Source of the DNA: Ferrimicrobium acidiphilum DSM 19497
GTDB lineage: Bacteria; Actinomycetota; Acidimicrobiia; Acidimicrobiales; Acidimicrobiaceae
Length of the DNA: 64,000 nucleotides
Assembly: GCF_000949255.1 (NCBI RefSeq)
Contig: NZ_JXUW01000010.1
Location: 1 to 64,000, forward strand
Reading direction: 5' to 3'
A model generated the notes under the pieces. It searched no databases and was not told the DNA's origin. It worked only from the letters and a program-made list of their open reading frames with translations. The translations under genes and the position numbers were made by a program. Shown one piece after another: positions 1 through 64,000 of the stretch (the first letter of the stretch is position 1; each line of letters begins with the position of its first letter).

Positions 1-165
1 CAGTTCATCACGCAATTTCTCGCGAGGCTCACCCCCCCCAGCTCGTCGCCAGCCCTCACACGATCCAAAACACTCGGCACAGTTAGCGCATTGCAGCTCT
101 GGCAAAGAACACAAGCAGCCCGGCCATGAAATCATGAAAACCGGAAATCATGATTCTCTACTAAA

Positions 166-186
166 CCTGAATCCACCGACGCACCC
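166..186. repeat. Left terminal inverted repeat of the IS
   Basis: Begins CCTGAATCC and continues CACCGACGCACCC. It matches the reverse complement of 1777-1797 at 18 of 21 positions; the differences fall at positions 4, 5 and 7. Confidence 0.8.
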
Positions 187-367
187 CGGTGTCGGGGCGT
201 GGCGGTGGCCCTTGGGCTGTGATTTCGTTCCGTTGATTTAACCCGGGGTTCTGGATCGGTTCTGACCCAGAGTTAGGCGTGGTGGGTTAAGGATCTGATT
301 TGGTGTTTCATTTGTGGGGCGCATGGAGAGTGTTGCCCGACCGCGCTTTCGAGTCGGAGGTAGTTCC

Positions 368-1678
368 CTAGATGGGAACCGGTTCGAGTGCCCTAAGGGT
401 GATGAGTGCTCTTATGAAGGCCTTGGCCCATGGCCAACGAGCCGGAGTACGCAGTATCATCTTTCCCGATCGGTTGACGAGTCGTCCGACAAGCGAGATG
501 AAGTGGTTACGAAAGCTACGAGCTATGACCATGGATTCTCGAGGGGTAATGGTACCAAGGTAGCTCACCTGACGGGTGAGGTTATGGGCAAGGACCGCAT
601 GGGCTAGCCATGCTCCATTGGCATGAAACTTACCAGAGGGGATATGTTCTAGTCCTGCCCCCTCTTTGAGATCTTTGATGGAGAGTTCAATCCGTGCTCG
701 GTTCCGATGGAACTGATCCACCTCAATGGCTGGACCTTCCAAGTCGGTCACAAACCCGAAGTATCTCCAGTTAGGAAAGAGCTCTGCCTGGTCACCAATG
801 AGGCGGGTACGACGGATAATGAGTCGTCTGCCCTTATAGGTGGTCTCGGCTACTTGGGCCTCACCGTTCTCGGTGTAGTCAATAGCTACCCAGGAGTCCT
901 TACTGATCTCCTCTACCAGCGACTTTATCCCCTTGGCGTTGGCACGAACCGCCATGGTGTAAGAGATGCCTAGACGTTCTAACTCTTTCAAGGTCGCCTC
1001 TGATTGATACCCAGGGTCAAAGCGGATGGTGATCTTGCCTGTTGCACCGATGCGTCGACACCTAGCGATGAGTTCTTGAACAAAGCGTTTGGTTCCCCGT
1101 TGTGTATTGGCTGAACCCTTTCGCATTCGACAATGAAGTACCTCACCAGTATCAGAGCGAACCGCCAAGAGTGGGTGATAGCCAAGCTTCTTGGTATAGC
1201 CATAGGCTGCTCCCTGCTTGTGATACCCATATACCTCACAGATAGTGGAGTCGATGTCAATCACCAGGGGATCGTCTCCCGGGGCCAGGCCCATTGTCCA
1301 AGCACGGGTGAGCTCTTCCTCGATCACCTCGTCTAACTGACGAACGTGACATGAGGTAAAGGAGCGCAAGTAGGTACCAAGGGTAGAGGGAGCTACTACC
1401 CGAAACGGAAGCAGCTTCGAAGATGCCCCGGCTCTCAACATATCTATATGGTCGATGTGAGAGGCTCCTGCCACCATCGCATGAATGAGGGTCAATGACT
1501 TACTCGCTGGATTGGCTCCACCGACTCGACCAGTGAGATCTACCTTGTCGGCGATTACATCGGCCAAGCCAAGCTTGGAAGCAAGCGTGGAGACTAGAAG
1601 GAGTCCCGCATTGGCGACCAGATTCTCGTCGTCAAAGGCAACCTCGATAGCCTCTGGCGTGTGGTAAGATTGTGTCAC
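368..1678 (-). CDS. IS1380-family transposase
   Basis: DDE transposase that moves the surrounding IS. The protein carries the family pattern: an N-terminal stretch with DDENLVANAGLL, a first acidic motif VIDIDSTICEVYG followed by a GYHPLL block, a second aspartate in RFDPGYQS (RADSGF-like in relatives), and a C-terminal NRARIELSIKDLKEG block with the catalytic Glu, followed by a LAHNL motif. The frame is open from a GTG at 1747. A second GTG at 1678 has a good AAGGAG about 10 nt upstream and starts just before the conserved N-terminus, so I prefer it (436 aa). It is full length for the family with no internal stop. The family call is secure; whether it is active is unknown. Confidence 0.9.
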   Translation of the reverse strand: MTQSYHTPEAIEVAFDDENLVANAGLLLVSTLASKLGLADVIADKVDLTGRVGGANPASKSLTLIHAMVAGASHIDHIDMLRAGASSKLLPFRVVAPSTLGTYLRSFTSCHVRQLDEVIEEELTRAWTMGLAPGDDPLVIDIDSTICEVYGYHKQGAAYGYTKKLGYHPLLAVRSDTGEVLHCRMRKGSANTQRGTKRFVQELIARCRRIGATGKITIRFDPGYQSEATLKELERLGISYTMAVRANAKGIKSLVEEISKDSWVAIDYTENGEAQVAETTYKGRRLIIRRTRLIGDQAELFPNWRYFGFVTDLEGPAIEVDQFHRNRARIELSIKDLKEGAGLEHIPSGKFHANGAWLAHAVLAHNLTRQVSYLGTITPRESMVIARSFRNHFISLVGRLVNRSGKMILRTPARWPWAKAFIRALITLRALEPVPI

Positions 1679-1776
1679 AGAAAGTGTTCTCCTTGGTTGG
1701 TCGTTTTGGCTGCTTTCTAACTTCCATTCTACCAGCTCAGGGGGCACTTTCTTCAGTTTTGGGGGACCAATTCTCC

Positions 1777-1797
1777 GGGTGCGTCGGTGGTTCTAGG
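1777..1797. repeat. Right terminal inverted repeat of the IS
   Basis: Read on the minus strand it begins CCTAGAACC and continues CACCGACGCACCC. It lies about 100 nt upstream of the transposase start, so the transposase promoter must lie in or next to this end. Confidence 0.8.
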
Positions 1798-2125
1798 CTA
1801 AGTTAGGGCCGTGTGATGAGTTCGAGGATTGACACATGCCACAGCTCACACACACCCAACGTTGCCCGCGTTAGCTGCAGTGACATTCGGCGCTTAGCGA
1901 TGATGCACGCCGACACTCGTCAGCCCACAAATACCGGAGGCGACCTCTGAGTGAGGCGACATATTCGACGCTCAGTTGCCAAGCTTGCGCCTACCAATTC
2001 TAGTTAGCCGACATTGTTCATTGCGATCCTCAGTTCACTAGGCTAAGTCTCATGCCGTCGTCGCCAGTCACGGTGCAACCTGAGGATCGATCCCATCGCA
2101 TCCGCATAACACATTGGACAAGGAT
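1798..2125. other. Intergenic stretch, nothing recognised
   Basis: Between the right end of the IS and the CAP-domain gene. I see no coding pattern, hairpin or clear promoter. It is probably the original chromosomal flank of the IS target site. Confidence 0.4.
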
Positions 2126-2974
2126 ATGAGAAGAGTAGTGATTGTCGCGATTGTACTCCTGCTCATTGCGGGCTCATCGCTCTATCTAATCACGCCACCA
2201 AAGGCGGTTACCTCACCTCATCTCCACGATTTGACGATCCCAGCTGGTGATCCAAACTGGGAGAACGCTTGCACTTCCGCAACGCTTCCTGATACCTCCC
2301 CGACATGCATGACTGCTGCGCTCTACGACCTAAACCTTGCCCACAAAGCGGAAAACTTGCCAACACTGACCCTCCCCAAGGGCTTTAACCGTCAGAGCCA
2401 AGCAAACCAGCTTCACTACCTCATCAACAATGAGAGGGCCATCCGGAACCTCCCAACTGTTACCAAACCCACTTCGCAACTCGAGGAACTTGCTCACCAG
2501 GCTGCCGTAGAGGCACGGGATCCAAGCATCCCACAGTCGATGGATGGGGGTTCCGACTGGGCGGGGAACTTTCCTAACGCAATCGTGGTGGTCTTCATGT
2601 GGATGTATGAAGATGGTTACCATTACACCAACGCAGGTGGGGGATCAAACCTCGACTGTCAATCCTCAAAGGCAGCTGGGTGTTGGGGCCATCGTGATGT
2701 TATTCTTGAGACATCCACGAGCAATACTCGCTATGGGACCGCCTTTACCACCCAACTCGCACCCGCACAAGCACTCAAGTACGCGGACTCCTACACCCTG
2801 ATCCTTGCTGGCCCACCTTCGCCGTTTGCAATAGGCAACACTCGCCCACTGGCACGTAGCATTGCTATCATCGCCGTGGTCATGATCCTCGCATCGACAC
2901 TCTCGTGGCTGAATCGTCGAAGACGGCGCCGCACGAGGCCGAACATGGATCCTCTTTGGCCAAATCCATCCTGA
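2126..2974 (+). CDS. CAP-superfamily membrane protein
   Basis: Predicted membrane-anchored protein with an extracytoplasmic CAP/SCP-like domain. Residues 3-22 form an N-terminal membrane segment. The middle has the CAP pattern: a helix with NQLHYLINNERA near residue 95 and, near residue 186, GCWGHRDVIL, which resembles the conserved GHxxxxxx strand. A second hydrophobic helix near the C-terminus is followed by a run of six arginines (RRRRRR), so the tail is likely cytoplasmic. Bacterial CAP proteins are secreted, and their biochemical role is mostly unknown. The frame is also open from a TTG at 2114, but neither start has a well-spaced ribosome site; AAGGA lies only 1-2 nt before the ATG at 2126. 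It is a single gene, convergent with the peroxiredoxin gene. Confidence 0.7.
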   Translation: MRRVVIVAIVLLLIAGSSLYLITPPKAVTSPHLHDLTIPAGDPNWENACTSATLPDTSPTCMTAALYDLNLAHKAENLPTLTLPKGFNRQSQANQLHYLINNERAIRNLPTVTKPTSQLEELAHQAAVEARDPSIPQSMDGGSDWAGNFPNAIVVVFMWMYEDGYHYTNAGGGSNLDCQSSKAAGCWGHRDVILETSTSNTRYGTAFTTQLAPAQALKYADSYTLILAGPPSPFAIGNTRPLARSIAIIAVVMILASTLSWLNRRRRRRTRPNMDPLWPNPS

Positions 2975-3052
2975 CTTTGGCGAACGCTGCGAACCTTGGC
3001 AGCATGGAATCCGACGACCGACTGCGCTGTCGTGATAACGGATCTGGAGGAC

Positions 3053-3682
3053 CTAGGTCTTGGGATCTTTGACAAAACGCAAGTATGGCTTCGTTTCACG
3101 GAACCCATCGAAGCGTCGGCTCGCCTCATCATCACTCACAGAGTTAACGACGATCACCTCTTCGCCTTGCTGCCAATTGACCGGAGTTGCAACCGGAAAC
3201 TCATCCGTCAACTGTAGCGCATCCAATACTCGAAGAATCTCCACAAAATTGCGACCAACTGACGCTGGATAGGTCATCTCAAGCCGTAATCGTTTCGCTG
3301 GGTCTATTACAAACACTGAACGGACAGTCAGCGTGTCTGAAGCATTGGAGTGAATCATGCCGTATAGGTTTGCCACCCTCCGGTCGGCATCACCAATCAT
3401 AGGAAAGTTCACCGAATACCCGCGAATCTCCGCGATGTCTGACTCCCACCTCAAGTGGCTACCCACATCATCGACAGAAAGTCCAATAACCTTGGTCGAA
3501 CGTCGTTCGAACTCCGGTAGCAGCCTTGCAACCTCCCCAAGCTCGGTCGTGCACACAGGAGTGAAGTCTTTTGGGTGCGAGAACAGAATGCCCCACGAGT
3601 CAGCCAACCATGCGTGGAACTGAAGTTTTCCCTGCGTCGTGTCCGCCTCGAAATCAGGAACTAAGTCGCCTAACTGAACCAT
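3053..3682 (-). CDS. 1-Cys peroxiredoxin (Prx6/AhpC-TSA family)
   Basis: Thiol peroxidase that reduces H2O2 and organic peroxides in the cytoplasm. The thioredoxin-like fold starts at residue 1. The peroxidatic cysteine is C44 in DFTPVCTTE, with the usual Pro and Thr upstream. No other cysteine occurs in the 209 residues, so it is a true 1-Cys type that needs an external thiol for recycling. The long C-terminal extension (about residues 150-209, with PVATPVNWQQGEEV) is typical of the Prx6 subgroup. It stands alone and converges on the CAP-domain gene with a short gap. An oxidant-defence role fits an iron-oxidising aerobe, but that link is inference. Confidence 0.92.
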   Translation of the reverse strand: MVQLGDLVPDFEADTTQGKLQFHAWLADSWGILFSHPKDFTPVCTTELGEVARLLPEFERRSTKVIGLSVDDVGSHLRWESDIAEIRGYSVNFPMIGDADRRVANLYGMIHSNASDTLTVRSVFVIDPAKRLRLEMTYPASVGRNFVEILRVLDALQLTDEFPVATPVNWQQGEEVIVVNSVSDDEASRRFDGFRETKPYLRFVKDPKT

Positions 3683-3843
3683 AAAGCTGCCATCTCCTCG
3701 CGCACTCTTCTCTATCTCCTAAAACGTATGTTCACTCTATCTAGGTTGACGCTAGTACACGTGGCCAAAGTAACGTCCAGGCAGCTCGCTTGGTAGCTTG
3801 CAATAGAGGCTGGAGTCGGTTGCTTGAGGGCAGTTGTCTTAGT

Positions 3844-4446
3844 TCAACGCCCATGTGCGAAGGCCAGAACACCCGAAGCTGCCAACTGGACAGCTATGGC
3901 AGCCAACAGCAGACCAAAAACTCGAGATAAAAGCTCGATGCCCCCATCGCGTAACAACCTGCTGAGATGAACCGAAGACCTGAGTACCACAAGCAGAACC
4001 AGCATCACTATGAGGATCACCAATGCAAGACCAATAGCGTTGGCTACGGTATGTACCTCCCCAGCAAACACCAGAACTGTTGCGATTGCGCCAGGCCCTG
4101 CGATCAAAGGAGTGGCGAGTGGAACAAGTGCGACATTCACCTTTGGTTGCGTGGTCAACTCCGCCTGCTTGCCGGTCAAGAGCTGAAGAGCAACGATAAG
4201 CAACAGAAGCCCTCCAGAGACCTGCAAGGCAGGCAAAGACAGTCCCAGGTACCCGAGGATCTCTCGACCGAATCCAGCGAATATTCCCAAGACGACGGTA
4301 GCGACCAAGACTGCATCCAAGGCAAGGCGCTGTCGTGCCTTGACCCCCTTTCCCTGCGTGACCACCAAAAACGTCGGCACATTCCCGATTGGATCAATGA
4401 TCACTATCAGGGTAACGAAACTCTCTATTAGGAATTTTGTATCCAT
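3844..4446 (-). CDS. MarC-family integral membrane protein
   Basis: Six-helix inner-membrane protein of the MarC (UPF0056) family, 200 aa, the usual length. The N-terminal signature IIDPIGNVPTFLVVT lies in the first helix, and a glycine/proline-rich PLATPLIAGPGAIAT segment starts the second half. The family has no established substrate; the old link to multiple antibiotic resistance was not upheld. The start is an ATG at 4446 preceded by a weak AAGG. The gene is divergent from the L,D-transpeptidase, so the 205 nt between them should hold both promoters. Confidence 0.88.
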   Translation of the reverse strand: MDTKFLIESFVTLIVIIDPIGNVPTFLVVTQGKGVKARQRLALDAVLVATVVLGIFAGFGREILGYLGLSLPALQVSGGLLLLIVALQLLTGKQAELTTQPKVNVALVPLATPLIAGPGAIATVLVFAGEVHTVANAIGLALVILIVMLVLLVVLRSSVHLSRLLRDGGIELLSRVFGLLLAAIAVQLAASGVLAFAHGR

Positions 4447-4651
4447 AACCTTGCTGCCTCATCAGCTCATGCAAACTAAGTTGGCCCCCGAACCCTACCT
4501 GAGAGAACGCCAATCTCGCTCCGACAAGAATCGACAACCATTCGCGTGCAAGCGAACTATACTCTACTCACACTCGCTATAAAGGCGAGGTTACTCTAGC
4601 GACAGCCAGAGTTAGGCCAGCATAGCTCAAAACCACAGTGGGAGGTGCCGA

Positions 4652-6301
4652 TTGGCGAGCGCCAGGCATACGAGGCCGAAGGGCACTCACCATGGACGCA
4701 AAGCGGTAGCCGTCACTGGCGGCGTCGTGGGCGGTTTGCTCATAGCCGCTGGTGTTGTAATAGCTATGAACTGGCCAAAAGCGTCACTCTCTGCGTCTTA
4801 TGCTTCGCTAGGCAAGCTGACTACGTCAGGAGTGCACGAGGTTATTCTCAGTGTTGCCGGAGATGCCAACAACAAACCTATACAGGTCGAACTCAAAAAC
4901 GGACAGCTCCTCCCGACCAAGAATCTCCCGACCGGAGTGACCACAAAGGTCACTGTAACTTTGCAGCGGCCCACATGGATTGCCTGGTTGGCCGGCAAGA
5001 CTCAGACACTCACACTACAGAGTGCAACACCGCGGGCAAAGCTGCTCGACCCGGTTGCGATAGCATCATCTGGACAATCAGTACAATCTGATTTCTCTAA
5101 TCCAGTGAGCGTCGTCTCATACTCGTACCGCTCTACAACTAGGTACCTTAAACTGGGCAAAGCCAGCACTCATGTCGACATACCTGGCTCATCAAATACT
5201 GCAGCTGGATCGCTCAAAGTAGCTGCCGCCCCTGACCCTTGGGAGACGCTACCGGCGGCATCGAACATGGTTTTCTTCCGGCAGAGCGGCTCTACGCCTG
5301 AGGCTGTAATCAGCCCAGACCTCACCAGTCTTGCACCTAAATCAACCATCACGATGACTTTCTCTCAACCAGTTGCCAAACTCTTCGGAGGCAAACTCCC
5401 CACCATCGACCCGGTTATTCAAGGAGCCAATCCAGTCAAGGGCAGTTGGCATGAACCCACACAGTACACCCTTACCTTTACGCCCACCACAGGGGACTTT
5501 TGGCCGTCAGAGAACTTCACCCTTACAACACCCGTTCCGATAGCGGTTGTAAGCCCAACTGGCGCTCTGGGAGTGACGGGAACCACCATTGCCATGAGCG
5601 GTGCTCCGATGCCAATGCTACGTCTGCAGCAACTGCTGGCACAGCTCAACTACCTGCCGGTGTCATTCAACTCGACCTCCTCTGTTGCCAACACCGAATC
5701 CGCACAATTAGCCGCGATGCAGACACCACCGCAGGGGACATTCGCCTGGCGATGGACGATGCCGACGCAGCTCACCTCGCTGTGGAGTCCCGGCAACTCC
5801 AACGTGATCACCAATGGTGCGGTTATGGCCTTTGAGGACTTCAACGGGCTTGGCTACAACAATCCGTTGAGTAATCCGCTATTATGGCCAACCCTGATCA
5901 ACGACGTCATCGCTCATAAGGTTGATCCCCATCCTTATGCATGGATACAGGTGCAAAAAGCACTCCCCGAGACTCTAAACCTATGGGTTAACGGCAGCGT
6001 AGTGCTGACCAGCCCAACCAACACCGGCATAGCTGGCCTAGCTACCACCAATGGCACATTCCCAATCTACCTACGCTTCAAGCAAGACTATATGAGTGGC
6101 ACCAACCCAAATGGAACCCACTATCACGATCTAGTGCACTGGATCAATTATTTTCTCGGCTCAGAAGCCGTCCATGGCTTCGTTCGGGCTAGCTACGGCT
6201 TCCCTCAAAGCTTGGGCTGTGTGGAGCTGCCGGTATCCACCGCCGCAGTCGTATATCCACAGGTCCATATCGGCACACTCGTCACCGTACTACCGAGTTA
6301 A
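4652..6301 (+). CDS. L,D-transpeptidase (YkuD domain), membrane-anchored
   Basis: Cell-wall enzyme forming 3-3 peptidoglycan cross-links or anchoring proteins to peptidoglycan. Residues about 17-38 form a signal anchor. Two beta-rich, Ig-like regions follow (roughly 45-130 and 210-310), as in mycobacterial Ldt proteins. The C-terminal YkuD domain ends with the catalytic motif: AVHGF, then SLGCVELP with nucleophile C523. The usual His-Gly before the Cys is Leu-Gly here, a tolerated variant. The start is a TTG at 4652: GGGAGGTG at 4640-4647 gives it ideal spacing, and no ATG is suitable. At 549 aa it is longer than most Ldts because of the ectodomains. It is a monocistronic gene. Confidence 0.88.
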   Translation: MASARHTRPKGTHHGRKAVAVTGGVVGGLLIAAGVVIAMNWPKASLSASYASLGKLTTSGVHEVILSVAGDANNKPIQVELKNGQLLPTKNLPTGVTTKVTVTLQRPTWIAWLAGKTQTLTLQSATPRAKLLDPVAIASSGQSVQSDFSNPVSVVSYSYRSTTRYLKLGKASTHVDIPGSSNTAAGSLKVAAAPDPWETLPAASNMVFFRQSGSTPEAVISPDLTSLAPKSTITMTFSQPVAKLFGGKLPTIDPVIQGANPVKGSWHEPTQYTLTFTPTTGDFWPSENFTLTTPVPIAVVSPTGALGVTGTTIAMSGAPMPMLRLQQLLAQLNYLPVSFNSTSSVANTESAQLAAMQTPPQGTFAWRWTMPTQLTSLWSPGNSNVITNGAVMAFEDFNGLGYNNPLSNPLLWPTLINDVIAHKVDPHPYAWIQVQKALPETLNLWVNGSVVLTSPTNTGIAGLATTNGTFPIYLRFKQDYMSGTNPNGTHYHDLVHWINYFLGSEAVHGFVRASYGFPQSLGCVELPVSTAAVVYPQVHIGTLVTVLPS

Positions 6302-6378
6302 CGGCCACACTAGCCATAGCAACGCATCGACCATGTCCTGCTCCTCAAGGGCCAGACGAACCACGCCGATAGTTGAGC

Positions 6379-7365
6379 ATGCCTAGGGGACATGTCACAT
6401 CAGTTGTCCGACCCTTCATTCGTGCCGATCAAGATACGCTCCTCGGCCTGCTCAGTGTCGGCGGTGCAATCGCCTGCTCCCTAGCTGCGCTCTCGCCAAT
6501 GAGTGTACACGCACCAGTTGGACTCAATTTCAGCATTGGCGTCACTAACGCTCTCCTCGGAATCGCAATTTTGCGATGGAGACTTGGGTCGCGATCCTTG
6601 TTCCAAGTCTCGATCCTATTCTTTATGGTGTTTGAGCTCTCGGTGCTGATAACGGCGACTCATACTCAGATCGGTCTCGCTACCGACCTGGTCGCCCTGC
6701 CCTGGATAGCTGTATATGCAGCATGCTTCGCGACAGCGCGGTCATTTTTTACGCTTGCGACGGTTATGACGGTTGCCGTTATCACAGCCACCGCTCTTTC
6801 GTCGGTTTCTGACCCTTGGTTCACAACAATTCGTATCCTCCTGATAACTTGGTGCGCAAGCGTAGCCCTCCACATTTTCATAGTTGCGCTCCGACGTCGA
6901 GCGGAGACAGATGGTCTTACCCAGATACTGAATCGAAATGGGTTTTTTCGCATGGCCGTAGCGACAGGAGTTCAGCGTAGCATCCAGTCCACCTTCGTCG
7001 TCCTGCTAGATCTCGATGGCTTCAAAACCATCAATGACCAACATGGACACATAGAAGGAGATGAGATTCTACGACAAACTGCCAAGATCCTCAAGCAACA
7101 CCTCCCTACGAAGACGATTCTCGCTCGCATAGGAGGTGACGAGTTCGCTATAGTCGCTGTCGCAACGGAGAGCGAGGTCCTACTCAAACAGCTCCAGCGA
7201 CTGCAGTCAGCCACTCCGTGTACATTCTCATTTGGCCTCGTTCCTTGGACCGACTCCTCTAGTCTCGACGAAGCCATGGTGTTGGCCGACGAAGCACTCT
7301 ACGTTGACAAGCGAAACCATCGGAGTCGATTTGGGGAGTCAGCTACAGAGTGTCAACCCGAATAA
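6379..7365 (+). CDS. Membrane-bound diguanylate cyclase (GGDEF)
   Basis: Predicted to make cyclic di-GMP from two GTP. The N-terminal half (to about residue 165) contains roughly five hydrophobic helices with no recognisable sensor signature. The GGDEF domain follows, opening with ETDGLTQILNRNGFF and carrying LDLDGFKTIND and the intact signature ARIGGDEF near residue 252. The RxxD product-inhibition site five residues before GGDEF is absent, so feedback inhibition of this type is not expected. The frame opens at a TTG at 6373; the ATG at 6379 is chosen, and neither has a convincing ribosome site. It is a single gene between the transpeptidase and the hydroxyacid cassette. Confidence 0.88.
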   Translation: MPRGHVTSVVRPFIRADQDTLLGLLSVGGAIACSLAALSPMSVHAPVGLNFSIGVTNALLGIAILRWRLGSRSLFQVSILFFMVFELSVLITATHTQIGLATDLVALPWIAVYAACFATARSFFTLATVMTVAVITATALSSVSDPWFTTIRILLITWCASVALHIFIVALRRRAETDGLTQILNRNGFFRMAVATGVQRSIQSTFVVLLDLDGFKTINDQHGHIEGDEILRQTAKILKQHLPTKTILARIGGDEFAIVAVATESEVLLKQLQRLQSATPCTFSFGLVPWTDSSSLDEAMVLADEALYVDKRNHRSRFGESATECQPE

Positions 7366-7418
7366 CGACGCCGTTCTCCGTCCAGCAATGCCAATGATCA
7401 AGTGCTACGGTAGTAGGT

Positions 7419-8801
7419 ATGACAAGCTCTACGAGGCCCTCACTTAAACGAGACCTGAGCTCGATCGTTGGGGGTGACCACACCCTCGTAGGAACCATTC
7501 CCGAAGCCTATACCCACGACGAAGCACTTGAGCTCGATCCGGTGGAGCCAATGGCGGTAGTCTTTCCGACATCTAGAGATCACGTCGGTGAGCTAATCAA
7601 ATACGCCAACGCCAACCTACTCCCGTTGGTTCCCCGCGGATCAGGGACAGGGTTGTCGGGAGGAGCAAGGCCGGTAGATAACGGAGTTGTCTGCTCCTTT
7701 GAAAAAATGAATCGGATCCTCGCCATTGACACCATCGATCAGACTGCTATGGTTGAACCTGGAGTCACTCTTGACCAACTTGAACAGGCATTAACAGATA
7801 CTCCCTACTTCTACCCGGTCTACCCAGGTGAGATGTCGGCATCACTGGGCGGCAATGTCGCCACTAATGCCGGCGGAATGCGCGCAATGAAGTATGGAGT
7901 AACAAGGCACAATGTGCTGGGGCTCGAGTTCATCACTGGATCCGGTGTGCGAAGTCGATCCGGGGGAGCCTACGTGAAGACGAGCTCGGGTTACGATTTA
8001 ACCCAACTAATCGTGGGATCCGAGGGCACCTTAGCACTAGTCACCCGAGTGCTCCTGCGCCTCAGCCCACGAGCTCACTATCGTACCCTCGTCTTGGCTA
8101 GCTTTGGCAAGTTTGAGGACATCGCTGTCGCCGTTGACTCCATATCCCGCAGAGGCTTGCTGCCAAGCATCCTCGAATACATGGAGGCATCGGGGCTGCG
8201 TGCCATGGCCGAACACGCCGGAATCAACCTAGGCGTCACTGCTGAGGTCTCATCTTCCACGGCGGCGTACCTGATGGTGGAGCTGGAAGCGATGAATTAC
8301 GATGACCTCGAGTGGCAGACCAATCTTCTGGTTGAGGTACTAACAGGCCACAACTCTACCGAACAGTATGTACTCGATGAGACACAACGCCGAGGACTGA
8401 TCAGTGCACGTGAATCAGCATTCTGGACGGTGAAAAAGCTAGGTGCCAACGTGATCCTTGATACCGTGGTGCCACGTTCGAAGTTGACTGAGCTTTTTAA
8501 AGGTGCAGCTGCCTGTGCTCGCGAGAGGAACGCGGTGTTGGTTGGAACTGGCCATGTCGGTGATGGCAACGTCCATCTATCACTCTTTCAATCCGATCCA
8601 ATCGAGTGCCACGCGACAGCTAATGCGATCATCGAACTCGCCCAAGAGCTTGGCGGGACAATCTCAGGTGAGCATGGCATAGGACTCGCCAAACGCAGCT
8701 ATCTGCTCGAACATGAAGACCCTGCGCGCCTCTCGCTCATGAACTCAATCAAGTCAATCTTCGATCCACTCAACGTCCTCAACCCTGGAAAGCTGTTATG
8801 A
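7419..8801 (+). CDS. FAD-linked 2-hydroxyacid oxidase (GlcD-like)
   Basis: Flavoprotein of the FAD_binding_4/GlcD group that oxidises a 2-hydroxyacid (glycolate, D-lactate, 2-hydroxyglutarate or similar) to a 2-oxoacid. The N-terminal PCMH-type FAD domain shows PLVPRGSGTGLSGGARP, and NVATNAGGMRAMKYG further on. The C-terminal domain ends with the family motif GTISGEHGIGLAKR followed by DPLNVLNPGKLL. At 460 aa it is the normal length for GlcD. The stop codon overlaps the start of the next gene (ATGA), so the two are co-translated. No GlcE or GlcF partner is nearby. The substrate cannot be read from the sequence; the neighbour suggests the 2-oxoacid product is decarboxylated next. Confidence 0.9.
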   Translation: MTSSTRPSLKRDLSSIVGGDHTLVGTIPEAYTHDEALELDPVEPMAVVFPTSRDHVGELIKYANANLLPLVPRGSGTGLSGGARPVDNGVVCSFEKMNRILAIDTIDQTAMVEPGVTLDQLEQALTDTPYFYPVYPGEMSASLGGNVATNAGGMRAMKYGVTRHNVLGLEFITGSGVRSRSGGAYVKTSSGYDLTQLIVGSEGTLALVTRVLLRLSPRAHYRTLVLASFGKFEDIAVAVDSISRRGLLPSILEYMEASGLRAMAEHAGINLGVTAEVSSSTAAYLMVELEAMNYDDLEWQTNLLVEVLTGHNSTEQYVLDETQRRGLISARESAFWTVKKLGANVILDTVVPRSKLTELFKGAAACARERNAVLVGTGHVGDGNVHLSLFQSDPIECHATANAIIELAQELGGTISGEHGIGLAKRSYLLEHEDPARLSLMNSIKSIFDPLNVLNPGKLL

Positions 8802-10357
8802 CTACCGGAGCCCAACACATCCTCACAGGTCTTTCCGACGCAGGCATCGAGCTTATCTTTACCAACCCTGGAACCACCGAAATCTACTTCGTTGACGCCC
8901 TTGGAAAGGTTCCTATCCCTCGCCCGGTGCTTACACTTACGGAGGCGGTCGCTGCCGGCGCTGCCGATGGTGCGGCGCGAATTGGCGGCCAGCCCACGGC
9001 CTTACTCCTCCACCTCGGACCCGGGCTAGCCAACGCTATCGCCTACTTACATAATGCGAAACGTGCTCACTCCCCGATCGTCGTAGTCGTTGGTGACCAT
9101 AGCCAGGGAGTAGCCAATCAAGACCCTCCTCTCGCCTCCGACATCGACAGCCTCGCCCACACCTTCTCTAAGGCGGTGATCCACGTAACCCAGCACGAAC
9201 ATCCTCGACATAGTGCGGCCCGCGCAGGCTACATAGCCGTAGATGCAACGCCAGGGATTGTCACCCTAATCGTGCCGAGCGACCTCTCGTGGAGCGAGAC
9301 TAACGACATCCCGCGGCTACAGCGACCCCCTAGAACACCTCTAAACACCCCAGAATCTACGCTAGAGCGTGCGTCAGCAGCACTCATCGAACCCGATGGA
9401 ACTGCCGTCATCGTCGGTGGCGACCTCCTGCGAACCGAGGGACAAGAGACTCTTGAACGCCTAACCCGGTGTCAGAACCTCACCGTCTGGGCAAACACCT
9501 TTCCTGCTCGCATGGATCGTGGCTATGGCAGACCGCGTGTGCGGCGTCTCCCCTACCTGCCAGAGATGGCCATCGCCGCCTTGGAGAACACGCGCAGAGT
9601 AGTCATCGCCGGAGGTGCTAACCCAGTCCCGTTCTTTGGTTATCCCCACCTTCCTGACCGTCTGGTAACAGAGGAGTGCGAGATCATAACGCTCACCTCT
9701 GATCCAAGTGCCGCAACTAGTTCCATCGCCGCCTTGATGCCGAACGCGGAGGAACTCACATTATTGGGTTCAACCCATATAGAACCAGCAACTAAAGACG
9801 ACGATAACGCCGCACTCAACCCTGCTAACTTTGCCTCAGTGGTTGCTGAACTACTTCCAGCTGATACCATCGTGGTCGACGAGAGCAACACGCTTGGACT
9901 AAACCTCGAGGAGGCGACCGCTAATGCAGCCGCACACACTTGGCTTCCCGCACTCACCGGTGGCGCGATCGGTCACGGGCTTGGTATGGCGATTGGAGCA
10001 GCCCTAGCAGATCCAGAACGGCGCGTGCTCGCCTTGATCGCCGACGGGTCCTCACTATATACACCACAAGCTCTCTGGACCCACGCCTCCGAAACCCTCA
10101 ACATCACAACCGTAATCCTCAGCAATCGAAGCTACGGAATTCTCAACTTCGAACTCCACCGCCTCGGGTCAGAGGCTGAGACTGAGGGTGCCAAGCGCCT
10201 TCTTTCGCTTAGTCCTCCATCGATCGATCACATCCGCCTGGCAACCGGGTTCGGCGTTCCAGTAGCCAGGGCAACTACGGTCGGCGAACTGATAGACGCG
10301 CTCACCTCTGCATGGCTCTCAAGAGGCCCATCGTTGATCGAAGCCGAATTCTTCTAG
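8798..10357 (+). CDS. ThDP-dependent decarboxylase / acetolactate synthase-like
   Basis: Thiamin-diphosphate enzyme of the acetolactate synthase/benzoylformate decarboxylase superfamily, close in pattern to mycobacterial IlvX. The N-terminal Pyr domain has NPGTTEIYFVDAL and the catalytic Glu in LTEAVAAGAADG. A central domain follows, and the C-terminal PP domain has the ThDP/Mg motif from DGSSLYTPQ to LSNRSYGILN. It is 519 aa, shorter than biosynthetic IlvB. No IlvN regulatory subunit gene is adjacent, and the ATGA overlap is with a hydroxyacid oxidase gene. A catabolic role, decarboxylating the 2-oxoacid made by the upstream enzyme, is therefore more likely than branched-chain amino acid synthesis. 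That role is inference. Confidence 0.85.
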   Translation: MTTGAQHILTGLSDAGIELIFTNPGTTEIYFVDALGKVPIPRPVLTLTEAVAAGAADGAARIGGQPTALLLHLGPGLANAIAYLHNAKRAHSPIVVVVGDHSQGVANQDPPLASDIDSLAHTFSKAVIHVTQHEHPRHSAARAGYIAVDATPGIVTLIVPSDLSWSETNDIPRLQRPPRTPLNTPESTLERASAALIEPDGTAVIVGGDLLRTEGQETLERLTRCQNLTVWANTFPARMDRGYGRPRVRRLPYLPEMAIAALENTRRVVIAGGANPVPFFGYPHLPDRLVTEECEIITLTSDPSAATSSIAALMPNAEELTLLGSTHIEPATKDDDNAALNPANFASVVAELLPADTIVVDESNTLGLNLEEATANAAAHTWLPALTGGAIGHGLGMAIGAALADPERRVLALIADGSSLYTPQALWTHASETLNITTVILSNRSYGILNFELHRLGSEAETEGAKRLLSLSPPSIDHIRLATGFGVPVARATTVGELIDALTSAWLSRGPSLIEAEFF

Positions 10358-11044
10358 GAGCGCAAGCAATGAGTGACAAAGTGCGCCGATGAGTTCGTCC
10401 TACATCTCAAGATCACGAGGAGCTATGCCAGAGGCGAGAGCGCTATTCATAGTCACAATCCCCTGCTAGCTGCGACGGCCCAGCCTGTCGGTCAACTGTT
10501 AGGTGCCAATACCCTTCTCCGCCTGCTGGGCTAGCTCGATCACCTCGCGTGTCGAGGCTGCGATGCAATGGCTATGGTTAGCCGCTCTTTGGGTATCCAT
10601 ACAACCGTTGGATACTCCTGGTCGGTTCGACTCTACACGGCGCTCGAATGCAGGGGCGCGCTTCACTCGCGCTATCACGCAGCCAGATAGCTCGAGAACA
10701 GTATCTGGGCACTGTTTACATGCAAATAGCCGCTTTCGGTCGAAGACGGCTGTACACCGCCATGGCCACCTTCAACACGAGTGCCGATACCTGAGGCAGT
10801 TCAGTGTAAGGCCTCTTTGACAACACACTCACAATATGAATGGACAACAACTAGTAGGATGTCGAACAGGAGGTATCTGCCAAGAGACGATGGGTTGAGA
10901 AGTTCACGACCGATCAATCTCTTACATCCAGGGTAGGCAAAACAGTGTTTTGATCGCGGTGTGTTTGCGAGTTGAACGATTACCCCGCCGGAATTCAACA
11001 GACATAGCAGCTTTGTGTGATCTAAGGAAGGCAAGGAGTATATC
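10358..11044. other. Gene-poor stretch, no gene supported
   Basis: About 690 nt with only short, unconvincing frames. A minus-strand frame ending near 10502 (TREVIELAQQAEKG then GIGT) reads protein-like for about 33 residues but matches nothing I know. The last 20 nt hold the ribosome site of the PRC-barrel gene (AAGGAG at 11033-11038). It is possibly decayed coding DNA. Confidence 0.4.
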
Positions 11045-11674
11045 ATGAGCGAGACCACGGAGTTCAACATTGGAAGCGAGGTCATCTGTAGCGATGGCAC
11101 CTGCGGCGAGCTGCGGCGCGTGGTCGTGGATCCCATCGCACGGATGCTTACCCATCTTGTCGTCGAGGCTAAGTACCGTCAGAGGACCGGTCATCTCGTC
11201 CCGATCGATCTCGTAGCCTCCTCTGGATCCGAAATTCACCTGCGCTGCACCATTGCTCAATTCGAACATCTCGAGGATGCTGAAGAGACCCAGTTCATGC
11301 CCGGGGCAAATGGACAGTGGGGCTATAGGCAGGACCAGATGATGTCCCATCCCTACTACGGGTTGGGCATGGGCATGAGTGATGGCCCTCAGCCGATCAC
11401 CTCCGACCGTGTCCCAGTCGGTGAGGTTGAGGTCCGTCGCGGTGAGCACGTCCATGCCGTCGACGGCACGATCGGACAGGTGCAGGGACTGGTAATCGAC
11501 CCTCGAGATCATCATGTGACCCATGTACTGCTAGACGAAGGGCACCTATGGGGCAAGAAAAGGGTTGCCATTCCGATCGGATCCGTGACAGGCCTTCTCG
11601 ATGGCGTCCAGCTCAACCTCACGAAGGATGAGGTGGGTAGCCTACCACCGGTGGAACTCGCTGACCAAGGGTGA
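11045..11674 (+). CDS. Tandem PRC-barrel protein
   Basis: Small soluble protein with two PRC-barrel-like domains: residues about 5-75 (FNIGSEVICSDGTCGELRRVV and DPIARMLTHLVVE) and about 125-200 (VRRGEHVHAVDGTIGQVQGL and DPRDHHVTHVLLDE). The two copies share the pattern D-G-T-x-G-x-x-x-x-x-V-x-D-P then V-T-H-V/L. A Gly/Met/Tyr-rich linker with a short MGMG run joins them. PRC barrels occur in RNA-processing, photosynthetic and general stress proteins; no enzyme activity is known. AAGGAG sits 6 nt before the ATG, an unusually good site for this window. It may be coupled to the small frame that overlaps its stop. Confidence 0.85.
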   Translation: MSETTEFNIGSEVICSDGTCGELRRVVVDPIARMLTHLVVEAKYRQRTGHLVPIDLVASSGSEIHLRCTIAQFEHLEDAEETQFMPGANGQWGYRQDQMMSHPYYGLGMGMSDGPQPITSDRVPVGEVEVRRGEHVHAVDGTIGQVQGLVIDPRDHHVTHVLLDEGHLWGKKRVAIPIGSVTGLLDGVQLNLTKDEVGSLPPVELADQG

Positions 11675-11877
11675 CCTCCGCCGATAGCGAAGCTGTTGCG
11701 GTAGTCGTCAGGCAGGTCGAATCCCAGTTCGGTATCGGCAAAAGTGAACCGGCGGTGCCACGGGTGAGATTCGCGACTACCTCCAAAACCGACGAGGTCG
11801 TGCGCGACAGCGTCAACGCCAACGACCTGCAAGCGCGATTATCGAAAACTTCTGTCGTCGGGACAATGACCAGGTGA
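11671..11877 (+). CDS. Small hypothetical protein, possibly translationally coupled
   Basis: A 68-residue frame starting at a GTG that overlaps the stop of the PRC-barrel gene (GTGA), which is what supports it. The product is hydrophilic, with no membrane segment or motif I recognise. It could be a short companion of the PRC-barrel protein, the start of a decayed gene, or chance. Confidence 0.3.
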   Translation: MTSADSEAVAVVVRQVESQFGIGKSEPAVPRVRFATTSKTDEVVRDSVNANDLQARLSKTSVVGTMTR

Positions 11878-12451
11878 TTCTAGAGAGTGCTGAGCGAATC
11901 AAGGCGTAGACATCAGTGGTGAGCGTAGTGCTATGCTCGGCGAGTTCGGACAGCAGCACAGACGACTACCCCAACACCAACTCCCAGAGAAATCAACCCG
12001 CGCGTCAGAAGGAGCGCATCTCGCACAGCGGGCTCAACGTGAGATGTCTAATACATCGACTACAGCAGATGCGAGTATTGGACGGAGTGAATCATTCCAG
12101 TATTCCGCAGAATGGCAGAAACGTAGCTTAGCTATTCGACACCTCGTTATTTGGCTAATTGGTGAGACGGCATCGAATCCCCTTGGATCAGTCCATCGAC
12201 CCCTCACCCCACGAGCCATTGCGATAAAGCCGACGTTGATGCCCTTTGAGTTCGATCCAGTTCAGGTGTGAAATTTCTGCGGCCATACCGCTGGTCTCGC
12301 CGCTACGCAGTTTCGAATCCCAAGTTGCTCTCGGCACAGAAGCGATCGTGATTACCCAACCTAGCTAATCGAGTACTCACCACTTAATTGGATGCTGTGG
12401 AACTCTCACTCTTAACGAACTTGCCTGGTGATTGGACCCGGACTGTCGCGC
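11878..12451. other. Intergenic stretch, nothing secure
   Basis: About 570 nt between the PRC-barrel locus and the convergent methyltransferase gene. A 112-residue plus-strand frame (11933-12271) is open but has no ribosome site and a composition unlike the real genes here. No hairpin terminator was identified. Confidence 0.35.
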
Positions 12452-12949
12452 TCAGTGTCTCCCAAAACCGAACCAACGCGGTACTTGGGCACAGTAGTCA
12501 CGATACTCATCGCCGAATACCGACTCGAGGTAGGACTCTTCGACGGCAATCACCTTCGAGCGCAGGATCGCTATACCGATTGGAGCAAGCAGGATAGTCA
12601 CGATCGACCGGCGAGCAACTCCAACGGCGACTTGACTGCATATCATTCCGACATAGATAGGATTACGACTCATCCTATAGATGCCATCCTTGTTCAGTCG
12701 ACGGACAGGAGTTCTGGGATCTGGGCTATTTCCAGCGCGGATCATGGCAAAGAAGGCCGATGCGATAAATGCTCCTCCTGTGATCCCTATCGCACGGCTC
12801 ACCGCTCGAAACATAGGCCGTGGAGAAACTCTCCTGCCAAGCATCCGATCCGTGACTAACCCCGCTAAGGTCAAACCAGCAACGATCAGCGGAGGCGGAA
12901 CGTGCTGTGCCTCCTGGGGTACGCTGGTGTTGGCATCCTCAGACTTCAT
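12452..12949 (-). CDS. ICMT/PEMT-type membrane methyltransferase
   Basis: Predicted small integral-membrane methyltransferase of the isoprenylcysteine/phospholipid methyltransferase group. Several hydrophobic segments occupy the N-terminal two thirds. The diagnostic motif is YRMSRNPIYVGM (SxNPxY, SAM binding region) near residue 90. It is followed by the EESYLESVFGDEYRDYC motif near the C-terminus, which matches the family's E-x6-F-G-x-x-Y-x-x-Y signature. At 165 aa it has the usual length. Bacterial members act on lipids or isoprenoid groups, but the substrate is not predictable. The start is an ATG at 12949 with no clear ribosome site. Confidence 0.85.
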   Translation of the reverse strand: MKSEDANTSVPQEAQHVPPPLIVAGLTLAGLVTDRMLGRRVSPRPMFRAVSRAIGITGGAFIASAFFAMIRAGNSPDPRTPVRRLNKDGIYRMSRNPIYVGMICSQVAVGVARRSIVTILLAPIGIAILRSKVIAVEESYLESVFGDEYRDYCAQVPRWFGFGRH

Positions 12950-13333
12950 TTCACATACCCTATCACAACCACTGCTAACAGTTGCGATCGACGGTTCAGC
13001 TCAAGTGGATGCGGCTGTAGAACACCAAGCGCCAAGTTCGTAGCAGCCGGTGCTCGCACAAAATGCTACAAAGACGACTGACCGCTCGGCACGATCTGGA
13101 TGTCGATCGCAGGACGGCAGAGGGTACGCGACTTCGACACGACAGACCAGATGAGCGGTTGCGGAGGCTCCACCTCCGAGGACGGAGCCGATGTCACCAC
13201 ATCGATGTCCAACAACGCCTACTCGGATGAGATCTCAACGATCACCCTAGGTCAATGCACCAGCGAAGCGCTCACGAGGTTGGGATGGTCATGGCGCGAG
13301 ATGCACCGCAGCAGAGCTCTAAATTCACGGGTG
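12950..13333. other. Intergenic stretch, nothing secure
   Basis: About 380 nt. A plus-strand frame (13100-13357) runs into the 3' end of the acyl-CoA ligase gene on the other strand; it has no recognisable content and I do not call it. Confidence 0.35.
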
Positions 13334-14992
13334 CTATACCGAATACTCGTCACGTAGGTTTCGCTTTAGCAACTTACCGGCTGCATTGCGTGGAAGTGGT
13401 TCCGTCCGTACCGCTATCATGTCAGGGATCTTGAAACCAGCAAGCCTATCCCTGAGAAATACTCGCAAATCCTCCTGATCAATCACCACCGATGGCTGAA
13501 CAACGATCGCCGCTGCCACCCGTTCTCCAAGAACATCATCTGGATACCCGAACACAGCCACATCCTCCACCCCGGGATACTCGAAGATTGCGGCCTCCAC
13601 CTCCACCGTAGCGACGTTCTCGCCACCACGAATGATAAGATCTTTAAGCCGATCGACGATATGCATATAGCCGTCGCTGTCTATGACCGCAATATCACCT
13701 GTTCGGAACCAGCCGTCGTCGAACACCGCCTTGGACTCAGCCTCCTTACCCCAGTAGCCCGCGAAGACAGTCGATCCTCGCACCAGTAGCTCCCCCGGCT
13801 GACCGTCAGGCACCTCCTCTCCGAACGGATCCACCACCTTGATCGTTGCAACCGGAACCGCGGGTCCCGCTGAGCTGGGTCGCTCCTGGTAGTTCACGCC
13901 ATTATTAAAGGTTACCAATCCTGCAGTCTCCGTTAGACCATATCCATTCCCAGGAAGTATCTCCGTCGACGTCCGTTCGATCATGCGGACGAGCTCGGGT
14001 GCTGATGGCGCACCACCATAGCTCACCGTCTTCACCGAAGACAGATCGAATCGATCACGTTCTGGATGTCTCAAGATCTGTTGCGCCACCGTCGGGACAC
14101 CTCCAAAGGAGGTAACCCTCTCACGTTGAATCAGCTCAAGAGCCTCCAGTGGATCAAATCGTCGACTCAAAATAAACTTCGCACCAGTCGCTGTACCTGG
14201 CAATAACACTGCGACACATCCAGTCACATGAAACAAAGGAATGCTCACGAGATTGATCGCCTGCTCAACACCCGCAGCAAGATCTCCACCAGCCCGCAAG
14301 ATCGTGCGGGCACCAAGATAGAGTGCATTGTAAAGTGCCTGCAGAATGTTCTCGTGAGTCAAAATCACGCCTTTGGGACGTCCGGTGGTACCAGAGGTAT
14401 AAAAGATGGCCGCTGGCGTATCACCCCGGACCTCCACCAAGCGGGCACTCTCCGACCTTGCAGCTTGGATACAGGTGTCCAGCATCACAACCGACGCATC
14501 AGATGCCTCCTCGCTTCCACGCGACCATAGTGGGAGATCGATTCCACCCGAAAGCATCGCAGCGCGTTCCTGATCTACCAGCGCGAGCTTGGCTCCTGAA
14601 TCCCGGAGACCATAGAGTAGCTCATCGGCAGACCACCAGGCGTTCAACGGTACTGCTATGAGTCCAGAGGCCGTTATCGCGAAGAAGCCGAATACCCACT
14701 CGGGAAAATTACGCATGGCAATTGCGACACGATCTCCAGGTTTTAGACCCGACCTCGTGAACGCATCTACCATAGCAAGGATGCGCTCCTTAGCCTCGCC
14801 GTAGGTGATCCTCTGCTCCTCGAACACCAGGTACTCCCGTGTCGAGAACTGATCAAAGTAGTCAATGGTCGCAGCCATGGAGACCGGTGCATGCCGATAA
14901 CGACTGAATCCTTCCGGCGTAACCTCGAGTTCAAAAGGAGATGCAGAAGCCTGCAGTGCCTTATCAGCGAAGTCTAAGCGATAGAACCCCAT
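13334..14992 (-). CDS. Acyl-CoA synthetase (AMP-binding, class I adenylate-forming)
   Basis: Activates a carboxylic acid, probably a fatty acid, to its CoA thioester through an acyl-adenylate. Visible motifs in order: the P-loop-like A3 motif YTSGTTGRPKGV, the A5 motif GNGYGLTETAG, the A7 motif with GWFRTGD, the hinge DRLKDLIIRGGENV, and the C-terminal catalytic lysine in PRNAAGKLLKRNL. It is 552 aa and complete. It is the last gene of a minus-strand run after the HDOD gene (15-nt gap). The acid specificity cannot be read; long-chain fatty acid is the default guess. Confidence 0.9.
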   Translation of the reverse strand: MGFYRLDFADKALQASASPFELEVTPEGFSRYRHAPVSMAATIDYFDQFSTREYLVFEEQRITYGEAKERILAMVDAFTRSGLKPGDRVAIAMRNFPEWVFGFFAITASGLIAVPLNAWWSADELLYGLRDSGAKLALVDQERAAMLSGGIDLPLWSRGSEEASDASVVMLDTCIQAARSESARLVEVRGDTPAAIFYTSGTTGRPKGVILTHENILQALYNALYLGARTILRAGGDLAAGVEQAINLVSIPLFHVTGCVAVLLPGTATGAKFILSRRFDPLEALELIQRERVTSFGGVPTVAQQILRHPERDRFDLSSVKTVSYGGAPSAPELVRMIERTSTEILPGNGYGLTETAGLVTFNNGVNYQERPSSAGPAVPVATIKVVDPFGEEVPDGQPGELLVRGSTVFAGYWGKEAESKAVFDDGWFRTGDIAVIDSDGYMHIVDRLKDLIIRGGENVATVEVEAAIFEYPGVEDVAVFGYPDDVLGERVAAAIVVQPSVVIDQEDLRVFLRDRLAGFKIPDMIAVRTEPLPRNAAGKLLKRNLRDEYSV

Positions 14993-15007
14993 AGCCCTAA
15001 TCGTAGC

Positions 15008-15679
15008 CTAACTCACACCCTCTGCACAGCTCATCTCATCGTCCATCTGTTCTTGAACCTCTTGCACTACAAGCTTCAAAATGCCCCCGAGTGGGTCATC
15101 TCCCTGTTGTCCAACTGAGGCTATGAAATCCTTAGGAAAACTCCAGTGTTGGAGCGCACGCAGCGTGACTCCGGAAGCCGTCTCCCCGTAGCGCTCGAGT
15201 TCAATCTGTTCACGTTCGTTCGGATCGCAATGACACAGCTCGGCAAAGCCAATCGGATCTTGCTGGGCGATCAAGACCCTCCCTAGGTTCACCATAAGCC
15301 CGGCAGCGATCGCAACCTGTGGATCGACACCCTGAGCCTTGGCAAGAACACCGGCCTTGGCCGCGATCGCCTGGCTCATAGCATTAAGCTCACTAGGATA
15401 TCGCCCACTTCGTCGACTAAGCTCGGATAGGGTAATACTTCTAAGTCCGAGTGCGCCAACTACCGCACACGCAAACTGAAGGGATTGCACTACACCCGCG
15501 AGCCCATAGTATCTCGAGTTGGCCATCCGCATCACCTCGGTCGCCAGAACACTATCCCTAGCTACGATGTCGGCTATCTCAGGAAAGCCGATGGAGTCAT
15601 CACCTACAGCTGCCATGACGTCAGCCAACAAGCTGCCGTCTGCGACACCAGTAAACTCGACCTCGATCGGGTGCATCAA
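15008..15679 (-). CDS. HDOD-domain signalling protein
   Basis: Single-domain HDOD protein of 223 aa. The HDOD fold is an HD-related helical domain without the metal-binding catalytic residues, so it is thought to act by protein or nucleotide contact rather than hydrolysis. The region FPEIADIVARDSVLATEVMRMANSR-YYG is the typical HDOD start, followed by an AVVGALGLRSI segment and a later LMVNLGRVLI segment where HD enzymes would carry their His-Asp. The start overlaps the stop of the PAS-GGDEF gene by 4 nt, so the two are translationally coupled and probably act in one c-di-GMP-related signalling route. Confidence 0.85.
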   Translation of the reverse strand: MMHPIEVEFTGVADGSLLADVMAAVGDDSIGFPEIADIVARDSVLATEVMRMANSRYYGLAGVVQSLQFACAVVGALGLRSITLSELSRRSGRYPSELNAMSQAIAAKAGVLAKAQGVDPQVAIAAGLMVNLGRVLIAQQDPIGFAELCHCDPNEREQIELERYGETASGVTLRALQHWSFPKDFIASVGQQGDDPLGGILKLVVQEVQEQMDDEMSCAEGVS

Positions 15680-16824
15680 CAGGCTCGCATCTGTTTGCGG
15701 TCGTACATCGCACGGTCCGCCTTGCGAATAACTTCGCTCGCCGTATCGCCGGCCTCGATCATGGCCACTCCGACAGAGGCATGCACATTCAGGAGTGCAG
15801 TACCGACGGCGATAGCATCAAAAATTGTCTTACTCAGCAACTCCTCAAGTTCCTCCACCGACCTGTCATCATCATCAATGAGAACCACAAACTCATCTCC
15901 AGCGAAGCGATAGGCAGCGAATCCAGAGGAGGAGAGCCGATTTGCCACTTCGATGAGAACGCGATCGCCGGCGAGGTGTCCAAGCGTGTCATTTATCAAC
16001 TTGAAGTTGTCAATATCACAAAACCCGATCATCGAACTACCAAGAGTCGCTGCAGTCAACTTTCCGAGCCGGTCCGTGATGTCGCCCTCTAAACGTCTAC
16101 GGTTTGCCAGTCCCGTGAGCGCATCATGGTCGACCTCGAAGGTCAGACGAGCCTCGTTGGCGACCTGCTCTGTTACGTCCTGCACGGTACCGATAAAGGA
16201 GACACTCATATCCCGAGAGGTCACGGGGACCAGCGAGATATCGAGGGTACGCTCACCGGAGCGCTGTGCGGTGATCTTTGCTGTGGTGCGAACAGGAACA
16301 CCAGTCAAGGCTGTCAAGGCTAATCCACGTAGAAACCCGCGGTCCTCTTCGGCAAAAACCTCCAACCAGTTCATTCCAAGGAGATCTGTGGGGATCGTAC
16401 CGAAGATCGCAGCCAAGGATGTGTTGACATAACCAAGGCGCAGGCCGCTCTCGGATATCAAGATGCCGATGGGAAGATTGTCAGCCAATGCCTGCAGTTT
16501 TCGAAAGTAATCGGCGCTTTTATGGTCTTCGTAGTCAGCCATAGCGAACTCTAGCATCCACGTCTCCGCTGACACCAAGGTGGTAGTGATAACCACGTCA
16601 AGCAGATAACCGGTGGCGTGTCGCAGTGCTGCCTCAGTAGAAGAGCGACGGAGTCTATCGAGTTTGAGACCCCCGGCGATCGGAAGATCTCTGCCGATCA
16701 GATCCTCGCGTGCCGTTGCCAAAAGATCTGTCAATGCACCGTTGACCCAGAGTACCCGTTCCGCCTCCACCAGGGCCAAAGGCCGCTGCAGTACCTCCAA
16801 GTACCGAACCAACGATTCATCCAT
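15676..16824 (-). CDS. PAS-GGDEF diguanylate cyclase
   Basis: Soluble sensor cyclase of 382 aa. Two PAS-like regions lie at residues about 5-95 and 110-215; the second has LPIGILISESGLRLGYVNT followed by the typical PAS C-terminal motif FIGTVQDVTEQ. The GGDEF domain follows, starting at DHDALTGLANRRRL, with FCDIDNFKLINDTLGH and the active-site loop FAGDEF. The Gly-to-Ala change at the first position is common in active cyclases. No RxxD inhibition site is seen. There is no membrane segment, so the signal sensed is cytoplasmic. It overlaps the HDOD gene (4 nt) and sits downstream of secG, possibly behind a terminator. Confidence 0.9.
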   Translation of the reverse strand: MDESLVRYLEVLQRPLALVEAERVLWVNGALTDLLATAREDLIGRDLPIAGGLKLDRLRRSSTEAALRHATGYLLDVVITTTLVSAETWMLEFAMADYEDHKSADYFRKLQALADNLPIGILISESGLRLGYVNTSLAAIFGTIPTDLLGMNWLEVFAEEDRGFLRGLALTALTGVPVRTTAKITAQRSGERTLDISLVPVTSRDMSVSFIGTVQDVTEQVANEARLTFEVDHDALTGLANRRRLEGDITDRLGKLTAATLGSSMIGFCDIDNFKLINDTLGHLAGDRVLIEVANRLSSSGFAAYRFAGDEFVVLIDDDDRSVEELEELLSKTIFDAIAVGTALLNVHASVGVAMIEAGDTASEVIRKADRAMYDRKQMRAC

Positions 16825-16878
16825 AAAGGCTATATCGGCAGAATAGAGCGATTATTAACCGATAACCATACGAATCAA

Positions 16879-16911
16879 CAGCGCCAAATAGCAAGTCAGA
16901 GAGTGGCGCTG
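16879..16911 (-). terminator. Hairpin after secG
   Basis: A perfect 7-bp inverted repeat, CAGCGCC (16879-16885) and GGCGCTG (16905-16911), with a 19-nt loop, lies directly after the secG stop. A T-rich run (TTGATTCG) follows on the minus strand, but there is no clear U-tract. It plausibly ends the glycolytic/secG transcript before the GGDEF gene. Confidence 0.35.
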
Positions 16912-16914
16912 GGC

Positions 16915-17142
16915 CTATAACCGTAGCCCCAACGCGACCGCAGAAAATGCGAAAATGCAAGCCAACAAAATAGTGATCCGATCAAGATTCTGCTCTGCTA
17001 CCGTCGAGCCTGCAGCGGTTGAACCAACGCCGCCACCCATGAGGTCTGATAGCCCACCCCCTTTGCCGGAGTGCAGCAGAACAAAGACGAGCATTCCGAG
17101 CGCGGAAACCACCTCAAAGACAACAAGAATCGCCGTTAACAC
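16915..17142 (-). CDS. secG: Preprotein translocase subunit SecG
   Basis: 75-residue membrane protein of the SecYEG channel. Two hydrophobic helices (residues about 4-22 and 54-73) flank a cytoplasmic loop with the family signature LLHSGKGGGLSDLMGGG. Size and topology are exactly those of SecG. It follows tpiA on the same strand with a 168-nt gap. The gap-pgk-tpiA-secG order is common in actinobacteria and supports the call. Confidence 0.93.
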   Translation of the reverse strand: MLTAILVVFEVVSALGMLVFVLLHSGKGGGLSDLMGGGVGSTAAGSTVAEQNLDRITILLACIFAFSAVALGLRL

Positions 17143-17310
17143 CGAACCTCCTACAGACCATTACAAACAAAATCTTTCAGGTACAGCCTACGCTCCAAGC
17201 TAGCTTATCCACACCGATCCTGGATCACTCGAACCCGATTATAAGCGTGTGCACACTCGCCATGGAACGAACGATCTAAGAGGGCTTGAAGCTGTCAGCA
17301 CTTAGCCGAC

Positions 17311-18126
17311 TCAGGCAGCCCTAATCAACTGTGCAAAAACCTCGGCATCTAGGCTAGCACCTCCAACCAACAGCCCATCGATATCCTCGAGGCTCATGAA
17401 CTCTCTCGCGTTGCCGACACTCACCGATCCCCCATACTGGAGTCGGATCCTAGCGGCGATCTCATCACCAACTCTGCGCCTCAAGAGCTCACGAAGCGAC
17501 CGACCAACGCCCTCTACCACCTCTGGATCAGCCGACTCACCAGATCCAATAGCCCAGACCGGTTCGTAGGCGATCACGATGGTATCAAGCGCCTCTAGCG
17601 GATAGGTGTTAAGAATCGGGTCGATCTGCGCGGTAAGCACATCGAGCGTCAGTCCGCTCTCACGTTGTTCGTGAGACTCTCCAAGGCAGACGATCGGACG
17701 CATGCCAGCTTGCTGAACTGCCAACGCCTTTTGAGCCACCTGCTCCGAGGTCTCGCCAAAGAGATGGCGTCGCTCAGAGTGACCGACAATCACGTATCCG
17801 ACCGCCAACTTCGAAAGCATCTGTGCGGACACCTCACCCGTGAATGCACCGGAGAGTTGATCGGAGACATTCTGTGCCCCTAAGGTAAATGGCATACGAT
17901 CCGCCTCAAACGTCAGTTGGAGCGATCGCAAGGAGGTGAACGGAGGATGTATCGCGATCTCTGCATACCGAAAATCCTCCGGTCGCAAAAGATGATACAG
18001 CTTCTGAACGAGAGCGATCGCCTCAAGGTGATTGAGGTTCATCTTCCAGTTGGCGGAGATCAAGCGCACTCGATGGCTGACGGGGTCAGGGCTAGGGAGT
18101 AGATCGTCTAACTTGCGATTCATCAT
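17311..18126 (-). CDS. tpiA: Triosephosphate isomerase
   Basis: Interconverts dihydroxyacetone phosphate and glyceraldehyde 3-phosphate. Motifs: the substrate lysine in SANWKMN, catalytic His in GHSERR, catalytic Glu in AYEPVWAIGSG, and the phosphate-binding YGGSV and LVGGASL loops. The 271-aa length includes about 20 extra N-terminal residues compared with most TPIs. The ATG overlaps the pgk stop (ATGATGA), which supports this start and translational coupling. It is third gene of the gap-pgk-tpiA operon. Confidence 0.96.
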   Translation of the reverse strand: MMNRKLDDLLPSPDPVSHRVRLISANWKMNLNHLEAIALVQKLYHLLRPEDFRYAEIAIHPPFTSLRSLQLTFEADRMPFTLGAQNVSDQLSGAFTGEVSAQMLSKLAVGYVIVGHSERRHLFGETSEQVAQKALAVQQAGMRPIVCLGESHEQRESGLTLDVLTAQIDPILNTYPLEALDTIVIAYEPVWAIGSGESADPEVVEGVGRSLRELLRRRVGDEIAARIRLQYGGSVSVGNAREFMSLEDIDGLLVGGASLDAEVFAQLIRAA

Positions 18127-19265
18127 GGCTCCCTCGAGTGGCGAAGAGCAGCGAGTCCAACGAGATCGCCGTGTTCAAGGTACTCAAGGGTGGCACCTCC
18201 ACCAGTGGAAAGATGGGAGACATTCTTGGCAAGTCCAGCCTGATGAAGCGCTGCAACCGAATCACCACCGCCGACCACGCTATAGGCCTCAGAGCGCCCA
18301 ATGGCCGCTGCCACCCCATCGGTTCCCTGTCGAAAGCGAGGGTCTTCAAAGACCCCCATTGGACCGTTCCAAAGAATCGAACGCGCATCTACGAGAATCT
18401 CTCCAAAGCGCTCCACGGTCGCAGCACCAACATCGAGTCCCCTGTACCCAGCTGGCACTCCAAGTCCGAATCGTTGCGGCTCACCGGTTCGCTCGCCTTC
18501 ACCAAAGCTGTCTCCGGTGGCCAGCCCCATGATATCGAGAGGAAGCACAACCTTTCCTGTGTCGAGCAGGTGTTGGCACTGATCAATCATCTGTTCCTCT
18601 ACTAGTGAGTCTCCGACCTCCACTCCTCTAGCAGCTAGGAAGGTAAAACACATACCTCCGCCAACCAAGAGCGTATCCACCTGACGCACCAAGGCGTTGA
18701 GTAGCCCGAGCTTATCGGAGACCTTAGCTCCACCCAACACCGCCACATAGGGGCGGGCAGGCGCCTCGAGCAACAATGTCAGGTTCTTAACCTCCTCAAG
18801 CAAGGTGATCCCACCTGCGGATGGAAGCAGCGGAGGGACACCGACAATCGAGGCATGTCGACGATGAGACACCCCAAAGGCATCGTTAACGTAGACGTCG
18901 AATCCAGCCGCTAGCTCAGCTGCAAAACCAGGATCATTCGCCTCCTCCCTTGGATCGAAGCGCAGATTCTCAAGCACCTCGACCTCAGGGAAGTGGTCAG
19001 CGATTACAGCCCTAACCGGCTCCATATCGAAGGCCGAATCAACTCCCTTTGGACGCCCTAGATGCGAACAGACCACCACCTCGGCACCTGCTTCGCGTAG
19101 ACGCGCGATTGTAGACAGGGCAGCATCGATGCGAAAACTATCTGCAACCACACGCGTCCCATCAGGAGCGGTACGCAGCGGGACGTTTAGATCAGCACGC
19201 AACAGGACACGGTGGCCGGGCCGAAGCTCAAGATCGTCAATAGTAGGTATCGCCGACGGCCTCAC
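18123..19265 (-). CDS. pgk: Phosphoglycerate kinase
   Basis: Makes ATP from 1,3-bisphosphoglycerate. The N-terminal signature RADLNVPL is present, as are the substrate loop with SHLGRP, LENLRFDPREE, the nucleotide-binding LGGAKVSDKL, and the C-terminal GGGDSVAAL hinge region. At 380 aa it is slightly short but complete. It overlaps gap by 4 nt upstream and tpiA by 4 nt downstream, so the three enzymes are one coupled operon. Confidence 0.96.
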   Translation of the reverse strand: MRPSAIPTIDDLELRPGHRVLLRADLNVPLRTAPDGTRVVADSFRIDAALSTIARLREAGAEVVVCSHLGRPKGVDSAFDMEPVRAVIADHFPEVEVLENLRFDPREEANDPGFAAELAAGFDVYVNDAFGVSHRRHASIVGVPPLLPSAGGITLLEEVKNLTLLLEAPARPYVAVLGGAKVSDKLGLLNALVRQVDTLLVGGGMCFTFLAARGVEVGDSLVEEQMIDQCQHLLDTGKVVLPLDIMGLATGDSFGEGERTGEPQRFGLGVPAGYRGLDVGAATVERFGEILVDARSILWNGPMGVFEDPRFRQGTDGVAAAIGRSEAYSVVGGGDSVAALHQAGLAKNVSHLSTGGGATLEYLEHGDLVGLAALRHSREP

Positions 19266-20293
19266 AGGCTGTGGATCCCTCGTCCTACCACCATCGCCAG
19301 ATCAACTAGACGAGATGAATAGCCCCACTCGTTGTCATACCAACCAAACGCCTTGACCAGACTTGTCCCATTGCCAAGGTCGAGCACCGTTGTAAGCAAT
19401 GAGTCGAAGGTACATGATGCTGGCGAACCGACAATATCAGTTGAGACCAGAGGCTCCTCCGAGTAGACCAGCACAGACGCGAGTGGACCCTTCGTGCTCG
19501 CCTCGCGAAAGGCAAGGTTAACATCCTGGGCAGTGATGGAGCCGCGTACCACCATCGTCACGTCGGTCAAGGAACCATCGGCCACTGGAACCCGAATAGC
19601 CACCCCATCTAGCCGCCCCTGCATAGCAGGAATTACCAGCGACGTAGCCTTCGCCGCCCCGGTCGACGTGGGGACTATGTTGACGGCTGCAGCCCTGGCG
19701 CGGCGCAGATCCTTGTGCGGAAGGTCGAGGAGGTTCTGATCATTTGTATAGGCGTGCACAGTCGTCATGAGCCCCTGATTGATGCCAAAGGCATCGTCCA
19801 ACACCTTCACCATAGGGACAAAGCAGTTAGTGGTGCAGGAGGCGTTTGAGATGATCTTGTGTCGCTCAGGGTCGTATTCGTCATCATTGACCCCAACTAC
19901 GAAGGTACCGTCGACGTTGGTCGCCGGCGCCGAGATCAGCACCCGCTTTGCACCAGCGGCGAGGTGCGCCGCTGCTCTCTGGCCATCGGTGAAGATACCG
20001 GTCGACTCGATCACGCAATCGACGCCAAGTTCACCCCAAGGGAGCGCAGCCGGGTCACGCTCGCTTAGCACTCGCATTCGCTGTCCGCCTGCAACCAGAT
20101 CATCGCCATCGAGTCGCACCTCGCCAGGGAAACGTCCTTGGGTGGAGTCATGCGCCAAGAGATGCGCGTTCACGCTTGGGGAGGTGAGGTCATTGATCGC
20201 CACGATCTCAATCGGGTGACCACCAGCCGCAACTGCCCTAACAAAACTACGCCCAATACGTCCAAAACCGTTGATTGCCACACGATATGCCAT
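19262..20293 (-). CDS. gap: Glyceraldehyde-3-phosphate dehydrogenase, type I
   Basis: NAD(P)-dependent glycolytic/gluconeogenic dehydrogenase. It shows the Rossmann motif INGFGRIGRSFVR, the catalytic cysteine in SNASCTTNC, and the PTSTGAAKA and WYDNEWGYSSRLVD signatures. The frame also opens at a TTG immediately before the ATG, but AAGGGG lies 5 nt upstream of the ATG at 20293, so I use that start (343 aa). It is the first gene of the gap-pgk-tpiA operon, with 152 nt of upstream DNA that must carry the promoter. The place normally held by whiA, between yvcK and gap, is empty. Confidence 0.96.
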   Translation of the reverse strand: MAYRVAINGFGRIGRSFVRAVAAGGHPIEIVAINDLTSPSVNAHLLAHDSTQGRFPGEVRLDGDDLVAGGQRMRVLSERDPAALPWGELGVDCVIESTGIFTDGQRAAAHLAAGAKRVLISAPATNVDGTFVVGVNDDEYDPERHKIISNASCTTNCFVPMVKVLDDAFGINQGLMTTVHAYTNDQNLLDLPHKDLRRARAAAVNIVPTSTGAAKATSLVIPAMQGRLDGVAIRVPVADGSLTDVTMVVRGSITAQDVNLAFREASTKGPLASVLVYSEEPLVSTDIVGSPASCTFDSLLTTVLDLGNGTSLVKAFGWYDNEWGYSSRLVDLAMVVGRGIHSL

Positions 20294-20445
20294 CAATACC
20301 CCTTACATTCTCACTGGTCCATCGCCGTCGAAAAGAGTCAGAAATGCTAGGTCAAGAACCTCACACTAGACTCGCCGCCCAACCTGAGCCGTGCAGGTCA
20401 ACTCTAGCGGCATGAACTCCTGCTCCTGTAGACGACGCGCAACCT

Positions 20446-21336
20446 CTACCTTCGTTGTCCGATCTTGGCCAAACTAGTAAACGCACTTGCCAACAACGAT
20501 GGACTATGCCGTACACCGTCCTCACTCAAATGTCCCTCCCAAACCGAGAGCCTCGCGCGCCCACCAAGATCGGTCACCCTCGACTTAGCCTCGACAAACT
20601 TATGCGCTACCACGACGTCTGGCACTATACCGTGGTCAACAAGGGCCAGGATGGTTCGGTCGGTATCATAGTGGCGCGTCTCAGCCTCCTGAGGAGCAAG
20701 GTTAGCCACAAACACCACCACTGCTCGGGTATCGCAGAGGGCCTTAACCATACCTGGGGCGAGTGCAGTTGCTAGGACGCTGGTATAGAGAGAACCGGGC
20801 CCAAGGACCACCACATCGGCGCCGATCACCTCAGCCACCGCAGCCTCAAAGGGAGGAACATCAGGTTCGATCCAAACCCTGGCGACCGACGGTGACCAGT
20901 GGACCTCTAACTGTCCAACCAGAGGGTTACCAAGGGTATCTACTCCATGAAGTTCAAGTGGGGCATTGCTAACCGGCAACACGCGCGCATCGAGGTCACC
21001 AAGCGCCCTCAACTCCTCTAACGCCGCGTCAAGGCTTCCTGTCTTTTCGAGCAGGCCGAAGAGCATGAGATTGCCGAGGGCATGTCCAGCTAGCTCTCCC
21101 GTCTGAAACCGATACTCTAGGAGGCTGGCTAGCTGCGAATACTCCCCTAGTAGGTTAGAGACGGTAAGACGAGCATCGCCAAGAGCTGGACAGTCGTGCC
21201 AAAACTCTCGGAGCCGACCGCTCGAGCCACCGTTATCGGCAACTCCAACGATCGCTGTTACCTCATCGGCGATTGTGCGCAGCGCCTGCAACGAAGCCGC
21301 CAGCCCGTGACCCCCACCAAGTGCCACAGCGCGCAT
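20446..21336 (-). CDS. yvcK: YvcK/CofD-like gluconeogenesis factor
   Basis: Member of the YvcK family (CofD-like fold), which binds UDP-sugars and affects cell-wall metabolism and growth on gluconeogenic carbon sources. Motifs: the N-terminal ALGGGHGLAASLQALR, then VGVADNGGSSGRLREFW, and later LGPGSLYTSVLATAL. At 296 aa it is near usual length. Its ATG shares a base with the rapZ stop (TAATG). In actinobacteria and firmicutes it sits between rapZ and whiA; here the upstream partner is present and whiA is missing. Confidence 0.92.
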   Translation of the reverse strand: MRAVALGGGHGLAASLQALRTIADEVTAIVGVADNGGSSGRLREFWHDCPALGDARLTVSNLLGEYSQLASLLEYRFQTGELAGHALGNLMLFGLLEKTGSLDAALEELRALGDLDARVLPVSNAPLELHGVDTLGNPLVGQLEVHWSPSVARVWIEPDVPPFEAAVAEVIGADVVVLGPGSLYTSVLATALAPGMVKALCDTRAVVVFVANLAPQEAETRHYDTDRTILALVDHGIVPDVVVAHKFVEAKSRVTDLGGRARLSVWEGHLSEDGVRHSPSLLASAFTSLAKIGQRR

Positions 21337-22190
21337 TACTCTGTCCGTTCCAAGTCACGATGGGAGGTCTGCACCGAGAACCCGGCCTGCGTGATTCGCC
21401 TCGCCACCAACTCTGCTATCACCACCGAACGGTGTCGCCCCCCTGTGCAACCAACGGTGACGTTGAGATAAGACTTCCCTTCCGCCACAAACCGCGGGAG
21501 CAGAAACTCGACCAGAGGCCAAAGGTGTTCGAGGAAGGGAGTGGTATCTGGCTGCGCAAGCACAAACTCCCGGACCTCTTGATCAAGACCAGACTTTGAA
21601 CGTAGCTGTGAGTACCAATACGGGTTGGGCAAAAACCGGGCATCGAACACGAGATCCGCATCCAGGGGAATCCCATACTTATACCCAAACGAGGTCACTC
21701 GAACCTGAAGCCGCTGGCGAAGTGCAGTAGGATCAGCGAGTTCGAGGACCCTAGCACGCAGATCATGGACGCTCAAAGCTGACGTCTCCACAATCACATC
21801 AGCGAGATCTCGCACCTTCTCCAGCGAGACTCGCTCAAGGGCGATCGCCGGTGCCAATCCCTCGGCCACTATCGGATGTCGGCGCTTGGTTCCCTCAAAA
21901 CGCGAGATCAACACGTCATCGCGCGCCTCGAGGAAAATCATCTGAACATCAATCGGTGCCGCCTTGAGCTCGTCTATCAACTCGACGAGCTGGAAGAAGT
22001 CGTTGTTCGAAGGGTATCCAAGGACCAGGGCGAGCTTGTCGATGCTGCCCTGGGACCCAAGCTCAACAACCTTTGAGATCAGCGAGAGAGGGAGGTTATC
22101 TATGACGAACCATCCAGCATCCTCAAGCGCCGCACCCGCTGTTGAGCGCCCTGCCCCCGACATTCCAGCGACGACAACCAACTGGCTCAT
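21336..22190 (-). CDS. rapZ: RapZ/YvcJ nucleotide-binding protein
   Basis: P-loop protein of the RapZ/YvcJ family. The Walker A motif GMSGAGRST is at residues 9-17, and the C-terminal domain carries the family block VTVGCTGGRHRSV with the conserved Cys/Gly-His region. In E. coli RapZ is an RNA adaptor controlling GlmS; in Gram-positive bacteria YvcJ hydrolyses nucleotides and its exact role is unsettled. At 284 aa it is full length. It overlaps the methyltransferase gene by 4 nt upstream and yvcK by 1 nt downstream. Confidence 0.93.
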   Translation of the reverse strand: MSQLVVVAGMSGAGRSTAGAALEDAGWFVIDNLPLSLISKVVELGSQGSIDKLALVLGYPSNNDFFQLVELIDELKAAPIDVQMIFLEARDDVLISRFEGTKRRHPIVAEGLAPAIALERVSLEKVRDLADVIVETSALSVHDLRARVLELADPTALRQRLQVRVTSFGYKYGIPLDADLVFDARFLPNPYWYSQLRSKSGLDQEVREFVLAQPDTTPFLEHLWPLVEFLLPRFVAEGKSYLNVTVGCTGGRHRSVVIAELVARRITQAGFSVQTSHRDLERTE

Positions 22191-22942
22191 GGGCGACGCT
22201 CAAAATGCAAGACGAGCAGGCGAGGGTACTCCTGGACCTGCCTATACTCGTCGGCACGAGCCACGAAACCAGGGGGAGGAGCTGGTTCTTCCATGCCGAC
22301 GAGAGTCAATCCCCTGTCGCTAGCACGGTTGACATACTGAGAAAGTGGGCGATGGACAAAGGGTACAAACACCTGCGCATCCACCTCCTCCATCTGGATG
22401 TCTTCACGAAGATACGGGCCAAGTCGCCAGTACTGCTCACCGAGTTCAACGTCATCGATGAAGCCTGACCCTGGAGTCTGGAGGATCGGATGGTTGAGAA
22501 GGAGTAAGAATCGACCGCCAGCCTCGAGAACTCGCGCCACCTCCGCCAAGACCTCGTCGAGCTCTATAACGTGCTCTAGGACGAGACAGATAAGGACGGC
22601 ATCGAAGCTCCGATTCTGAAAAGGAAGCGCCGCCCCAGTCGCTAACACGGCTGACGACCCACGGATACGAGCCGTAGTTAACTGGGCATGAGAGCTATCG
22701 AGCACTACGGTATCGGCACCATCGTCAGCGAGAACGCGAGCTAACTGACCATCACCACCGCCAAGGTCTAACACCCTATGCGCACCACGAAGACCTAGAC
22801 GCACGATCGGCTTTATCTGCTCCTCATACTCGGCGTCACTACCCTCCGTAAACCCAGCCTGCCACCAGGACGCATTGGTCTCCCATGACTCACGCAAAAT
22901 AAGTGGCCACTCCGGCAGCGAACGAAATGCTTCGAGATCCAC
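22187..22942 (-). CDS. Class I SAM-dependent methyltransferase
   Basis: Predicted methyltransferase of 251 aa. The SAM-binding motif VLDLGGGDGQLARVL lies near residue 57, followed by VVLDSSHAQL (acidic ribose-binding residue) and FDAVLICLVLEHV (motif II) leading to ARVLEAGGRFLLLLNHP. The substrate is unknown; the C-terminal third is not distinctive. It sits inside the usually tight uvrC-rapZ junction, 2 nt from uvrC and overlapping rapZ by 4 nt, so it is part of the operon. Confidence 0.85.
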   Translation of the reverse strand: MDLEAFRSLPEWPLILRESWETNASWWQAGFTEGSDAEYEEQIKPIVRLGLRGAHRVLDLGGGDGQLARVLADDGADTVVLDSSHAQLTTARIRGSSAVLATGAALPFQNRSFDAVLICLVLEHVIELDEVLAEVARVLEAGGRFLLLLNHPILQTPGSGFIDDVELGEQYWRLGPYLREDIQMEEVDAQVFVPFVHRPLSQYVNRASDRGLTLVGMEEPAPPPGFVARADEYRQVQEYPRLLVLHFERRP

Positions 22943-22944
22943 TT

Positions 22945-24825
22945 CTACTCCTCGCTTGGGCTACTCGTCGTACCGTAGACTTTAGTCAGTTGCTCTAGGA
23001 GTTGCGTGGCCACGGCCCGGGGTACGATCTTTGTAGCCACGAGTTCGTCCTGAGAAGCTTGAGCAATCTCAAATACAGAGCCGTAATGTGCCAGCAGTTT
23101 CGAGCGCCGTTTGGGGCCCAGGCCCGGAATCTGGTCGAGCACCGACTGCTCTGCGGTGATGGTACGCCGTCGTCTGTGGTAGGTGATTGCGAATCGATGC
23201 GACTCATCCCGGAGCGTCTGTAGCAAGTAGAGTGCTTGGCTGCCTCGAGGCAAGCGCAGCGGCTCACTGAGCTGAGGACGATAGACCTCCTCGAAACTCT
23301 TGGCAAGCGATGCGAGCTCGATCGACGAGCTCAGTCCGAGCTCCGCTAGGACGCGAATGCCGACCGAAAGTTGACCAGCACCACCGTCGAGTAGGATCAG
23401 GTTAGGTCGATAGGCGAATCTCCTACTCCTATCGAGATCGCCTTGCTGCTCGGCGAGCAGGCGGCTAAGTCGTCGACGCAACACCTCCTCCATGGCAGCA
23501 AAGTCATCATTCTTCGGGATAGACACCCCGAAGTGGCGATAGTCCCGATGCTTCATCAAGCCATCTTCCATAACAACCATCGACCCAACATAGTTGGTCC
23601 CCTGAAGATGGCTCATGTCATAACACTCGATTCGCAGGGGAGACTCACGAAGGTTCAAGCGTCGAGCCAGATCAACGAGTGCCTCTGCTCTAGCGTTGTG
23701 GTCGCTTGCACGCCGAGTCCGATGTCGGCGAAACTCCTGACGTGCATTCTCTGTCGCCGTCGCTACTAGTGCACGAGGTCTCCCACGCTGCCCAACGCCA
23801 CACTGCACCCTTCTGCCGGCCAGCTCACTAAGCAACTGCTCCAGCCGCTCCTGATCGGCTATTGGAGCTGGAAGAACCACCCTGGACGGATAGTCGAAGG
23901 CCTTCTCTGCGTAGTAGAGCTCTAAGACCCGCGTCAGCATCTCCTCCTGGGTGAGGTCCTCAACTAGATCAACGACGACGCCATTGGTGCCAACGACGCG
24001 ACCAGCGCGCACTCGAAGCGCCTGCAGGCTCACCTCGAGCTCGTCTGCGCTAAACCCAAATACGTCCATATCGGCATCGCTGCTGACGACCATCTCCTGC
24101 CGTTCAAGAACGCTGGTGATAGCCTCTAGCTGGTCCCTGTACCTCGCAGCCTGTTCAAACTCAAGCGCCTTAGCCGCCTGTCGCATCTTGGCCTCTATGC
24201 CGTTGGCGAGCTCAGTTCCTTGCCCACCAAGGAACTGAGAGACACGCTCCACCATCTCGCGGTATTCGGCCTGAGTAACCGCACCGATACACGGTCCGAC
24301 ACATCTACCGATATGGTAGTACAAGCACGGTCGGCCATCACGAGTATGCCGGGCTAGTTTGGCAGCCGAACAGCTCCGGAGCGGCAACGCCCGCAGAAGC
24401 AGATCGAGCGTCTCTCTTGCTGCACCCGAACTTACATATGGACCAAAATAACGAACCTTGGAGCGGCGTGCTCCTCGTACCAACATCGCGCGTGGCCACT
24501 CCTCGTTGGTGGTAACAGCAATCATCGGATAGCTCTTGTCGTCACGCAACCTGATATTGTAACGCGGGTGGTGTTCCTTGATCAACGAGTACTCAAGCAT
24601 GAATGCCTCTGCGTCGCTGGCGACCGTGATCCAAGTTACGGACTCAGCAACCGCCAACATAGCACGAGTCTTACCAGCTAAAGTCTCCGGAGAGACGAAG
24701 TAGCTCGATAGTCGATTTCGCAACGACTTCGCCTTGCCAACATAGATCACCCGACCCTCGGCGTCACGGAACTGGTACGAACCAGGTTGATCAGGGATCG
24801 AGGCTTTGTTTGGTCGCTCAATCAC
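22945..24825 (-). CDS. uvrC: Excinuclease ABC subunit C
   Basis: Dual-incision nuclease of nucleotide excision repair. Domains in order: GIY-YIG nuclease (residues 10-90, with [14 protein letters not shown]), the cysteine cluster region ([19 protein letters not shown]-x-IGRC), the UVR UvrB-binding motif (about 205-240), the RNase H-like endonuclease domain with [13 protein letters not shown] and LLDGGAGQL, and a C-terminal tandem HhH ([13 protein letters not shown]). It is 626 aa and complete. It overlaps the uvrA end by 8 nt. Confidence 0.97.
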
Positions 24826-27664
24826 GACGCAGCAGAGGCGCTAGGAACTGGCCCGTGTAACTGGCTGAGGCAGCAGCGACCTCTTCGGGAGTACCTGTAG
24901 CCAGTATCTGCCCGCCCCGTTCACCCCCATCAGGGCCGAGGTCAATGAGATAATCTGCCGTCTTGATAACATCTAGATTGTGCTCGATGACGACAACTGT
25001 GTTGCCTTGATCAACCAGAGTATGCAGGACAACGAGGAGCTTTCGAACGTCTTCGAAATGTAAGCCAGTAGTGGGCTCGTCGAGTATGTAGAGAGTCTTG
25101 CCGGTCGATCTCCTAGCCAACTCACTCGCGAGCTTGACTCGCTGAGCCTCCCCACCAGACAGAGTGGTTGCAGGTTGTCCGAGACGAACATAACCAAGAC
25201 CGACCTCATCGAGGGTCACCAGGTGTCGCACGATCGGCGGTTGTCTGGCAAAGAACTGGCGCGCATCCTCAATCGGCATGGCAAGAACATCGGCGATCGA
25301 ATGATCACGGTAGGTGATCTCCAACGTCTCACGGTTGAAACGAGCTCCGTTACAGGCCTCACAGGTCACAAAGACGTCCGGCAGAAAGTTCATCTCAATC
25401 CGGTTGGTGCCCTCTCCGCTACAGGCTTCGCACCGACCACCCTTGACGTTGAAGGAGAAACGTCCTGGCCTATAGCCACGAGCCCGAGCCTCAGGCATCT
25501 CAGCGAACAGCTTCCGAATGTGATCGAACATCCCTGTGTAGGTGGCCGGGTTAGACCGTGGAGTACGACCAATGGGCGACTGGTCTATGTCGATGACCTT
25601 GTCAATCAACTCAAGCCCAGTAATACCCTTGTGCCTGCCGGGTATATCGCGTGAACGATTGACCTCAGCCCGAGATGCCTTGAAGAGGATCTCGTTGACC
25701 AGTGACGACTTGCCTGAGCCCGCCACACCGGTAACGCAGGTGAAGACGCCAAGAGGGAAGGCCACGTCGATGTCCTTGAGATTATTTTCACGAGCTCCGT
25801 GAACGGTGATAAAACCACGTTCAGGGATACGACGAGCCTCAGGGACAGTCACACTTCGTCTTCCAGACAGATAGGCCCCAGTCAACGAGGACTTAGAGCG
25901 CAGCAGATCCTTAACCCTACCCTCAAACACGACCTGTCCGCCGTGCTCGCCGGCTCCTGGCCCAAAGTCGATAACGTGGTCGGCAGCACGAATCGTATCT
26001 TCGTCATGCTCGACGACTATGACTGTGTTCCCCTGATCGCGTAACTTCACAAGCGTATCGATAAGTCGATGATTATCGCGCTGATGAAGTCCAATGGATG
26101 GTTCATCGAGCACGTAGAGAACGCCAGCGAGGCCAGATCCAATCTGCGAGGCCAACCGGATTCGCTGTGCCTCGCCACCTGATAACGTGGCTGCGCTACG
26201 AGATAGCGTGAGATAATCGAGTCCTACATCGACCAGAAATCGCAATCTGGCAGAGATCTCCTTGAGAATCTGGACTGCAATTTGGCGCTCGCGCGAATCA
26301 AGGCTGAAGTGTTCGAGTCGGTCGAGTGCCTCACCTATCGGTAGCGCAACTAGGCGATCGATGGATATGTCATCGACGGTCACCGCTCGCGCCTCCGCCT
26401 TGAGTCTGGTGCCCTGACACCCTTCACATGGCACCTGACGCATGAACGACTCAATTATCGCCCGTGTGGTCTCGGTCTCGACCTCACCATGGCGGCGCTT
26501 CAAAAAGTTGACGACGCCTTCGTAAGTGAAGCTGTAGGAGCGTTCGCGACCTCGACGATCGACATACTCATGGAGGACCTTATCATCGACTCCATAGAGG
26601 ATTACATTGCGCTGTTCCTCGTTTAGCGAGCCCACCGGCTTGGTCAGCGGAATCTTGTACTCTTTGGCGACTCGCTCAAGCATGTGTTCGAGATAGTCGG
26701 CACGGAGGGCACTAAACGGTGCTACTGCACCTTGGAGCAGCGACCGCGAAGGATCCGGCATCACCAGTTCTTCATCGACCTCAAAACGCATGCCAAGCCC
26801 GGAACAGACCGGACAAGCACCAAACGGTGAATTAAAGGAGAAGTTTCTCGGTTCGAGCTTCCCGAGCGAGATTCCACAAGCCACACAGGCGAGCTCCTCA
26901 GAGTATCGCTCTGTACGTATGACCTGACGATCCTCATCAACCTCAAGCACATCCACACGACCCTTGGTCACCCCCAACGCCGTCTCCGTCGACTCGATCA
27001 GCCGCCGAACATCTGTGGGGCTCACGCGCAAACGATCGACGATCACCGAGATCGAGTGCGCCTCATAGCGTTCGAGTGTCACCTGCTTGCGATCACTGAG
27101 TTCAACGAGCTCCTCGTCGATCATGACCCGGGCGAATCCCTGTTTAGTGAGGTCGTCGAGCAACGCCTGGTACTCGCCCTTACGCTCCCGTACCAAAGGA
27201 GCGGCGATCATAACCCGACGATCAGCAAAGGTCGAGGCGATGAGATCAACTATCTCCTGCGGGGTTTGCTGAGACACCTCGCGGCCACATTGCGGACAGT
27301 GTGGATGTCCGATCCTAGCAAACAATAACCTAAGGTAGTCATAGATCTCGGTTACGGTGGCGACAGTGGAGCGTGGGTTATGAGAGGCAGTCTTCTGGTC
27401 GATAGAGATAGCTGGAGAAAGCCCCTCTATAAAGTCGACATCGGGCTTCTCCATCAATCCAAGAAACTGTCGTGCATATGACGAAAGCGATTCTACGTAG
27501 CGCCGTTGGCCCTCGGCGAAAATGGTGTCAAAAGCCAACGAACTCTTCCCGGAGCCAGAGAGACCAGTGAACACAACAAGGCGATCCCTCGGAATATCTA
27601 CCGAAATGTCCTTGAGGTTATGCTCACGCGCACCTTGCACTCTGAGAATATCAGGCATACCCAT
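24818..27664 (-). CDS. uvrA: Excinuclease ABC subunit A
   Basis: DNA damage sensor of nucleotide excision repair, with two ABC ATPase modules. The first Walker A is [14 protein letters not shown] near the N-terminus and the second is [12 protein letters not shown] near residue 650. Zinc-binding cysteine pairs are seen in [25 protein letters not shown] and [17 protein letters not shown] signatures LSGGEAQRI and LSGGEAQRV are both intact, each followed by LDEPSIGL or LDEPTTGL. At 948 aa it is full length. It is followed without a gap by uvrC; menF lies 5 nt upstream, so repair and menaquinone genes share one transcript here. Confidence 0.98.
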
Positions 27665-27669
27665 CCACC

Positions 27670-28821
27670 TTAACGGGCACTCAAGGCACGCGTCACAACA
27701 TCGATCTTCGCTTCGATCTCAGCCACCTCTGAATCGACCTGGGAATCTGCAACAATCCCAGCGCCAGCGACTAGATCCAAACGGCCATCCACGACGCTCG
27801 CCCCTCGAATCGAGAGATAGACCTCACCGTCACCGAATGGATCCGTGAGACCAACAATCCCGGCGTACTTGCCACGAAAGATCTCCAATTCACGCAACAT
27901 CTCGACAGCACTGATCCGCGGAACACCTGAAACTGCTGCAGTTGGGGCGATAGCCAACACCACATCTGCGAGCGTCACCCCGGGCAGGAGCCGTCCTCGC
28001 ATAGGTGTAGCCAGGTGAATCAGACGACCAGCGTCAAAGAGTACCGGGCGTGCGGGTCTATCTAGCTCCTTCACAAAGCCGCCAAGATCGTCGCACAACT
28101 GCTCCACCATTAGCCGATGTTCGAACAGGTCCTTTGAGGAGTTCAACAACGCCACCTGACCGCCCCTCAAGGCGGTTCCGGCGAGCGGACGAAGCGAAAG
28201 CAGATTGCCTGATTTTGCGGCTACCAGCTCGGGCGAGGCACCAAAGAAGCCATCGACGCAGTAAAGGTGGCTCGCCGGATGTGCCTTCTTTAACCGAGAA
28301 AGGGCACCACCGATGGAAAATCTCTCGGTCACCTCCTGCGTTGCATGCCCGGCGACCACGAGTTTGGTGAGTTGCCCCTGATCGATCGCGAGCTTAGCGA
28401 GCTGAATTCGGCGCGACGTGGCCTCTAAGTCATGGACGCGATCCCCTTGGAGGAGGGCACCTCCGGCGACTATACGCACATCTGAGGCGAGCCCAAAAAT
28501 ACCTAGCTCGGATGCAGCCCGCGGATGTGCCTCATAGACATCAACCTCGAGACGATCCCTGCCCGCCACCAGAACGACAGGGTAGCTTCGAACTTGAAAT
28601 GACTCCGAGACAAGAAAACCACTAGACAGGAAACATGGTCCGGGCTGGCTGATACCAGGGTCGGATGCGCACAGAACGGGTTGTCCTACGCCCACGTAGA
28701 GACTGCCAGCAGCCTCAACCAGTTGGAAAGGGATGTGGTGGGCCTCAAGACTCGTAATGAATCCATAGAGAAGACCGGCTCCAAACGACCCGACCATAGA
28801 CAAACCGGCAAGAAACCTCAC
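27670..28821 (-). CDS. menF: Isochorismate synthase (MenF-type)
   Basis: Chorismate-binding enzyme that starts menaquinone synthesis. The C-terminal core has the family pattern: [59 protein letters not shown] and [16 protein letters not shown]. The PTAAVSGVP and [13 protein letters not shown] motifs favour isochorismate/salicylate-type enzymes over anthranilate synthase. The protein is 383 aa with a less conserved N-terminus. It starts at a GTG overlapping the menG stop (GTGA). Direct coupling to menG supports a menaquinone role rather than siderophore synthesis. Confidence 0.88.
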
Positions 28822-29522
28822 ACGCCTCTCCGTTTTGCAATCAGTAGCTGTGCCGCGCCGAGTCCGACAACGATACGCTTCAAGTCAACAAACCCACTCT
28901 GTTCAAAGAGTTCAACAAACCGATCCTCAGAGGGCAAATATGAAACCGACTGAGGGAGATACCGATAGGCAACCTTGTCCGATGAGATCAGGCCACCAAT
29001 CAAGGGGACGAGTGATCCAAAGTAAAATCCATGCAGCTCGCGTACTACTTTGCTCTTTGGTGTTGCTACCTCCAGCACTCCAAGAACACCACCCGGCCTC
29101 AACACCCTAGATACCTCAGCGAGCACTCCGGCGAAGTCAGCAAAATTGCGGACGGCGAAACCGGAGCTGACTGCATCAAAACTCGCATCAGCAAAGGGCA
29201 AGGCCTCCCCCGCCGCCTGCACCAGCGGCGCAAACGGCTCCGCCCTGCGCAACATCTGATAGGAGAGATCAAGCCCGTAGACCTGGGCACCCTTGGCCGA
29301 CCAAGCCTTCAGAAAATCCCCAGTGCCACAGGCGAGATCGAGGACCTGTGCGTGAGCTCCCAATTGCATCTCACGTATCAACCTAGAACGCCATCCTTGA
29401 TCAAGACCGAACGTCATTACTCTATTTACAATATCATAAGTTCCAGCAATACGATCGAACATCTCTCGAACATAAGGCTGCTTCGCTCCCTCTCCAGGGA
29501 GCACACTGTCGCTCTGCATCAT
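28818..29522 (-). CDS. menG: Demethylmenaquinone methyltransferase (MenG/UbiE)
   Basis: Final SAM-dependent methylation of menaquinone. The UbiE signature YDIVNRVMTFGLDQGWR occurs in the first 50 residues. The SAM site VLDLACGTGDFLKAW, AVSSGFAVRNF and the second UbiE motif RVLRPGGVLGVLEVATPKS follow. It is 234 aa, the usual length. Two adjacent start codons (29522, 29519) are possible. It overlaps menF by 4 nt. Confidence 0.94.
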   Translation of the reverse strand: MMQSDSVLPGEGAKQPYVREMFDRIAGTYDIVNRVMTFGLDQGWRSRLIREMQLGAHAQVLDLACGTGDFLKAWSAKGAQVYGLDLSYQMLRRAEPFAPLVQAAGEALPFADASFDAVSSGFAVRNFADFAGVLAEVSRVLRPGGVLGVLEVATPKSKVVRELHGFYFGSLVPLIGGLISSDKVAYRYLPQSVSYLPSEDRFVELFEQSGFVDLKRIVVGLGAAQLLIAKRRGV

Positions 29523-29539
29523 CCTAGTGATCTAACCAT

Positions 29540-29776
29540 TCACAGAGCTGAACGATTCCTCGACCAGCCACTATCAGCGAGCTGTGCGCCACAGTGGCGG
29601 CAGCGTGGGTAGGCCCTGGAAGTCGGACGGTCGCATTGCGGGCAAGAACTGGCTTTTATCTCGCCAGAAGCGACTTTTCGAACGACCGAAACCAACATAC
29701 CGCCGACGGCAACCACAAACATCCCCTCGAGGATATCCCGCGGGATGTGCGCAACCACAAACGCCACTAGAACCAT
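29540..29776 (-). CDS. Small membrane protein with C-terminal zinc ribbon
   Basis: 78-residue hypothetical protein. The N-terminal half is hydrophobic (VLVAFVVAH and ILEGMFVVAVGGMLVSVV), suggesting one or two membrane segments. The C-terminal half has two CxxC pairs (CPQCDRP and CRHCGA) spaced like a rubredoxin-type zinc ribbon. The paired cysteines argue that this is a real gene. It lies 17 nt upstream of menG on the same strand. The function is unknown; such membrane-ribbon proteins are common accessory ORFs. Confidence 0.6.
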   Translation of the reverse strand: MVLVAFVVAHIPRDILEGMFVVAVGGMLVSVVRKVASGEIKASSCPQCDRPTSRAYPRCRHCGAQLADSGWSRNRSAL

Positions 29777-29865
29777 TTTTGCATCTTCCTGCCCGCGGCC
29801 ACCTCGGCCGTCAGAGTCATTCTAGTCACCCCGCCCAATGGAACTCGATGCCCGAGAGCAGGCTG

Positions 29866-31053
29866 TCAACTCTTGGATCGACTCGACGACCGCTGCGCAC
29901 CCGTCGCCATAGTGGATTCATTAAACAGATACGCTGACCTAGGGTCCGCCAGACCGTCGGCGACCTTGGTGAACTCGTCAGCAGATGGATCCTTGGGTGC
30001 GAATTTCAACGATGATGGCACCATCTCCGCTCGCACTCTAGGCAACACCTCAGGATACTTTTCCTGCAAGAACAGGATCATCTTCTCCCTCAGTTCACAC
30101 TCAAGATTCCAGGACCTCGAGCTGTCAGGCGAGCTCATCACGAACCGCAACTGCATCGTCGACACACCGAGCTGGGTTACCTGCATACGTGCAACCGAAC
30201 CGTCCCAATCCGGCGAGGAGGCGAGGATCGCCAGATACTGTTCACGAATCGCCGCAACCGGTGCCGTGTAGTCGAGCTCTATGTGGACGATACCGAGGAT
30301 ATCCGATGTAGTTTTGGTCCAGTTCTCAAACGGATTTGTGATGAAATACGAGATCGGCAGCACCAAACGTCGAAGATCCCAAATTCTCACCACCACATAA
30401 GTGAGCGAGATCTCCTCAACCCTCCCCCAGTGTCCCTGAATGACGACCACATCGTCCAGTCGGATCGGCTGAGACACAGCAATCTGAATTCCTGCAATCA
30501 CATTGGATGCCACCGGCTGGACGGCGATACCGGCGATTATGGTCAAAATCCCTGCCGAGGCGAGCACTCCAGCTCCCACCAATCGTACGGATGGAAATGA
30601 GAACAGAATCACTGCGAGAGCAATTAGGGCTATCACCACCACGATGATCCTTCGAAACACTCGAATCTGGGTCTGGAGGCGTCTTGCCTTCAGATTATCG
30701 ACCGCATCGATGTGATAGTAGTAGAGGACAGCGTCCTCTATCGACTCCACCAGCCGGGCCAGACCCCACGCCACTACGGCGATCAGCAAAATCCAGATAG
30801 CATGACGAATATCCATCTCAGCCGAGACTGAGGCCTTGACGTAGTGCAACGACGCGATCATGAGCAACAACGGAACGAGTGCCCTTACCGGCCCTCTAAG
30901 CCTGCGAAGTGCTGCAGTGCGCACGGAATTTGGATGACGTGCGTTTACCCAGCGAGTTAGGCGAATAACTGCGAAGGCGATAGCAATGCCAACCACGAGC
31001 GCAACCAGAAGTGCTGGAAGCGCCTTTACATACTGTTGAAAAAGATTGCTCAA
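29866..31053 (-). CDS. MscS-family mechanosensitive channel
   Basis: Membrane channel of 395 aa. About four N-terminal helices come first. The MscS core follows: a pore-lining helix rich in Ala/Gly (LVGAGVLASAGILTIIAGIAVQPVASN), the beta domain with QPIRLDDVVVIQGHWGRVEEISLTYVVVR-type residues, and ITNPFENWTKTTSD. A soluble C-terminal domain carries the remaining third. Channels of this type release osmolytes on hypo-osmotic shock. It is divergent from the MaoC dehydratase gene. Confidence 0.9.
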   Translation of the reverse strand: MSNLFQQYVKALPALLVALVVGIAIAFAVIRLTRWVNARHPNSVRTAALRRLRGPVRALVPLLLMIASLHYVKASVSAEMDIRHAIWILLIAVVAWGLARLVESIEDAVLYYYHIDAVDNLKARRLQTQIRVFRRIIVVVIALIALAVILFSFPSVRLVGAGVLASAGILTIIAGIAVQPVASNVIAGIQIAVSQPIRLDDVVVIQGHWGRVEEISLTYVVVRIWDLRRLVLPISYFITNPFENWTKTTSDILGIVHIELDYTAPVAAIREQYLAILASSPDWDGSVARMQVTQLGVSTMQLRFVMSSPDSSRSWNLECELREKMILFLQEKYPEVLPRVRAEMVPSSLKFAPKDPSADEFTKVADGLADPRSAYLFNESTMATGAQRSSSRSKS

Positions 31054-31120
31054 TATCTGCGGGCCTCCTCGGATACTCGCCTAACAGTGTAGAGCCTGAA
31101 CTCCCGTCGCCCGAAGATGA

Positions 31121-31129
31121 TGCTACGCT
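31121..31129 (+). promoter_or_regulatory. Extended -10 element for leaderless MaoC gene
   Basis: TGCTACGCT (TGN plus TAnnnT) ends 7 nt before the ATG at 31137. No Shine-Dalgarno lies between, so transcription probably begins at or next to the start codon. Confidence 0.5.
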
Positions 31130-31136
31130 TGGTCAC

Positions 31137-31592
31137 ATGCCAACACCAGTTCATGGAGTCGAAGGGCTCAAGCAACTCGTAGGAGTCGATCTTGGATTTA
31201 CGCCATATCGCACTATAAGCCAAGAACGAATCGACACTTTTGCCGACGCCACCGACGACCATCAGTGGATTCATGTAGATACTGAAGCCGCTAAGAAGGG
31301 CCCGTTTGGGACCACTATCGCGCACGGCTTCTTAACTCTATCACTAGTCTCTGCAATGCTGCCCGAAGTTCTCTCGGTTGACGGAGTCTCAATGGGAGTA
31401 AACTACGGCGCGAACCGGGTCCGCTTTCCATCGCCAGTTCCTGTGGATAGCCGCGTTCGTCTCGGCGCCACCGTAGCCGAGGTCACAGACGTCGCAGGGG
31501 GAGTTCAGGTTCAGGTGAACGTTACCATCGAGGTCGAGGGTGCTCCAAAACCCTCGATGGTTGCCGAAATTCTGTTCCGCTACTATAGCTGA
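31137..31592 (+). CDS. MaoC-like (R)-hydratase
   Basis: Hot-dog-fold dehydratase of the MaoC family, 151 aa. The active site ADATDDHQWIHVDTEAA with the catalytic Asp/His, then FGTTIAHGFLTLSLVSAMLPEV, matches the (R)-specific enoyl-CoA hydratase pattern. The frame is open 126 nt further upstream, but that part overlaps the mscS start. The ATG at 31137 begins the conserved region and is preceded by a -10 element 7 nt away, so I use it. It probably hydrates an acyl-CoA or a related thioester. It is a single gene, divergent from mscS. Confidence 0.88.
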   Translation: MPTPVHGVEGLKQLVGVDLGFTPYRTISQERIDTFADATDDHQWIHVDTEAAKKGPFGTTIAHGFLTLSLVSAMLPEVLSVDGVSMGVNYGANRVRFPSPVPVDSRVRLGATVAEVTDVAGGVQVQVNVTIEVEGAPKPSMVAEILFRYYS

Positions 31593-31973
31593 CTCCTGCT
31601 GACAACATACGATCGGCGCTGCAACTCACCAGAGCACAGATGGTAGGCACCCATGGTTTGCCTTCATCTTGGTATAAGCAGACAGTATGCAGCGGTCACG
31701 ATGCCCAACCACAGTGGCTACAGTTCCAGGCGCACCTGCTAAACGTCACCAGCCATTTTGCGCCCTAACGACGGCCACACCAGAACTTCGTAGGATCGCA
31801 ATCCGGCTCGGACAGCAATGTATCGGATCCAACAACACCCATTCACCTGAACAACGTTAGCAACCAAGGTAGCGCCCATGCGAAAACCAGCGAACCCAGT
31901 TCGCGGGTTAACAACTCTGTGGCTGCTCGGAGACCGAGCTTAGCCGGTTACGAAATCCAGCGGCGGTTGATAG
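31593..31973. other. Intergenic stretch, nothing recognised
   Basis: About 380 nt between the MaoC gene and the small convergent membrane ORF. I saw no coding frame, hairpin or repeat I would defend. Confidence 0.35.
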
Positions 31974-32135
31974 CTAATGGATTGCCACCACTCCAAGTGT
32001 CCATAATCCAACTGCTAGGACAAGAATTAGCAGCAACATGGTCACGGCAAGCTTGAACACCAGCCGTACCCCCACCAAGACCAAGACAACTATGACCAAG
32101 AACTCAGGCCAGCTACTGGACCCACTGAGATGCAC
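31974..32135 (-). CDS. 53-residue hydrophobic membrane protein
   Basis: Short minus-strand frame that starts at a GTG (32135) with GAGAGGGG about 6 nt upstream and ends at TAG. The product is almost wholly hydrophobic after about 10 residues: FLVIVVLVLVGVRLVF, then a Lys, then LAVTMLLLILVLAVGLW. That is two closely packed membrane helices with a positive turn. The even hydrophobic pattern with charged residues only at helix ends argues against chance. No family was recognised. It is divergent from the polyphosphate kinase gene. Confidence 0.55.
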   Translation of the reverse strand: MHLSGSSSWPEFLVIVVLVLVGVRLVFKLAVTMLLLILVLAVGLWTLGVVAIH

Positions 32136-32227
32136 CGGCAACCCCTCTCTTCCTCGACCACCTGCGAATGGTCGGGCGCCTCGTTAGCCTACCGCATCAA
32201 AGTGATAGTTAGAGTAAGGTCAATCGG

Positions 32228-33085
32228 ATGGGGCATCACATCGATCAAGAGTGGTCAGAACTCACGCAGCTAACCAGCAGCGACGATATACCATCGGAGA
32301 CTTCGGTGATCCTAGGCGCACCGGAGCTCGGTAAGAAGGAGGCGAAAAAGATCCGACGCCGGGCGGTCAAGAGACTCGTCGCGCTCCAAGAGGCGCTCTA
32401 CGCACAGGCGACAGACGGAGTACTTGTAGTTCTTCAGGGTCTTGACACCGCTGGAAAAGATGGAACGATTCGCGCTGTTTTCGGCGGAGTCAATCCCCAG
32501 GGTGTGAAGGTGCATGGTTTCAAGGTTCCAACCCCCGACGAAGCAGCTCATGACTACCTGTACCGCATCCACCAAGCCGTCCCCGCACGAGGTGAGATCG
32601 GCGTATTTAACCGATCGCACTACGAAGATCTCATCGTTCCACTAGCAACCAAGAAGATGACAGAAAAAGCGTTCATGACACGCATCGACGAGATCCATGA
32701 ATTCGAGAGCTACCTTCTCGAACAGAAGATCACGATCGTGAAATTATATCTTCATGTCTCCTACGAGGAACAAGGAAGGCGGCTGCTAAGCCGGCTGAAG
32801 AATCCAGAGAAGCATTGGAAGTTTTCGCCGAATGACCTCACTACTCGCGAACACTTCAGTAGCTTTTCTGAAGCCTACAGACGCATCATACCTGCCACCT
32901 CGTTCGATGAACTACCGTGGCATATCATCCCCGCAGATCAGAGATGGTATCGCAACTCGGTCGCATCCTCCATCGTCACCGAAGCCGTTGCCGCGCTTGC
33001 ACCTCACGCCCCCGAAATCGATATCGCCCATATCGCAAAGATTCGCGACGAGCTTACAACAGAGCTAAATGACTCCAACTACTGA
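32228..33085 (+). CDS. ppk2: Polyphosphate kinase 2 family protein
   Basis: Nucleotide phosphotransferase using polyphosphate as donor or product. The Walker A motif LQGLDTAGKDGTI is at residues about 69-81, then the lid/substrate region GVKVHGFKVPTPDEAAHDYLYR, Walker B-like GVFNRSHYEDLIV, and the C-terminal WHIIPADQRWYRN. At 285 aa it is a single-domain PPK2, and the sequence pattern best fits the subgroup that phosphorylates AMP/ADP (class III-like). AAGGT lies 7 nt before the ATG, and a TAGAGT -10-like box is just upstream. It is a stand-alone gene. Confidence 0.92.
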   Translation: MGHHIDQEWSELTQLTSSDDIPSETSVILGAPELGKKEAKKIRRRAVKRLVALQEALYAQATDGVLVVLQGLDTAGKDGTIRAVFGGVNPQGVKVHGFKVPTPDEAAHDYLYRIHQAVPARGEIGVFNRSHYEDLIVPLATKKMTEKAFMTRIDEIHEFESYLLEQKITIVKLYLHVSYEEQGRRLLSRLKNPEKHWKFSPNDLTTREHFSSFSEAYRRIIPATSFDELPWHIIPADQRWYRNSVASSIVTEAVAALAPHAPEIDIAHIAKIRDELTTELNDSNY

Positions 33086-33247
33086 ATAACTTCCGCGGCT
33101 AACCAACTCCAGCCGCTGAGCAAAACAGGACAACCGGTGGATCCGTTCTCCGACAGACGTCGTCAACTCACACCCATGCCGGTGACGATCACACTCGGCC
33201 TGCAGCCTCACTCGGCGTATAACCTCACCCGGGGTTCAACAGTCCCT

Positions 33248-33622
33248 CTAGTGAAACCAGGTCTTGGCGTAGAGCCTAGATTGAGGATGAATGAAGAGTG
33301 CAAACATAACCACTGTCAAAACTACGTTCAATAGCTGGGCACCAAATAGTGATGATAATCCCGCCGTGAAGACGAGATAGATCAAAAGCAGGAGTGGGAT
33401 ACCTGTAGCCACCACTGCTGCGTAGTAGCCATACTTTCGCGAATTCGCAACACCATAGGCACCACCAAGCGGAAGCAGAATGTCTAGAAGAAGTATAGGA
33501 ATGGACAGGCCACCGCCAAATAACACCGCCAAGATAGCCAGCGCGGCGTTGAGATACAGGAGCAGAACACCAATCTGAAGCGTCTGTGGTTGTGTTCGAT
33601 CGAACAGCTTAAGCTCTCTCAT
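33248..33622 (-). CDS. Four-helix membrane protein, function unknown
   Basis: 124-residue protein with four hydrophobic helices (about residues 17-38, 40-58, 66-86 and 92-111), short connecting loops and charged ends. I do not recognise a family. The clean helix pattern and in-frame ATG support a real gene. It is convergent with ppk2 and divergent from the VIT-type gene. Confidence 0.65.
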   Translation of the reverse strand: MRELKLFDRTQPQTLQIGVLLLYLNAALAILAVLFGGGLSIPILLLDILLPLGGAYGVANSRKYGYYAAVVATGIPLLLLIYLVFTAGLSSLFGAQLLNVVLTVVMFALFIHPQSRLYAKTWFH

Positions 33623-33722
33623 CGCTTCAGTCTAACCGATGATAGAACAGAATTCCCAAAACGGATCTCAGGAAGTTGAAACCGGGCGCTCAACGCTATA
33701 CTTGGTGCGCTATTGTGAAGGC

Positions 33723-34424
33723 ATGGAAGCTCACCACAATGGTCACCGCGACATCTCCGGTGGCGGCGCACGCGCCGCGGTGTTTGGCGTCTCAGATGGA
33801 CTGCTATCGAACGTTGCCTTAATTCTTGGCGTAGCCGGCGCCCATCCCGCACCCAAAGCGGTAGTTATCGCCGGACTGGCAGGTCTCGTTGCTGGAGCCT
33901 TTTCCATGGGAGTTGGCGAGTATATCTCAATGGGAGCTCAACGCGAGTTGTTCGAACATGAATTAAGGATCGAAGCTACCGAGATTCGTGAACGTCCCGA
34001 TGCCGAGACTCGCGAACTTACCGAGCTCTATGTATCTAGAGGGGTTCCCAAAGAGCTCGCGGCCGAGGTGTCTGATTACCTAATGCGAAACCCCGACACC
34101 GCCCTACAGGTCCATGCCCAAGAGGAGCTCGGGGTTGCACCGGACTCGGTAGGATCGCCAATCCAAGCCGCACTCGCCTCCTTCTTCTCCTTCGCCATTG
34201 GTGCCCTTATTCCACTCGTCGCGTGGTTTGTCACCATCGGGTCGGCTGCTGTCATCGCCTCAGCCATTTCAGCAGGAGTAGCGAGCCTGCTTGTCGGTGG
34301 TGGGCTGGCAGCGATGACCGGACGCAGCGTTAGCAAAGGTGCGGCCCGCCAGTTCATTCTCAGCGCAGTCGCGGCACTGGTAACCTATGGAGTAGGCCAC
34401 TTCCTTGGAGCTACGATACGCTAG
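33723..34424 (+). CDS. VIT1/CCC1-family iron/manganese transporter
   Basis: Integral membrane transporter of 233 aa. The first helix contains VFGVSDGLLSNVALILGV, the family signature, followed by VAGAFSMGVGEYISM. A cytoplasmic acidic segment (RIEATEIRERPDAETRELTELY) matches the metal-binding helices between TM2 and TM3. Three more helices follow. VIT/CCC1 proteins move Fe2+ or Mn2+ out of the cytoplasm, which would suit an iron-oxidising acidophile. The frame is open from 33639, but the ATG at 33723 begins the conserved part. TATTGT lies 6 nt and TATACT about 20 nt upstream of that ATG. Confidence 0.88.
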   Translation: MEAHHNGHRDISGGGARAAVFGVSDGLLSNVALILGVAGAHPAPKAVVIAGLAGLVAGAFSMGVGEYISMGAQRELFEHELRIEATEIRERPDAETRELTELYVSRGVPKELAAEVSDYLMRNPDTALQVHAQEELGVAPDSVGSPIQAALASFFSFAIGALIPLVAWFVTIGSAAVIASAISAGVASLLVGGGLAAMTGRSVSKGAARQFILSAVAALVTYGVGHFLGATIR

Positions 34425-34446
34425 CTAGCTCTCGGCCCAGCTAGCT
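34423..34446 (+). terminator. Palindromic hairpin after the VIT-type gene
   Basis: Two copies of the self-complementary octamer AGCTAGCT (34423-34430 and 34439-34446) can pair as an 8-bp stem with an 8-nt loop, followed by TTCGG. It starts inside the stop codon. A third GGCTAGCTG lies 10 nt further on. There is no U-tract, so termination is only likely. Confidence 0.35.
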
Positions 34447-34540
34447 TTCGGAACGGCTAGCTGCGTCTCCGCTAGTGGTATCACCAATTGAGGACACCAC
34501 GACATTGGGGATCTTGCAACCAAGCAACTCGAGACCGCCT

Positions 34541-34549
34541 TGCTAGACT
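34541..34549 (+). promoter_or_regulatory. Extended -10 element for leaderless fdhD
   Basis: TGCTAGACT (TGN plus TAnnnT) ends 6 nt before the GTG start of fdhD, with no Shine-Dalgarno between. The -35 position is weak, as is usual for extended -10 promoters. Confidence 0.5.
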
Positions 34550-34555
34550 CAGTAC

Positions 34556-35392
34556 GTGCCCTTAGCCCACTCGATTGAGACTCGAAGAATCATCAAATTT
34601 ACAGACGGTGTCACCAGCGTCGCCATGGACTCTCTCATCCAAGAGGAACCTCTGGTTATTGACGTCGAGTGGCCAGGAACCGACTCTGTGCACTTCACCA
34701 CCACGATGCGTACACCCGGCGATGACTTTGCTCTAGCGATAGGAATTTTAGCCACCGAGAGCGGAATCACCAAGGATGACATACGTCAGACTCGATACTG
34801 CGTTGGCCCCGGGAACATCCAAGATTACAACAAGGTCACCGTTGCGCTCCGCAAGCCGGTAAAGCTTCAGCCTTCAGATCTGCGACCCGTATCCTGCGGT
34901 TGGTGTGGGACCGCGGATCTCGTCGACCGACTCGTGGTCACCATGGCATCATCGTCCAGCCAGAGCTACCAGGTGCGCGACGTTCTCGATCTCTTCGACG
35001 AATTCGATCAACACCAAAAGACATTCCAGGCCACCGGTGCTTCGCATGCAGCGCTTCTAAAACCTCGTGAAGGTGAGATCATCATGGGCGAGGATGTCGG
35101 GCGCCACAACGCACTGGACAAAGCAATCGGTCACGCCATCCTTGATGGAGTATCACTTGCCAATGGCATAGCCCTACTCTCGGGGCGAGCTGGATCAGAC
35201 CTGGTACTCAAAGCCGCGCGTGCCGGCCTCTCGCACATCGCCTCAGTTTCAGCTCCCACAGCTCTAGCCGTTGAGCTTGCCAACCAAGCAGGGATAACCC
35301 TTCTCGGGTTTGTTCGATCTGGAAGATTAAACCTGTACACCCATGCTGAAGGTCTGGAAGAAACCTACGATGCAACTCGCGTTCTTCGCTGA
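34556..35392 (+). CDS. fdhD: Formate dehydrogenase sulfurtransferase FdhD
   Basis: Transfers sulfur to the molybdenum/tungsten bis-pterin cofactor so that formate dehydrogenase becomes active. The CxxC motif is at C114/C117 in SCGWCGT. The cofactor-binding region GEIIMGEDVGRHNALDKAIGH and LSGRAGSDLV follows, both typical of FdhD. It is 278 aa, starting at a GTG. The target enzyme is almost certainly the formate dehydrogenase encoded at 48-51 kb. Its 3' end overlaps the convergent whiB-like gene by 28 nt, so the two transcripts must collide or be antisense. Confidence 0.93.
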   Translation: MPLAHSIETRRIIKFTDGVTSVAMDSLIQEEPLVIDVEWPGTDSVHFTTTMRTPGDDFALAIGILATESGITKDDIRQTRYCVGPGNIQDYNKVTVALRKPVKLQPSDLRPVSCGWCGTADLVDRLVVTMASSSSQSYQVRDVLDLFDEFDQHQKTFQATGASHAALLKPREGEIIMGEDVGRHNALDKAIGHAILDGVSLANGIALLSGRAGSDLVLKAARAGLSHIASVSAPTALAVELANQAGITLLGFVRSGRLNLYTHAEGLEETYDATRVLR

Positions 35393-35655
35393 ATCCGACG
35401 AATCCGACGAATCATACGCCGCTCTTCCTCGTCCTTGCCTCCCCAAATCCCATACTCTTGGTTAGTCCGCAAAGCAAATTCGAGACACTCTAAGGAGACC
35501 GCGCACTCTGCGCAGAACTCCTTCACCCTGCGAATCTGAATCTCGGCGTCGCCAGTGACGCCAACTGGGAAAAACCATCCAGGATCCATCTCTCGGCACT
35601 TGGCGTTGCTTCGCCACGCTTCGTAGTCCCAGGTCGCTAACTTTGCCGACTCCAT
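35365..35655 (-). CDS. WhiB-family iron-sulfur transcription regulator
   Basis: 96-residue WhiB-like protein. The four cluster-binding cysteines are C20, C48, C51 and C57, in the invariant C-x(n)-CxxCxxxxxC arrangement. They are followed by the G-I-W-G-G turn (YGIWGGKDEEERR) and a basic, arginine-rich tail (RRIRRIQRRTR) for DNA contact. WhiB proteins carry an O2/NO-sensitive [4Fe-4S] cluster and usually act with the sigma factor. GGAGGTG lies 4 nt before the ATG. This family is restricted to actinobacteria and phages and is the best taxonomic marker in the window. Confidence 0.95.
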   Translation of the reverse strand: MESAKLATWDYEAWRSNAKCREMDPGWFFPVGVTGDAEIQIRRVKEFCAECAVSLECLEFALRTNQEYGIWGGKDEEERRMIRRIRRIQRRTRVAS

Positions 35656-35893
35656 CGAACACCTCCGAATTCGTTCTGTGCAACCTCGATCCCCCGTGTT
35701 CGAGCCACCAACCGAGTCATCATACCAACGAGTAGCGAGTCAATTTATGGACCCCATTGTCCCTCACCGCATCGCCCACTTGACCGGACGACATAATAAG
35801 TATAATACAAGCTTCCTGACTTAGGTATACACAAAGCTCGCACTAATACTGCAACCAATCTTCTGCTGAAACTATTCTCGAGGAGCCGACAAG

Positions 35894-36607
35894 CTACGAA
35901 CAAGACTCAAGTCGCCGATCGCCACGAAGCTGACCCAGGAGGCCACGGATCATCGCAGCCAACGCTACCGGAGAGGAGTGAAGGATGTCATGCCCAGAAG
36001 CTGGCAACAGCTCCAGGGTGGCACTAGGTAGACGATCGGCAGCATGAACCATAGCTGCTAGTGGGACCACCCTATCTCGCAGACCAGCTACGATCACCGA
36101 CGGGCATCGCACAAATGGCAACTGGTTCTCCACCAGACGCAGCTCGGCTAGAAGGTGACGTTGCTCGGCTAAAAAACTTCGACGGGTCCGTCCAAACTGG
36201 GAATGTCTTCGTATGCCAAGAGTGACGCCAGCGATCAGCGCAGATGTCATGTCGCCGAAAAACCGTGCGGCGAGTAGCCGATCAATTGCCACAAGCGAAG
36301 TTTGAGTGATAGGGGGCGCTGCCAATACCAGTCCTGCCACCCGCTCAGGGTCAAGCTGAGCGGCCCGTACCGCGATGGTTGCACCCAACGAGTGTCCTAT
36401 AAGGAGAACCCGACGAGAGCCAAACTGTTCCAACACCCATTTCGCATTAGCCTCAATTCCGACCACACCGAGCGGATTCGAACCCCAGCCTGGCCTGTCC
36501 ATGCAGACGACTCTCAACCGAGGATCCATCCACCGATGGACAAGAGCAAAATCCTCCTTCTTCCCAGGTTGTCCGTGCAGAAATACCACCTCAAGATCAT
36601 TTACCAT
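35894..36607 (-). CDS. Alpha/beta hydrolase
   Basis: Predicted hydrolase of 237 aa. The oxyanion region LHGQPGKKEDF lies at the N-terminus. The nucleophile elbow is GHSLGAT, the acid is probably Asp in GLRDRVVPL, and the His is in ASGHDILH. The frame opens further upstream (36646), but the ATG at 36607 directly precedes the first strand and overlaps the stop of the transporter gene by 11 nt, so I use it. The substrate is unknown; the small lid region resembles esterases and C-C hydrolases. Confidence 0.85.
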   Translation of the reverse strand: MVNDLEVVFLHGQPGKKEDFALVHRWMDPRLRVVCMDRPGWGSNPLGVVGIEANAKWVLEQFGSRRVLLIGHSLGATIAVRAAQLDPERVAGLVLAAPPITQTSLVAIDRLLAARFFGDMTSALIAGVTLGIRRHSQFGRTRRSFLAEQRHLLAELRLVENQLPFVRCPSVIVAGLRDRVVPLAAMVHAADRLPSATLELLPASGHDILHSSPVALAAMIRGLLGQLRGDRRLESCS

Positions 36608-37454
36608 CGTGGAGCTCCGAATCGACACGAACCTCGGACTGCGCAAGATAGATCAATGCGAGAATCTCCACTACAAGGGCGAGGATGCTGGCTAACGCGC
36701 TTGGACCAGCCCGAAAGAGCGGCGTCTGCAGCGCTAATGTGCTGATGGTGATAGCAGCGATAGGCTCTCCAACCGCCACCAAAGGCAACACGCGCGCGAG
36801 ACTCTGTTGTTGAAAGGCACTCTGCACAACCAGGAGTGCAAGTGCCCCTACCACCAGTAAAATCCAGAGTTCCCAATGTTCAAGAGTACGAAGCGCTCCA
36901 AACTGGGTCCAAATAATCCCTACTTCGCGCTCAAATATAGAGACGATGCCTAGCAAAATGGCACCTAACATCGCCTGGACCCTGCCATGGCCAGCCAATA
37001 GCGGCCGCAACAGGGTCACGGTCAACAGACCGATGACAACCCCAAGTGCTCCAATCACTATGGATGGAGTGATGAAAATGGTTCGCCCGCTCGCCGGCGG
37101 ACTAAGGACGAGAAAGGTGATGAGTGAGCCACAGCTCACAAATAGCGCGACCACATCACCAACTCCGATAGGTCTGCGAGCAAGAAAATGCTCGAAAAGC
37201 ACGGCGAGAACAAAGCCACTCGCAAGAATCGGCAATACCTGAGGGACCGACCCGTACTTTAAAGCGAAGAACTGCGCCCCACCTCCGACAATATCAAAAA
37301 CTGCCCCGAGGCCAAAGCGCGGGTTTGCCAATAGCCTCCACAAAAGGCTGAAACGAAGATTTAACTCGGTTGCCGAAGCCGTACTGGCTTGGAACTGTAA
37401 AACCGCAGCCATCCCAAAGCAGACCGCAGCCAGTAGAGAAAGAAGCACCACCAC
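36597..37454 (-). CDS. DMT (EamA-like) membrane transporter
   Basis: Membrane protein with about nine to ten hydrophobic helices and few charged loops, in the pattern of the drug/metabolite transporter superfamily. There are two halves of similar hydropathy, with VPQVLPILASGFVLAVLFEHFLARRPIG in the first and RVLPLVAVGEPIAAITI in the second. The frame is open from a TTG at 37529 (310 aa), but that would overlap the divergent glycosyltransferase gene. A GTG at 37454 just before the first helix is a better start (285 aa). The substrate is unknown. It overlaps the hydrolase gene, so the two are one operon. Confidence 0.75.
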   Translation of the reverse strand: MVVLLSLLAAVCFGMAAVLQFQASTASATELNLRFSLLWRLLANPRFGLGAVFDIVGGGAQFFALKYGSVPQVLPILASGFVLAVLFEHFLARRPIGVGDVVALFVSCGSLITFLVLSPPASGRTIFITPSIVIGALGVVIGLLTVTLLRPLLAGHGRVQAMLGAILLGIVSIFEREVGIIWTQFGALRTLEHWELWILLVVGALALLVVQSAFQQQSLARVLPLVAVGEPIAAITISTLALQTPLFRAGPSALASILALVVEILALIYLAQSEVRVDSELHDGK

Positions 37455-37495
37455 GAGGTCTCTAAGTCTATGACCAACTGGTAGGATGAACGTCA

Positions 37496-39268
37496 ATGTC
37501 AACCACAAAGGCACTCCTGCTCTCTGCAAGAATGGGTGGCGGCCACAACGGGGTAGCCCGAGTCGTTTCTGAGGAACTCGCTAGCTACGGGATCGAATGC
37601 GAGACTCGTGATTTTCTTGATGCCTCGCCTCGTATGGGACGCATCCTTGAGCGTGGCTTCAAGCTCGAGGTGGAGCGAGCCCCATGGGCCTATCAGCTCG
37701 AGTTCTGGTTATGGAACGGATTCACACCTATTGTCACCTTCACACGTCGAGTGCTCCAGGCATTTTTTCAGCGCGGCGTGGCTCGTTGGATCGAAGACAT
37801 AGATCCTGACATAATCATTGCACTCCATCCCTTCAGTGCCCAACTGCTAGGCCAGATGCGCCACCAACGCAATCCTGTGGTCTCTAATCGACCAATCGCA
37901 ACCTTTCTCACTGACTATTCAGTTCACCCTCTCTGGGTGCATCCAGACGTTGATCTCCATCTTTGTGTCTCTGAGACGGCGGCTGTGCAGGCTCGCACTC
38001 GCGCGGGTGCCTCCGGAGAGATAGTGGTCACCGGACCCTTCGTTGACCCCAAGTTCTTTAGCCACGTCGACAGACAAGCGGCGCGGGAGGCGCTATCGAT
38101 TCCGAACGATCGCTTCGTAGCACTGATCGTCTCGGGGTCATGGGGAGTTGGTGATATAGCCGAGACCTTTCAGCTCCTGGCGAGCAACGATGAATTCTTC
38201 CCCGTCGCGCTCTGTGGACACAACCGCGATCTTCAAGTTCAACTCGCAAACGATACACGTGGGTTAGCTGTTGGCTGGACAGACGATGTTCGTCTCTACA
38301 TGGCAGCTGCTGATGTCGTGATCCAAAACGCCGGAGGACTTACCTCGCTAGAGGCGATGGCGGCAGAGCGCCCTGTGATCTCCTACCGCCCTATCGCGGG
38401 TCATGGACGTGAAAATGTAGCCGCGATGGAGTCAGCTGGGGCCACCGTATGGTGCCACGACAAGAACGAACTAGTTGAACAGGTGCGAAGCCTGAGCAAC
38501 GAGCCGTCTGAACAGGTAAACAAGCAGCTCGGCCAGTTCCAACCCGCTCCCCACCAGCCGATCCTAGAGCTTTTACACGAAGCTCGCTTGACACAGACAA
38601 CGCGTCGGGGAGTGTGGGCTCTTCGCCTCACGCGCACTGCGGCGATGTTGATCGCCCTTTTCGTGATGGCCAACCTGGTCTCAGGAGTGATCGGCTATCA
38701 CGGCCTGAACCTGACCAAGACCGCCAGCAAATCAAACTATGTCTATCTCTCCGTCCGGCTCTCATCACAGCAGCTCGCGAATCCAAAGATCGATAGATTG
38801 GCGACAAGCTCTGGCATCGGGGTTGTTGTTACTGGTCAGCAAGCCATCTCGGATCCAAACGCGGTCCGCTACGCCTACCATCAGGGTGTCGAGGTGATCA
38901 ACGGCGGGACTGGCACCTCCTCGGACTTTAACTTCATACTCCCAGAGAACGACTTATCTACGGGGCGAGCCGATCTCGCACACGCCCTTGGGGTGCAGGT
39001 GAACGCCTATCTTCCTCAAAACACAATGAATGCCTTTGATCTTGCGTGGGCTTCACTCCACCACCAAACCATCATCCCGGCTCGCATTATTTCACACCGC
39101 TTCAACATCAATCCTAACCCGGGGGCGATTCTGGAGCTGAATCTCACCAGCATGTCGATCACTCACGCTGCTAAGGTCATCGAGGCTGAGATAACACATC
39201 TTGGCAGGAAGCACCTCATCCTGGCACCGTTTGCAACTCTCCACGCTACGAGCGCGGTACGCGCATGA
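37496..39268 (+). CDS. MGDG-synthase-type glycosyltransferase with extracytoplasmic C-terminal domain
   Basis: 590-residue two-part protein. Residues about 5-365 are a GT-B transferase of the MGDG synthase/MurG-like group: SARMGGGHNGVAR (lipid-acceptor glycine loop), a FLTDYSVHPLWVHPDVD region, and the nucleotide-sugar site QNAGGLTSLEAMAAERPVI. A membrane helix follows (AAMLIALFVMANLVSGVIGY, about 385). The remaining ~190 residues lie outside and show the strand order and ending of a NodB-like deacetylase (a PNPGAILELN stretch near the end) without the catalytic Asp/His motifs. TAGGAT lies 8 nt before the ATG with no ribosome site. The stop overlaps the deacetylase gene (ATGA). The transferase call is firm; the domain call is inference. 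Confidence 0.8.
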   Translation: MSTTKALLLSARMGGGHNGVARVVSEELASYGIECETRDFLDASPRMGRILERGFKLEVERAPWAYQLEFWLWNGFTPIVTFTRRVLQAFFQRGVARWIEDIDPDIIIALHPFSAQLLGQMRHQRNPVVSNRPIATFLTDYSVHPLWVHPDVDLHLCVSETAAVQARTRAGASGEIVVTGPFVDPKFFSHVDRQAAREALSIPNDRFVALIVSGSWGVGDIAETFQLLASNDEFFPVALCGHNRDLQVQLANDTRGLAVGWTDDVRLYMAAADVVIQNAGGLTSLEAMAAERPVISYRPIAGHGRENVAAMESAGATVWCHDKNELVEQVRSLSNEPSEQVNKQLGQFQPAPHQPILELLHEARLTQTTRRGVWALRLTRTAAMLIALFVMANLVSGVIGYHGLNLTKTASKSNYVYLSVRLSSQQLANPKIDRLATSSGIGVVVTGQQAISDPNAVRYAYHQGVEVINGGTGTSSDFNFILPENDLSTGRADLAHALGVQVNAYLPQNTMNAFDLAWASLHHQTIIPARIISHRFNINPNPGAILELNLTSMSITHAAKVIEAEITHLGRKHLILAPFATLHATSAVRA

Positions 39269-39978
39269 AGACCACTACAGCGGCTGCCGCGGCGGTCGGT
39301 GCTAAGCTCACGATCCACATCGGATCCTTCCTGACCCACACCTGGATACTTGCACCAATTAGCGCGCCCTGGCTCCTCGGCTTTGGCCATCCACAATCGG
39401 TTGCCCTAACATTTGACGACGGGCCCGACCCGATCTCGACTCCACTCATACTCGACATCCTCGATCTCAACCAGGTCAAGGCGACCTTCTTCGTACTTGG
39501 AGAGATGGTCGATCGCCAACCGGAACTCACCCGCGAAATTATCGAGCGAGGACACGAACTCGGGACTCACGGGTATTGGCACAAGAACCATCTCTGGCGC
39601 AGCGCTAGAAGCATCCGCTACGATCTTGCACGAGCGATCGAGTCAATCGAAACCGCCACCGGCACTCGACCAACATGGTATCGGCCGCCGTATGGGATCA
39701 TAACGAGAGCCGATCTGGTCGCTGCCCACGCCGAAGGACTCCGGCTGATCCTCTGGGGAACATGGGGCAGAGACTGGCGCCGCCAAGCATCATCAGTCTC
39801 GGTGATGGCCGACATACGATCTAGATTCCGCCCTGGAGTCACCATCCTCCTGCATGACTCTGACTGTACCTCATATCCTGGATCATTCCAGGCAACACTC
39901 GCAGCTCTCCCTCAGCTCGTTGACCTAGTCAACTCGCAGCAGCTACGCTTCGCCACCCTCTCCAACCACGGGGTCTGA
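39265..39978 (+). CDS. Polysaccharide deacetylase (NodB fold)
   Basis: Predicted exported or membrane-anchored N-deacetylase of 237 aa. It has an N-terminal hydrophobic stretch, then the catalytic motif LTFDDGPDPIST (base Asp and metal Asp), the metal-binding His pair in THGYWHKNH, the RPPYG motif, and TILLHDSD near the C-terminus with the final His. All NodB motifs are intact, so it should be active on N-acetylated sugar. It is translationally coupled (4-nt overlap) to the glycosyltransferase gene, so the two probably build or trim the same glycolipid or surface glycan. Its 3' end overlaps the convergent AI-2E gene by 36 nt. Confidence 0.88.
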   Translation: MKTTTAAAAAVGAKLTIHIGSFLTHTWILAPISAPWLLGFGHPQSVALTFDDGPDPISTPLILDILDLNQVKATFFVLGEMVDRQPELTREIIERGHELGTHGYWHKNHLWRSARSIRYDLARAIESIETATGTRPTWYRPPYGIITRADLVAAHAEGLRLILWGTWGRDWRRQASSVSVMADIRSRFRPGVTILLHDSDCTSYPGSFQATLAALPQLVDLVNSQQLRFATLSNHGV

Positions 39979-41043
39979 ATACTTCGGATTTAGCTTGGAA
40001 CGCATCCAAGGAGCGATCAGTCGACGTGCTAAAACCTGGACGCCACTTGCGATAGGTATTGCTACCAGCGCACCTGGCACCCCCGCTAACTGTGCGCCTA
40101 TCAGTACGGCCAGTAATATCCACAGCGGATTAAGTTGCACGGTCCTCGAAAGCACCACTGGATTGAGTAGATGGTTCTCGATCTGCTGATAGACCAGAAA
40201 CACCACTAGAAGAATGAGTGCTGGGACTAAGCCATGAAGGAGTGCTAGCCCAACGGCAGGGATGCCTGCCAAGAGACCACCGACAAGCGGAATTAGATCC
40301 ACCAGCCCAACCCACACCGCCACCAACAGCGCGAATGGCAACCCTAGTGAGCGAAATGCGACATACACCACCACGCCAGCGATGATCGAAGTTGCGAGAT
40401 TACCTAGCACGTAACCACTGACAGCAACTGCAGTCTCATGAAGAGCGCTACGCAAATTCTTGCCACTGCCACTAGGCAACAGACCCACAGCCACGTCTAT
40501 GCCGCGCGGTCCCTCGAGCGAAAAAAACACCGTCAGCATAGCGGTGATAACCACGTCAGTCAAAAACGACAATACACCCTTCGCTGCGAGCAGCGCTGGC
40601 CCGACCGCAGTGCCAGCAAACTTGGCGATCCCTTGGGCAGAAAGATTCAGATAGTGCTCAATATGGAACTTGGTTAACAGTGACACGAGCCGAGTTTTCT
40701 TGTGGGTCACAGTGCGAATCAACGCTGGTAGATCATTGGCGAGTCGAATACCAGCCGAGTAAAGTGGGACACTAAAAATCAATAGAATACCGACTAGCAC
40801 CGCAGCAGCCACAAAGACAGTGAGCGCTACTGCCGCACCTCTTGGAAAGCGCAGACGCATCAAAAGCTTGACCAGGGGTTCGACAATGATAGCCCCAACG
40901 ATTGCAACAAGCACCTCTATAGCGAGATGCTGCATGTACATTACAAAGGCAAGCGCCAATACAATCCCAAGGAGACCAACCTCTGCGAGGAAGATCTGTT
41001 TGCCGAGACCAGCATATCGACTGGCAGTCTCACCGGCCCCCAT
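39943..41043 (-). CDS. AI-2E/PerM-family membrane protein
   Basis: 366-residue membrane protein of the AI-2E transporter/PerM family (UPF0118). There are seven to eight helices, with the family's long periplasmic loop in the first half. The C-terminal half carries VWVGLVDLIPLVGGLLAGIPAVGLAL and VYQQIENHLLNPVVLSRTVQLNPLWILLAVLIG, both diagnostic. Some members act as autoinducer-2 exporters or Na+/H+ antiporters; which applies here is unknown. It is convergent with the deacetylase gene. Confidence 0.9.
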   Translation of the reverse strand: MGAGETASRYAGLGKQIFLAEVGLLGIVLALAFVMYMQHLAIEVLVAIVGAIIVEPLVKLLMRLRFPRGAAVALTVFVAAAVLVGILLIFSVPLYSAGIRLANDLPALIRTVTHKKTRLVSLLTKFHIEHYLNLSAQGIAKFAGTAVGPALLAAKGVLSFLTDVVITAMLTVFFSLEGPRGIDVAVGLLPSGSGKNLRSALHETAVAVSGYVLGNLATSIIAGVVVYVAFRSLGLPFALLVAVWVGLVDLIPLVGGLLAGIPAVGLALLHGLVPALILLVVFLVYQQIENHLLNPVVLSRTVQLNPLWILLAVLIGAQLAGVPGALVAIPIASGVQVLARRLIAPWMRSKLNPKYSDPVVGEGGEA

Positions 41044-41290
41044 GCGTCCCCACTCTCAATTCCATCATGGCAACCACAACCCGGCACCTCAAATTTTCCA
41101 TCAACTATGACAGCATGACCTTAGTAGTCGATCCTCATTGAAGTGGTAACGTCAATAGCCTCCAACCGAAACGCGCAGCACATCTACCGCTCACGACTCC
41201 AGAACGTAAAGGCCCACCTTAGCCCTTCTAGTAGAGATTATTGACGCCAACAACCACCTCTTTATCGCTTTGTTCAACTAAGGTGAAGAT

Positions 41291-42454
41291 GTGAGCACTT
41301 GGCGGTCCAAGAGCGGCGACGGTCGCCGCAACACCTCCCACCGCCTCCCTTCTGATCAGTCGCGAGAGGTTATAACAGGGACCCGACGCAGCCTCAGCAA
41401 GCTTGTTCGCCACTTCGCAATCCGGGGAATATGGGGGTTTGCGATTCTTCTGGTAGTCGAATACCTGGTGATCCCCCAGATCGCTGGAGCAAGAAAAACT
41501 CTCCATCTACTCAGCCAAGCCAATTATTGGCTGATCCCCCTGGCGATTGTGGCCGAGGCGCTATCGCTCTTCTCTTACGCCAAGTTAACATCTGCCGTTC
41601 TCCCACAGCCACAACCGTCGCTAAAGTCATTGGCCAAGGTTGACCTTTCCGGACTGGCGGTATCGCATGTTTTGCCTGGCGGTACCGCAAGTGGCGCTGG
41701 GCTAACGGTACGCCTTCTCAATGGTCTCGGTGTTCGTGGTACGGATGCGGGGGTAGCACTCGCCACTCAGGGAATAGGCTCTGCCGTCGTGCTAAACGTC
41801 ATCCTCTGGCTAGCACTCATAATCTCGCTACCGCTATTCGGTTTCAACACCCTCTACCTAATCGTCGCTGCTCTTGGAATCGTCCTTATGGCCCTCGTGA
41901 TAGCGCTAGTGCTGACACTGACACGTGGCAATCAACGCCTGGTGGATCTGGTAGATAAGATCATCGGAAAAATCCCATTCCTTAACCGCATCCAGTCTCC
42001 GCTACACGCCGGTATCATCCGAGCTGGTGAACGGATCCGTGCTCTCGTCGGAGATCGGGTGCTTCTAAAAAAGGCCGTTACCTGGGCAGCATGCAACTGG
42101 CTCTTCGATGCACTGAGCCTCTGGATTATGCTGCTAGCGTTTGGTTCTGTCGTTAACCCTGACGCGCTACTAGTAAGTTATGGGATCGCAAACGTCGCGG
42201 CGGCAATCCCTATTACCCCAGGGGGACTTGGTGTAGTCGAGGGAATCATGATCCCATTGATCACCGGCTTTGGAACAACTAGAGGCATAGCCATACTCGG
42301 CGTCCTTTCGTATCGGCTGTTCAATTTCTGGATACCAATCCCGGTTGGAGTGGGAACCTATGTCTCGCTCAAGTTAAGCCGAGGAGAGGAGATCACTATG
42401 GAACTCGATCGACTTGACTCTCCACCAGATGAAGAGGATGGCTCGAAAGACTAA
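41291..42454 (+). CDS. Flippase-like YbhN/UPF0104 membrane protein
   Basis: 387-residue protein of the lysylphosphatidylglycerol synthase transmembrane/YbhN family. It has about eight helices, with SHVLPGGTASGAGLTVRLL in the second third and AAIPITPGGLGVVEGIMIPLI near the C-terminus, both family hallmarks. Members move or use lipid-linked substrates; some sit next to glycosyltransferases as glycolipid flippases, which would fit the nearby transferase-deacetylase pair. It starts at a GTG at 41291 with AAGGTGA just upstream. It stands alone on this strand. Confidence 0.85.
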   Translation: MSTWRSKSGDGRRNTSHRLPSDQSREVITGTRRSLSKLVRHFAIRGIWGFAILLVVEYLVIPQIAGARKTLHLLSQANYWLIPLAIVAEALSLFSYAKLTSAVLPQPQPSLKSLAKVDLSGLAVSHVLPGGTASGAGLTVRLLNGLGVRGTDAGVALATQGIGSAVVLNVILWLALIISLPLFGFNTLYLIVAALGIVLMALVIALVLTLTRGNQRLVDLVDKIIGKIPFLNRIQSPLHAGIIRAGERIRALVGDRVLLKKAVTWAACNWLFDALSLWIMLLAFGSVVNPDALLVSYGIANVAAAIPITPGGLGVVEGIMIPLITGFGTTRGIAILGVLSYRLFNFWIPIPVGVGTYVSLKLSRGEEITMELDRLDSPPDEEDGSKD

Positions 42455-42656
42455 ACCATCCTGCACTCAAATACCCTATCTTGAACGCGATTTTCCGAAG
42501 CGCGGCTCGGGCGCCGGACTCAAAGCACCTCTGCCCGCCCCAGACCTACAAGCAGAAGCGAGTAACACTCGATACGAGGGTCCCAAACCATGCGAGCCCA
42601 AGCATGCGACCCCAGCGATGCAACCATCGCGGGTAGGCCGACACCAACTTTACATA

Positions 42657-44093
42657 CTATTTATTGCGTTGCTGTTGTACGATGATGTGAGTTGGCAAAC
42701 CCTGTGCAACCTCAGCAGCCTCAGGATACATCTCCGAGAGCGTCGGATGGGGATGAATGGTGAGCGCCAAATCATCGATGGTTGCACCGAGTTCAATCGC
42801 GAGCACGGCCTCGCTGATTAGATTCGAGGCGTCTATCCCGACGATATGCACACCAAGGAGCCGCCTGCTGTCCGCCAGAGCTATGAGCTTCACCTCGCCT
42901 ACCGACGCACCAAGAACAATCGCTCGCCCGTTGGCACGATAGGGAAACTTGGCGACTAGGACGTTGTCAGGATAACGCGAGCGCGCCTCCTGCTCACCCA
43001 GGCCAGCGACGGCCACCTCTGGTTCAGCAAAGATTACAGCGGGTATTACGGTGGCGTCGTTGCCCGCTTGTTGTCCAGCGGCAACCTCTGCAGCCACTTT
43101 GGCCTCGTAGTAGGCCTTATGAGCGAGCATGGGGCCAGGCACGATATCACCAATGGCAAAGACATGCGCATTTGAGGTTCGCATCTGGTCATCGACCTCG
43201 ACACGATAATCGGAACCAATGGTAATGCCAGCCATCGCCAGCCCCAGATCATCATCCAAGTTTGGCACCCGCCCAACCAGCACGGCGACCGCGTTTCCAC
43301 GAATCTCCTCTGTAAGTTCACCGTTCGTGATCTCCACCACGACGGAGTCCCCTACGGTCTTCATGCCATGAACCTCAACACCAGTCCGCACCTCAACACC
43401 CATCTCCCTCAGGACGGTTCGAAGTGTTCGCTGGATCTCTGGTTCTACACCCATCACAATCTCTGGAGCCATCTCAAGAATCGTCACCTTGGTGCCAAGT
43501 CGTGCGTGTGCGCTACCAAGCTCGACGCCGATATAACCACCGCCAATGATGATCAGATCCCGACGGATGACTGGAGTGAAAAGAAGGTCGGTCGAGTCCA
43601 AGACCCGCTGGTGATCGACGGTGAAACCATCGAGCTCACGGGGTGAAGATCCAGTCGCCAAGATACAGTCCTTGAACTTTATCCTGCTCGTCTCGTGACT
43701 CGCGCGAATGCGAACCTCGTTGGGGCCCACGAAACTGGCCTCACCCTCGACAATCTCAACCTCCGCGGCCTTGAGTAACTGTCTCACACCGGAGGTGAGA
43801 CGTTCTACACTGCCTGTGACCGTCTGCGAAAGAACAATCGGGTCGATGTGGGCGTCCTCAGTAACTACCCCCTTCTTCGAGAGACTATCAAGCTCGTGAA
43901 AGCGACTCGACAACTCTATAAGTGCCTTGGAAGGTATGCAACCAACATTGAGACAGACCCCACCGATATTCTCTCGTTCAACTAAGGTAACCGACCGACC
44001 CAGCTGCGAGGCTCGAATAGCCGCGCTGTAGCCACCCGGACCGCCGCCAATAACGAGGAGATCCGCCTGTTCGGTAAACTCGCCGACTACCAC
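42657..44093 (-). CDS. lpd: Dihydrolipoyl dehydrogenase (E3)
   Basis: Flavoprotein that reoxidises the lipoyl arm of 2-oxoacid dehydrogenase complexes. The FAD motif is LVIGGGPGGYSAA at residues 13-25, the redox disulfide is C47/C52 in GGVCLNVGCIPSKAL, the NAD motif is IIGGGYIGVELGSA, and the C-terminal His/Glu motif lies in IHPHPTLSEMYPEAA. It is 478 aa and complete. It starts at a GTG immediately after the E2 stop with no gap, and is last gene of the E1alpha-E1beta-E2-E3 operon. Confidence 0.96.
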   Translation of the reverse strand: MVVGEFTEQADLLVIGGGPGGYSAAIRASQLGRSVTLVERENIGGVCLNVGCIPSKALIELSSRFHELDSLSKKGVVTEDAHIDPIVLSQTVTGSVERLTSGVRQLLKAAEVEIVEGEASFVGPNEVRIRASHETSRIKFKDCILATGSSPRELDGFTVDHQRVLDSTDLLFTPVIRRDLIIIGGGYIGVELGSAHARLGTKVTILEMAPEIVMGVEPEIQRTLRTVLREMGVEVRTGVEVHGMKTVGDSVVVEITNGELTEEIRGNAVAVLVGRVPNLDDDLGLAMAGITIGSDYRVEVDDQMRTSNAHVFAIGDIVPGPMLAHKAYYEAKVAAEVAAGQQAGNDATVIPAVIFAEPEVAVAGLGEQEARSRYPDNVLVAKFPYRANGRAIVLGASVGEVKLIALADSRRLLGVHIVGIDASNLISEAVLAIELGATIDDLALTIHPHPTLSEMYPEAAEVAQGLPTHIIVQQQRNK

Positions 44094-45374
44094 CTACTTC
44101 ATCTCCATCATCAACCGCACCGGATCGCTCAGTAGAGATATGATGCGCATCAAAAATCTGGAGGCGTATCCACCATCGATAATCCGATGATCGAAGGTGA
44201 GCGAAAGCGTCATCTGGTCGCCAACCCCTACGGTCCCATCATCGAGGACGACTGGACGCTTGCGAATAGGCCCAACACCAAGGATGCCGACCTCTGGGTA
44301 GTTGATGATCGGGGTGGCATAGACTCCACCAATGGTTCCGTAGTTAGTGATTGTAAACGTTGAACCCGTCAACTCTCCAGACGTCAGCGTGTGCGCCCTC
44401 GCACCTTCAATCAGATGCCCAAGCTCCCGTGATACCTGTATCAAAGACTTTTCGGCCACAGATCGAAGTACCGGCACCATCAACCCCTGAGGGTCGTCAA
44501 CCGCAAATCCGAGATGCACGTCAGTGTAGGTAACGATCTCACCAGCCTCCTCATCGAGTCGGCCGTTGAGATCGGGGAACTGCTCCAAAACTCCGGCTAC
44601 TGCCTTGGCTATCAGAGGAAGATAGCTAATTCGCTCGGGCTCAAGACGCTCATTCATATCGCGGCGCAGAGCCACCAAAGCAGCAACGTTCGCCTCCTCA
44701 AAGACCGAAACCTGCACGGCATGTGACCATGAGCGAGCCATATTCTCGGCAATCCGCTTCCGGATTCCGACCAATGGGCGCCGCTGTTCCTTTGCAGCCT
44801 CAACCGACGTGCTAGCTATGACCTGCTGATTAACCGATGACCCCTCTCCGGGTTCTGAAAAATCATCCTGGGTGGGTGCCGAGACCCTCTGACCTCCACC
44901 GCTAGCCACTCTCCTGAGATCCTCAGCGAGCACGCGACCATCGGGACCAGTTCCTTCAACGAAATTGATATCGAGCCCGAGCTCACGTGCCAACCGACGC
45001 ACAGCTGGGGTCGCGAGCGCACGCTCTCGCGAACTCTCAGCAACTGCGATCGGCCTATTGGGTGCAACAGTGGCCGCCTTCTGGGTGGGTGCAGCTGCAG
45101 TAGGAGTCACCTCACGCTCTGGTCTTGGCCCAGCCTGATCGGTCGAGAAGGCGACAACGACCTCGCCAACCTTGACGGTATCTCCCTCATGGAACAGAAC
45201 CTTGTCAATCGAACCCGAGACTGGGGCCCCGATTGTCACGACGGCCTTATCGGTCTCAACATCCAGCAAGGGCTCATCGCGCTTGACTTCATCGCCCTCT
45301 TGACTGTACCACTTCACGATCTGAGCCTCGTGTAGACCCTCGCCTACATCGGGAAACTTCCACTCCACAGTCAA
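44094..45374 (-). CDS. 2-oxoacid dehydrogenase acyltransferase (E2)
   Basis: Core of the complex. There is one N-terminal lipoyl domain with lipoyl-lysine K43 in ETDKAVV, an Ala/Pro-rich linker, a peripheral subunit-binding domain (ATPAVRRLARELGLD), and the catalytic domain (from about 195) ending in LSLTFDHRIIDGGYASRFL with the catalytic His. It is 426 aa. A single lipoyl domain and the paired E1alpha/E1beta genes fit pyruvate or branched-chain oxoacid dehydrogenase; which one cannot be settled from sequence alone. Confidence 0.95.
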   Translation of the reverse strand: MTVEWKFPDVGEGLHEAQIVKWYSQEGDEVKRDEPLLDVETDKAVVTIGAPVSGSIDKVLFHEGDTVKVGEVVVAFSTDQAGPRPEREVTPTAAAPTQKAATVAPNRPIAVAESSRERALATPAVRRLARELGLDINFVEGTGPDGRVLAEDLRRVASGGGQRVSAPTQDDFSEPGEGSSVNQQVIASTSVEAAKEQRRPLVGIRKRIAENMARSWSHAVQVSVFEEANVAALVALRRDMNERLEPERISYLPLIAKAVAGVLEQFPDLNGRLDEEAGEIVTYTDVHLGFAVDDPQGLMVPVLRSVAEKSLIQVSRELGHLIEGARAHTLTSGELTGSTFTITNYGTIGGVYATPIINYPEVGILGVGPIRKRPVVLDDGTVGVGDQMTLSLTFDHRIIDGGYASRFLMRIISLLSDPVRLMMEMK

Positions 45375-45381
45375 TTACTCC

Positions 45382-46362
45382 TTAAAATCGCACTGATGCC
45401 AAAGCAGCTGTAATCACTTGCGAGGTATCTGGCAACCAAAGATCCTCAAACATAGTCATCGGATACGGTGTGTCGTACCCGGTGACTCGGAGCACAGGTG
45501 CCTCCAAGTAAAGGAAGGCCTTCTCCTGGATCACAGCCGCAAGCTCTCCCCCAAAGCCTGAGGTTCTAACGGCCTCATGGACTACTACAGCTCGCTGTGT
45601 CTTTTGCACTGAGGCAACCAGTGTCGCCTCGTCGAGTGGGGTCAGGGTCCTTAGATCAATCACCTCTGGAGAGACGTCATACTGGGCCACCAGCTCGTCA
45701 GCGGCAGCGAGGATGAGGGCCATCGATGGTCCCCAACCGATCAAGGTCACATCGGTACCCTCGCGAACGACATTCGCCTTCCCAAGTGGAATGCGATAAG
45801 CCTCCTCGGGTACCTCATCTCGAAAAGCACGATACAGCCGCATTGGCTCAAGGAACAAGACCGGATCTGGGTCGTCGATAGCGCTCAGCAGGAGCCCCTT
45901 GGCATCGTAGGGGTTCGAGGGAGTGACAACTTTAATACCCGGAGTATGCGTGAAAAGCGCCTCAAGCGAGTCCGAGTGGATCTCCGGAGCCTTCACTCCT
46001 CCGCCAAAAGGTGCTCGAATAACCATAGGGGCGCCATAGCGGCCGAGGGAACGGAAACGAACCCTCGCCGCCTGCGAGGCGATCTGGTCCATCGTCTCGT
46101 AGATAAAGCCAAAAAATTGAATCTCGGCAACCGGCTTCATCCCAGCCATCGCTAACCCTACCGAAGTGCCGACGATTCCCGACTCGGCGAGCGGGGTGTC
46201 GATCACTCGCTCACCACCGAACTTCTCGAAAAGTCCATCGGTGATCCTAAAGACGCCTCCATCCTTGCCGACATCCTCGCCAAGTATGATGACGGCAGGA
46301 TCCTCGGCCAAAGCAGAATCTAGAGCCTGATTAAGTGCCTGTGCAATCGTCAACTTCGCCAT
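45382..46362 (-). CDS. pdhB: 2-oxoacid dehydrogenase E1 component, beta subunit
   Basis: ThDP-dependent E1 beta subunit, 326 aa. Motifs: LGEDVGKDGGVFRITDGL, DTPLAESGIVGTSVGLAMAG, and GPSMALILAAADEL with EVIDLRTLTPLD. A longer frame exists, but the ATG at 46362 sits directly after the E1alpha stop (TGAGATG) and begins the conserved MAKLTIAQALNQAL. It works as an alpha2-beta2 tetramer with the product of the adjacent upstream gene. Substrate pyruvate is the default reading; a branched-chain oxoacid is the alternative. Confidence 0.93.
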   Translation of the reverse strand: MAKLTIAQALNQALDSALAEDPAVIILGEDVGKDGGVFRITDGLFEKFGGERVIDTPLAESGIVGTSVGLAMAGMKPVAEIQFFGFIYETMDQIASQAARVRFRSLGRYGAPMVIRAPFGGGVKAPEIHSDSLEALFTHTPGIKVVTPSNPYDAKGLLLSAIDDPDPVLFLEPMRLYRAFRDEVPEEAYRIPLGKANVVREGTDVTLIGWGPSMALILAAADELVAQYDVSPEVIDLRTLTPLDEATLVASVQKTQRAVVVHEAVRTSGFGGELAAVIQEKAFLYLEAPVLRVTGYDTPYPMTMFEDLWLPDTSQVITAALASVRF

Positions 46363-46363
46363 C

Positions 46364-47434
46364 TCAGGCCCCCATCTCTTTGACTCGGGCCTCAAACTGG
46401 GCACGCTGGGAAGCTAGGCCCGCAGGGACCTCTGCATAGACATTGTCAAAAAGAACGAGAGGGGAGATATCAAGAGCCTCATGAAACGTGGCTAATATCT
46501 CCTCGACCTTACGTTCCGACTCCACATCAATGGCAACGACATCGTCATCACTCAGCTCACCCTGGTCGCGTAGCCAGGCCTCAAGCCGGAGCAAAGGATC
46601 GCGACGGATCCAAAGATCCTCCTCTTCGGAGGCTCGGTACTTTCCAGGATCATCCGCGGTCGTGTGCGCACCCAGTCTATAGGTCACTGCCTCAACCAAG
46701 AACGGCCCCTCACCAGCGCGAACGCGCCCAGTTAACTCGTGCATTAGGTTGGCGACCGCGATATAGTCGTTGCCGTCAACTCGGTATCCCTCAATCCCAT
46801 AGGCGACCGAGCGCTGTGCGATCGTCTCAGCATGCATCTGCCGTGAGAGTGGTACAGATATCGCCCATTGGTTGTTCTCACAAAAGAAAATTAGCGGCAC
46901 CTCTAGAACCGAAGCGAAGTTCATAGCCTCATGAAAATCTCCCTGCGACGTCGCTCCGTCACCGAAGGTGACTACTGTTGCCGCCGCTTCGTGACGCAGC
47001 TTGGTAGCCCACGCAACCCCAACACCATGGAGAGTCTGCGCAGCTATTACCACCTGCGCCGGCAAGACTTGCTCGCCAACCGGGATGTCTCCAAGACTCG
47101 GATGACCCTTAGAGAAGAACAGGCCGTGCTCCAACGGGACTCCACGCAGATAGCTCGCCGCCCAGTCTCGATAGGTGGGAACGAGCCAGTCGTGCTGGTT
47201 CAGCGCAGCCACGGCCCCCATCTGGGCAGCCTCTTGCCCCTTGAATGGCGCATAAGTCCCGATCACGCCTTGGCGCTGGAGATTCCAAGCGCGCTCATCG
47301 AACCTTCGTAAAAAGCGCATGGTCTCATAGGTTTCTTTTATATCAGCCACCGATAGGACTCCCAGCTCACCAACGAGCTTGCCCTCCTCATCGAGCCGCT
47401 GTATCAACGGAAACATCTCCATACCATCGGTCAC
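46364..47434 (-). CDS. pdhA: 2-oxoacid dehydrogenase E1 component, alpha subunit
   Basis: ThDP-binding E1 alpha subunit, about 356 aa. The ThDP/Mg motif GDGATSQGDFHEAMNFA leads to ENNQWAISVP, and TYRLGAHTTADDP is also visible. The frame is open from an ATG at 47470, but a GTG at 47434 has AAGGGGGTGG 6 nt upstream, a far better ribosome site, so I use it. It is the first gene of the four-gene complex operon. The region upstream (47435-47633) holds a likely promoter. Confidence 0.93.
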   Translation of the reverse strand: MTDGMEMFPLIQRLDEEGKLVGELGVLSVADIKETYETMRFLRRFDERAWNLQRQGVIGTYAPFKGQEAAQMGAVAALNQHDWLVPTYRDWAASYLRGVPLEHGLFFSKGHPSLGDIPVGEQVLPAQVVIAAQTLHGVGVAWATKLRHEAAATVVTFGDGATSQGDFHEAMNFASVLEVPLIFFCENNQWAISVPLSRQMHAETIAQRSVAYGIEGYRVDGNDYIAVANLMHELTGRVRAGEGPFLVEAVTYRLGAHTTADDPGKYRASEEEDLWIRRDPLLRLEAWLRDQGELSDDDVVAIDVESERKVEEILATFHEALDISPLVLFDNVYAEVPAGLASQRAQFEARVKEMGA

Positions 47435-47549
47435 GACAGACCACCCCCTTTCTGGGTTGTCCTCGGGCATAGCCGCCTATGTGCTGAGGCGACATGCTCT
47501 TGCTATGTCGATAGTCTTGGGATCGCCAAGTCAACTGACACCATCAACC

Positions 47550-47579
47550 AATATAGTGCAACAGCGGCAACGGAACCAA
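47550..47579 (-). promoter_or_regulatory. Possible promoter of the oxoacid dehydrogenase operon
   Basis: On the minus strand TTGGTT (47579-47574) is followed after 18 nt by TATATT (47555-47550), a good match to a vegetative -35/-10 pair. It would give a leader of about 110 nt before the E1alpha start. Confidence 0.35.
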
Positions 47580-47633
47580 GACCAACCTTTCTTAAAAGAT
47601 TAGAGTCGAAATGTTACCGAGTGGTTACAGCTC

Positions 47634-48041
47634 TTAGAACTCTTCGCCGCCGAGTGCTCGCATTAGTGCGAGTGTGGCGGCAATACCGCGCCGCGTCGAC
47701 GGAAGCCTAAGCTGTCGTGCAAGTTCGCGCCAGGTCGGCACCTTCGAGTAGGCGACACTCGCCGATGTCGCCTGAATCCCGCTAGCTAGCCTCTCCACCA
47801 AAAGTGGCGTATACGAACCTCCGAGCATCGTTAGCTTGGCGAGACGGGTTATCGCAGCTCTGCCAGCATTGGAGTCGATCTTCTCGAGTATGACTGCCAA
47901 CGCATCAGCTCCTCCGTAACGAGCCGCGACCAACAACTCCTCTAACTTCTTTGGCTCAGTTCGAGGATCATCTAGCCCAGTTGTAGTGCCAGGTTGTATG
48001 TAATCGATTGGTTCTGCCATCAGATTCTCACTTTCGCTCAT
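47634..48041 (-). CDS. DUF1641-like partner of formate dehydrogenase
   Basis: Small helical protein of 135 aa. The pattern LEELLVAARYGGADALAVILEKIDSNAGRAAITRLAKL followed by a terminal LRALGGEEF resembles the DUF1641/YrhD proteins that lie directly downstream of FdhA-type genes in other bacteria. The start at 48041 lies inside the end of the formate dehydrogenase gene (14-nt overlap), so it is translationally coupled. A second ATG at 48020 is possible. Its role is unproven; the constant pairing suggests an assembly or subunit role. A longer upstream frame (48131) is unlikely because it lies within fdhA. Confidence 0.7.
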   Translation of the reverse strand: MSESENLMAEPIDYIQPGTTTGLDDPRTEPKKLEELLVAARYGGADALAVILEKIDSNAGRAAITRLAKLTMLGGSYTPLLVERLASGIQATSASVAYSKVPTWRELARQLRLPSTRRGIAATLALMRALGGEEF

Positions 48042-51015
48042 CGTCAACTTGAGTAGGTACACTTGTTGGTCGTGTCGAGATCTCCGCTGCGACTGGGTCT
48101 CGATAATCACTTCGCGAACGCTTAGCCACAATGTTCACGCCACGCTGAGGTGTCCTCTGTCCGTAGCGAAAATTGTGCCTTGGCAACGCTCGTCGAGGTG
48201 TTGCATCCAGTACCTCGAGTTTGGCCGCTAGCTCCTTATAGGCCGGCGTGTGGGTGGCAGAATCAACCTCAGATGATGTTAAGAAGTTGACCGCCATCTC
48301 ATTTTGCTGTGCATTCATCGGAAGGTAAACCTGCTTACCGTGAACCCTATCGGTGATTACAGCACGGACTTTGACCGAACCCCGGCGAGAGGTCAGCCGA
48401 ACTAGCGAACCGTCCACTACTCCGCGCTCCTTGGCTAGCTCTGGTGACACCTCTACAAACGGCTCAGGGGTCATATGTGCTATGCCAGCCACCCGATATG
48501 TCATATTGCCCTCATGGAAATGCTCCAGGAGCCGTCCGTTGTTGACATGAATATCGTACTCCTCATCGAGCTCATCGGTAGGTGAATGAAAGCTCACTGG
48601 ATGGAACCTGGCCTTGCCGGAGGGGAAGTGGAATCGATCCAGATAAAGGACTGGCGAATCAGATCCATCCTCGGCTACCGGCCACTGTAGTGAACGATAG
48701 CCTTCCAGCCGCTCATAACTCACACCCGCAAAGATCTCAGTCAGGCCCGCCGCCTCCGCCATAATCTCACTCGGGTGGCTGTAGTTCCACGACGCTCCCA
48801 TGGCTCTGGCTATACCTTGGGTGATCATCCAATCCGGGCGAGACTCCGCTAGCGGATCGAACACGCGGTACAGTCGCTGAATCCGCCTCTCAGTGCTTGT
48901 AAAGGTGCCCTCCTTCTCTAAAGAAGGAGACGCCGGCAACACTACATCTGCGAATCTGGCAGTGTTGGAGAAGAAAATATCTTGTACCACAAAGAACTCC
49001 AACTTTCGAAATGCATCCTGAACCACGGTTGAGTTTGCATCAACAAGACCCATCTCCTCACCAGTCAAAAGGAGTGCCTTCAACGATCCGGCATGGATCG
49101 CATCCACCATCTGATGGTTATCAAGTCCCTGAGTCGTAGGGATAGTCACGCCCCAAGCCGCCTCGTATTTTGCGACAACCTCTGGATCTCCAACCTTTTC
49201 GTACCCTGGGAAGTACGTCGGCATTGCACCAAAGTCGCTAGCACCCTGCACATTGTTGTGCCCTCGCAACGGATAGGCCCCACAACCAGGCTTTCCAAAG
49301 TTACCTGAAACTAGCAAGAGATTCGCTATAGCAGTAGAAGTATCAGAGCCAGCGGTATGTTGCGTCACCCCCATCGCCCAAAGAACACTGAACGACCGCG
49401 CGTGTGCCAATGCCTCGAACACCTCTACCAATTTGGCCTCGGGCACACCGGTTATCTCAGCGGCATACGGGAGTGTGAATGTCTCCAGGGAGGCGCGAAA
49501 CTCCTCAACGTTCTCGACGTGCTGAGCCAAAAATGCAGCATCTTGATAGTCATGATCGAAGAGATATTTGCTCGCAGCCGAAAGCCATACAAGGTCAGTT
49601 CCAGGACGGGGTGCGAACCATATATCCGCTCTCTGGGCCATCTCATGCTTGCGCAAATCCGCGACAATCAGCTTCTGGCCTCGTGACTTATGTGCCCGCT
49701 TGACCCGAGTGGCAATAACCGGGTGACTCTCAGCGGTGTTTGACCCGACAATAAGCACAAGGTCACTCGCCTCTATATCCTTGACCGAGCCTGAATCACC
49801 CCCGTACCCCACCGTTCTCCAGAGACCCATCGTCGCCGGTGACTGACAGTAGCGTGAACAGTTGTCAACGTTATGAGTCCCGATAACAGCCCGAGCCAGC
49901 TTCTGGGCAAGAAAGGCCTCCTCATTGGTGCACTTCGATGATGCGATGACGCCTACTGCATCCGGACCATCGCGATCTATGATCGCCTGCAATGAATCGG
50001 CAATGAAACGAAATGCCTCCTCCCAGGTAGCCTGCCTGAAGTGTTCACCCTCGCGAATCAAAGGATGTGCAAGGCGATCTGTGCTGTTGACGTAATCCCA
50101 GGCGAATTTCCCTTTTACGCAAGTAGAGATACCGTTCATCGGGCCATGCTCTGGATTCACTTTGAGAATCGAACGCCCCTTGGTCCATATGTCAAAGGAA
50201 CAACCCACTCCGCAGTAGGTACAGACGGTCTTAGTCTTTTTGACCAATTGACGCCGCAGTCGCTCCTCCATCTCCGAGAGGGCGAAGATTGGTTTGAGAC
50301 CAATAGCAGGCTCAAGCGCCTTGGTCAGGCTGATCATTGGCTCACGCACCTTGGGCTTGATGTTGGTAGCGAGCCCAGCCTTGCCAATCATCGACTTCTC
50401 CATCAGAGCGTTGCAGGGACACACCGTAACACAGTGCCCACAACTTACACAGCTTGACTCTCCTGCAGGAACACCGCCGTCAAACACCACCCTTGGAATC
50501 GGCAATGACCAATCAATCGAGAGCGTCTCATTGACCTGCAACTCCTGGCATGCCTGGACACATCGCCCACAAAGAATGCACTGAGAGGGGTCGTAACGAT
50601 AGAACGGATGGCTATCGTCGATGTCGTAAGGTTTGGGCCGATATGGCACCGGCTGATCATTGATTCCCATATCGCGCACCGTATTGTGTAGCACGCAGTC
50701 GGAGTTGTTGTTATCGCAGATCGTGCAGTACAGGTCATGATTAACCAACAAGCGCTGCGCGGATCCTTCGCGCTCTGACGCTACCGCTGTCAGGGTTACC
50801 TCTTCACCTCCGGCAACGGTGAACTCGCAGGCCCGGCGGGTTGCTCCGTCAACCTTGACAAGACACAGATCACAGGTGCCAATCGTACCGAGCATAGGGT
50901 GATAGCACACCTGAGGGATGTTGGCATTGACTCGATTGAGTACATCAATCAATAACTCGTTCGGCTGAACCTGATGCTTAACTCCAGCAATTGTTACGTC
51001 CACTACCTCTTGCAA
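48028..51015 (-). CDS. fdhA: Formate dehydrogenase, large multi-cluster alpha subunit
   Basis: Molybdenum/tungsten formate dehydrogenase of 995 aa. Domains: [2Fe-2S] (C37, C48, C51, C63), NuoG-type cluster region (CTICDNNNSDC), two [4Fe-4S] ferredoxin motifs (CILCGRCVQAC and CVSCGHCVTVCPC), then the catalytic part with its own cluster (CTYCGVGCSFD) and the metal ligand C390 in NCSRYCQSPAT. A C-terminal molybdopterin dinucleotide-binding domain follows (HVNNGRLLEHFHEGNMT). The ligand is cysteine, not selenocysteine. The start is a TTG at 51015 with AGGAGGT 4 nt upstream, the best ribosome site on this strand. No NuoE/NuoF-like subunit is nearby, so the electron acceptor is uncertain. Confidence 0.95.
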   Translation of the reverse strand: MQEVVDVTIAGVKHQVQPNELLIDVLNRVNANIPQVCYHPMLGTIGTCDLCLVKVDGATRRACEFTVAGGEEVTLTAVASEREGSAQRLLVNHDLYCTICDNNNSDCVLHNTVRDMGINDQPVPYRPKPYDIDDSHPFYRYDPSQCILCGRCVQACQELQVNETLSIDWSLPIPRVVFDGGVPAGESSCVSCGHCVTVCPCNALMEKSMIGKAGLATNIKPKVREPMISLTKALEPAIGLKPIFALSEMEERLRRQLVKKTKTVCTYCGVGCSFDIWTKGRSILKVNPEHGPMNGISTCVKGKFAWDYVNSTDRLAHPLIREGEHFRQATWEEAFRFIADSLQAIIDRDGPDAVGVIASSKCTNEEAFLAQKLARAVIGTHNVDNCSRYCQSPATMGLWRTVGYGGDSGSVKDIEASDLVLIVGSNTAESHPVIATRVKRAHKSRGQKLIVADLRKHEMAQRADIWFAPRPGTDLVWLSAASKYLFDHDYQDAAFLAQHVENVEEFRASLETFTLPYAAEITGVPEAKLVEVFEALAHARSFSVLWAMGVTQHTAGSDTSTAIANLLLVSGNFGKPGCGAYPLRGHNNVQGASDFGAMPTYFPGYEKVGDPEVVAKYEAAWGVTIPTTQGLDNHQMVDAIHAGSLKALLLTGEEMGLVDANSTVVQDAFRKLEFFVVQDIFFSNTARFADVVLPASPSLEKEGTFTSTERRIQRLYRVFDPLAESRPDWMITQGIARAMGASWNYSHPSEIMAEAAGLTEIFAGVSYERLEGYRSLQWPVAEDGSDSPVLYLDRFHFPSGKARFHPVSFHSPTDELDEEYDIHVNNGRLLEHFHEGNMTYRVAGIAHMTPEPFVEVSPELAKERGVVDGSLVRLTSRRGSVKVRAVITDRVHGKQVYLPMNAQQNEMAVNFLTSSEVDSATHTPAYKELAAKLEVLDATPRRALPRHNFRYGQRTPQRGVNIVAKRSRSDYRDPVAAEISTRPTSVPTQVDDERK

Positions 51016-51035
51016 CGCAACCTCCTCTCGAGGTT

Positions 51036-51044
51036 ACAGTAGCA
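51036..51044 (-). promoter_or_regulatory. Extended -10 of the fdhA promoter
   Basis: On the minus strand TGCTACTGT (TGN plus TAnnnT) lies about 20 nt before the TTG start, upstream of the strong AGGAGGT. It would give a short leader carrying the ribosome site. Confidence 0.4.
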
Positions 51045-51140
51045 CAAGCCCGGGTATTTTATCCCACTACCGAACATAGCTTGGCCAAAATTCATGACCC
51101 GAACGCCTTTGTAATAATCGTGCTGACTAACCTAGATCAT

Positions 51141-51887
51141 GTGCTTGACCTCAATGAACCTGTTACGGTGGACTATCACTTCGATATTCTTTGTCCATTT
51201 GCTTACATGACATCGAAGTGGATCCGAAACGTTCGAGAACAGCTCCCTCTGACTATCAACTGGAAATTCTTCAGCCTTGAGGAGGTGAATCTCGAAGGGG
51301 GCAAGCGTCATCCTTGGGAGCGCTCCTGGTCCTATGGCTGGTCGATGTTGCGGATCGCGGCACTACTCCGGCGCCAAGATCCAAAACTCGTCGATAGCTG
51401 GTACTCGCTAGCCGGGTTCGCACTCCACGAGGCCGGCCTCAAGCCGCACGATCCATCGGTTGCTCGAGAACTTCTCACCGAAATGAACCTCGACCCTGGG
51501 CTCGTTGAGCAATCGATGCAAGACCCGACGCTCGACGACGAGATCCGCCAAGACCATGCCAGGGTGATATCATCAGGCGGCTTTGGGGTGCCAACGCTGA
51601 TCTTCGAGAACGGCCATACACTTTTTGGTCCAGTTCTTATCGACCCGCCATCAGGTGAGATGGCACTCGAACTTTGGAATATGGTTCTGCTGGCCTCAAG
51701 GTATTCAAACTTCTTTGAGCTCCAACAACCAAAGGGGCCCAAGCAGCTCGATTCGATCGCGCAAGCCTTGCAACCCTATCTTCACGGACGCGATTGGAAA
51801 AGCATTAATCGTGGACGAGAGGTAACCTTCGACCAAGAGCATGCGAACGGTGAGGTCGATCAATCTCCAACACAGACAAGGAGCTAA
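51141..51887 (+). CDS. DsbA-like oxidoreductase, mycothiol-nitroreductase type
   Basis: Thioredoxin-fold protein of 248 aa with a helical insert, like the actinobacterial mycothiol-dependent nitroreductase Rv2466c. It starts TVDYHFDILCPFAYMTSKW. The position of the usual CPWC is CPFA, so only one redox cysteine remains. GGFGVPTLIFENGHTLFGPVLIDPP near the C-terminus carries the cis-proline. The frame is open from 50991, but that overlaps the fdhA start. The GTG at 51141 precedes the fold and has TAACCT 7 nt upstream. The next gene, also of a mycothiol-linked family, begins 7 nt later. Confidence 0.8.
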   Translation: MLDLNEPVTVDYHFDILCPFAYMTSKWIRNVREQLPLTINWKFFSLEEVNLEGGKRHPWERSWSYGWSMLRIAALLRRQDPKLVDSWYSLAGFALHEAGLKPHDPSVARELLTEMNLDPGLVEQSMQDPTLDDEIRQDHARVISSGGFGVPTLIFENGHTLFGPVLIDPPSGEMALELWNMVLLASRYSNFFELQQPKGPKQLDSIAQALQPYLHGRDWKSINRGREVTFDQEHANGEVDQSPTQTRS

Positions 51888-51894
51888 CGTTTAC

Positions 51895-52689
51895 ATGGAT
51901 GAGGTCGTATCTACCCTTTTCGTAGAGTGGGATGCTCTTAGTGAACTCGTGCACCAAATACACGAAGACCAGTGGTTGCAGCCGTCACAGCTGCCTGATT
52001 GGACCAACTTTGACATTCTCGCACACATCATCGGTACTGAGCGTTTCCTGTCGGGTGAATCACCCTCAGCGCTGGATCTACCAGCTGATCGACAGTATGC
52101 GAACGAAGTAGCCAGACTCAATGATCAATGGATTCAGTCGCTTCGCAGGCTATCTCCAAGCGAACTGATCGCACATTTCAACGAGACGATCTCACTGCGC
52201 AAGCAGGCTCTAACTAGTATCACCGACTCAGAACTCGATGCCTTGGGCTGGACGCCGATTGGTCAGGCTCCGTTTCGACGCTTCTTGCAAATACGTGTCT
52301 TCGATTGTTACGTCCACGAACAGGATCTACGCCGGTCACTAAACCTACCTGGTCATACCTCTGGTGTGATTGCGGAGTCCAGCATGGATGAGGTCGAACG
52401 CGCGCTTGGTTACATCATCGGCAAACAGGCACGCCTCCCGCAAGGCACAAGCGTCCAACTCTGCATCGTCGGTGGGGTTCAGCGCACCTGGAACGTCGCG
52501 GTAAACGAACGCGCTCAACTCGTCGAGTCGCTCGCGCAGCCAACGTGCGCCCTGCGACTAGATTCAAACCTCTTCATGGCACTCGCCTGCGGGAGGGTGG
52601 AACCAACTGCCGTGGCCGAGGAGATCAATATCGAAGGTGACCAGCGACTTGCGCAACAAGTCGTCAAGAATCTGGCCTTCACCATCTGA
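51895..52689 (+). CDS. Maleylpyruvate isomerase-family (mycothiol-dependent) protein
   Basis: 264-residue DinB/MDMPI-fold protein of the TIGR03083 group. Metal-ligand positions fit His44 in DILAHIIGTERF, a following Glu, and the His in YVHEQDLRRSLNLPG. Family members use mycothiol or another thiol as cofactor; many have no known substrate. A longer frame exists, but the ATG at 51895 begins the first helix. AAGGAG lies about 10 nt upstream, inside the end of the previous gene. The pairing with the DsbA-like protein suggests both work in low-molecular-weight thiol chemistry (inference). Confidence 0.8.
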   Translation: MDEVVSTLFVEWDALSELVHQIHEDQWLQPSQLPDWTNFDILAHIIGTERFLSGESPSALDLPADRQYANEVARLNDQWIQSLRRLSPSELIAHFNETISLRKQALTSITDSELDALGWTPIGQAPFRRFLQIRVFDCYVHEQDLRRSLNLPGHTSGVIAESSMDEVERALGYIIGKQARLPQGTSVQLCIVGGVQRTWNVAVNERAQLVESLAQPTCALRLDSNLFMALACGRVEPTAVAEEINIEGDQRLAQQVVKNLAFTI

Positions 52690-52725
52690 GTAAACCGCCA
52701 CCCGGGTCTAAGTCGGCACTGGACC

Positions 52726-53760
52726 CTACTGTAGCGCCTCGAAGTGATACAGACCCTCGCGTAGCGACTGTTCAACCCGGCCCTGCGCCGCCAGCAGCTC
52801 CAAATGAAATTTCGTCTCCATTACAGCTAACATCTGGTTAAAGACATCCAACTCAGCGAGGCGTCGTTGCCGTCGCGTCCAACGCAGTACCTCAGCGACC
52901 TCGAACGGAGTGGACGCTCCTTCGATCACAGCGGTCTCAGTAGCTCCGAGCCGCGTGTCGTGATGAGCAAGCAGTTCGTCCACTCGCCCATGAAAACCTG
53001 CAGTAGGCGTTCCGTGTGCCGGGAGTAGTTGTGAATCCGGGAGCAGACGCACCCGTCGCAAGGAGCCAAGGTAACTTCCAAGCGGATCAGGATACACCGT
53101 TGGCTCAAATCCAATCGACGGGGTGATGTGAGGAAGAACATGGTCTCCTGCGAACAACATCCGGTTCAACTCATCAAAAAAGACGATGTGCCCTCGCGTG
53201 TGACCCGGCGTTGAGATGACTCGAAGGCTCCGGGTGGTCAACTCTATAGTCTCCTCCACGAGCCATCGGTCAGGCTCCTCATAGAGCGAGCCGGCAATAT
53301 CCTCTTCAGCAGGCGATGGACCCATCGATGCCACGATCTCACCAGCTCCGCAGCGCTCAAGCTCATCCAATTGATCGCGGAGAGGACTCTCCCGCGGATG
53401 AGCGGCGCGACCGATCGACTCCTGCTCCCCTACTCCAAGGGCGATAGCTGTAGCAAACTCGCGCCTAACCGCAACCGCTTGGGTGTAATGATCACGATGT
53501 ATATGCGTAATTAAAAATTGGCTAATATCGCCGAGCGAAGCACCGAGTGTCTTCAGTGCCTCCTCAAATGTTGAACGCGCGACCGAGAGCTGTTGGCCGG
53601 AATCTATCATCACCAATCGGTCACCATCTACGATCGCGTAGACATTGACCGCTCTCAAGCCATCATGTGGAAGAGGCAGCGGAATGCGATATACGTTTGG
53701 TGCCACCTCGAAGCAACCGGGTTCATCCCACGACTTATCGACAGGCTCTGGCATACTCAT
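52726..53760 (-). CDS. Metallo-beta-lactamase-fold hydrolase
   Basis: 344-residue MBL protein. The metal motif is THIHRDHYTQA (HxHxDH), and STPGHTRGHIVFFDELNRMLFAGDHVLP supplies the third His and bridging Asp. A C-terminal winged-helix-like segment (about 260-340, ending VEQSLREGLYHFEAL) resembles the LACTB2/RNase-Z-like group. Substrates in this group include thioesters, RNA and lactones; none can be chosen here. It converges with the MDMPI-like gene. Confidence 0.88.
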   Translation of the reverse strand: MSMPEPVDKSWDEPGCFEVAPNVYRIPLPLPHDGLRAVNVYAIVDGDRLVMIDSGQQLSVARSTFEEALKTLGASLGDISQFLITHIHRDHYTQAVAVRREFATAIALGVGEQESIGRAAHPRESPLRDQLDELERCGAGEIVASMGPSPAEEDIAGSLYEEPDRWLVEETIELTTRSLRVISTPGHTRGHIVFFDELNRMLFAGDHVLPHITPSIGFEPTVYPDPLGSYLGSLRRVRLLPDSQLLPAHGTPTAGFHGRVDELLAHHDTRLGATETAVIEGASTPFEVAEVLRWTRRQRRLAELDVFNQMLAVMETKFHLELLAAQGRVEQSLREGLYHFEALQ

Positions 53761-53923
53761 TCAAACTCCAATCTGGAACGAGCCTACCCAAGATCTGCGA
53801 TAGACACAAGACGCATAGGTAAACTCAGCAAAGAACTCAAAACCTGACCGACGAGCGGCATCCCTCTGCAGCAGAAGAACACGACGTCGGCGGACCGAAC
53901 TCATTCCCTAGCGTGAGCAAGCT

Positions 53924-54916
53924 CTATCGATCGCCAACCCGATCGCGGTAGTATGCGATCGCCGAAGCGATTCCCTCCTCGAGGCTGATAGTTGCTCGAA
54001 ACCCGAGCTGTTCCTGCAGAGTAGTGTCACCTCCTCGAGCAAAGACTCCAACAGGGCGATCGTCGCGACCTTGCACCTCAGTGTCGTAACCGCAAGCTCC
54101 GACCGCGACTCGAGCAAAGTCCAGAAAACTCGTCAACCGACCTGTCGACAGGTTGATCGCGCCTCCATCATCGATGGCATCCATCGTATGGACCACCCCA
54201 TGTACGCAATCATCAATATGAATAAAATCACGCATCTGTCGTCCGCTACCCCAAACTACCAACGGCTCATTTGCCGATCCCGCCAGCGCGCGCTTGCAGA
54301 TCGAGGGGAATGGATAGGTGTCATCCTGGTCAGCACCATAGCCCGAGAATGGACGGTAACAGACCGAGGCAAGTCCGTGTCTCTCGTGCGCAAGACGTGC
54401 TAGGTACTCACAGGTCAGCTTCGCCCACCCATAAGACATATCGGGCATTCCGATGTCATCTCCAAAATTAATCATCTCTTCCGATAAGAGCACATAACCC
54501 TCTTGTCGTTGGAGGCTCACCGGATATGCGGCGCTTGAAGAAAAACAGATCGTCTTGGTAGGTCGTGCCGCCGCCGCCCATTGCCAATACTCAGCATCGA
54601 TCGAAAGATCATCTGCGATAGCCAAAGGATTATGTTCGATCATCAGACGTCCACCCACCATAGCAGCTAGATGCAGGACGAGGTCGAAGGACTCGTGTGT
54701 GCTGCGGCGAAAGAACTGACGACAGTCTTCCTTGTAAAAATGAAAGCCCGAATACTCCCGTGGGTCAAACAGCGGCCAACCTAAAGCGGGATCGACACCT
54801 CCAGTAGCCGGCGCAATCGGGTCAACAACATGAACCTCGTCACCAGCTTGAAGAAAGTGGCGCACAAAATGACGGCCTACGAAGCCGGCCCCACCTGTTA
54901 TGAGAACCCTACGCAT
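53924..54916 (-). CDS. NAD-dependent nucleotide-sugar epimerase/dehydratase (extended SDR)
   Basis: 330-residue sugar-nucleotide SDR. The Rossmann motif TGGAGFVGRHFV is at the N-terminus, the catalytic triad is Ser in CFSSSAAYP with Tyr/Lys in MSYGWAKL (YxxxK), and YRPFSGYGADQD is the sugar-binding loop. LHLAAMVGG resembles GDP-fucose synthase and GDP-mannose-3,5-epimerase types. The exact product is unknown. Its start overlaps the end of the STELLO-like gene by 8 nt, so it is one operon with the two glycosyltransferase genes. Confidence 0.9.
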   Translation of the reverse strand: MRRVLITGGAGFVGRHFVRHFLQAGDEVHVVDPIAPATGGVDPALGWPLFDPREYSGFHFYKEDCRQFFRRSTHESFDLVLHLAAMVGGRLMIEHNPLAIADDLSIDAEYWQWAAAARPTKTICFSSSAAYPVSLQRQEGYVLLSEEMINFGDDIGMPDMSYGWAKLTCEYLARLAHERHGLASVCYRPFSGYGADQDDTYPFPSICKRALAGSANEPLVVWGSGRQMRDFIHIDDCVHGVVHTMDAIDDGGAINLSTGRLTSFLDFARVAVGACGYDTEVQGRDDRPVGVFARGGDTTLQEQLGFRATISLEEGIASAIAYYRDRVGDR

Positions 54917-55829
54917 TCGTGAAGTGCCTTCGATAGAGATCCCAGGCCCTCACTGCAGGTCCAGGTAGGTAGCCAACGATCGACTCAGGATCAGTCTGTA
55001 GGTCACGAATTAAGGAAAGGTTGTTCGTATAGCCAACAATTTCGGCCTTGAGATCGCGAATGAGATCATGTTCGTTACGATCTTGATACACCGAAGGCTC
55101 GCTAAACACAGCTTGAAATCCATGAGCCTGGACATAGTAGGCAGCCCAGATATCATCCATTCTGCCTATATGCGGATAGAGAAAATAGTATGGAACCACA
55201 CGTCTCGAAAGCATGGTATTTTGCGAGTTGAACGGCGCTGTCGCAGAACCGGCGAGAGGAAACAAAGCTTTGTCAAAGTCACACTCCGGAGCATGCTCTA
55301 GCCGACAGATCGCGTCGATGTCAGGATCACCATTCCAAAATCCTGCGTCGATGTCAACCATCACCTTTCGCGAGACCATCTGGTCATAGCGGCGTTGTGA
55401 CAGAAGTTCCAATGGATAGCCACGATGCCACAAACTCGGGTGATTCGTGGCCCCCACCGGATCGAAGGCGTCCAAAGATGTCTCGTAATAGTGAACCTCA
55501 GCCTCAGAACCCACCAAGATCTGCTTTCCCCAGTTTGCTTGAGGAATATTATCATCGTCGATCAGTGCGATTACGTCGGCACCCATCTCGTAGGCCAGCA
55601 AGATGCCAAAATTACGTCGTTGGATACAGTTCCATCCAATAGCGTCAGACAATGCACTGTCATAGCGTTCCTGGTCGGCTGGAGAGAGATAGCGCCCGCG
55701 CTCCAGGCGATAGTCAGAAGGTGTTTTGCGGTCGCCGATGACTATGAGGTTCCAGTCCTCCATCTCGTCGTAACGGCGAATCGCCTCGGTCGGCGGATTG
55801 ATCGTGGTCGTAACTATGGTCTTCATCAT
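54909..55829 (-). CDS. STELLO/RGP-like glycosyltransferase
   Basis: 306-residue protein with a GT-A fold. It starts TIVTTTINPPTEAI, and the metal-binding DDD motif is in IALIDDDNIP. Later, HIGRMDDIWAAYYVQ resembles the DDMWAG/SDIWR motif of plant reversibly glycosylated polypeptides (UDP-arabinose mutases) and STELLO proteins. Bacterial members are uncharacterised. Two adjacent start codons are possible. It lies 20 nt after the GT2 gene and overlaps the epimerase gene, so a joint role in making one surface sugar is likely. Confidence 0.7.
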   Translation of the reverse strand: MMKTIVTTTINPPTEAIRRYDEMEDWNLIVIGDRKTPSDYRLERGRYLSPADQERYDSALSDAIGWNCIQRRNFGILLAYEMGADVIALIDDDNIPQANWGKQILVGSEAEVHYYETSLDAFDPVGATNHPSLWHRGYPLELLSQRRYDQMVSRKVMVDIDAGFWNGDPDIDAICRLEHAPECDFDKALFPLAGSATAPFNSQNTMLSRRVVPYYFLYPHIGRMDDIWAAYYVQAHGFQAVFSEPSVYQDRNEHDLIRDLKAEIVGYTNNLSLIRDLQTDPESIVGYLPGPAVRAWDLYRRHFTNA

Positions 55830-55849
55830 GACCTGGTGCAGTGTAGCAG

Positions 55850-56602
55850 CTAGGGTGCTGCCGCCAGCAGGCTAGCTCGTGGCTGCAACCGTGTTTTCAG
55901 GCCGATACGGAAGTAGACAAAATTTTGAAGAAATGTGTTCGATGACTCGCCTTCTGTTCTAGCGCTCCACCGTGACGGGATCTCTTCGATCGCAACACCA
56001 AGGCGCAGTGGCTTGAGAAGAGTCTCGAGCAGGAAAGGGTGTCTTAACTCCTCCCAACGAATCGTCTGCACCAGGGCCGTCGGGAACAGGCGGTATCCAT
56101 AGGTCATGTCAGTAAGTGCACTCTGGTATAGCAGGGCAAAGCCGAGTTGGAAGACCTTGTTGAGACCTAGCTTTAACGGTGAATAGCCTGCGAACGATCC
56201 TCCCTCCCGCCATCGCGAGGCAGTAATGATGGCTCGTGGAGACCGCTTTGCACGCTCGATCATCACAGCAACATCGTGGGGATCAGTCTCCAGATCGCTT
56301 GCCATCATCACAACGTGAGAACCTCGTGATTCCATGAACCCTTCACGAATCGCCCCTCCCAGAAATGGCAACGATTGCAGATGTACTCGAAGACGGTCGC
56401 CGAAAGCCGATTGCAACGATTGGATAACCGACTGACTCTCTTGACTTGTACGTGGAGAGGTCAACACAAGGTACTCACACACATCCATCCCAGCCTCAGC
56501 CTCGATGATCTCCACCGTCGAACGGAGCGCCTCAGTCTCGTTAATGACCGGCAATAAGATGGTGACTGCACGAAACTCGCTAACATCTGGTAACTCACGC
56601 AT
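55850..56602 (-). CDS. Family 2 glycosyltransferase
   Basis: 250-residue GT2 enzyme similar to polyprenyl-phosphate mannosyltransferases. It begins VTILLPVINETEALRSTVE. The metal-site motif is ASDLETDPHDV (usually DxDxQxxPE), and TDMTYGYRLFP is the membrane-proximal region. There is no clear C-terminal membrane helix. AAAGGAG lies 9 nt before the ATG. It is the first gene of the three-gene sugar cluster. Confidence 0.85.
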   Translation of the reverse strand: MRELPDVSEFRAVTILLPVINETEALRSTVEIIEAEAGMDVCEYLVLTSPRTSQESQSVIQSLQSAFGDRLRVHLQSLPFLGGAIREGFMESRGSHVVMMASDLETDPHDVAVMIERAKRSPRAIITASRWREGGSFAGYSPLKLGLNKVFQLGFALLYQSALTDMTYGYRLFPTALVQTIRWEELRHPFLLETLLKPLRLGVAIEEIPSRWSARTEGESSNTFLQNFVYFRIGLKTRLQPRASLLAAAP

Positions 56603-57203
56603 CGTATACCACTCCTTTGCCTAGCAAGCCAACATGGTACTCGGGCGCATACGTAGCTCCGACACGCACATCCCAACCCGATCCAAGCTACACCGTCTTC
56701 CATGAACTCCCAAGGGGCAGCCGCAGTATCGACGAGTAGCCCGAGATCGGGGCAAATGCAGCCACAGGGAATGGTTAATTCATTCACAAGCTTGATAGCC
56801 ATGACTCAAGTCAACCACCAAGCCCACCCACCTGCCTGGCCCGGAGAAGGACATCGGTGCTACTGGCACAGACGCGATCAGCATCAGTTAAAGCGGCTCG
56901 AGCAGCACCACGGCTGTTGACCTTCGATGACGAAGCGGACTCACCTCCAGGATCAACGTTCGCCCAGGATGCAGCTCCACCTACTCACTCGTCCTATTCG
57001 CTCGCCCGAATACTCTTCAAACCAGCAACCTCAACTCTAGTTCAACGACTAGTCGTTACACTCGGCGCCACTCACTTGGTCCCACAGCGGAACATGGCCA
57101 TTGACAACTCTCACCGACGCAGTGTCAACAGAACGTCACAGCTTCAAAACTCGCCGTCAACGTTACATAAATACCACAGCAGTTCAAATCAACCTGCAGA
57201 TAC
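56603..57203. other. Gene-poor stretch, no gene supported
   Basis: About 600 nt between the divergent GT2 and stress protein genes. A plus-strand frame (56857-57360) and a minus-strand frame (56461-56802) are open, but neither has a ribosome site or sensible composition. The last 170 nt are A+T-richer and probably regulatory. Confidence 0.4.
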
Positions 57204-57219
57204 TGTCATACTCATGACA
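57204..57219. promoter_or_regulatory. Perfect 16-nt dyad upstream of the stress protein
   Basis: TGTCAT-ACTC-ATGACA, two perfect 6-nt arms with a 4-nt spacer, lies 138 nt before the ATG of the universal stress protein gene in an A+T-rich patch (TTAAATATG follows). Its form is that of a dimeric regulator operator. The regulator is unknown. Confidence 0.35.
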
Positions 57220-57356
57220 TTAAATATGCACAAACAATCAGGGGTGCAACTAGCGACTTTACTTAATTGCATGTCACAAGTCAACCAGCGTGCAACTACT
57301 CGACTTGACTACTGTAATGCGATTTACATCTGGAACACACACAGGATATCACGGCG

Positions 57357-57893
57357 ATGAAGCACTGGGTCGAAGAGACGCTATCAAACGAAGTCGAAGG
57401 TTACCTTCATCACGTTAGCCAGCAATTGGGAGACGAAACAAGACCATCCCTCACTCCTATACCCGCTCTCCATCTACTTGTTCCTGTTGGATCCACGCAG
57501 GATGACTCCGCTGCGCTCTTCTGGGCGGCAGCTGACCTCGCGAACCGACTTGAACTCCAGGTAACGATATTGCATTGTCGTGAGTGGGATCTTGCAAAGG
57601 GAGTCAAATACTTCATGGAGACTAAGGACGAGGCAACCTCGATCATAACATCAGCAATGAAGTGGTTTTCGGCACTTAACATCCCTGCCCAGGGTGTACT
57701 ATGCGACGTGGAACGAGGAAGTATAGGTAAAGCGATAGCCACAACCTCGACTGATTATCATATCGATTCCGTCATGGTTGGCCTCCGTCACAAAAGACGC
57801 CTGCTGCCAGGATTAATGGGGTCCACGGTCACGCAGGTCGAACGCCTGGTCAACTGCCCCGTCATTGTCATCAAGTTGAACAGGCGTCAGTGA
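57357..57893 (+). CDS. Universal stress protein (UspA family)
   Basis: 178-residue single-domain Usp. The start of the fold is HLLVPVGSTQDDSAALFWAADLA-like. The ATP-binding loop is VGLRHKRRLLPGLMGSTVTQVERLVNCPVIVIK, which matches the G-x2-G-x9-G-(S/T) pattern only partly because the first glycines are replaced. Nucleotide binding is therefore uncertain. There is about 35 residues of extra N-terminus. It is a single gene with a long upstream region holding a perfect dyad. Confidence 0.82.
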   Translation: MKHWVEETLSNEVEGYLHHVSQQLGDETRPSLTPIPALHLLVPVGSTQDDSAALFWAAADLANRLELQVTILHCREWDLAKGVKYFMETKDEATSIITSAMKWFSALNIPAQGVLCDVERGSIGKAIATTSTDYHIDSVMVGLRHKRRLLPGLMGSTVTQVERLVNCPVIVIKLNRRQ

Positions 57894-58302
57894 TTTCGGC
57901 CGCACCATGCATCTACTGATTGCAATACCCCACCCTAGCGTGATTGGACATCCCAAGACATTGTATATGAGTGGGTTAGCACCCCAACAAAGCTGGCTAC
58001 ATAGATCACAGGTAGTGGCAGATACTTCGGACAGACCGCACTCAGTCTCAACCTAATAGAGGGTGGAGCTATTACTCTGTGACGACAATTATTACTCTGC
58101 GACGACAATATAGGCAATCGATGACACCATGTATCGGACTAAATGTGTTGGCTGATTGCGCAGGCGAACCTACCGTTGGCGACCACAACTACACCGTTTA
58201 GTCCGCTAGATCAGTGCATCTGACTATGCCAGCATTGTGACCGGCTGTTGGCAACACAGCCAACGCACATCAGCTGGAATAGGCACAAGAGTGGGCTCAT
58301 AC
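57894..58302. other. Intergenic stretch with a tandem 20-nt repeat
   Basis: About 410 nt without a gene. The only structure seen is the tandem repeat at 58071-58110. Confidence 0.4.
58071..58110. repeat. Two direct tandem copies of a 20-nt unit
   Basis: Copies 58071-58090 and 58091-58110 share ATTACTCTG-GACGACAAT and differ only at position 10 (T/C) and position 20 (T/A). It lies about 205 nt upstream of the aldo/keto reductase gene. It could be a tandem binding site or a simple duplication. Confidence 0.7.
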
Positions 58303-58308
58303 TAGAAT
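58303..58308 (+). promoter_or_regulatory. -10 element for leaderless aldo/keto reductase gene
   Basis: TAGAAT ends 7 nt before the ATG at 58316. There is no Shine-Dalgarno in the 7 nt. Confidence 0.45.
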
Positions 58309-58315
58309 TGGTACA

Positions 58316-59182
58316 ATGAACACCTTCCCCCTTGGTCCTGTTGATGTGAATCGGATCGGCTTTGGCGCGATGCAACTCCCTGGCCCGGGAGTGTTTGGAC
58401 CGCCTCGAAATCATGAAGAAGCGATCGCTGTACTTCGACGCGCAGTGGAGTTAGGTGCCAATCACATCGACACCGCGCAGTTCTACGGTCCAGAGGTCGC
58501 CAACGAACTTATTCGAGAGGCGCTGCATCCCTATCCCGACGATTTGCTCCTGGTATCAAAGGTTGGAGCCACTCGTGATGACAAGGGTGCCTGGTTGCCT
58601 GCCTCGCGTCCGGAACAACTTCGATCCGCAGTAGAAGACAACCTGCGCACCCTTCATGTCGACCAACTTGGAGTGGTAAACCTACGCTTGCACGCCGAAC
58701 ATGATTCCGCACCCGATCAACGTGTATCGCTTGAGGATCAGTTATCAGAGATGGTCTCACTGCGTAACGAAGGGAAAGTCGCCAACATCGGTATCTCGAC
58801 CGCGAACGTAGCTCAGGTTGAGGTGGCCATTACGCAAGCCGGCGTCGTCTGTGTCCAGAACGCTTTTAGCCTCGTGGACCAAAGCGACATTGCCACCCTG
58901 GAGCTTTGCAGACAACATAACATCGCCTATGTTCCATACTTCCCTCTGGGATCGGCGTTTCCAGGAATGCCCAAGGTCACCGCGAACACAACAGTGCAGA
59001 CCGTCGCCGCGCGGATGGGTGCGACACCAGCTCAGGTAGGGCTGGCGTGGCTTCTGAACCAGAGTGAGATCATACTCCTTATCCCCGGCACCTCAAGCCT
59101 CGCTCACCTAGAAGAGAATATGAACGTTGCAGATCTTGTGCTCTCGCCTGAGGATATCGCCGACCTCGAGAGGGCAGTCTGA
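58316..59182 (+). CDS. Aldo/keto reductase
   Basis: NADPH-dependent (alpha/beta)8 oxidoreductase of 288 aa. It starts VNRIGFGAMQLPGPGVFG. Catalytic Asp and Tyr are in HIDTAQFYGPE, the catalytic Lys in LLVSKVG. NADP-binding residues are at the C-terminal end around LIPGTSSLAHLEENM. The usual catalytic His position reads LRLHAEHD. It reduces aldehydes or ketones of unknown identity. It appears leaderless. Confidence 0.92.
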   Translation: MNTFPLGPVDVNRIGFGAMQLPGPGVFGPPRNHEEAIAVLRRAVELGANHIDTAQFYGPEVANELIREALHPYPDDLLLVSKVGATRDDKGAWLPASRPEQLRSAVEDNLRTLHVDQLGVVNLRLHAEHDSAPDQRVSLEDQLSEMVSLRNEGKVANIGISTANVAQVEVAITQAGVVCVQNAFSLVDQSDIATLELCRQHNIAYVPYFPLGSAFPGMPKVTANTTVQTVAARMGATPAQVGLAWLLNQSEIILLIPGTSSLAHLEENMNVADLVLSPEDIADLERAV

Positions 59183-59489
59183 CGATGTCATCCTCACAAG
59201 GGGCATCGACTAGGCGATTCGGATAGATATTGATACATTTGCTGAACGACCGTCAGCATTTGGATTGAGGTATCGAGAACATTAATTGCTGTTCAGGCGA
59301 TGGTTCCGGTTCAGCGAGGCTACCAGTCACTGAGCTATAAATAGATGTGCGCACTCATTGTAGCTCGAGTCACGGCACCATGACGTCTAGACCGCCTGGG
59401 TCGTCCGTCAGCTTTCATAGCAAAACAAGCGATAGCCGACTGCCCGGTCGGATCATTGCGGATGGTCTCCAACGTCGGTCAACCTCGTC
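59183..59489. other. Intergenic stretch, possible start of a group II intron
   Basis: About 300 nt without a gene. A GTGCG at 59347 matches the 5' consensus of group II introns and could be the intron start, but there is no further support. Confidence 0.3.
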
Positions 59490-59776
59490 AATAAGGAGTC
59501 GAGTCACCGGAGTGAAAGTCCCATAGGCGTTCACTATGAAACCAGACCACATACGCACGTGAGTAAGTCAGCAAGCAAATGTCGGTTCGCGGAATGGAGC
59601 TAGCCGTGAAGACTGGCAAGCTTCAGCGACGCCAAGGTGAACCAGGTGAGTGCGCTGCCCAGAAGATGGACTCGGTATTTTCGCAAATCCTGACAACGGA
59701 GCCCGCCCAGACTAGTGCAGCAACGGAAGAATTACGGTCGCTGATCTCAGCATTCCCCAACGGACCGCCTTGATGT
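59490..59776 (+). mobile_element. Truncated group II intron, 5' part
   Basis: The stretch reads like the 5' domain I RNA of a bacterial group II intron. CACCGGAGTGAAAGTCC at about 59505-59521 is a near-universal element. It is followed by AGTAAGTCAGCAAGCAAATG and GGAATGGAGCTAGCCGTGAAG with the usual spacing, leading straight into the start of the intron-encoded protein. The reverse transcriptase core, maturase and domains V-VI are missing, so it is a dead fragment. The call is from memory of intron sequences, not an alignment. Confidence 0.55.
59579..59773 (+). pseudogene. N-terminal fragment of a group II intron reverse transcriptase/maturase
   Basis: 64-codon open frame. GKLQRRQGEPGECAAQ, then MDSVFSQILTTEPAQTSAATEEL, then LISAF match the N-terminal leader of LtrA-type proteins. 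The reading stops just where the conserved RT fold should begin, so about 85-90% of the protein is missing. It is not expected to be functional. Confidence 0.55.
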
Positions 59777-60098
59777 AGGTGACAAACGTATCTGTGTATT
59801 GAGATTACTGAGTTCATTGACGACTCCACCAAGTCTGTGCCCACGACGCTCCAGTCGTAGGTTATGCAAGCCATGACATCTGCTGGTTTGCGCACGAAGT
59901 TCCAGTGAACACGCGGTGACATAGCAGCTTGTCACCCTACTCGCGGGCTACCAAACTGCGCTGTCGCGCAGACCAGGCATCAGCGCTCACGTCGTCACTC
60001 AGATCGGTTTAAGGTGAGCTTTATATGATCAACGCCTTAACCCATGTTACATAATCACAGCGAGTAATGTCCGTCAACCGAAAGAGGAAGAACAATCT
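59777..60098. other. Intergenic stretch, nothing recognised
   Basis: About 320 nt. No gene, repeat or clear hairpin is seen. The last 20 nt hold AGAGGAAG, the ribosome site of the next gene. Confidence 0.35.
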
Positions 60099-61166
60099 AT
60101 GCAAGAGACGGTAGAACAACCCACCGCTGACACTCACACTCCAAAGCCACCTCGCAGGAAGCTAATCTTCTCATTGACTGGTGTTGGAGTAGTGCTCATC
60201 GGATCCGTCATCGGTTACCTGGCGTTGATCCCTCAAACCCATGTCGTGCCTTCCCGATTGGCTCAGTTGGTGACGATACGCCCAGGCGTGAAGGCGTTCG
60301 ACATCAAGCCGACTAGCTCCTTGGTGCAGCCGGTGGCAAAGTCTGGCATCAAACCTCTTGAGGCAGCCGCGAGGCAGTTTCCTGCTGAGACAGGTATTTA
60401 CTCAAGGATCTGGCGACCGTCGTCGAATGCAGCGGCTGCCACCGAAATCATCGCATTTCTATCCCCGACCACCACGACAGCTCGTTCGGTCTATCAACTA
60501 TTGAACACCCAGCAGTTGGGTGCAAAATCCTACGCTGCTAGCTCTTTGACGCGGCGATCAACATTTCAAGTCCCGGGGATAGCTGGGTCATCCGGCGCCA
60601 CCTACAGTTCGTCTGCTAAATCTACTACTGCGACAGCCAACCCTACCCTAGGAGAGGTAGTTTTCCGTATCGGGAGAGTGGTGACGCTAACGGAGACTCT
60701 CAGCACTTCTAGTGCTCAGAGCTCAGTTCAGATCATAGCTCGCTCCGAAGCAGCACAGCTACGCTCGGTTGGGCCAGGGTTTACCCTCGCCGCCACCACC
60801 TACCCCATTGCGGCCTCCAGTGTATGGGCAATCGTGACACTGGTATTACTCCTTATTGTCGGATATCTGCCCTTTGCGCTACCTCGTTGGCGCCAACGCC
60901 AGGCGCTGCTACGATCCATCGAGAACGAACAACGAGAAGACACATGGGGCGTTGTCTACAAGCGCACCGATAGCGGCGGCTGGAATGCCTACGTACCCGC
61001 CCTTCCCGGCATCGATGTAGTCGGCCCCACTCGAGCTGAGACCGACCAGCTCCTGGGTGAAGCGATTGCCGATCATCTTGATGAGATGCGCAGAGAAGGA
61101 CTGCCCATCCCCGAGCAAAACAACGTCGTGGTTGGCCACGTCGTGGCAGCTGCGCGGCCAGCCTAG
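60099..61166 (+). CDS. Bitopic membrane protein with HicB-like cytoplasmic domain
   Basis: 355-residue protein in three parts. A short cytoplasmic N-terminus is followed by a membrane helix (about residues 24-46). Then comes an extracytoplasmic Ser/Thr/Ala-rich region (about 47-235) without a known motif, a second helix (about 240-265), and a cytoplasmic tail. The tail (about 283-345) resembles HicB antitoxins and related folds: WNAYVPALPGIDVVGPTRAETDQLLGEAIADHLDEM. No HicA toxin gene is adjacent and no DNA-binding segment follows. AGAGGAAG lies 9 nt before the ATG. The function is unknown. Confidence 0.75.
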   Translation: MQETVEQPTADTHTPKPPRRKLIFSLTGVGVVLIGSVIGYLALIPQTHVVPSRLAQLVTIRPGVKAFDIKPTSSLVQPVAKSGIKPLEAAARQFPAETGIYSRIWRPSSNAAAATEIIAFLSPTTTTARSVYQLLNTQQLGAKSYAASSLTRRSTFQVPGIAGSSGATYSSSAKSTTATANPTLGEVVFRIGRVVTLTETLSTSSAQSSVQIIARSEAAQLRSVGPGFTLAATTYPIAASSVWAIVTLVLLLIVGYLPFALPRWRQRQALLRSIENEQREDTWGVVYKRTDSGGWNAYVPALPGIDVVGPTRAETDQLLGEAIADHLDEMRREGLPIPEQNNVVVGHVVAAARPA

Positions 61167-61357
61167 TGGGCACCCTGAACTGCTTAGCAGCGTTACTTGG
61201 AGACTTTGCGTGTCCCTTATAGTCCGGTTCACTGCGTTTGCAGAACAACCAATCACTGACACCATACCTCTCTGAGCAGTAGTCTGCTTCTAACCGGAAG
61301 TAATACTTGCTCGCTGTATCCTCGATGCTTGGTTGACCTCGTAAGCCCAACCAGGTT

Positions 61358-61600
61358 TCACAAAGACCCAGGTTTTCTGTCATTTAAGTGATTGTCAGAC
61401 CTGCTCCCAACATGGTAGGGAGCTTCGTATTCGACTGGCGACATCATTCCCATCGAGGAGTGATGCCCTCTGTCCTTGAACCAGTCCACCCTCGTAGGTC
61501 TCGCATTAGCCAGCAATCTCATCGTCGCAGATTCCAATGGCCCGATTCAACTCCGTCTTGTATAAGCCGTTCAAGCTCTTAAGCGAGCGCGTTATTATAG
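61358..61600 (-). pseudogene. Decayed IS3-family transposase, C-terminal fragment
   Basis: Remnant of an integrase-core (rve) transposase in three frames on the minus strand. It reads YNNALA, a +1 shift to SLNGLYKTELNRAIG, another shift to TRVDWFKDRGHHSSMG, and then MSPVEYEAPYH before the stop. These match the IS3-family C-terminus (YDNALAE-SLNGLYKTEL and WVDWFN-RRLHSxLG-SPxEYE). The upstream three quarters of the gene and both IS ends are not recognisable. Confidence 0.7.
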
Positions 61601-61926
61601 CTTTAACTGGCTAATGAATACATTTGGAAGTTCTCCGCTGCGCTTCGAACCCGGTTAATGCCTCTTAAGCTGCTAATCGATGCACTCTGCCCAAATTTTT
61701 AACTGCCTCACGACTAATCGGTTAAGAGACAATAACCCGTAGTTCCGACTGACGGTCAGATGCCAGCGTATAAAGAGTGCAAATTCAGCAAACAACTGAG
61801 AGATACCCAGCACCTCGATCCCCTCGTTGGCTGAGTGCCCATAACCGTGGGAGGTGCAGAGACCGTTACATCCACTAAGTGAACCGAGACCAAGAGGGTG
61901 TCCAACTTCTCCAGGTGGGTCGCACA
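61601..61926. other. Intergenic stretch, nothing secure
   Basis: About 325 nt between the IS3 remnant and the low-complexity protein gene. A minus-strand frame (61673-61927) is open but has no ribosome site and no recognisable content; more IS debris is possible. Confidence 0.35.
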
Positions 61927-62634
61927 CTACCCGTTCGACGGCAAGGAACCCCCTGAACTGGTCTGAGTTCCCTTACCTGTAATAGCACCATGTCCTGAAT
62001 TCGAGCCACCGGCTTTTGATGGCGATACTGACGAGGAACTCCCTGAACTGGTCTGAGTTCCCTTACCTGCACTAGCACCATGTCCTGAATTCGAGCCACC
62101 GGCTTTTGATGGCGATACTGACGAGGAACTCCCTGAACTGGTCTGAGTTCCCTTACCTGCACCATTTACATTCTGAGACGTATTTGCGGTGCCAGATCCG
62201 GCAGGCGAATGCTTACCGACACCGCCAGCGAGCACCTTAGCTGCCGGTGTATTGGCGATCACCGCACCCGCTGGAGTTGAGGAGACCACAGACAAAGCCC
62301 CGGCTCCCGTCTTGGCTGCAGCAGCTACCTTCTGACCGATGTCTTTAGTCGTACCGGCTTGACTCGATGCCGCTGCGGACACCTTCTTGCCAACACCGCT
62401 GGCAGTACTAGCCTGGGCAGATGCTGTAGCGGACGCCCCAGTAACAGCTTGGGAACTTGAGCCGCTCGGGATCTGGAGGCCTATGGCGCCAACAGCCTGC
62501 GAAATCGGCGTTTGCATGCTAGTCGGGAGTGAACCAGTTGCAGCTGCCGCTACCCCTCCAGTCGCTACCGCTCCGGCCGTGATCGCTACCAAAGCTTTTG
62601 CGCTCAGCTGGCCAAGGATTGATGTTATTACCAT
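61927..62634 (-). CDS. Secreted or surface Ser/Gly/Ala-rich repeat protein
   Basis: 235-residue low-complexity protein. The N-terminus (ALVAITAGAVATGGVAAAATG) looks like a signal peptide or membrane anchor, followed by LPTSMQTPISQAVGAIGL, a segment often seen in short actinobacterial proteins encoded near sigma or anti-sigma factors. The rest is almost only Ser, Gly, Ala, Thr and Lys, with 30-residue repeats at the C-terminus (GKGTQTSSG, SPSKAGGSNSGHGA). No catalytic motif is seen. A surface or spacer role is inference. Confidence 0.65.
   Translation of the reverse strand: MVITSILGQLSAKALVAITAGAVATGGVAAAATGSLPTSMQTPISQAVGAIGLQIPSGSSSQAVTGASATASAQASTASGVGKKVSAAASSQAGTTKDIGQKVAAAAKTGAGALSVVSSTPAGAVIANTPAAKVLAGGVGKHSPAGSGTANTSQNVNGAGKGTQTSSGSSSSVSPSKAGGSNSGHGASAGKGTQTSSGSSSSVSPSKAGGSNSGHGAITGKGTQTSSGGSLPSNG
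61951..62160. repeat. 90-bp tandem repeat, 2.3 copies
   Basis: Copies 61951-62040 and 62041-62130 differ at only about two bases near position 30; a third partial copy of 30 nt starts at 62131. It lies wholly in frame in the C-terminal part of the Ser/Gly-rich protein and encodes 30-residue units. Near-identity means recent expansion. Confidence 0.85.
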
Positions 62635-63261
62635 ACGGGAAACCTCCGTGTTTAAAATCCAAAACCAGTTACCTCTTACCCATCGGCAGCAACAGACAAA
62701 TGCCTGAAGCGGTTATGCAGAAGGATTCGGCTAGTCGCTTTGCGAAGACTAACAGCCTGATTCAGGTCGCGTAGCCTATATTAAAACGCCTGCCTAACTC
62801 GAACTGGTTGCCAATATTAGATACACCAATTCCTGGTCCAACCTTGATCGCGGAGTCCATGCCAGCGATAAGGATAGGTACGCCGGCTGTTTTCAATGAA
62901 GCTGCCACCGCGAAGGACAGACATGCAAACATAGTTGGTGGTTGGCTGTCATTGGGGGCCGGACACATCCGCTGATCGGCACAACTATCGTTCCGTCGAC
63001 TCATCGGATATCAGGGGCAGTTGGTCAGCAGCCTACGCCGACAACGTAACCTCACGAGAGCACGACGCATGGCCCCATTGCTGTCGCGTCAGCCGCTGAT
63101 CAATAACTGGCGTCGATCCCAAGCGATAAGAAGGAGTGAGCATGCATGCTAGATCATTGCAAGAGGAACAAGTAGCTGGTGGGTTTGACCAAACGGGAGC
63201 GCAAGCCCGGTCCGTAAGGGCGGGGAGGATGTCACACCCAGCAAGCCCTGTACCAGGCTGC
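62635..63261. other. Gene-poor stretch, no gene supported
   Basis: About 630 nt. Minus-strand frames at 62762-63004 and 63033-63323 are open but unconvincing. A short hairpin (CGGG and CCCG around 63198-63214, followed by a GC-rich stretch) has the look of structured RNA, but I could not assign it. Confidence 0.35.
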
Positions 63262-64000
63262 TCAAGCAAGCCATTCAATCCAGTTGCCGTGAGGGTCACT
63301 TTGTGCAAGAAGCTCTGTGCCATCCCTCACAAGCATGAAACCTCGGGATGGACTGGGAGGTGCAGCATCGCCAACGACACCCGGGGCCTCGTTGGCTATC
63401 CATATCGCTCCTAAAGAACGGGTTAGGGCCGCAAATGCACACCGCTTTGCCTCGTCAACGTAGGCGAGCACGGCGGTGTGGTAGATAACCAAGGTGAGTC
63501 CGGTGGGCACCTTGGCAGCCAGCTCTGCTAAGTCATCGAGAAGGTCACCACGATAGATCTCCACCGGATGGCGCCGGGCGGTAGCTGTGGCTGCGCTGAG
63601 CCTCTCTGCGCGTCCTTCCTCCCCCGGCCAGATCAGGCACGACAACCACTCGACATCGGTCGGATTACTTGGATCAAGCGGGTTCAGATCGAGCCCGGCG
63701 CGCCAGCCAATTTCTGGCACATGTCCAGGGACAGGGACTGCTCCCATTGGTTGACAGGTCAGTACGGGAGCATCCGCGTCAAGACCGTTCAATACATGGC
63801 CGCGATAGTCGTAGTTATAGAAGTCGACAAGGAGAGTGAGCCCGGCAGCAGCACCGACCTCGATGAGCGCGAGCGGGCCAGGGATAAGAGCTAAGGCAGG
63901 CAACAATATAGCACAGCGGGCAGCCTCGTTGGTCTGTGTCCGTCGCTCAGACATTATCGCCGCCAAATCATCACCGCGTTCATCGATGAGCTTGGTGAGA
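63262..64000 (-). CDS. DUF2332 family protein, 5' end cut by the window
   Basis: C-terminal part of a DUF2332 protein. Visible: RRTQTNEAARCAILLPAL, LALIEVGAAAGLTLLVDFYNYDY (a SAM-methyltransferase-like glycine motif) and VIYHTAVLAYV. The reading frame stays open past the first possible start (TTG at 63966) to the window edge, with residues LTKLIDERGDDLAAIM in front. The true start therefore lies outside, and about 100 residues are missing compared with the usual ~340. The function of the family is unknown; the fold suggests a degenerate methyltransferase. Confidence 0.85.
   Translation of the reverse strand, partial: LTKLIDERGDDLAAIMSERRTQTNEAARCAILLPALALIPGPLALIEVGAAAGLTLLVDFYNYDYRGHVLNGLDADAPVLTCQPMGAVPVPGHVPEIGWRAGLDLNPLDPSNPTDVEWLSCLIWPGEEGRAERLSAATATARRHPVEIYRGDLLDDLAELAAKVPTGLTLVIYHTAVLAYVDEAKRCAFAALTRSLGAIWIANEAPGVVGDAAPPSPSRGFMLVRDGTELLAQSDPHGNWIEWLA

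Follow-up and report, generated by a model that had tools for sequence, protein, structure and literature searches.

A predicted HexSDF-like amino-sugar glycolipid locus whose glycosyltransferase carries an inactive NodB/CE4-like domain, most likely beyond the membrane

In this study, we analysed a 64,000-nt stretch of the Ferrimicrobium acidiphilum genome (hereafter the window) and found a glycosyltransferase (GT) that is joined, through a membrane helix, to a NodB/CE4-like domain which has lost its catalytic residues, with the gene of an intact NodB deacetylase directly downstream and genes of candidate transporters nearby. We predict that these genes constitute an amino-sugar glycolipid pathway similar to HexSDF of C. 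difficile, with a GT that bears an inactive CE4 domain beyond the membrane, and we rate the chances of that prediction, including its product, as about even. What is new relative to the known three-gene pathway is that the GT bears a dead CE4 domain. A text search of the open-access literature, which cannot prove absence, found no account of a fusion between a glycosyltransferase and an inactive CE4 domain.

Results

Glycosyltransferase Domain and Membrane Topology

The fused gene (37496-39268, forward strand) encodes 590 residues, the first 344 of which (37496-38527) represent a cytoplasmic GT-B domain with a GGGH loop and an NAGGLTSLEA motif. In Pfam the protein matched PF06925 (MGDG_synth) at 54.1 bits against a cut-off of 25 (E 2.6e-14), and the C-terminal models (GT group 1/28_C matches) were also above their cut-offs, which places it in the MGDG-synthase/GT28-type family. 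Its top NCBIfam match was NF010135, a UgtP-type diglucosyl diacylglycerol synthase (E 4.1e-36); by profile, the UgtP/YpfP diacylglycerol glucosyltransferases are therefore of the same GT family, though the score of 124.7 bits is far below that model's cut-off of 500, and they differ in having no CE4 partner domain. Among 22 relatives, 42 columns of the GT domain are invariant.

A hydrophobic helix (KD 2.19) follows at about residues 382-400 (38639-38695, forward strand). The 20 residues on its N-terminal side hold on average 4.98 Lys and Arg in the 50 fused relatives, compared to 1.54 on the C-terminal side, and the excess is on the N-terminal side in 46 of these proteins. By the positive-inside count, this bias argues for an orientation with the N-terminal side in and the C-terminal side out, such that the remaining ~187 residues (404-590; 38705-39265, forward strand), here termed the ectodomain, most likely sit on the extracytoplasmic side of the membrane.

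Homology of the Ectodomain to NodB/CE4 Proteins

Residues 404-590 alone had no Pfam match, scoring below the threshold for PF01522, and single-sequence searches with the ectodomain returned chance matches only. The comparisons that carry the assignment were made with profiles built from the ectodomains of 43 fused proteins, which were chosen by a GT or ectodomain match, adjacency to a NodB gene being no criterion. In hhalign, the ectodomain profile aligned with that of the adjacent NodB proteins across 160 columns, almost end to end, at P 3.5e-6, with controls (reversed profiles and unrelated families of the same loci) giving P 0.03 to 0.4. Against all PDB sequences, the first match of the ectodomain profile was the CE4 esterase 2c71 (E 9.5e-4), and CE4 chains accounted for seven of the 13 matches. 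When the 43 ectodomains were scanned singly, PF01522 was the sole Pfam family to be matched by more than one member (seven members, best 2.5e-4). A different branch of the phylum supplied two intermediates, fused proteins that matched the adjacent-NodB profile in a small ORF set (4e-11 and 7e-11); one of them, that of locus L098, exceeded the gathering score of PF01522 (28.6 vs 23.1). A general NodB profile scored above 5 bits in 40 of 47 ectodomains and in none of the 47 reversed sequences, a count to be read with the limit that this profile is not fully independent of the ectodomains because its proteins were found via ectodomain alignment.

The hhalign and PDB profile results, the L098 score and the NodB-profile scores rule out that the ectodomain is unrelated to NodB, and with all evidence combined the homology to NodB/CE4 proteins is secure at the level of sequence comparison. 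A clear origin by tandem duplication of the adjacent NodB gene was rejected as the profile preference differs among members: the ectodomains of L098 and L099 prefer the adjacent-NodB profile, most others the general NodB profile, which is the one not fully independent of them.

The structure is less firm than the homology. Two AlphaFold models of ectodomains were of low confidence (pLDDT 49.6 and 48.8) because each was built from three close sequences. In Foldseek, the 13 best matches of the first of these low-confidence models were all CE4 proteins (top E 2.2e-3), as were the five best of the second (top E 0.07), and the CE4 pseudoenzyme BA3943 ranked first for both. The ranking of the matches lends weak support to the NodB-like fold anticipated in the first-pass annotation of this DNA. 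BA3943 (7BKF, 6HM9, 6HPA) and a second B. anthracis protein, BA0150 (4M1B), likewise have a CE4 fold without normal catalysis, although they are separate deacetylase-family proteins and belong to another sequence family. Neither protein is known to be fused to a glycosyltransferase.

Loss of the Active Site and Conservation of the Former Pocket

Judged by alignment, the Asp-Asp pair, the His-x3-His motif, the motif-3 Arg and the motif-5 His that characterize active CE4 enzymes are all absent from the ectodomain. The position of the catalytic-base Asp is occupied by Arg in 37 of the 43 ectodomains (38756-38758 in the window, a relic of motif 1) and that of the metal-binding Asp by Leu or Val. 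In 42 of 43, Gly stands in place of the first metal-binding His, and the position of the second is variable, the motif 2 region of the window's protein reading Asn-Gly-Gly (38900-38908). In motif 3, Arg has given way to Val, Ala or Leu, and opposite the motif-5 His the alignment has a gap. The Pro of motif 3 (RPPYG in CE4) is kept in 40 of 43 (39014-39016), and eight residues beyond it lies an Asp (Asp112 of the ectodomain; 39038-39040) that is invariant in all 43. All four features are on the forward strand; the Arg at the motif 1 position was located by ungapped extension of the hhalign alignment.

Of the 16 columns with the highest conservation in the ectodomain, eight lie in the windows of the former motifs, which total 24 columns (P 1.5e-4). 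Nonsynonymous change in the ectodomain is far under synonymous change, for which dS is saturated, and we regard this as a sign of purifying selection. Part of the column conservation may be due to structural Gly and Pro residues. Together, the pattern looks like that of a repurposed pocket and not of mere decay.

The Partner Deacetylase and Its Association with the Fused Glycosyltransferase

The deacetylase gene (39265-39978, forward strand, 237 residues) begins within the last codons of the fused gene, the two sharing an ATGA stop/start overlap (39265-39268) that suggests translational coupling and that recurs in L002, L003 and L056. The protein matched PF01522 at E 2.1e-33 and retains complete TFDDGPD, HGYWH, RPPYG and LLHD motifs, with catalytic residues that are invariant in 39 relatives; by its motifs, it is an active-type CE4 deacetylase. 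No second PF01522 gene was found in the window's genome, and the paired NodB is likewise the sole one in genomes G148, G032, G082 and G117, which argues that in these genomes it is a dedicated partner of the GT. The N-terminal hydrophobic stretch of the NodB has about equal basic charge on either side and gave no clear orientation, and by hydropathy there was no clear difference in the strength of the NodB's own anchor in those without a fused GT partner.

The first-pass annotation had described a GT ending in a membrane helix and an extracytoplasmic part, a C-terminal NodB relative stripped of its catalytic Asp and His residues, and a 4-nt overlap with an intact NodB gene, and all of this is borne out by the results above. 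The pair is also not confined to this genome. The fused form is present at 50 loci from at least two branches of the phylum, and a NodB gene lies downstream on the same strand in 46 of them, a recurrence that rules out a chance arrangement of one genome. Unfused relatives of the GT have a NodB gene within 3 kb at 16 of 35 loci, significantly fewer than the fused form (Fisher P 3e-6).

Candidate Transporters

The third most constant neighbour is a gene for a DMT-family permease, found within 3 kb at 39 of the 50 fused loci. In the window this gene (36597-37529, reverse strand, start codon uncertain) is divergent from the GT gene, as in other loci of the same order, while in many class-level loci it is the third member of a GT-NodB-DMT run. 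The family in relatives is NF038012 (DMT_1), for which the window copy scores 48.7 vs a cut-off of 50. The flippase-like gene at 41.3 kb that had previously been suggested for the transport step (41291-42454, forward strand) is a member of the PF03706/TIGR00374 family as supposed, and is located 1.3 kb past the NodB gene with an opposite-strand gene between, but PF03706 genes are near only 15 of the 50 fused loci. On these neighbourhood counts, the DMT permease is the better-conserved flippase candidate and the PF03706 protein an alternative.

An alpha/beta hydrolase gene (35894-36646, reverse strand) overlaps the DMT gene, and same-family relatives, e.g., L002, L003, L056, L058, L059 and L060, likewise have the hydrolase-DMT pair next to the fused GT.

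Discussion

Comparison with Known Glycolipid Systems

In HexSDF of C. difficile, a polysaccharide deacetylase and an MprF-like flippase accompany a GT of MGDG-synthase type; the system is needed for the formation of aminohexosyl-hexosyldiradylglycerol, and the deacetylated lipid is still formed when expression occurs without HexF (PMC10128005). In B. subtilis, hexSDF is sufficient for formation of the same lipid when ugtA is co-expressed (PMC11898633). The likeness to our locus is that an MGDG-type GT adjoins a polysaccharide deacetylase, as at 46 of the 50 fused loci. The differences are that HexS is described without a dead CE4 domain and that the HexSDF flippase is MprF-like, whereas the most constant permease here is of DMT type and divergently upstream in this genome. 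A second system, GpgSDF of P. aeruginosa, produces glucosaminyl phosphatidylglycerol by an analogous three-gene scheme, in which the flippase that accompanies GT and deacetylase is of AglD2/YbhN type (PMC12713373). However, its transferase is of GT family 4 and its deacetylase of COG3233, both are predicted to be cytoplasmic, and they are unfused; GpgD has been suggested to act in the cytosol (PMC12713373). The combination of GT, deacetylase and flippase that the first-pass annotation perceived is therefore a known glycolipid arrangement, and because the gene set matches HexSDF, an amino-sugar glycolipid is a probable product; by this analogy, the locus probably makes an amino-sugar membrane lipid.

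Such lipids alter the charge of the membrane and influence how susceptible cells are to membrane-active antibiotics, and the genes for them have been recognised only recently (2023-2025). The distribution of the family suggests that many actinobacteria may make amino-sugar lipids, and the DMT-family permease can now be named as a candidate for the missing transporter. In addition, a transferase with a dead deacetylase outside, next to a living one, offers a natural handle on the question of the membrane side at which the deacetylase works.

Proposed Pathway and Role of the Dead CE4 Domain

Based on its family and on HexS, the GT-B domain would add an N-acetylhexosamine, for which UDP-GlcNAc is the probable donor, to a membrane lipid at the cytoplasmic face. 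The DMT-family or PF03706 permease would then carry the lipid to the outer face, where the coupled NodB, as its intact CE4 motifs and the examples of HexD and GpgD suggest, would strip the acetyl group to give a cationic lipid. With its altered former active site, the tethered dead CE4 domain may bind the sugar head group; it may also, or instead, dock the NodB, and in this way hand the new lipid over to the deacetylase. A plausible, if putative, role of the domain is to position or activate the deacetylase. The role that we prefer is that of a receptor or docking site from which the active NodB would receive the lipid head group. In its full form, this reading has the repurposed CE4 pocket physically link synthesis at the inner face with deacetylation at the outer face, the dead enzyme copy being the coupling element of a transmembrane GT-NodB assembly line, which we put forward tentatively, as possible rather than likely.

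In a different role, the ectodomain would regulate its own GT, sensing product or wall sugar on the outside and tuning synthesis via the one helix, independently of any contact with the NodB. It is to the GT, not to the NodB, that the ectodomain is covalently joined, its conserved residues are in the former sugar-binding groove, and four fused loci (L075, L076, L079 and L095) have no adjacent NodB. Nevertheless, we consider regulation of the GT unlikely, as the adjacency to NodB in 46 of 50 loci is stronger than that for unfused GTs, and a single helix would be a weak allosteric conduit unless the protein oligomerises.

The history of the fusion raises the possibility that the ectodomain is simply a decaying remnant of a GT-NodB-NodB fusion, serving now as a membrane anchor alone. 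Unfused GTs are nested within fused clades in the GT tree, which indicates an old fused state in this clade, followed by repeated losses. Close unfused GTs also adjoin NodB genes, pointing to the dead copy as an accessory and not a requirement, and together with its repeated loss this marks the ectodomain, as far as sequences can tell, as an optional elaboration of the GT-NodB pair that is dispensable for the chemistry. Repeated loss would be expected of a remnant, as would the column identity of the ectodomain (38%), which is below that of the GT (54%) and the NodB (53%). Against this, the ectodomain persists at 50 loci and in at least two branches of the phylum, it shows signs of purifying selection with its top conserved columns clustered at the former active site, and an anchor has no need of a 187-residue domain. 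We therefore view the remnant explanation as doubtful.

A role of the pair in making or editing a precursor of a cell-wall polymer, such as a polyprenyl-linked sugar, instead of a membrane glycolipid, is similarly improbable. Polysaccharide and peptidoglycan are common substrates of CE4 enzymes, MurG is among the GT28-type folds, and in Streptomyces MatB, a putative polysaccharide synthase, an N-terminal NodB domain and a C-terminal PgaC-like GT2 domain are likewise combined in a single protein (PMC4391728). However, the NodB of MatB is termed a deacetylase domain and not a dead copy, and its transferase is of GT2 type and thought to be polysaccharide-making, whereas the GT here fits MGDG_synth and diglucosyl-diacylglycerol synthase far better than MurG, and the gene set parallels HexSDF.

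Least probable, and by a reading of the residues very improbable, is a metal-free CE4-fold activity in which the conserved Arg (37/43), the Asn-Gly-Gly and the invariant Asp112 (43/43) replace the metal triad, for while the allantoinase PuuE (3CL6), a non-metal NodB-fold enzyme without both motif-1 Asp residues, is a precedent (PMC10967932), no close relative has a known activity, ligand binding or structural Gly and Pro also account for the pattern, and the residue positions come from a remote alignment and low-confidence models.

Several individual loci depart from the common arrangement. The genomes of L075, L076, L079 and L095 each carry at least one NodB gene elsewhere, and at L095 (1502-4656) the fused GT is back to back with a second, unfused GT of the MGDG family. 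At L059 (10028-10753), an extra gene whose product has an N-terminal hydrophobic segment is situated between the fused GT and the NodB. At L156 (6998-8957), the GT and the ectodomain are in different frames of one strand, likely due to a frameshift or split gene, whether an assembly error or real.
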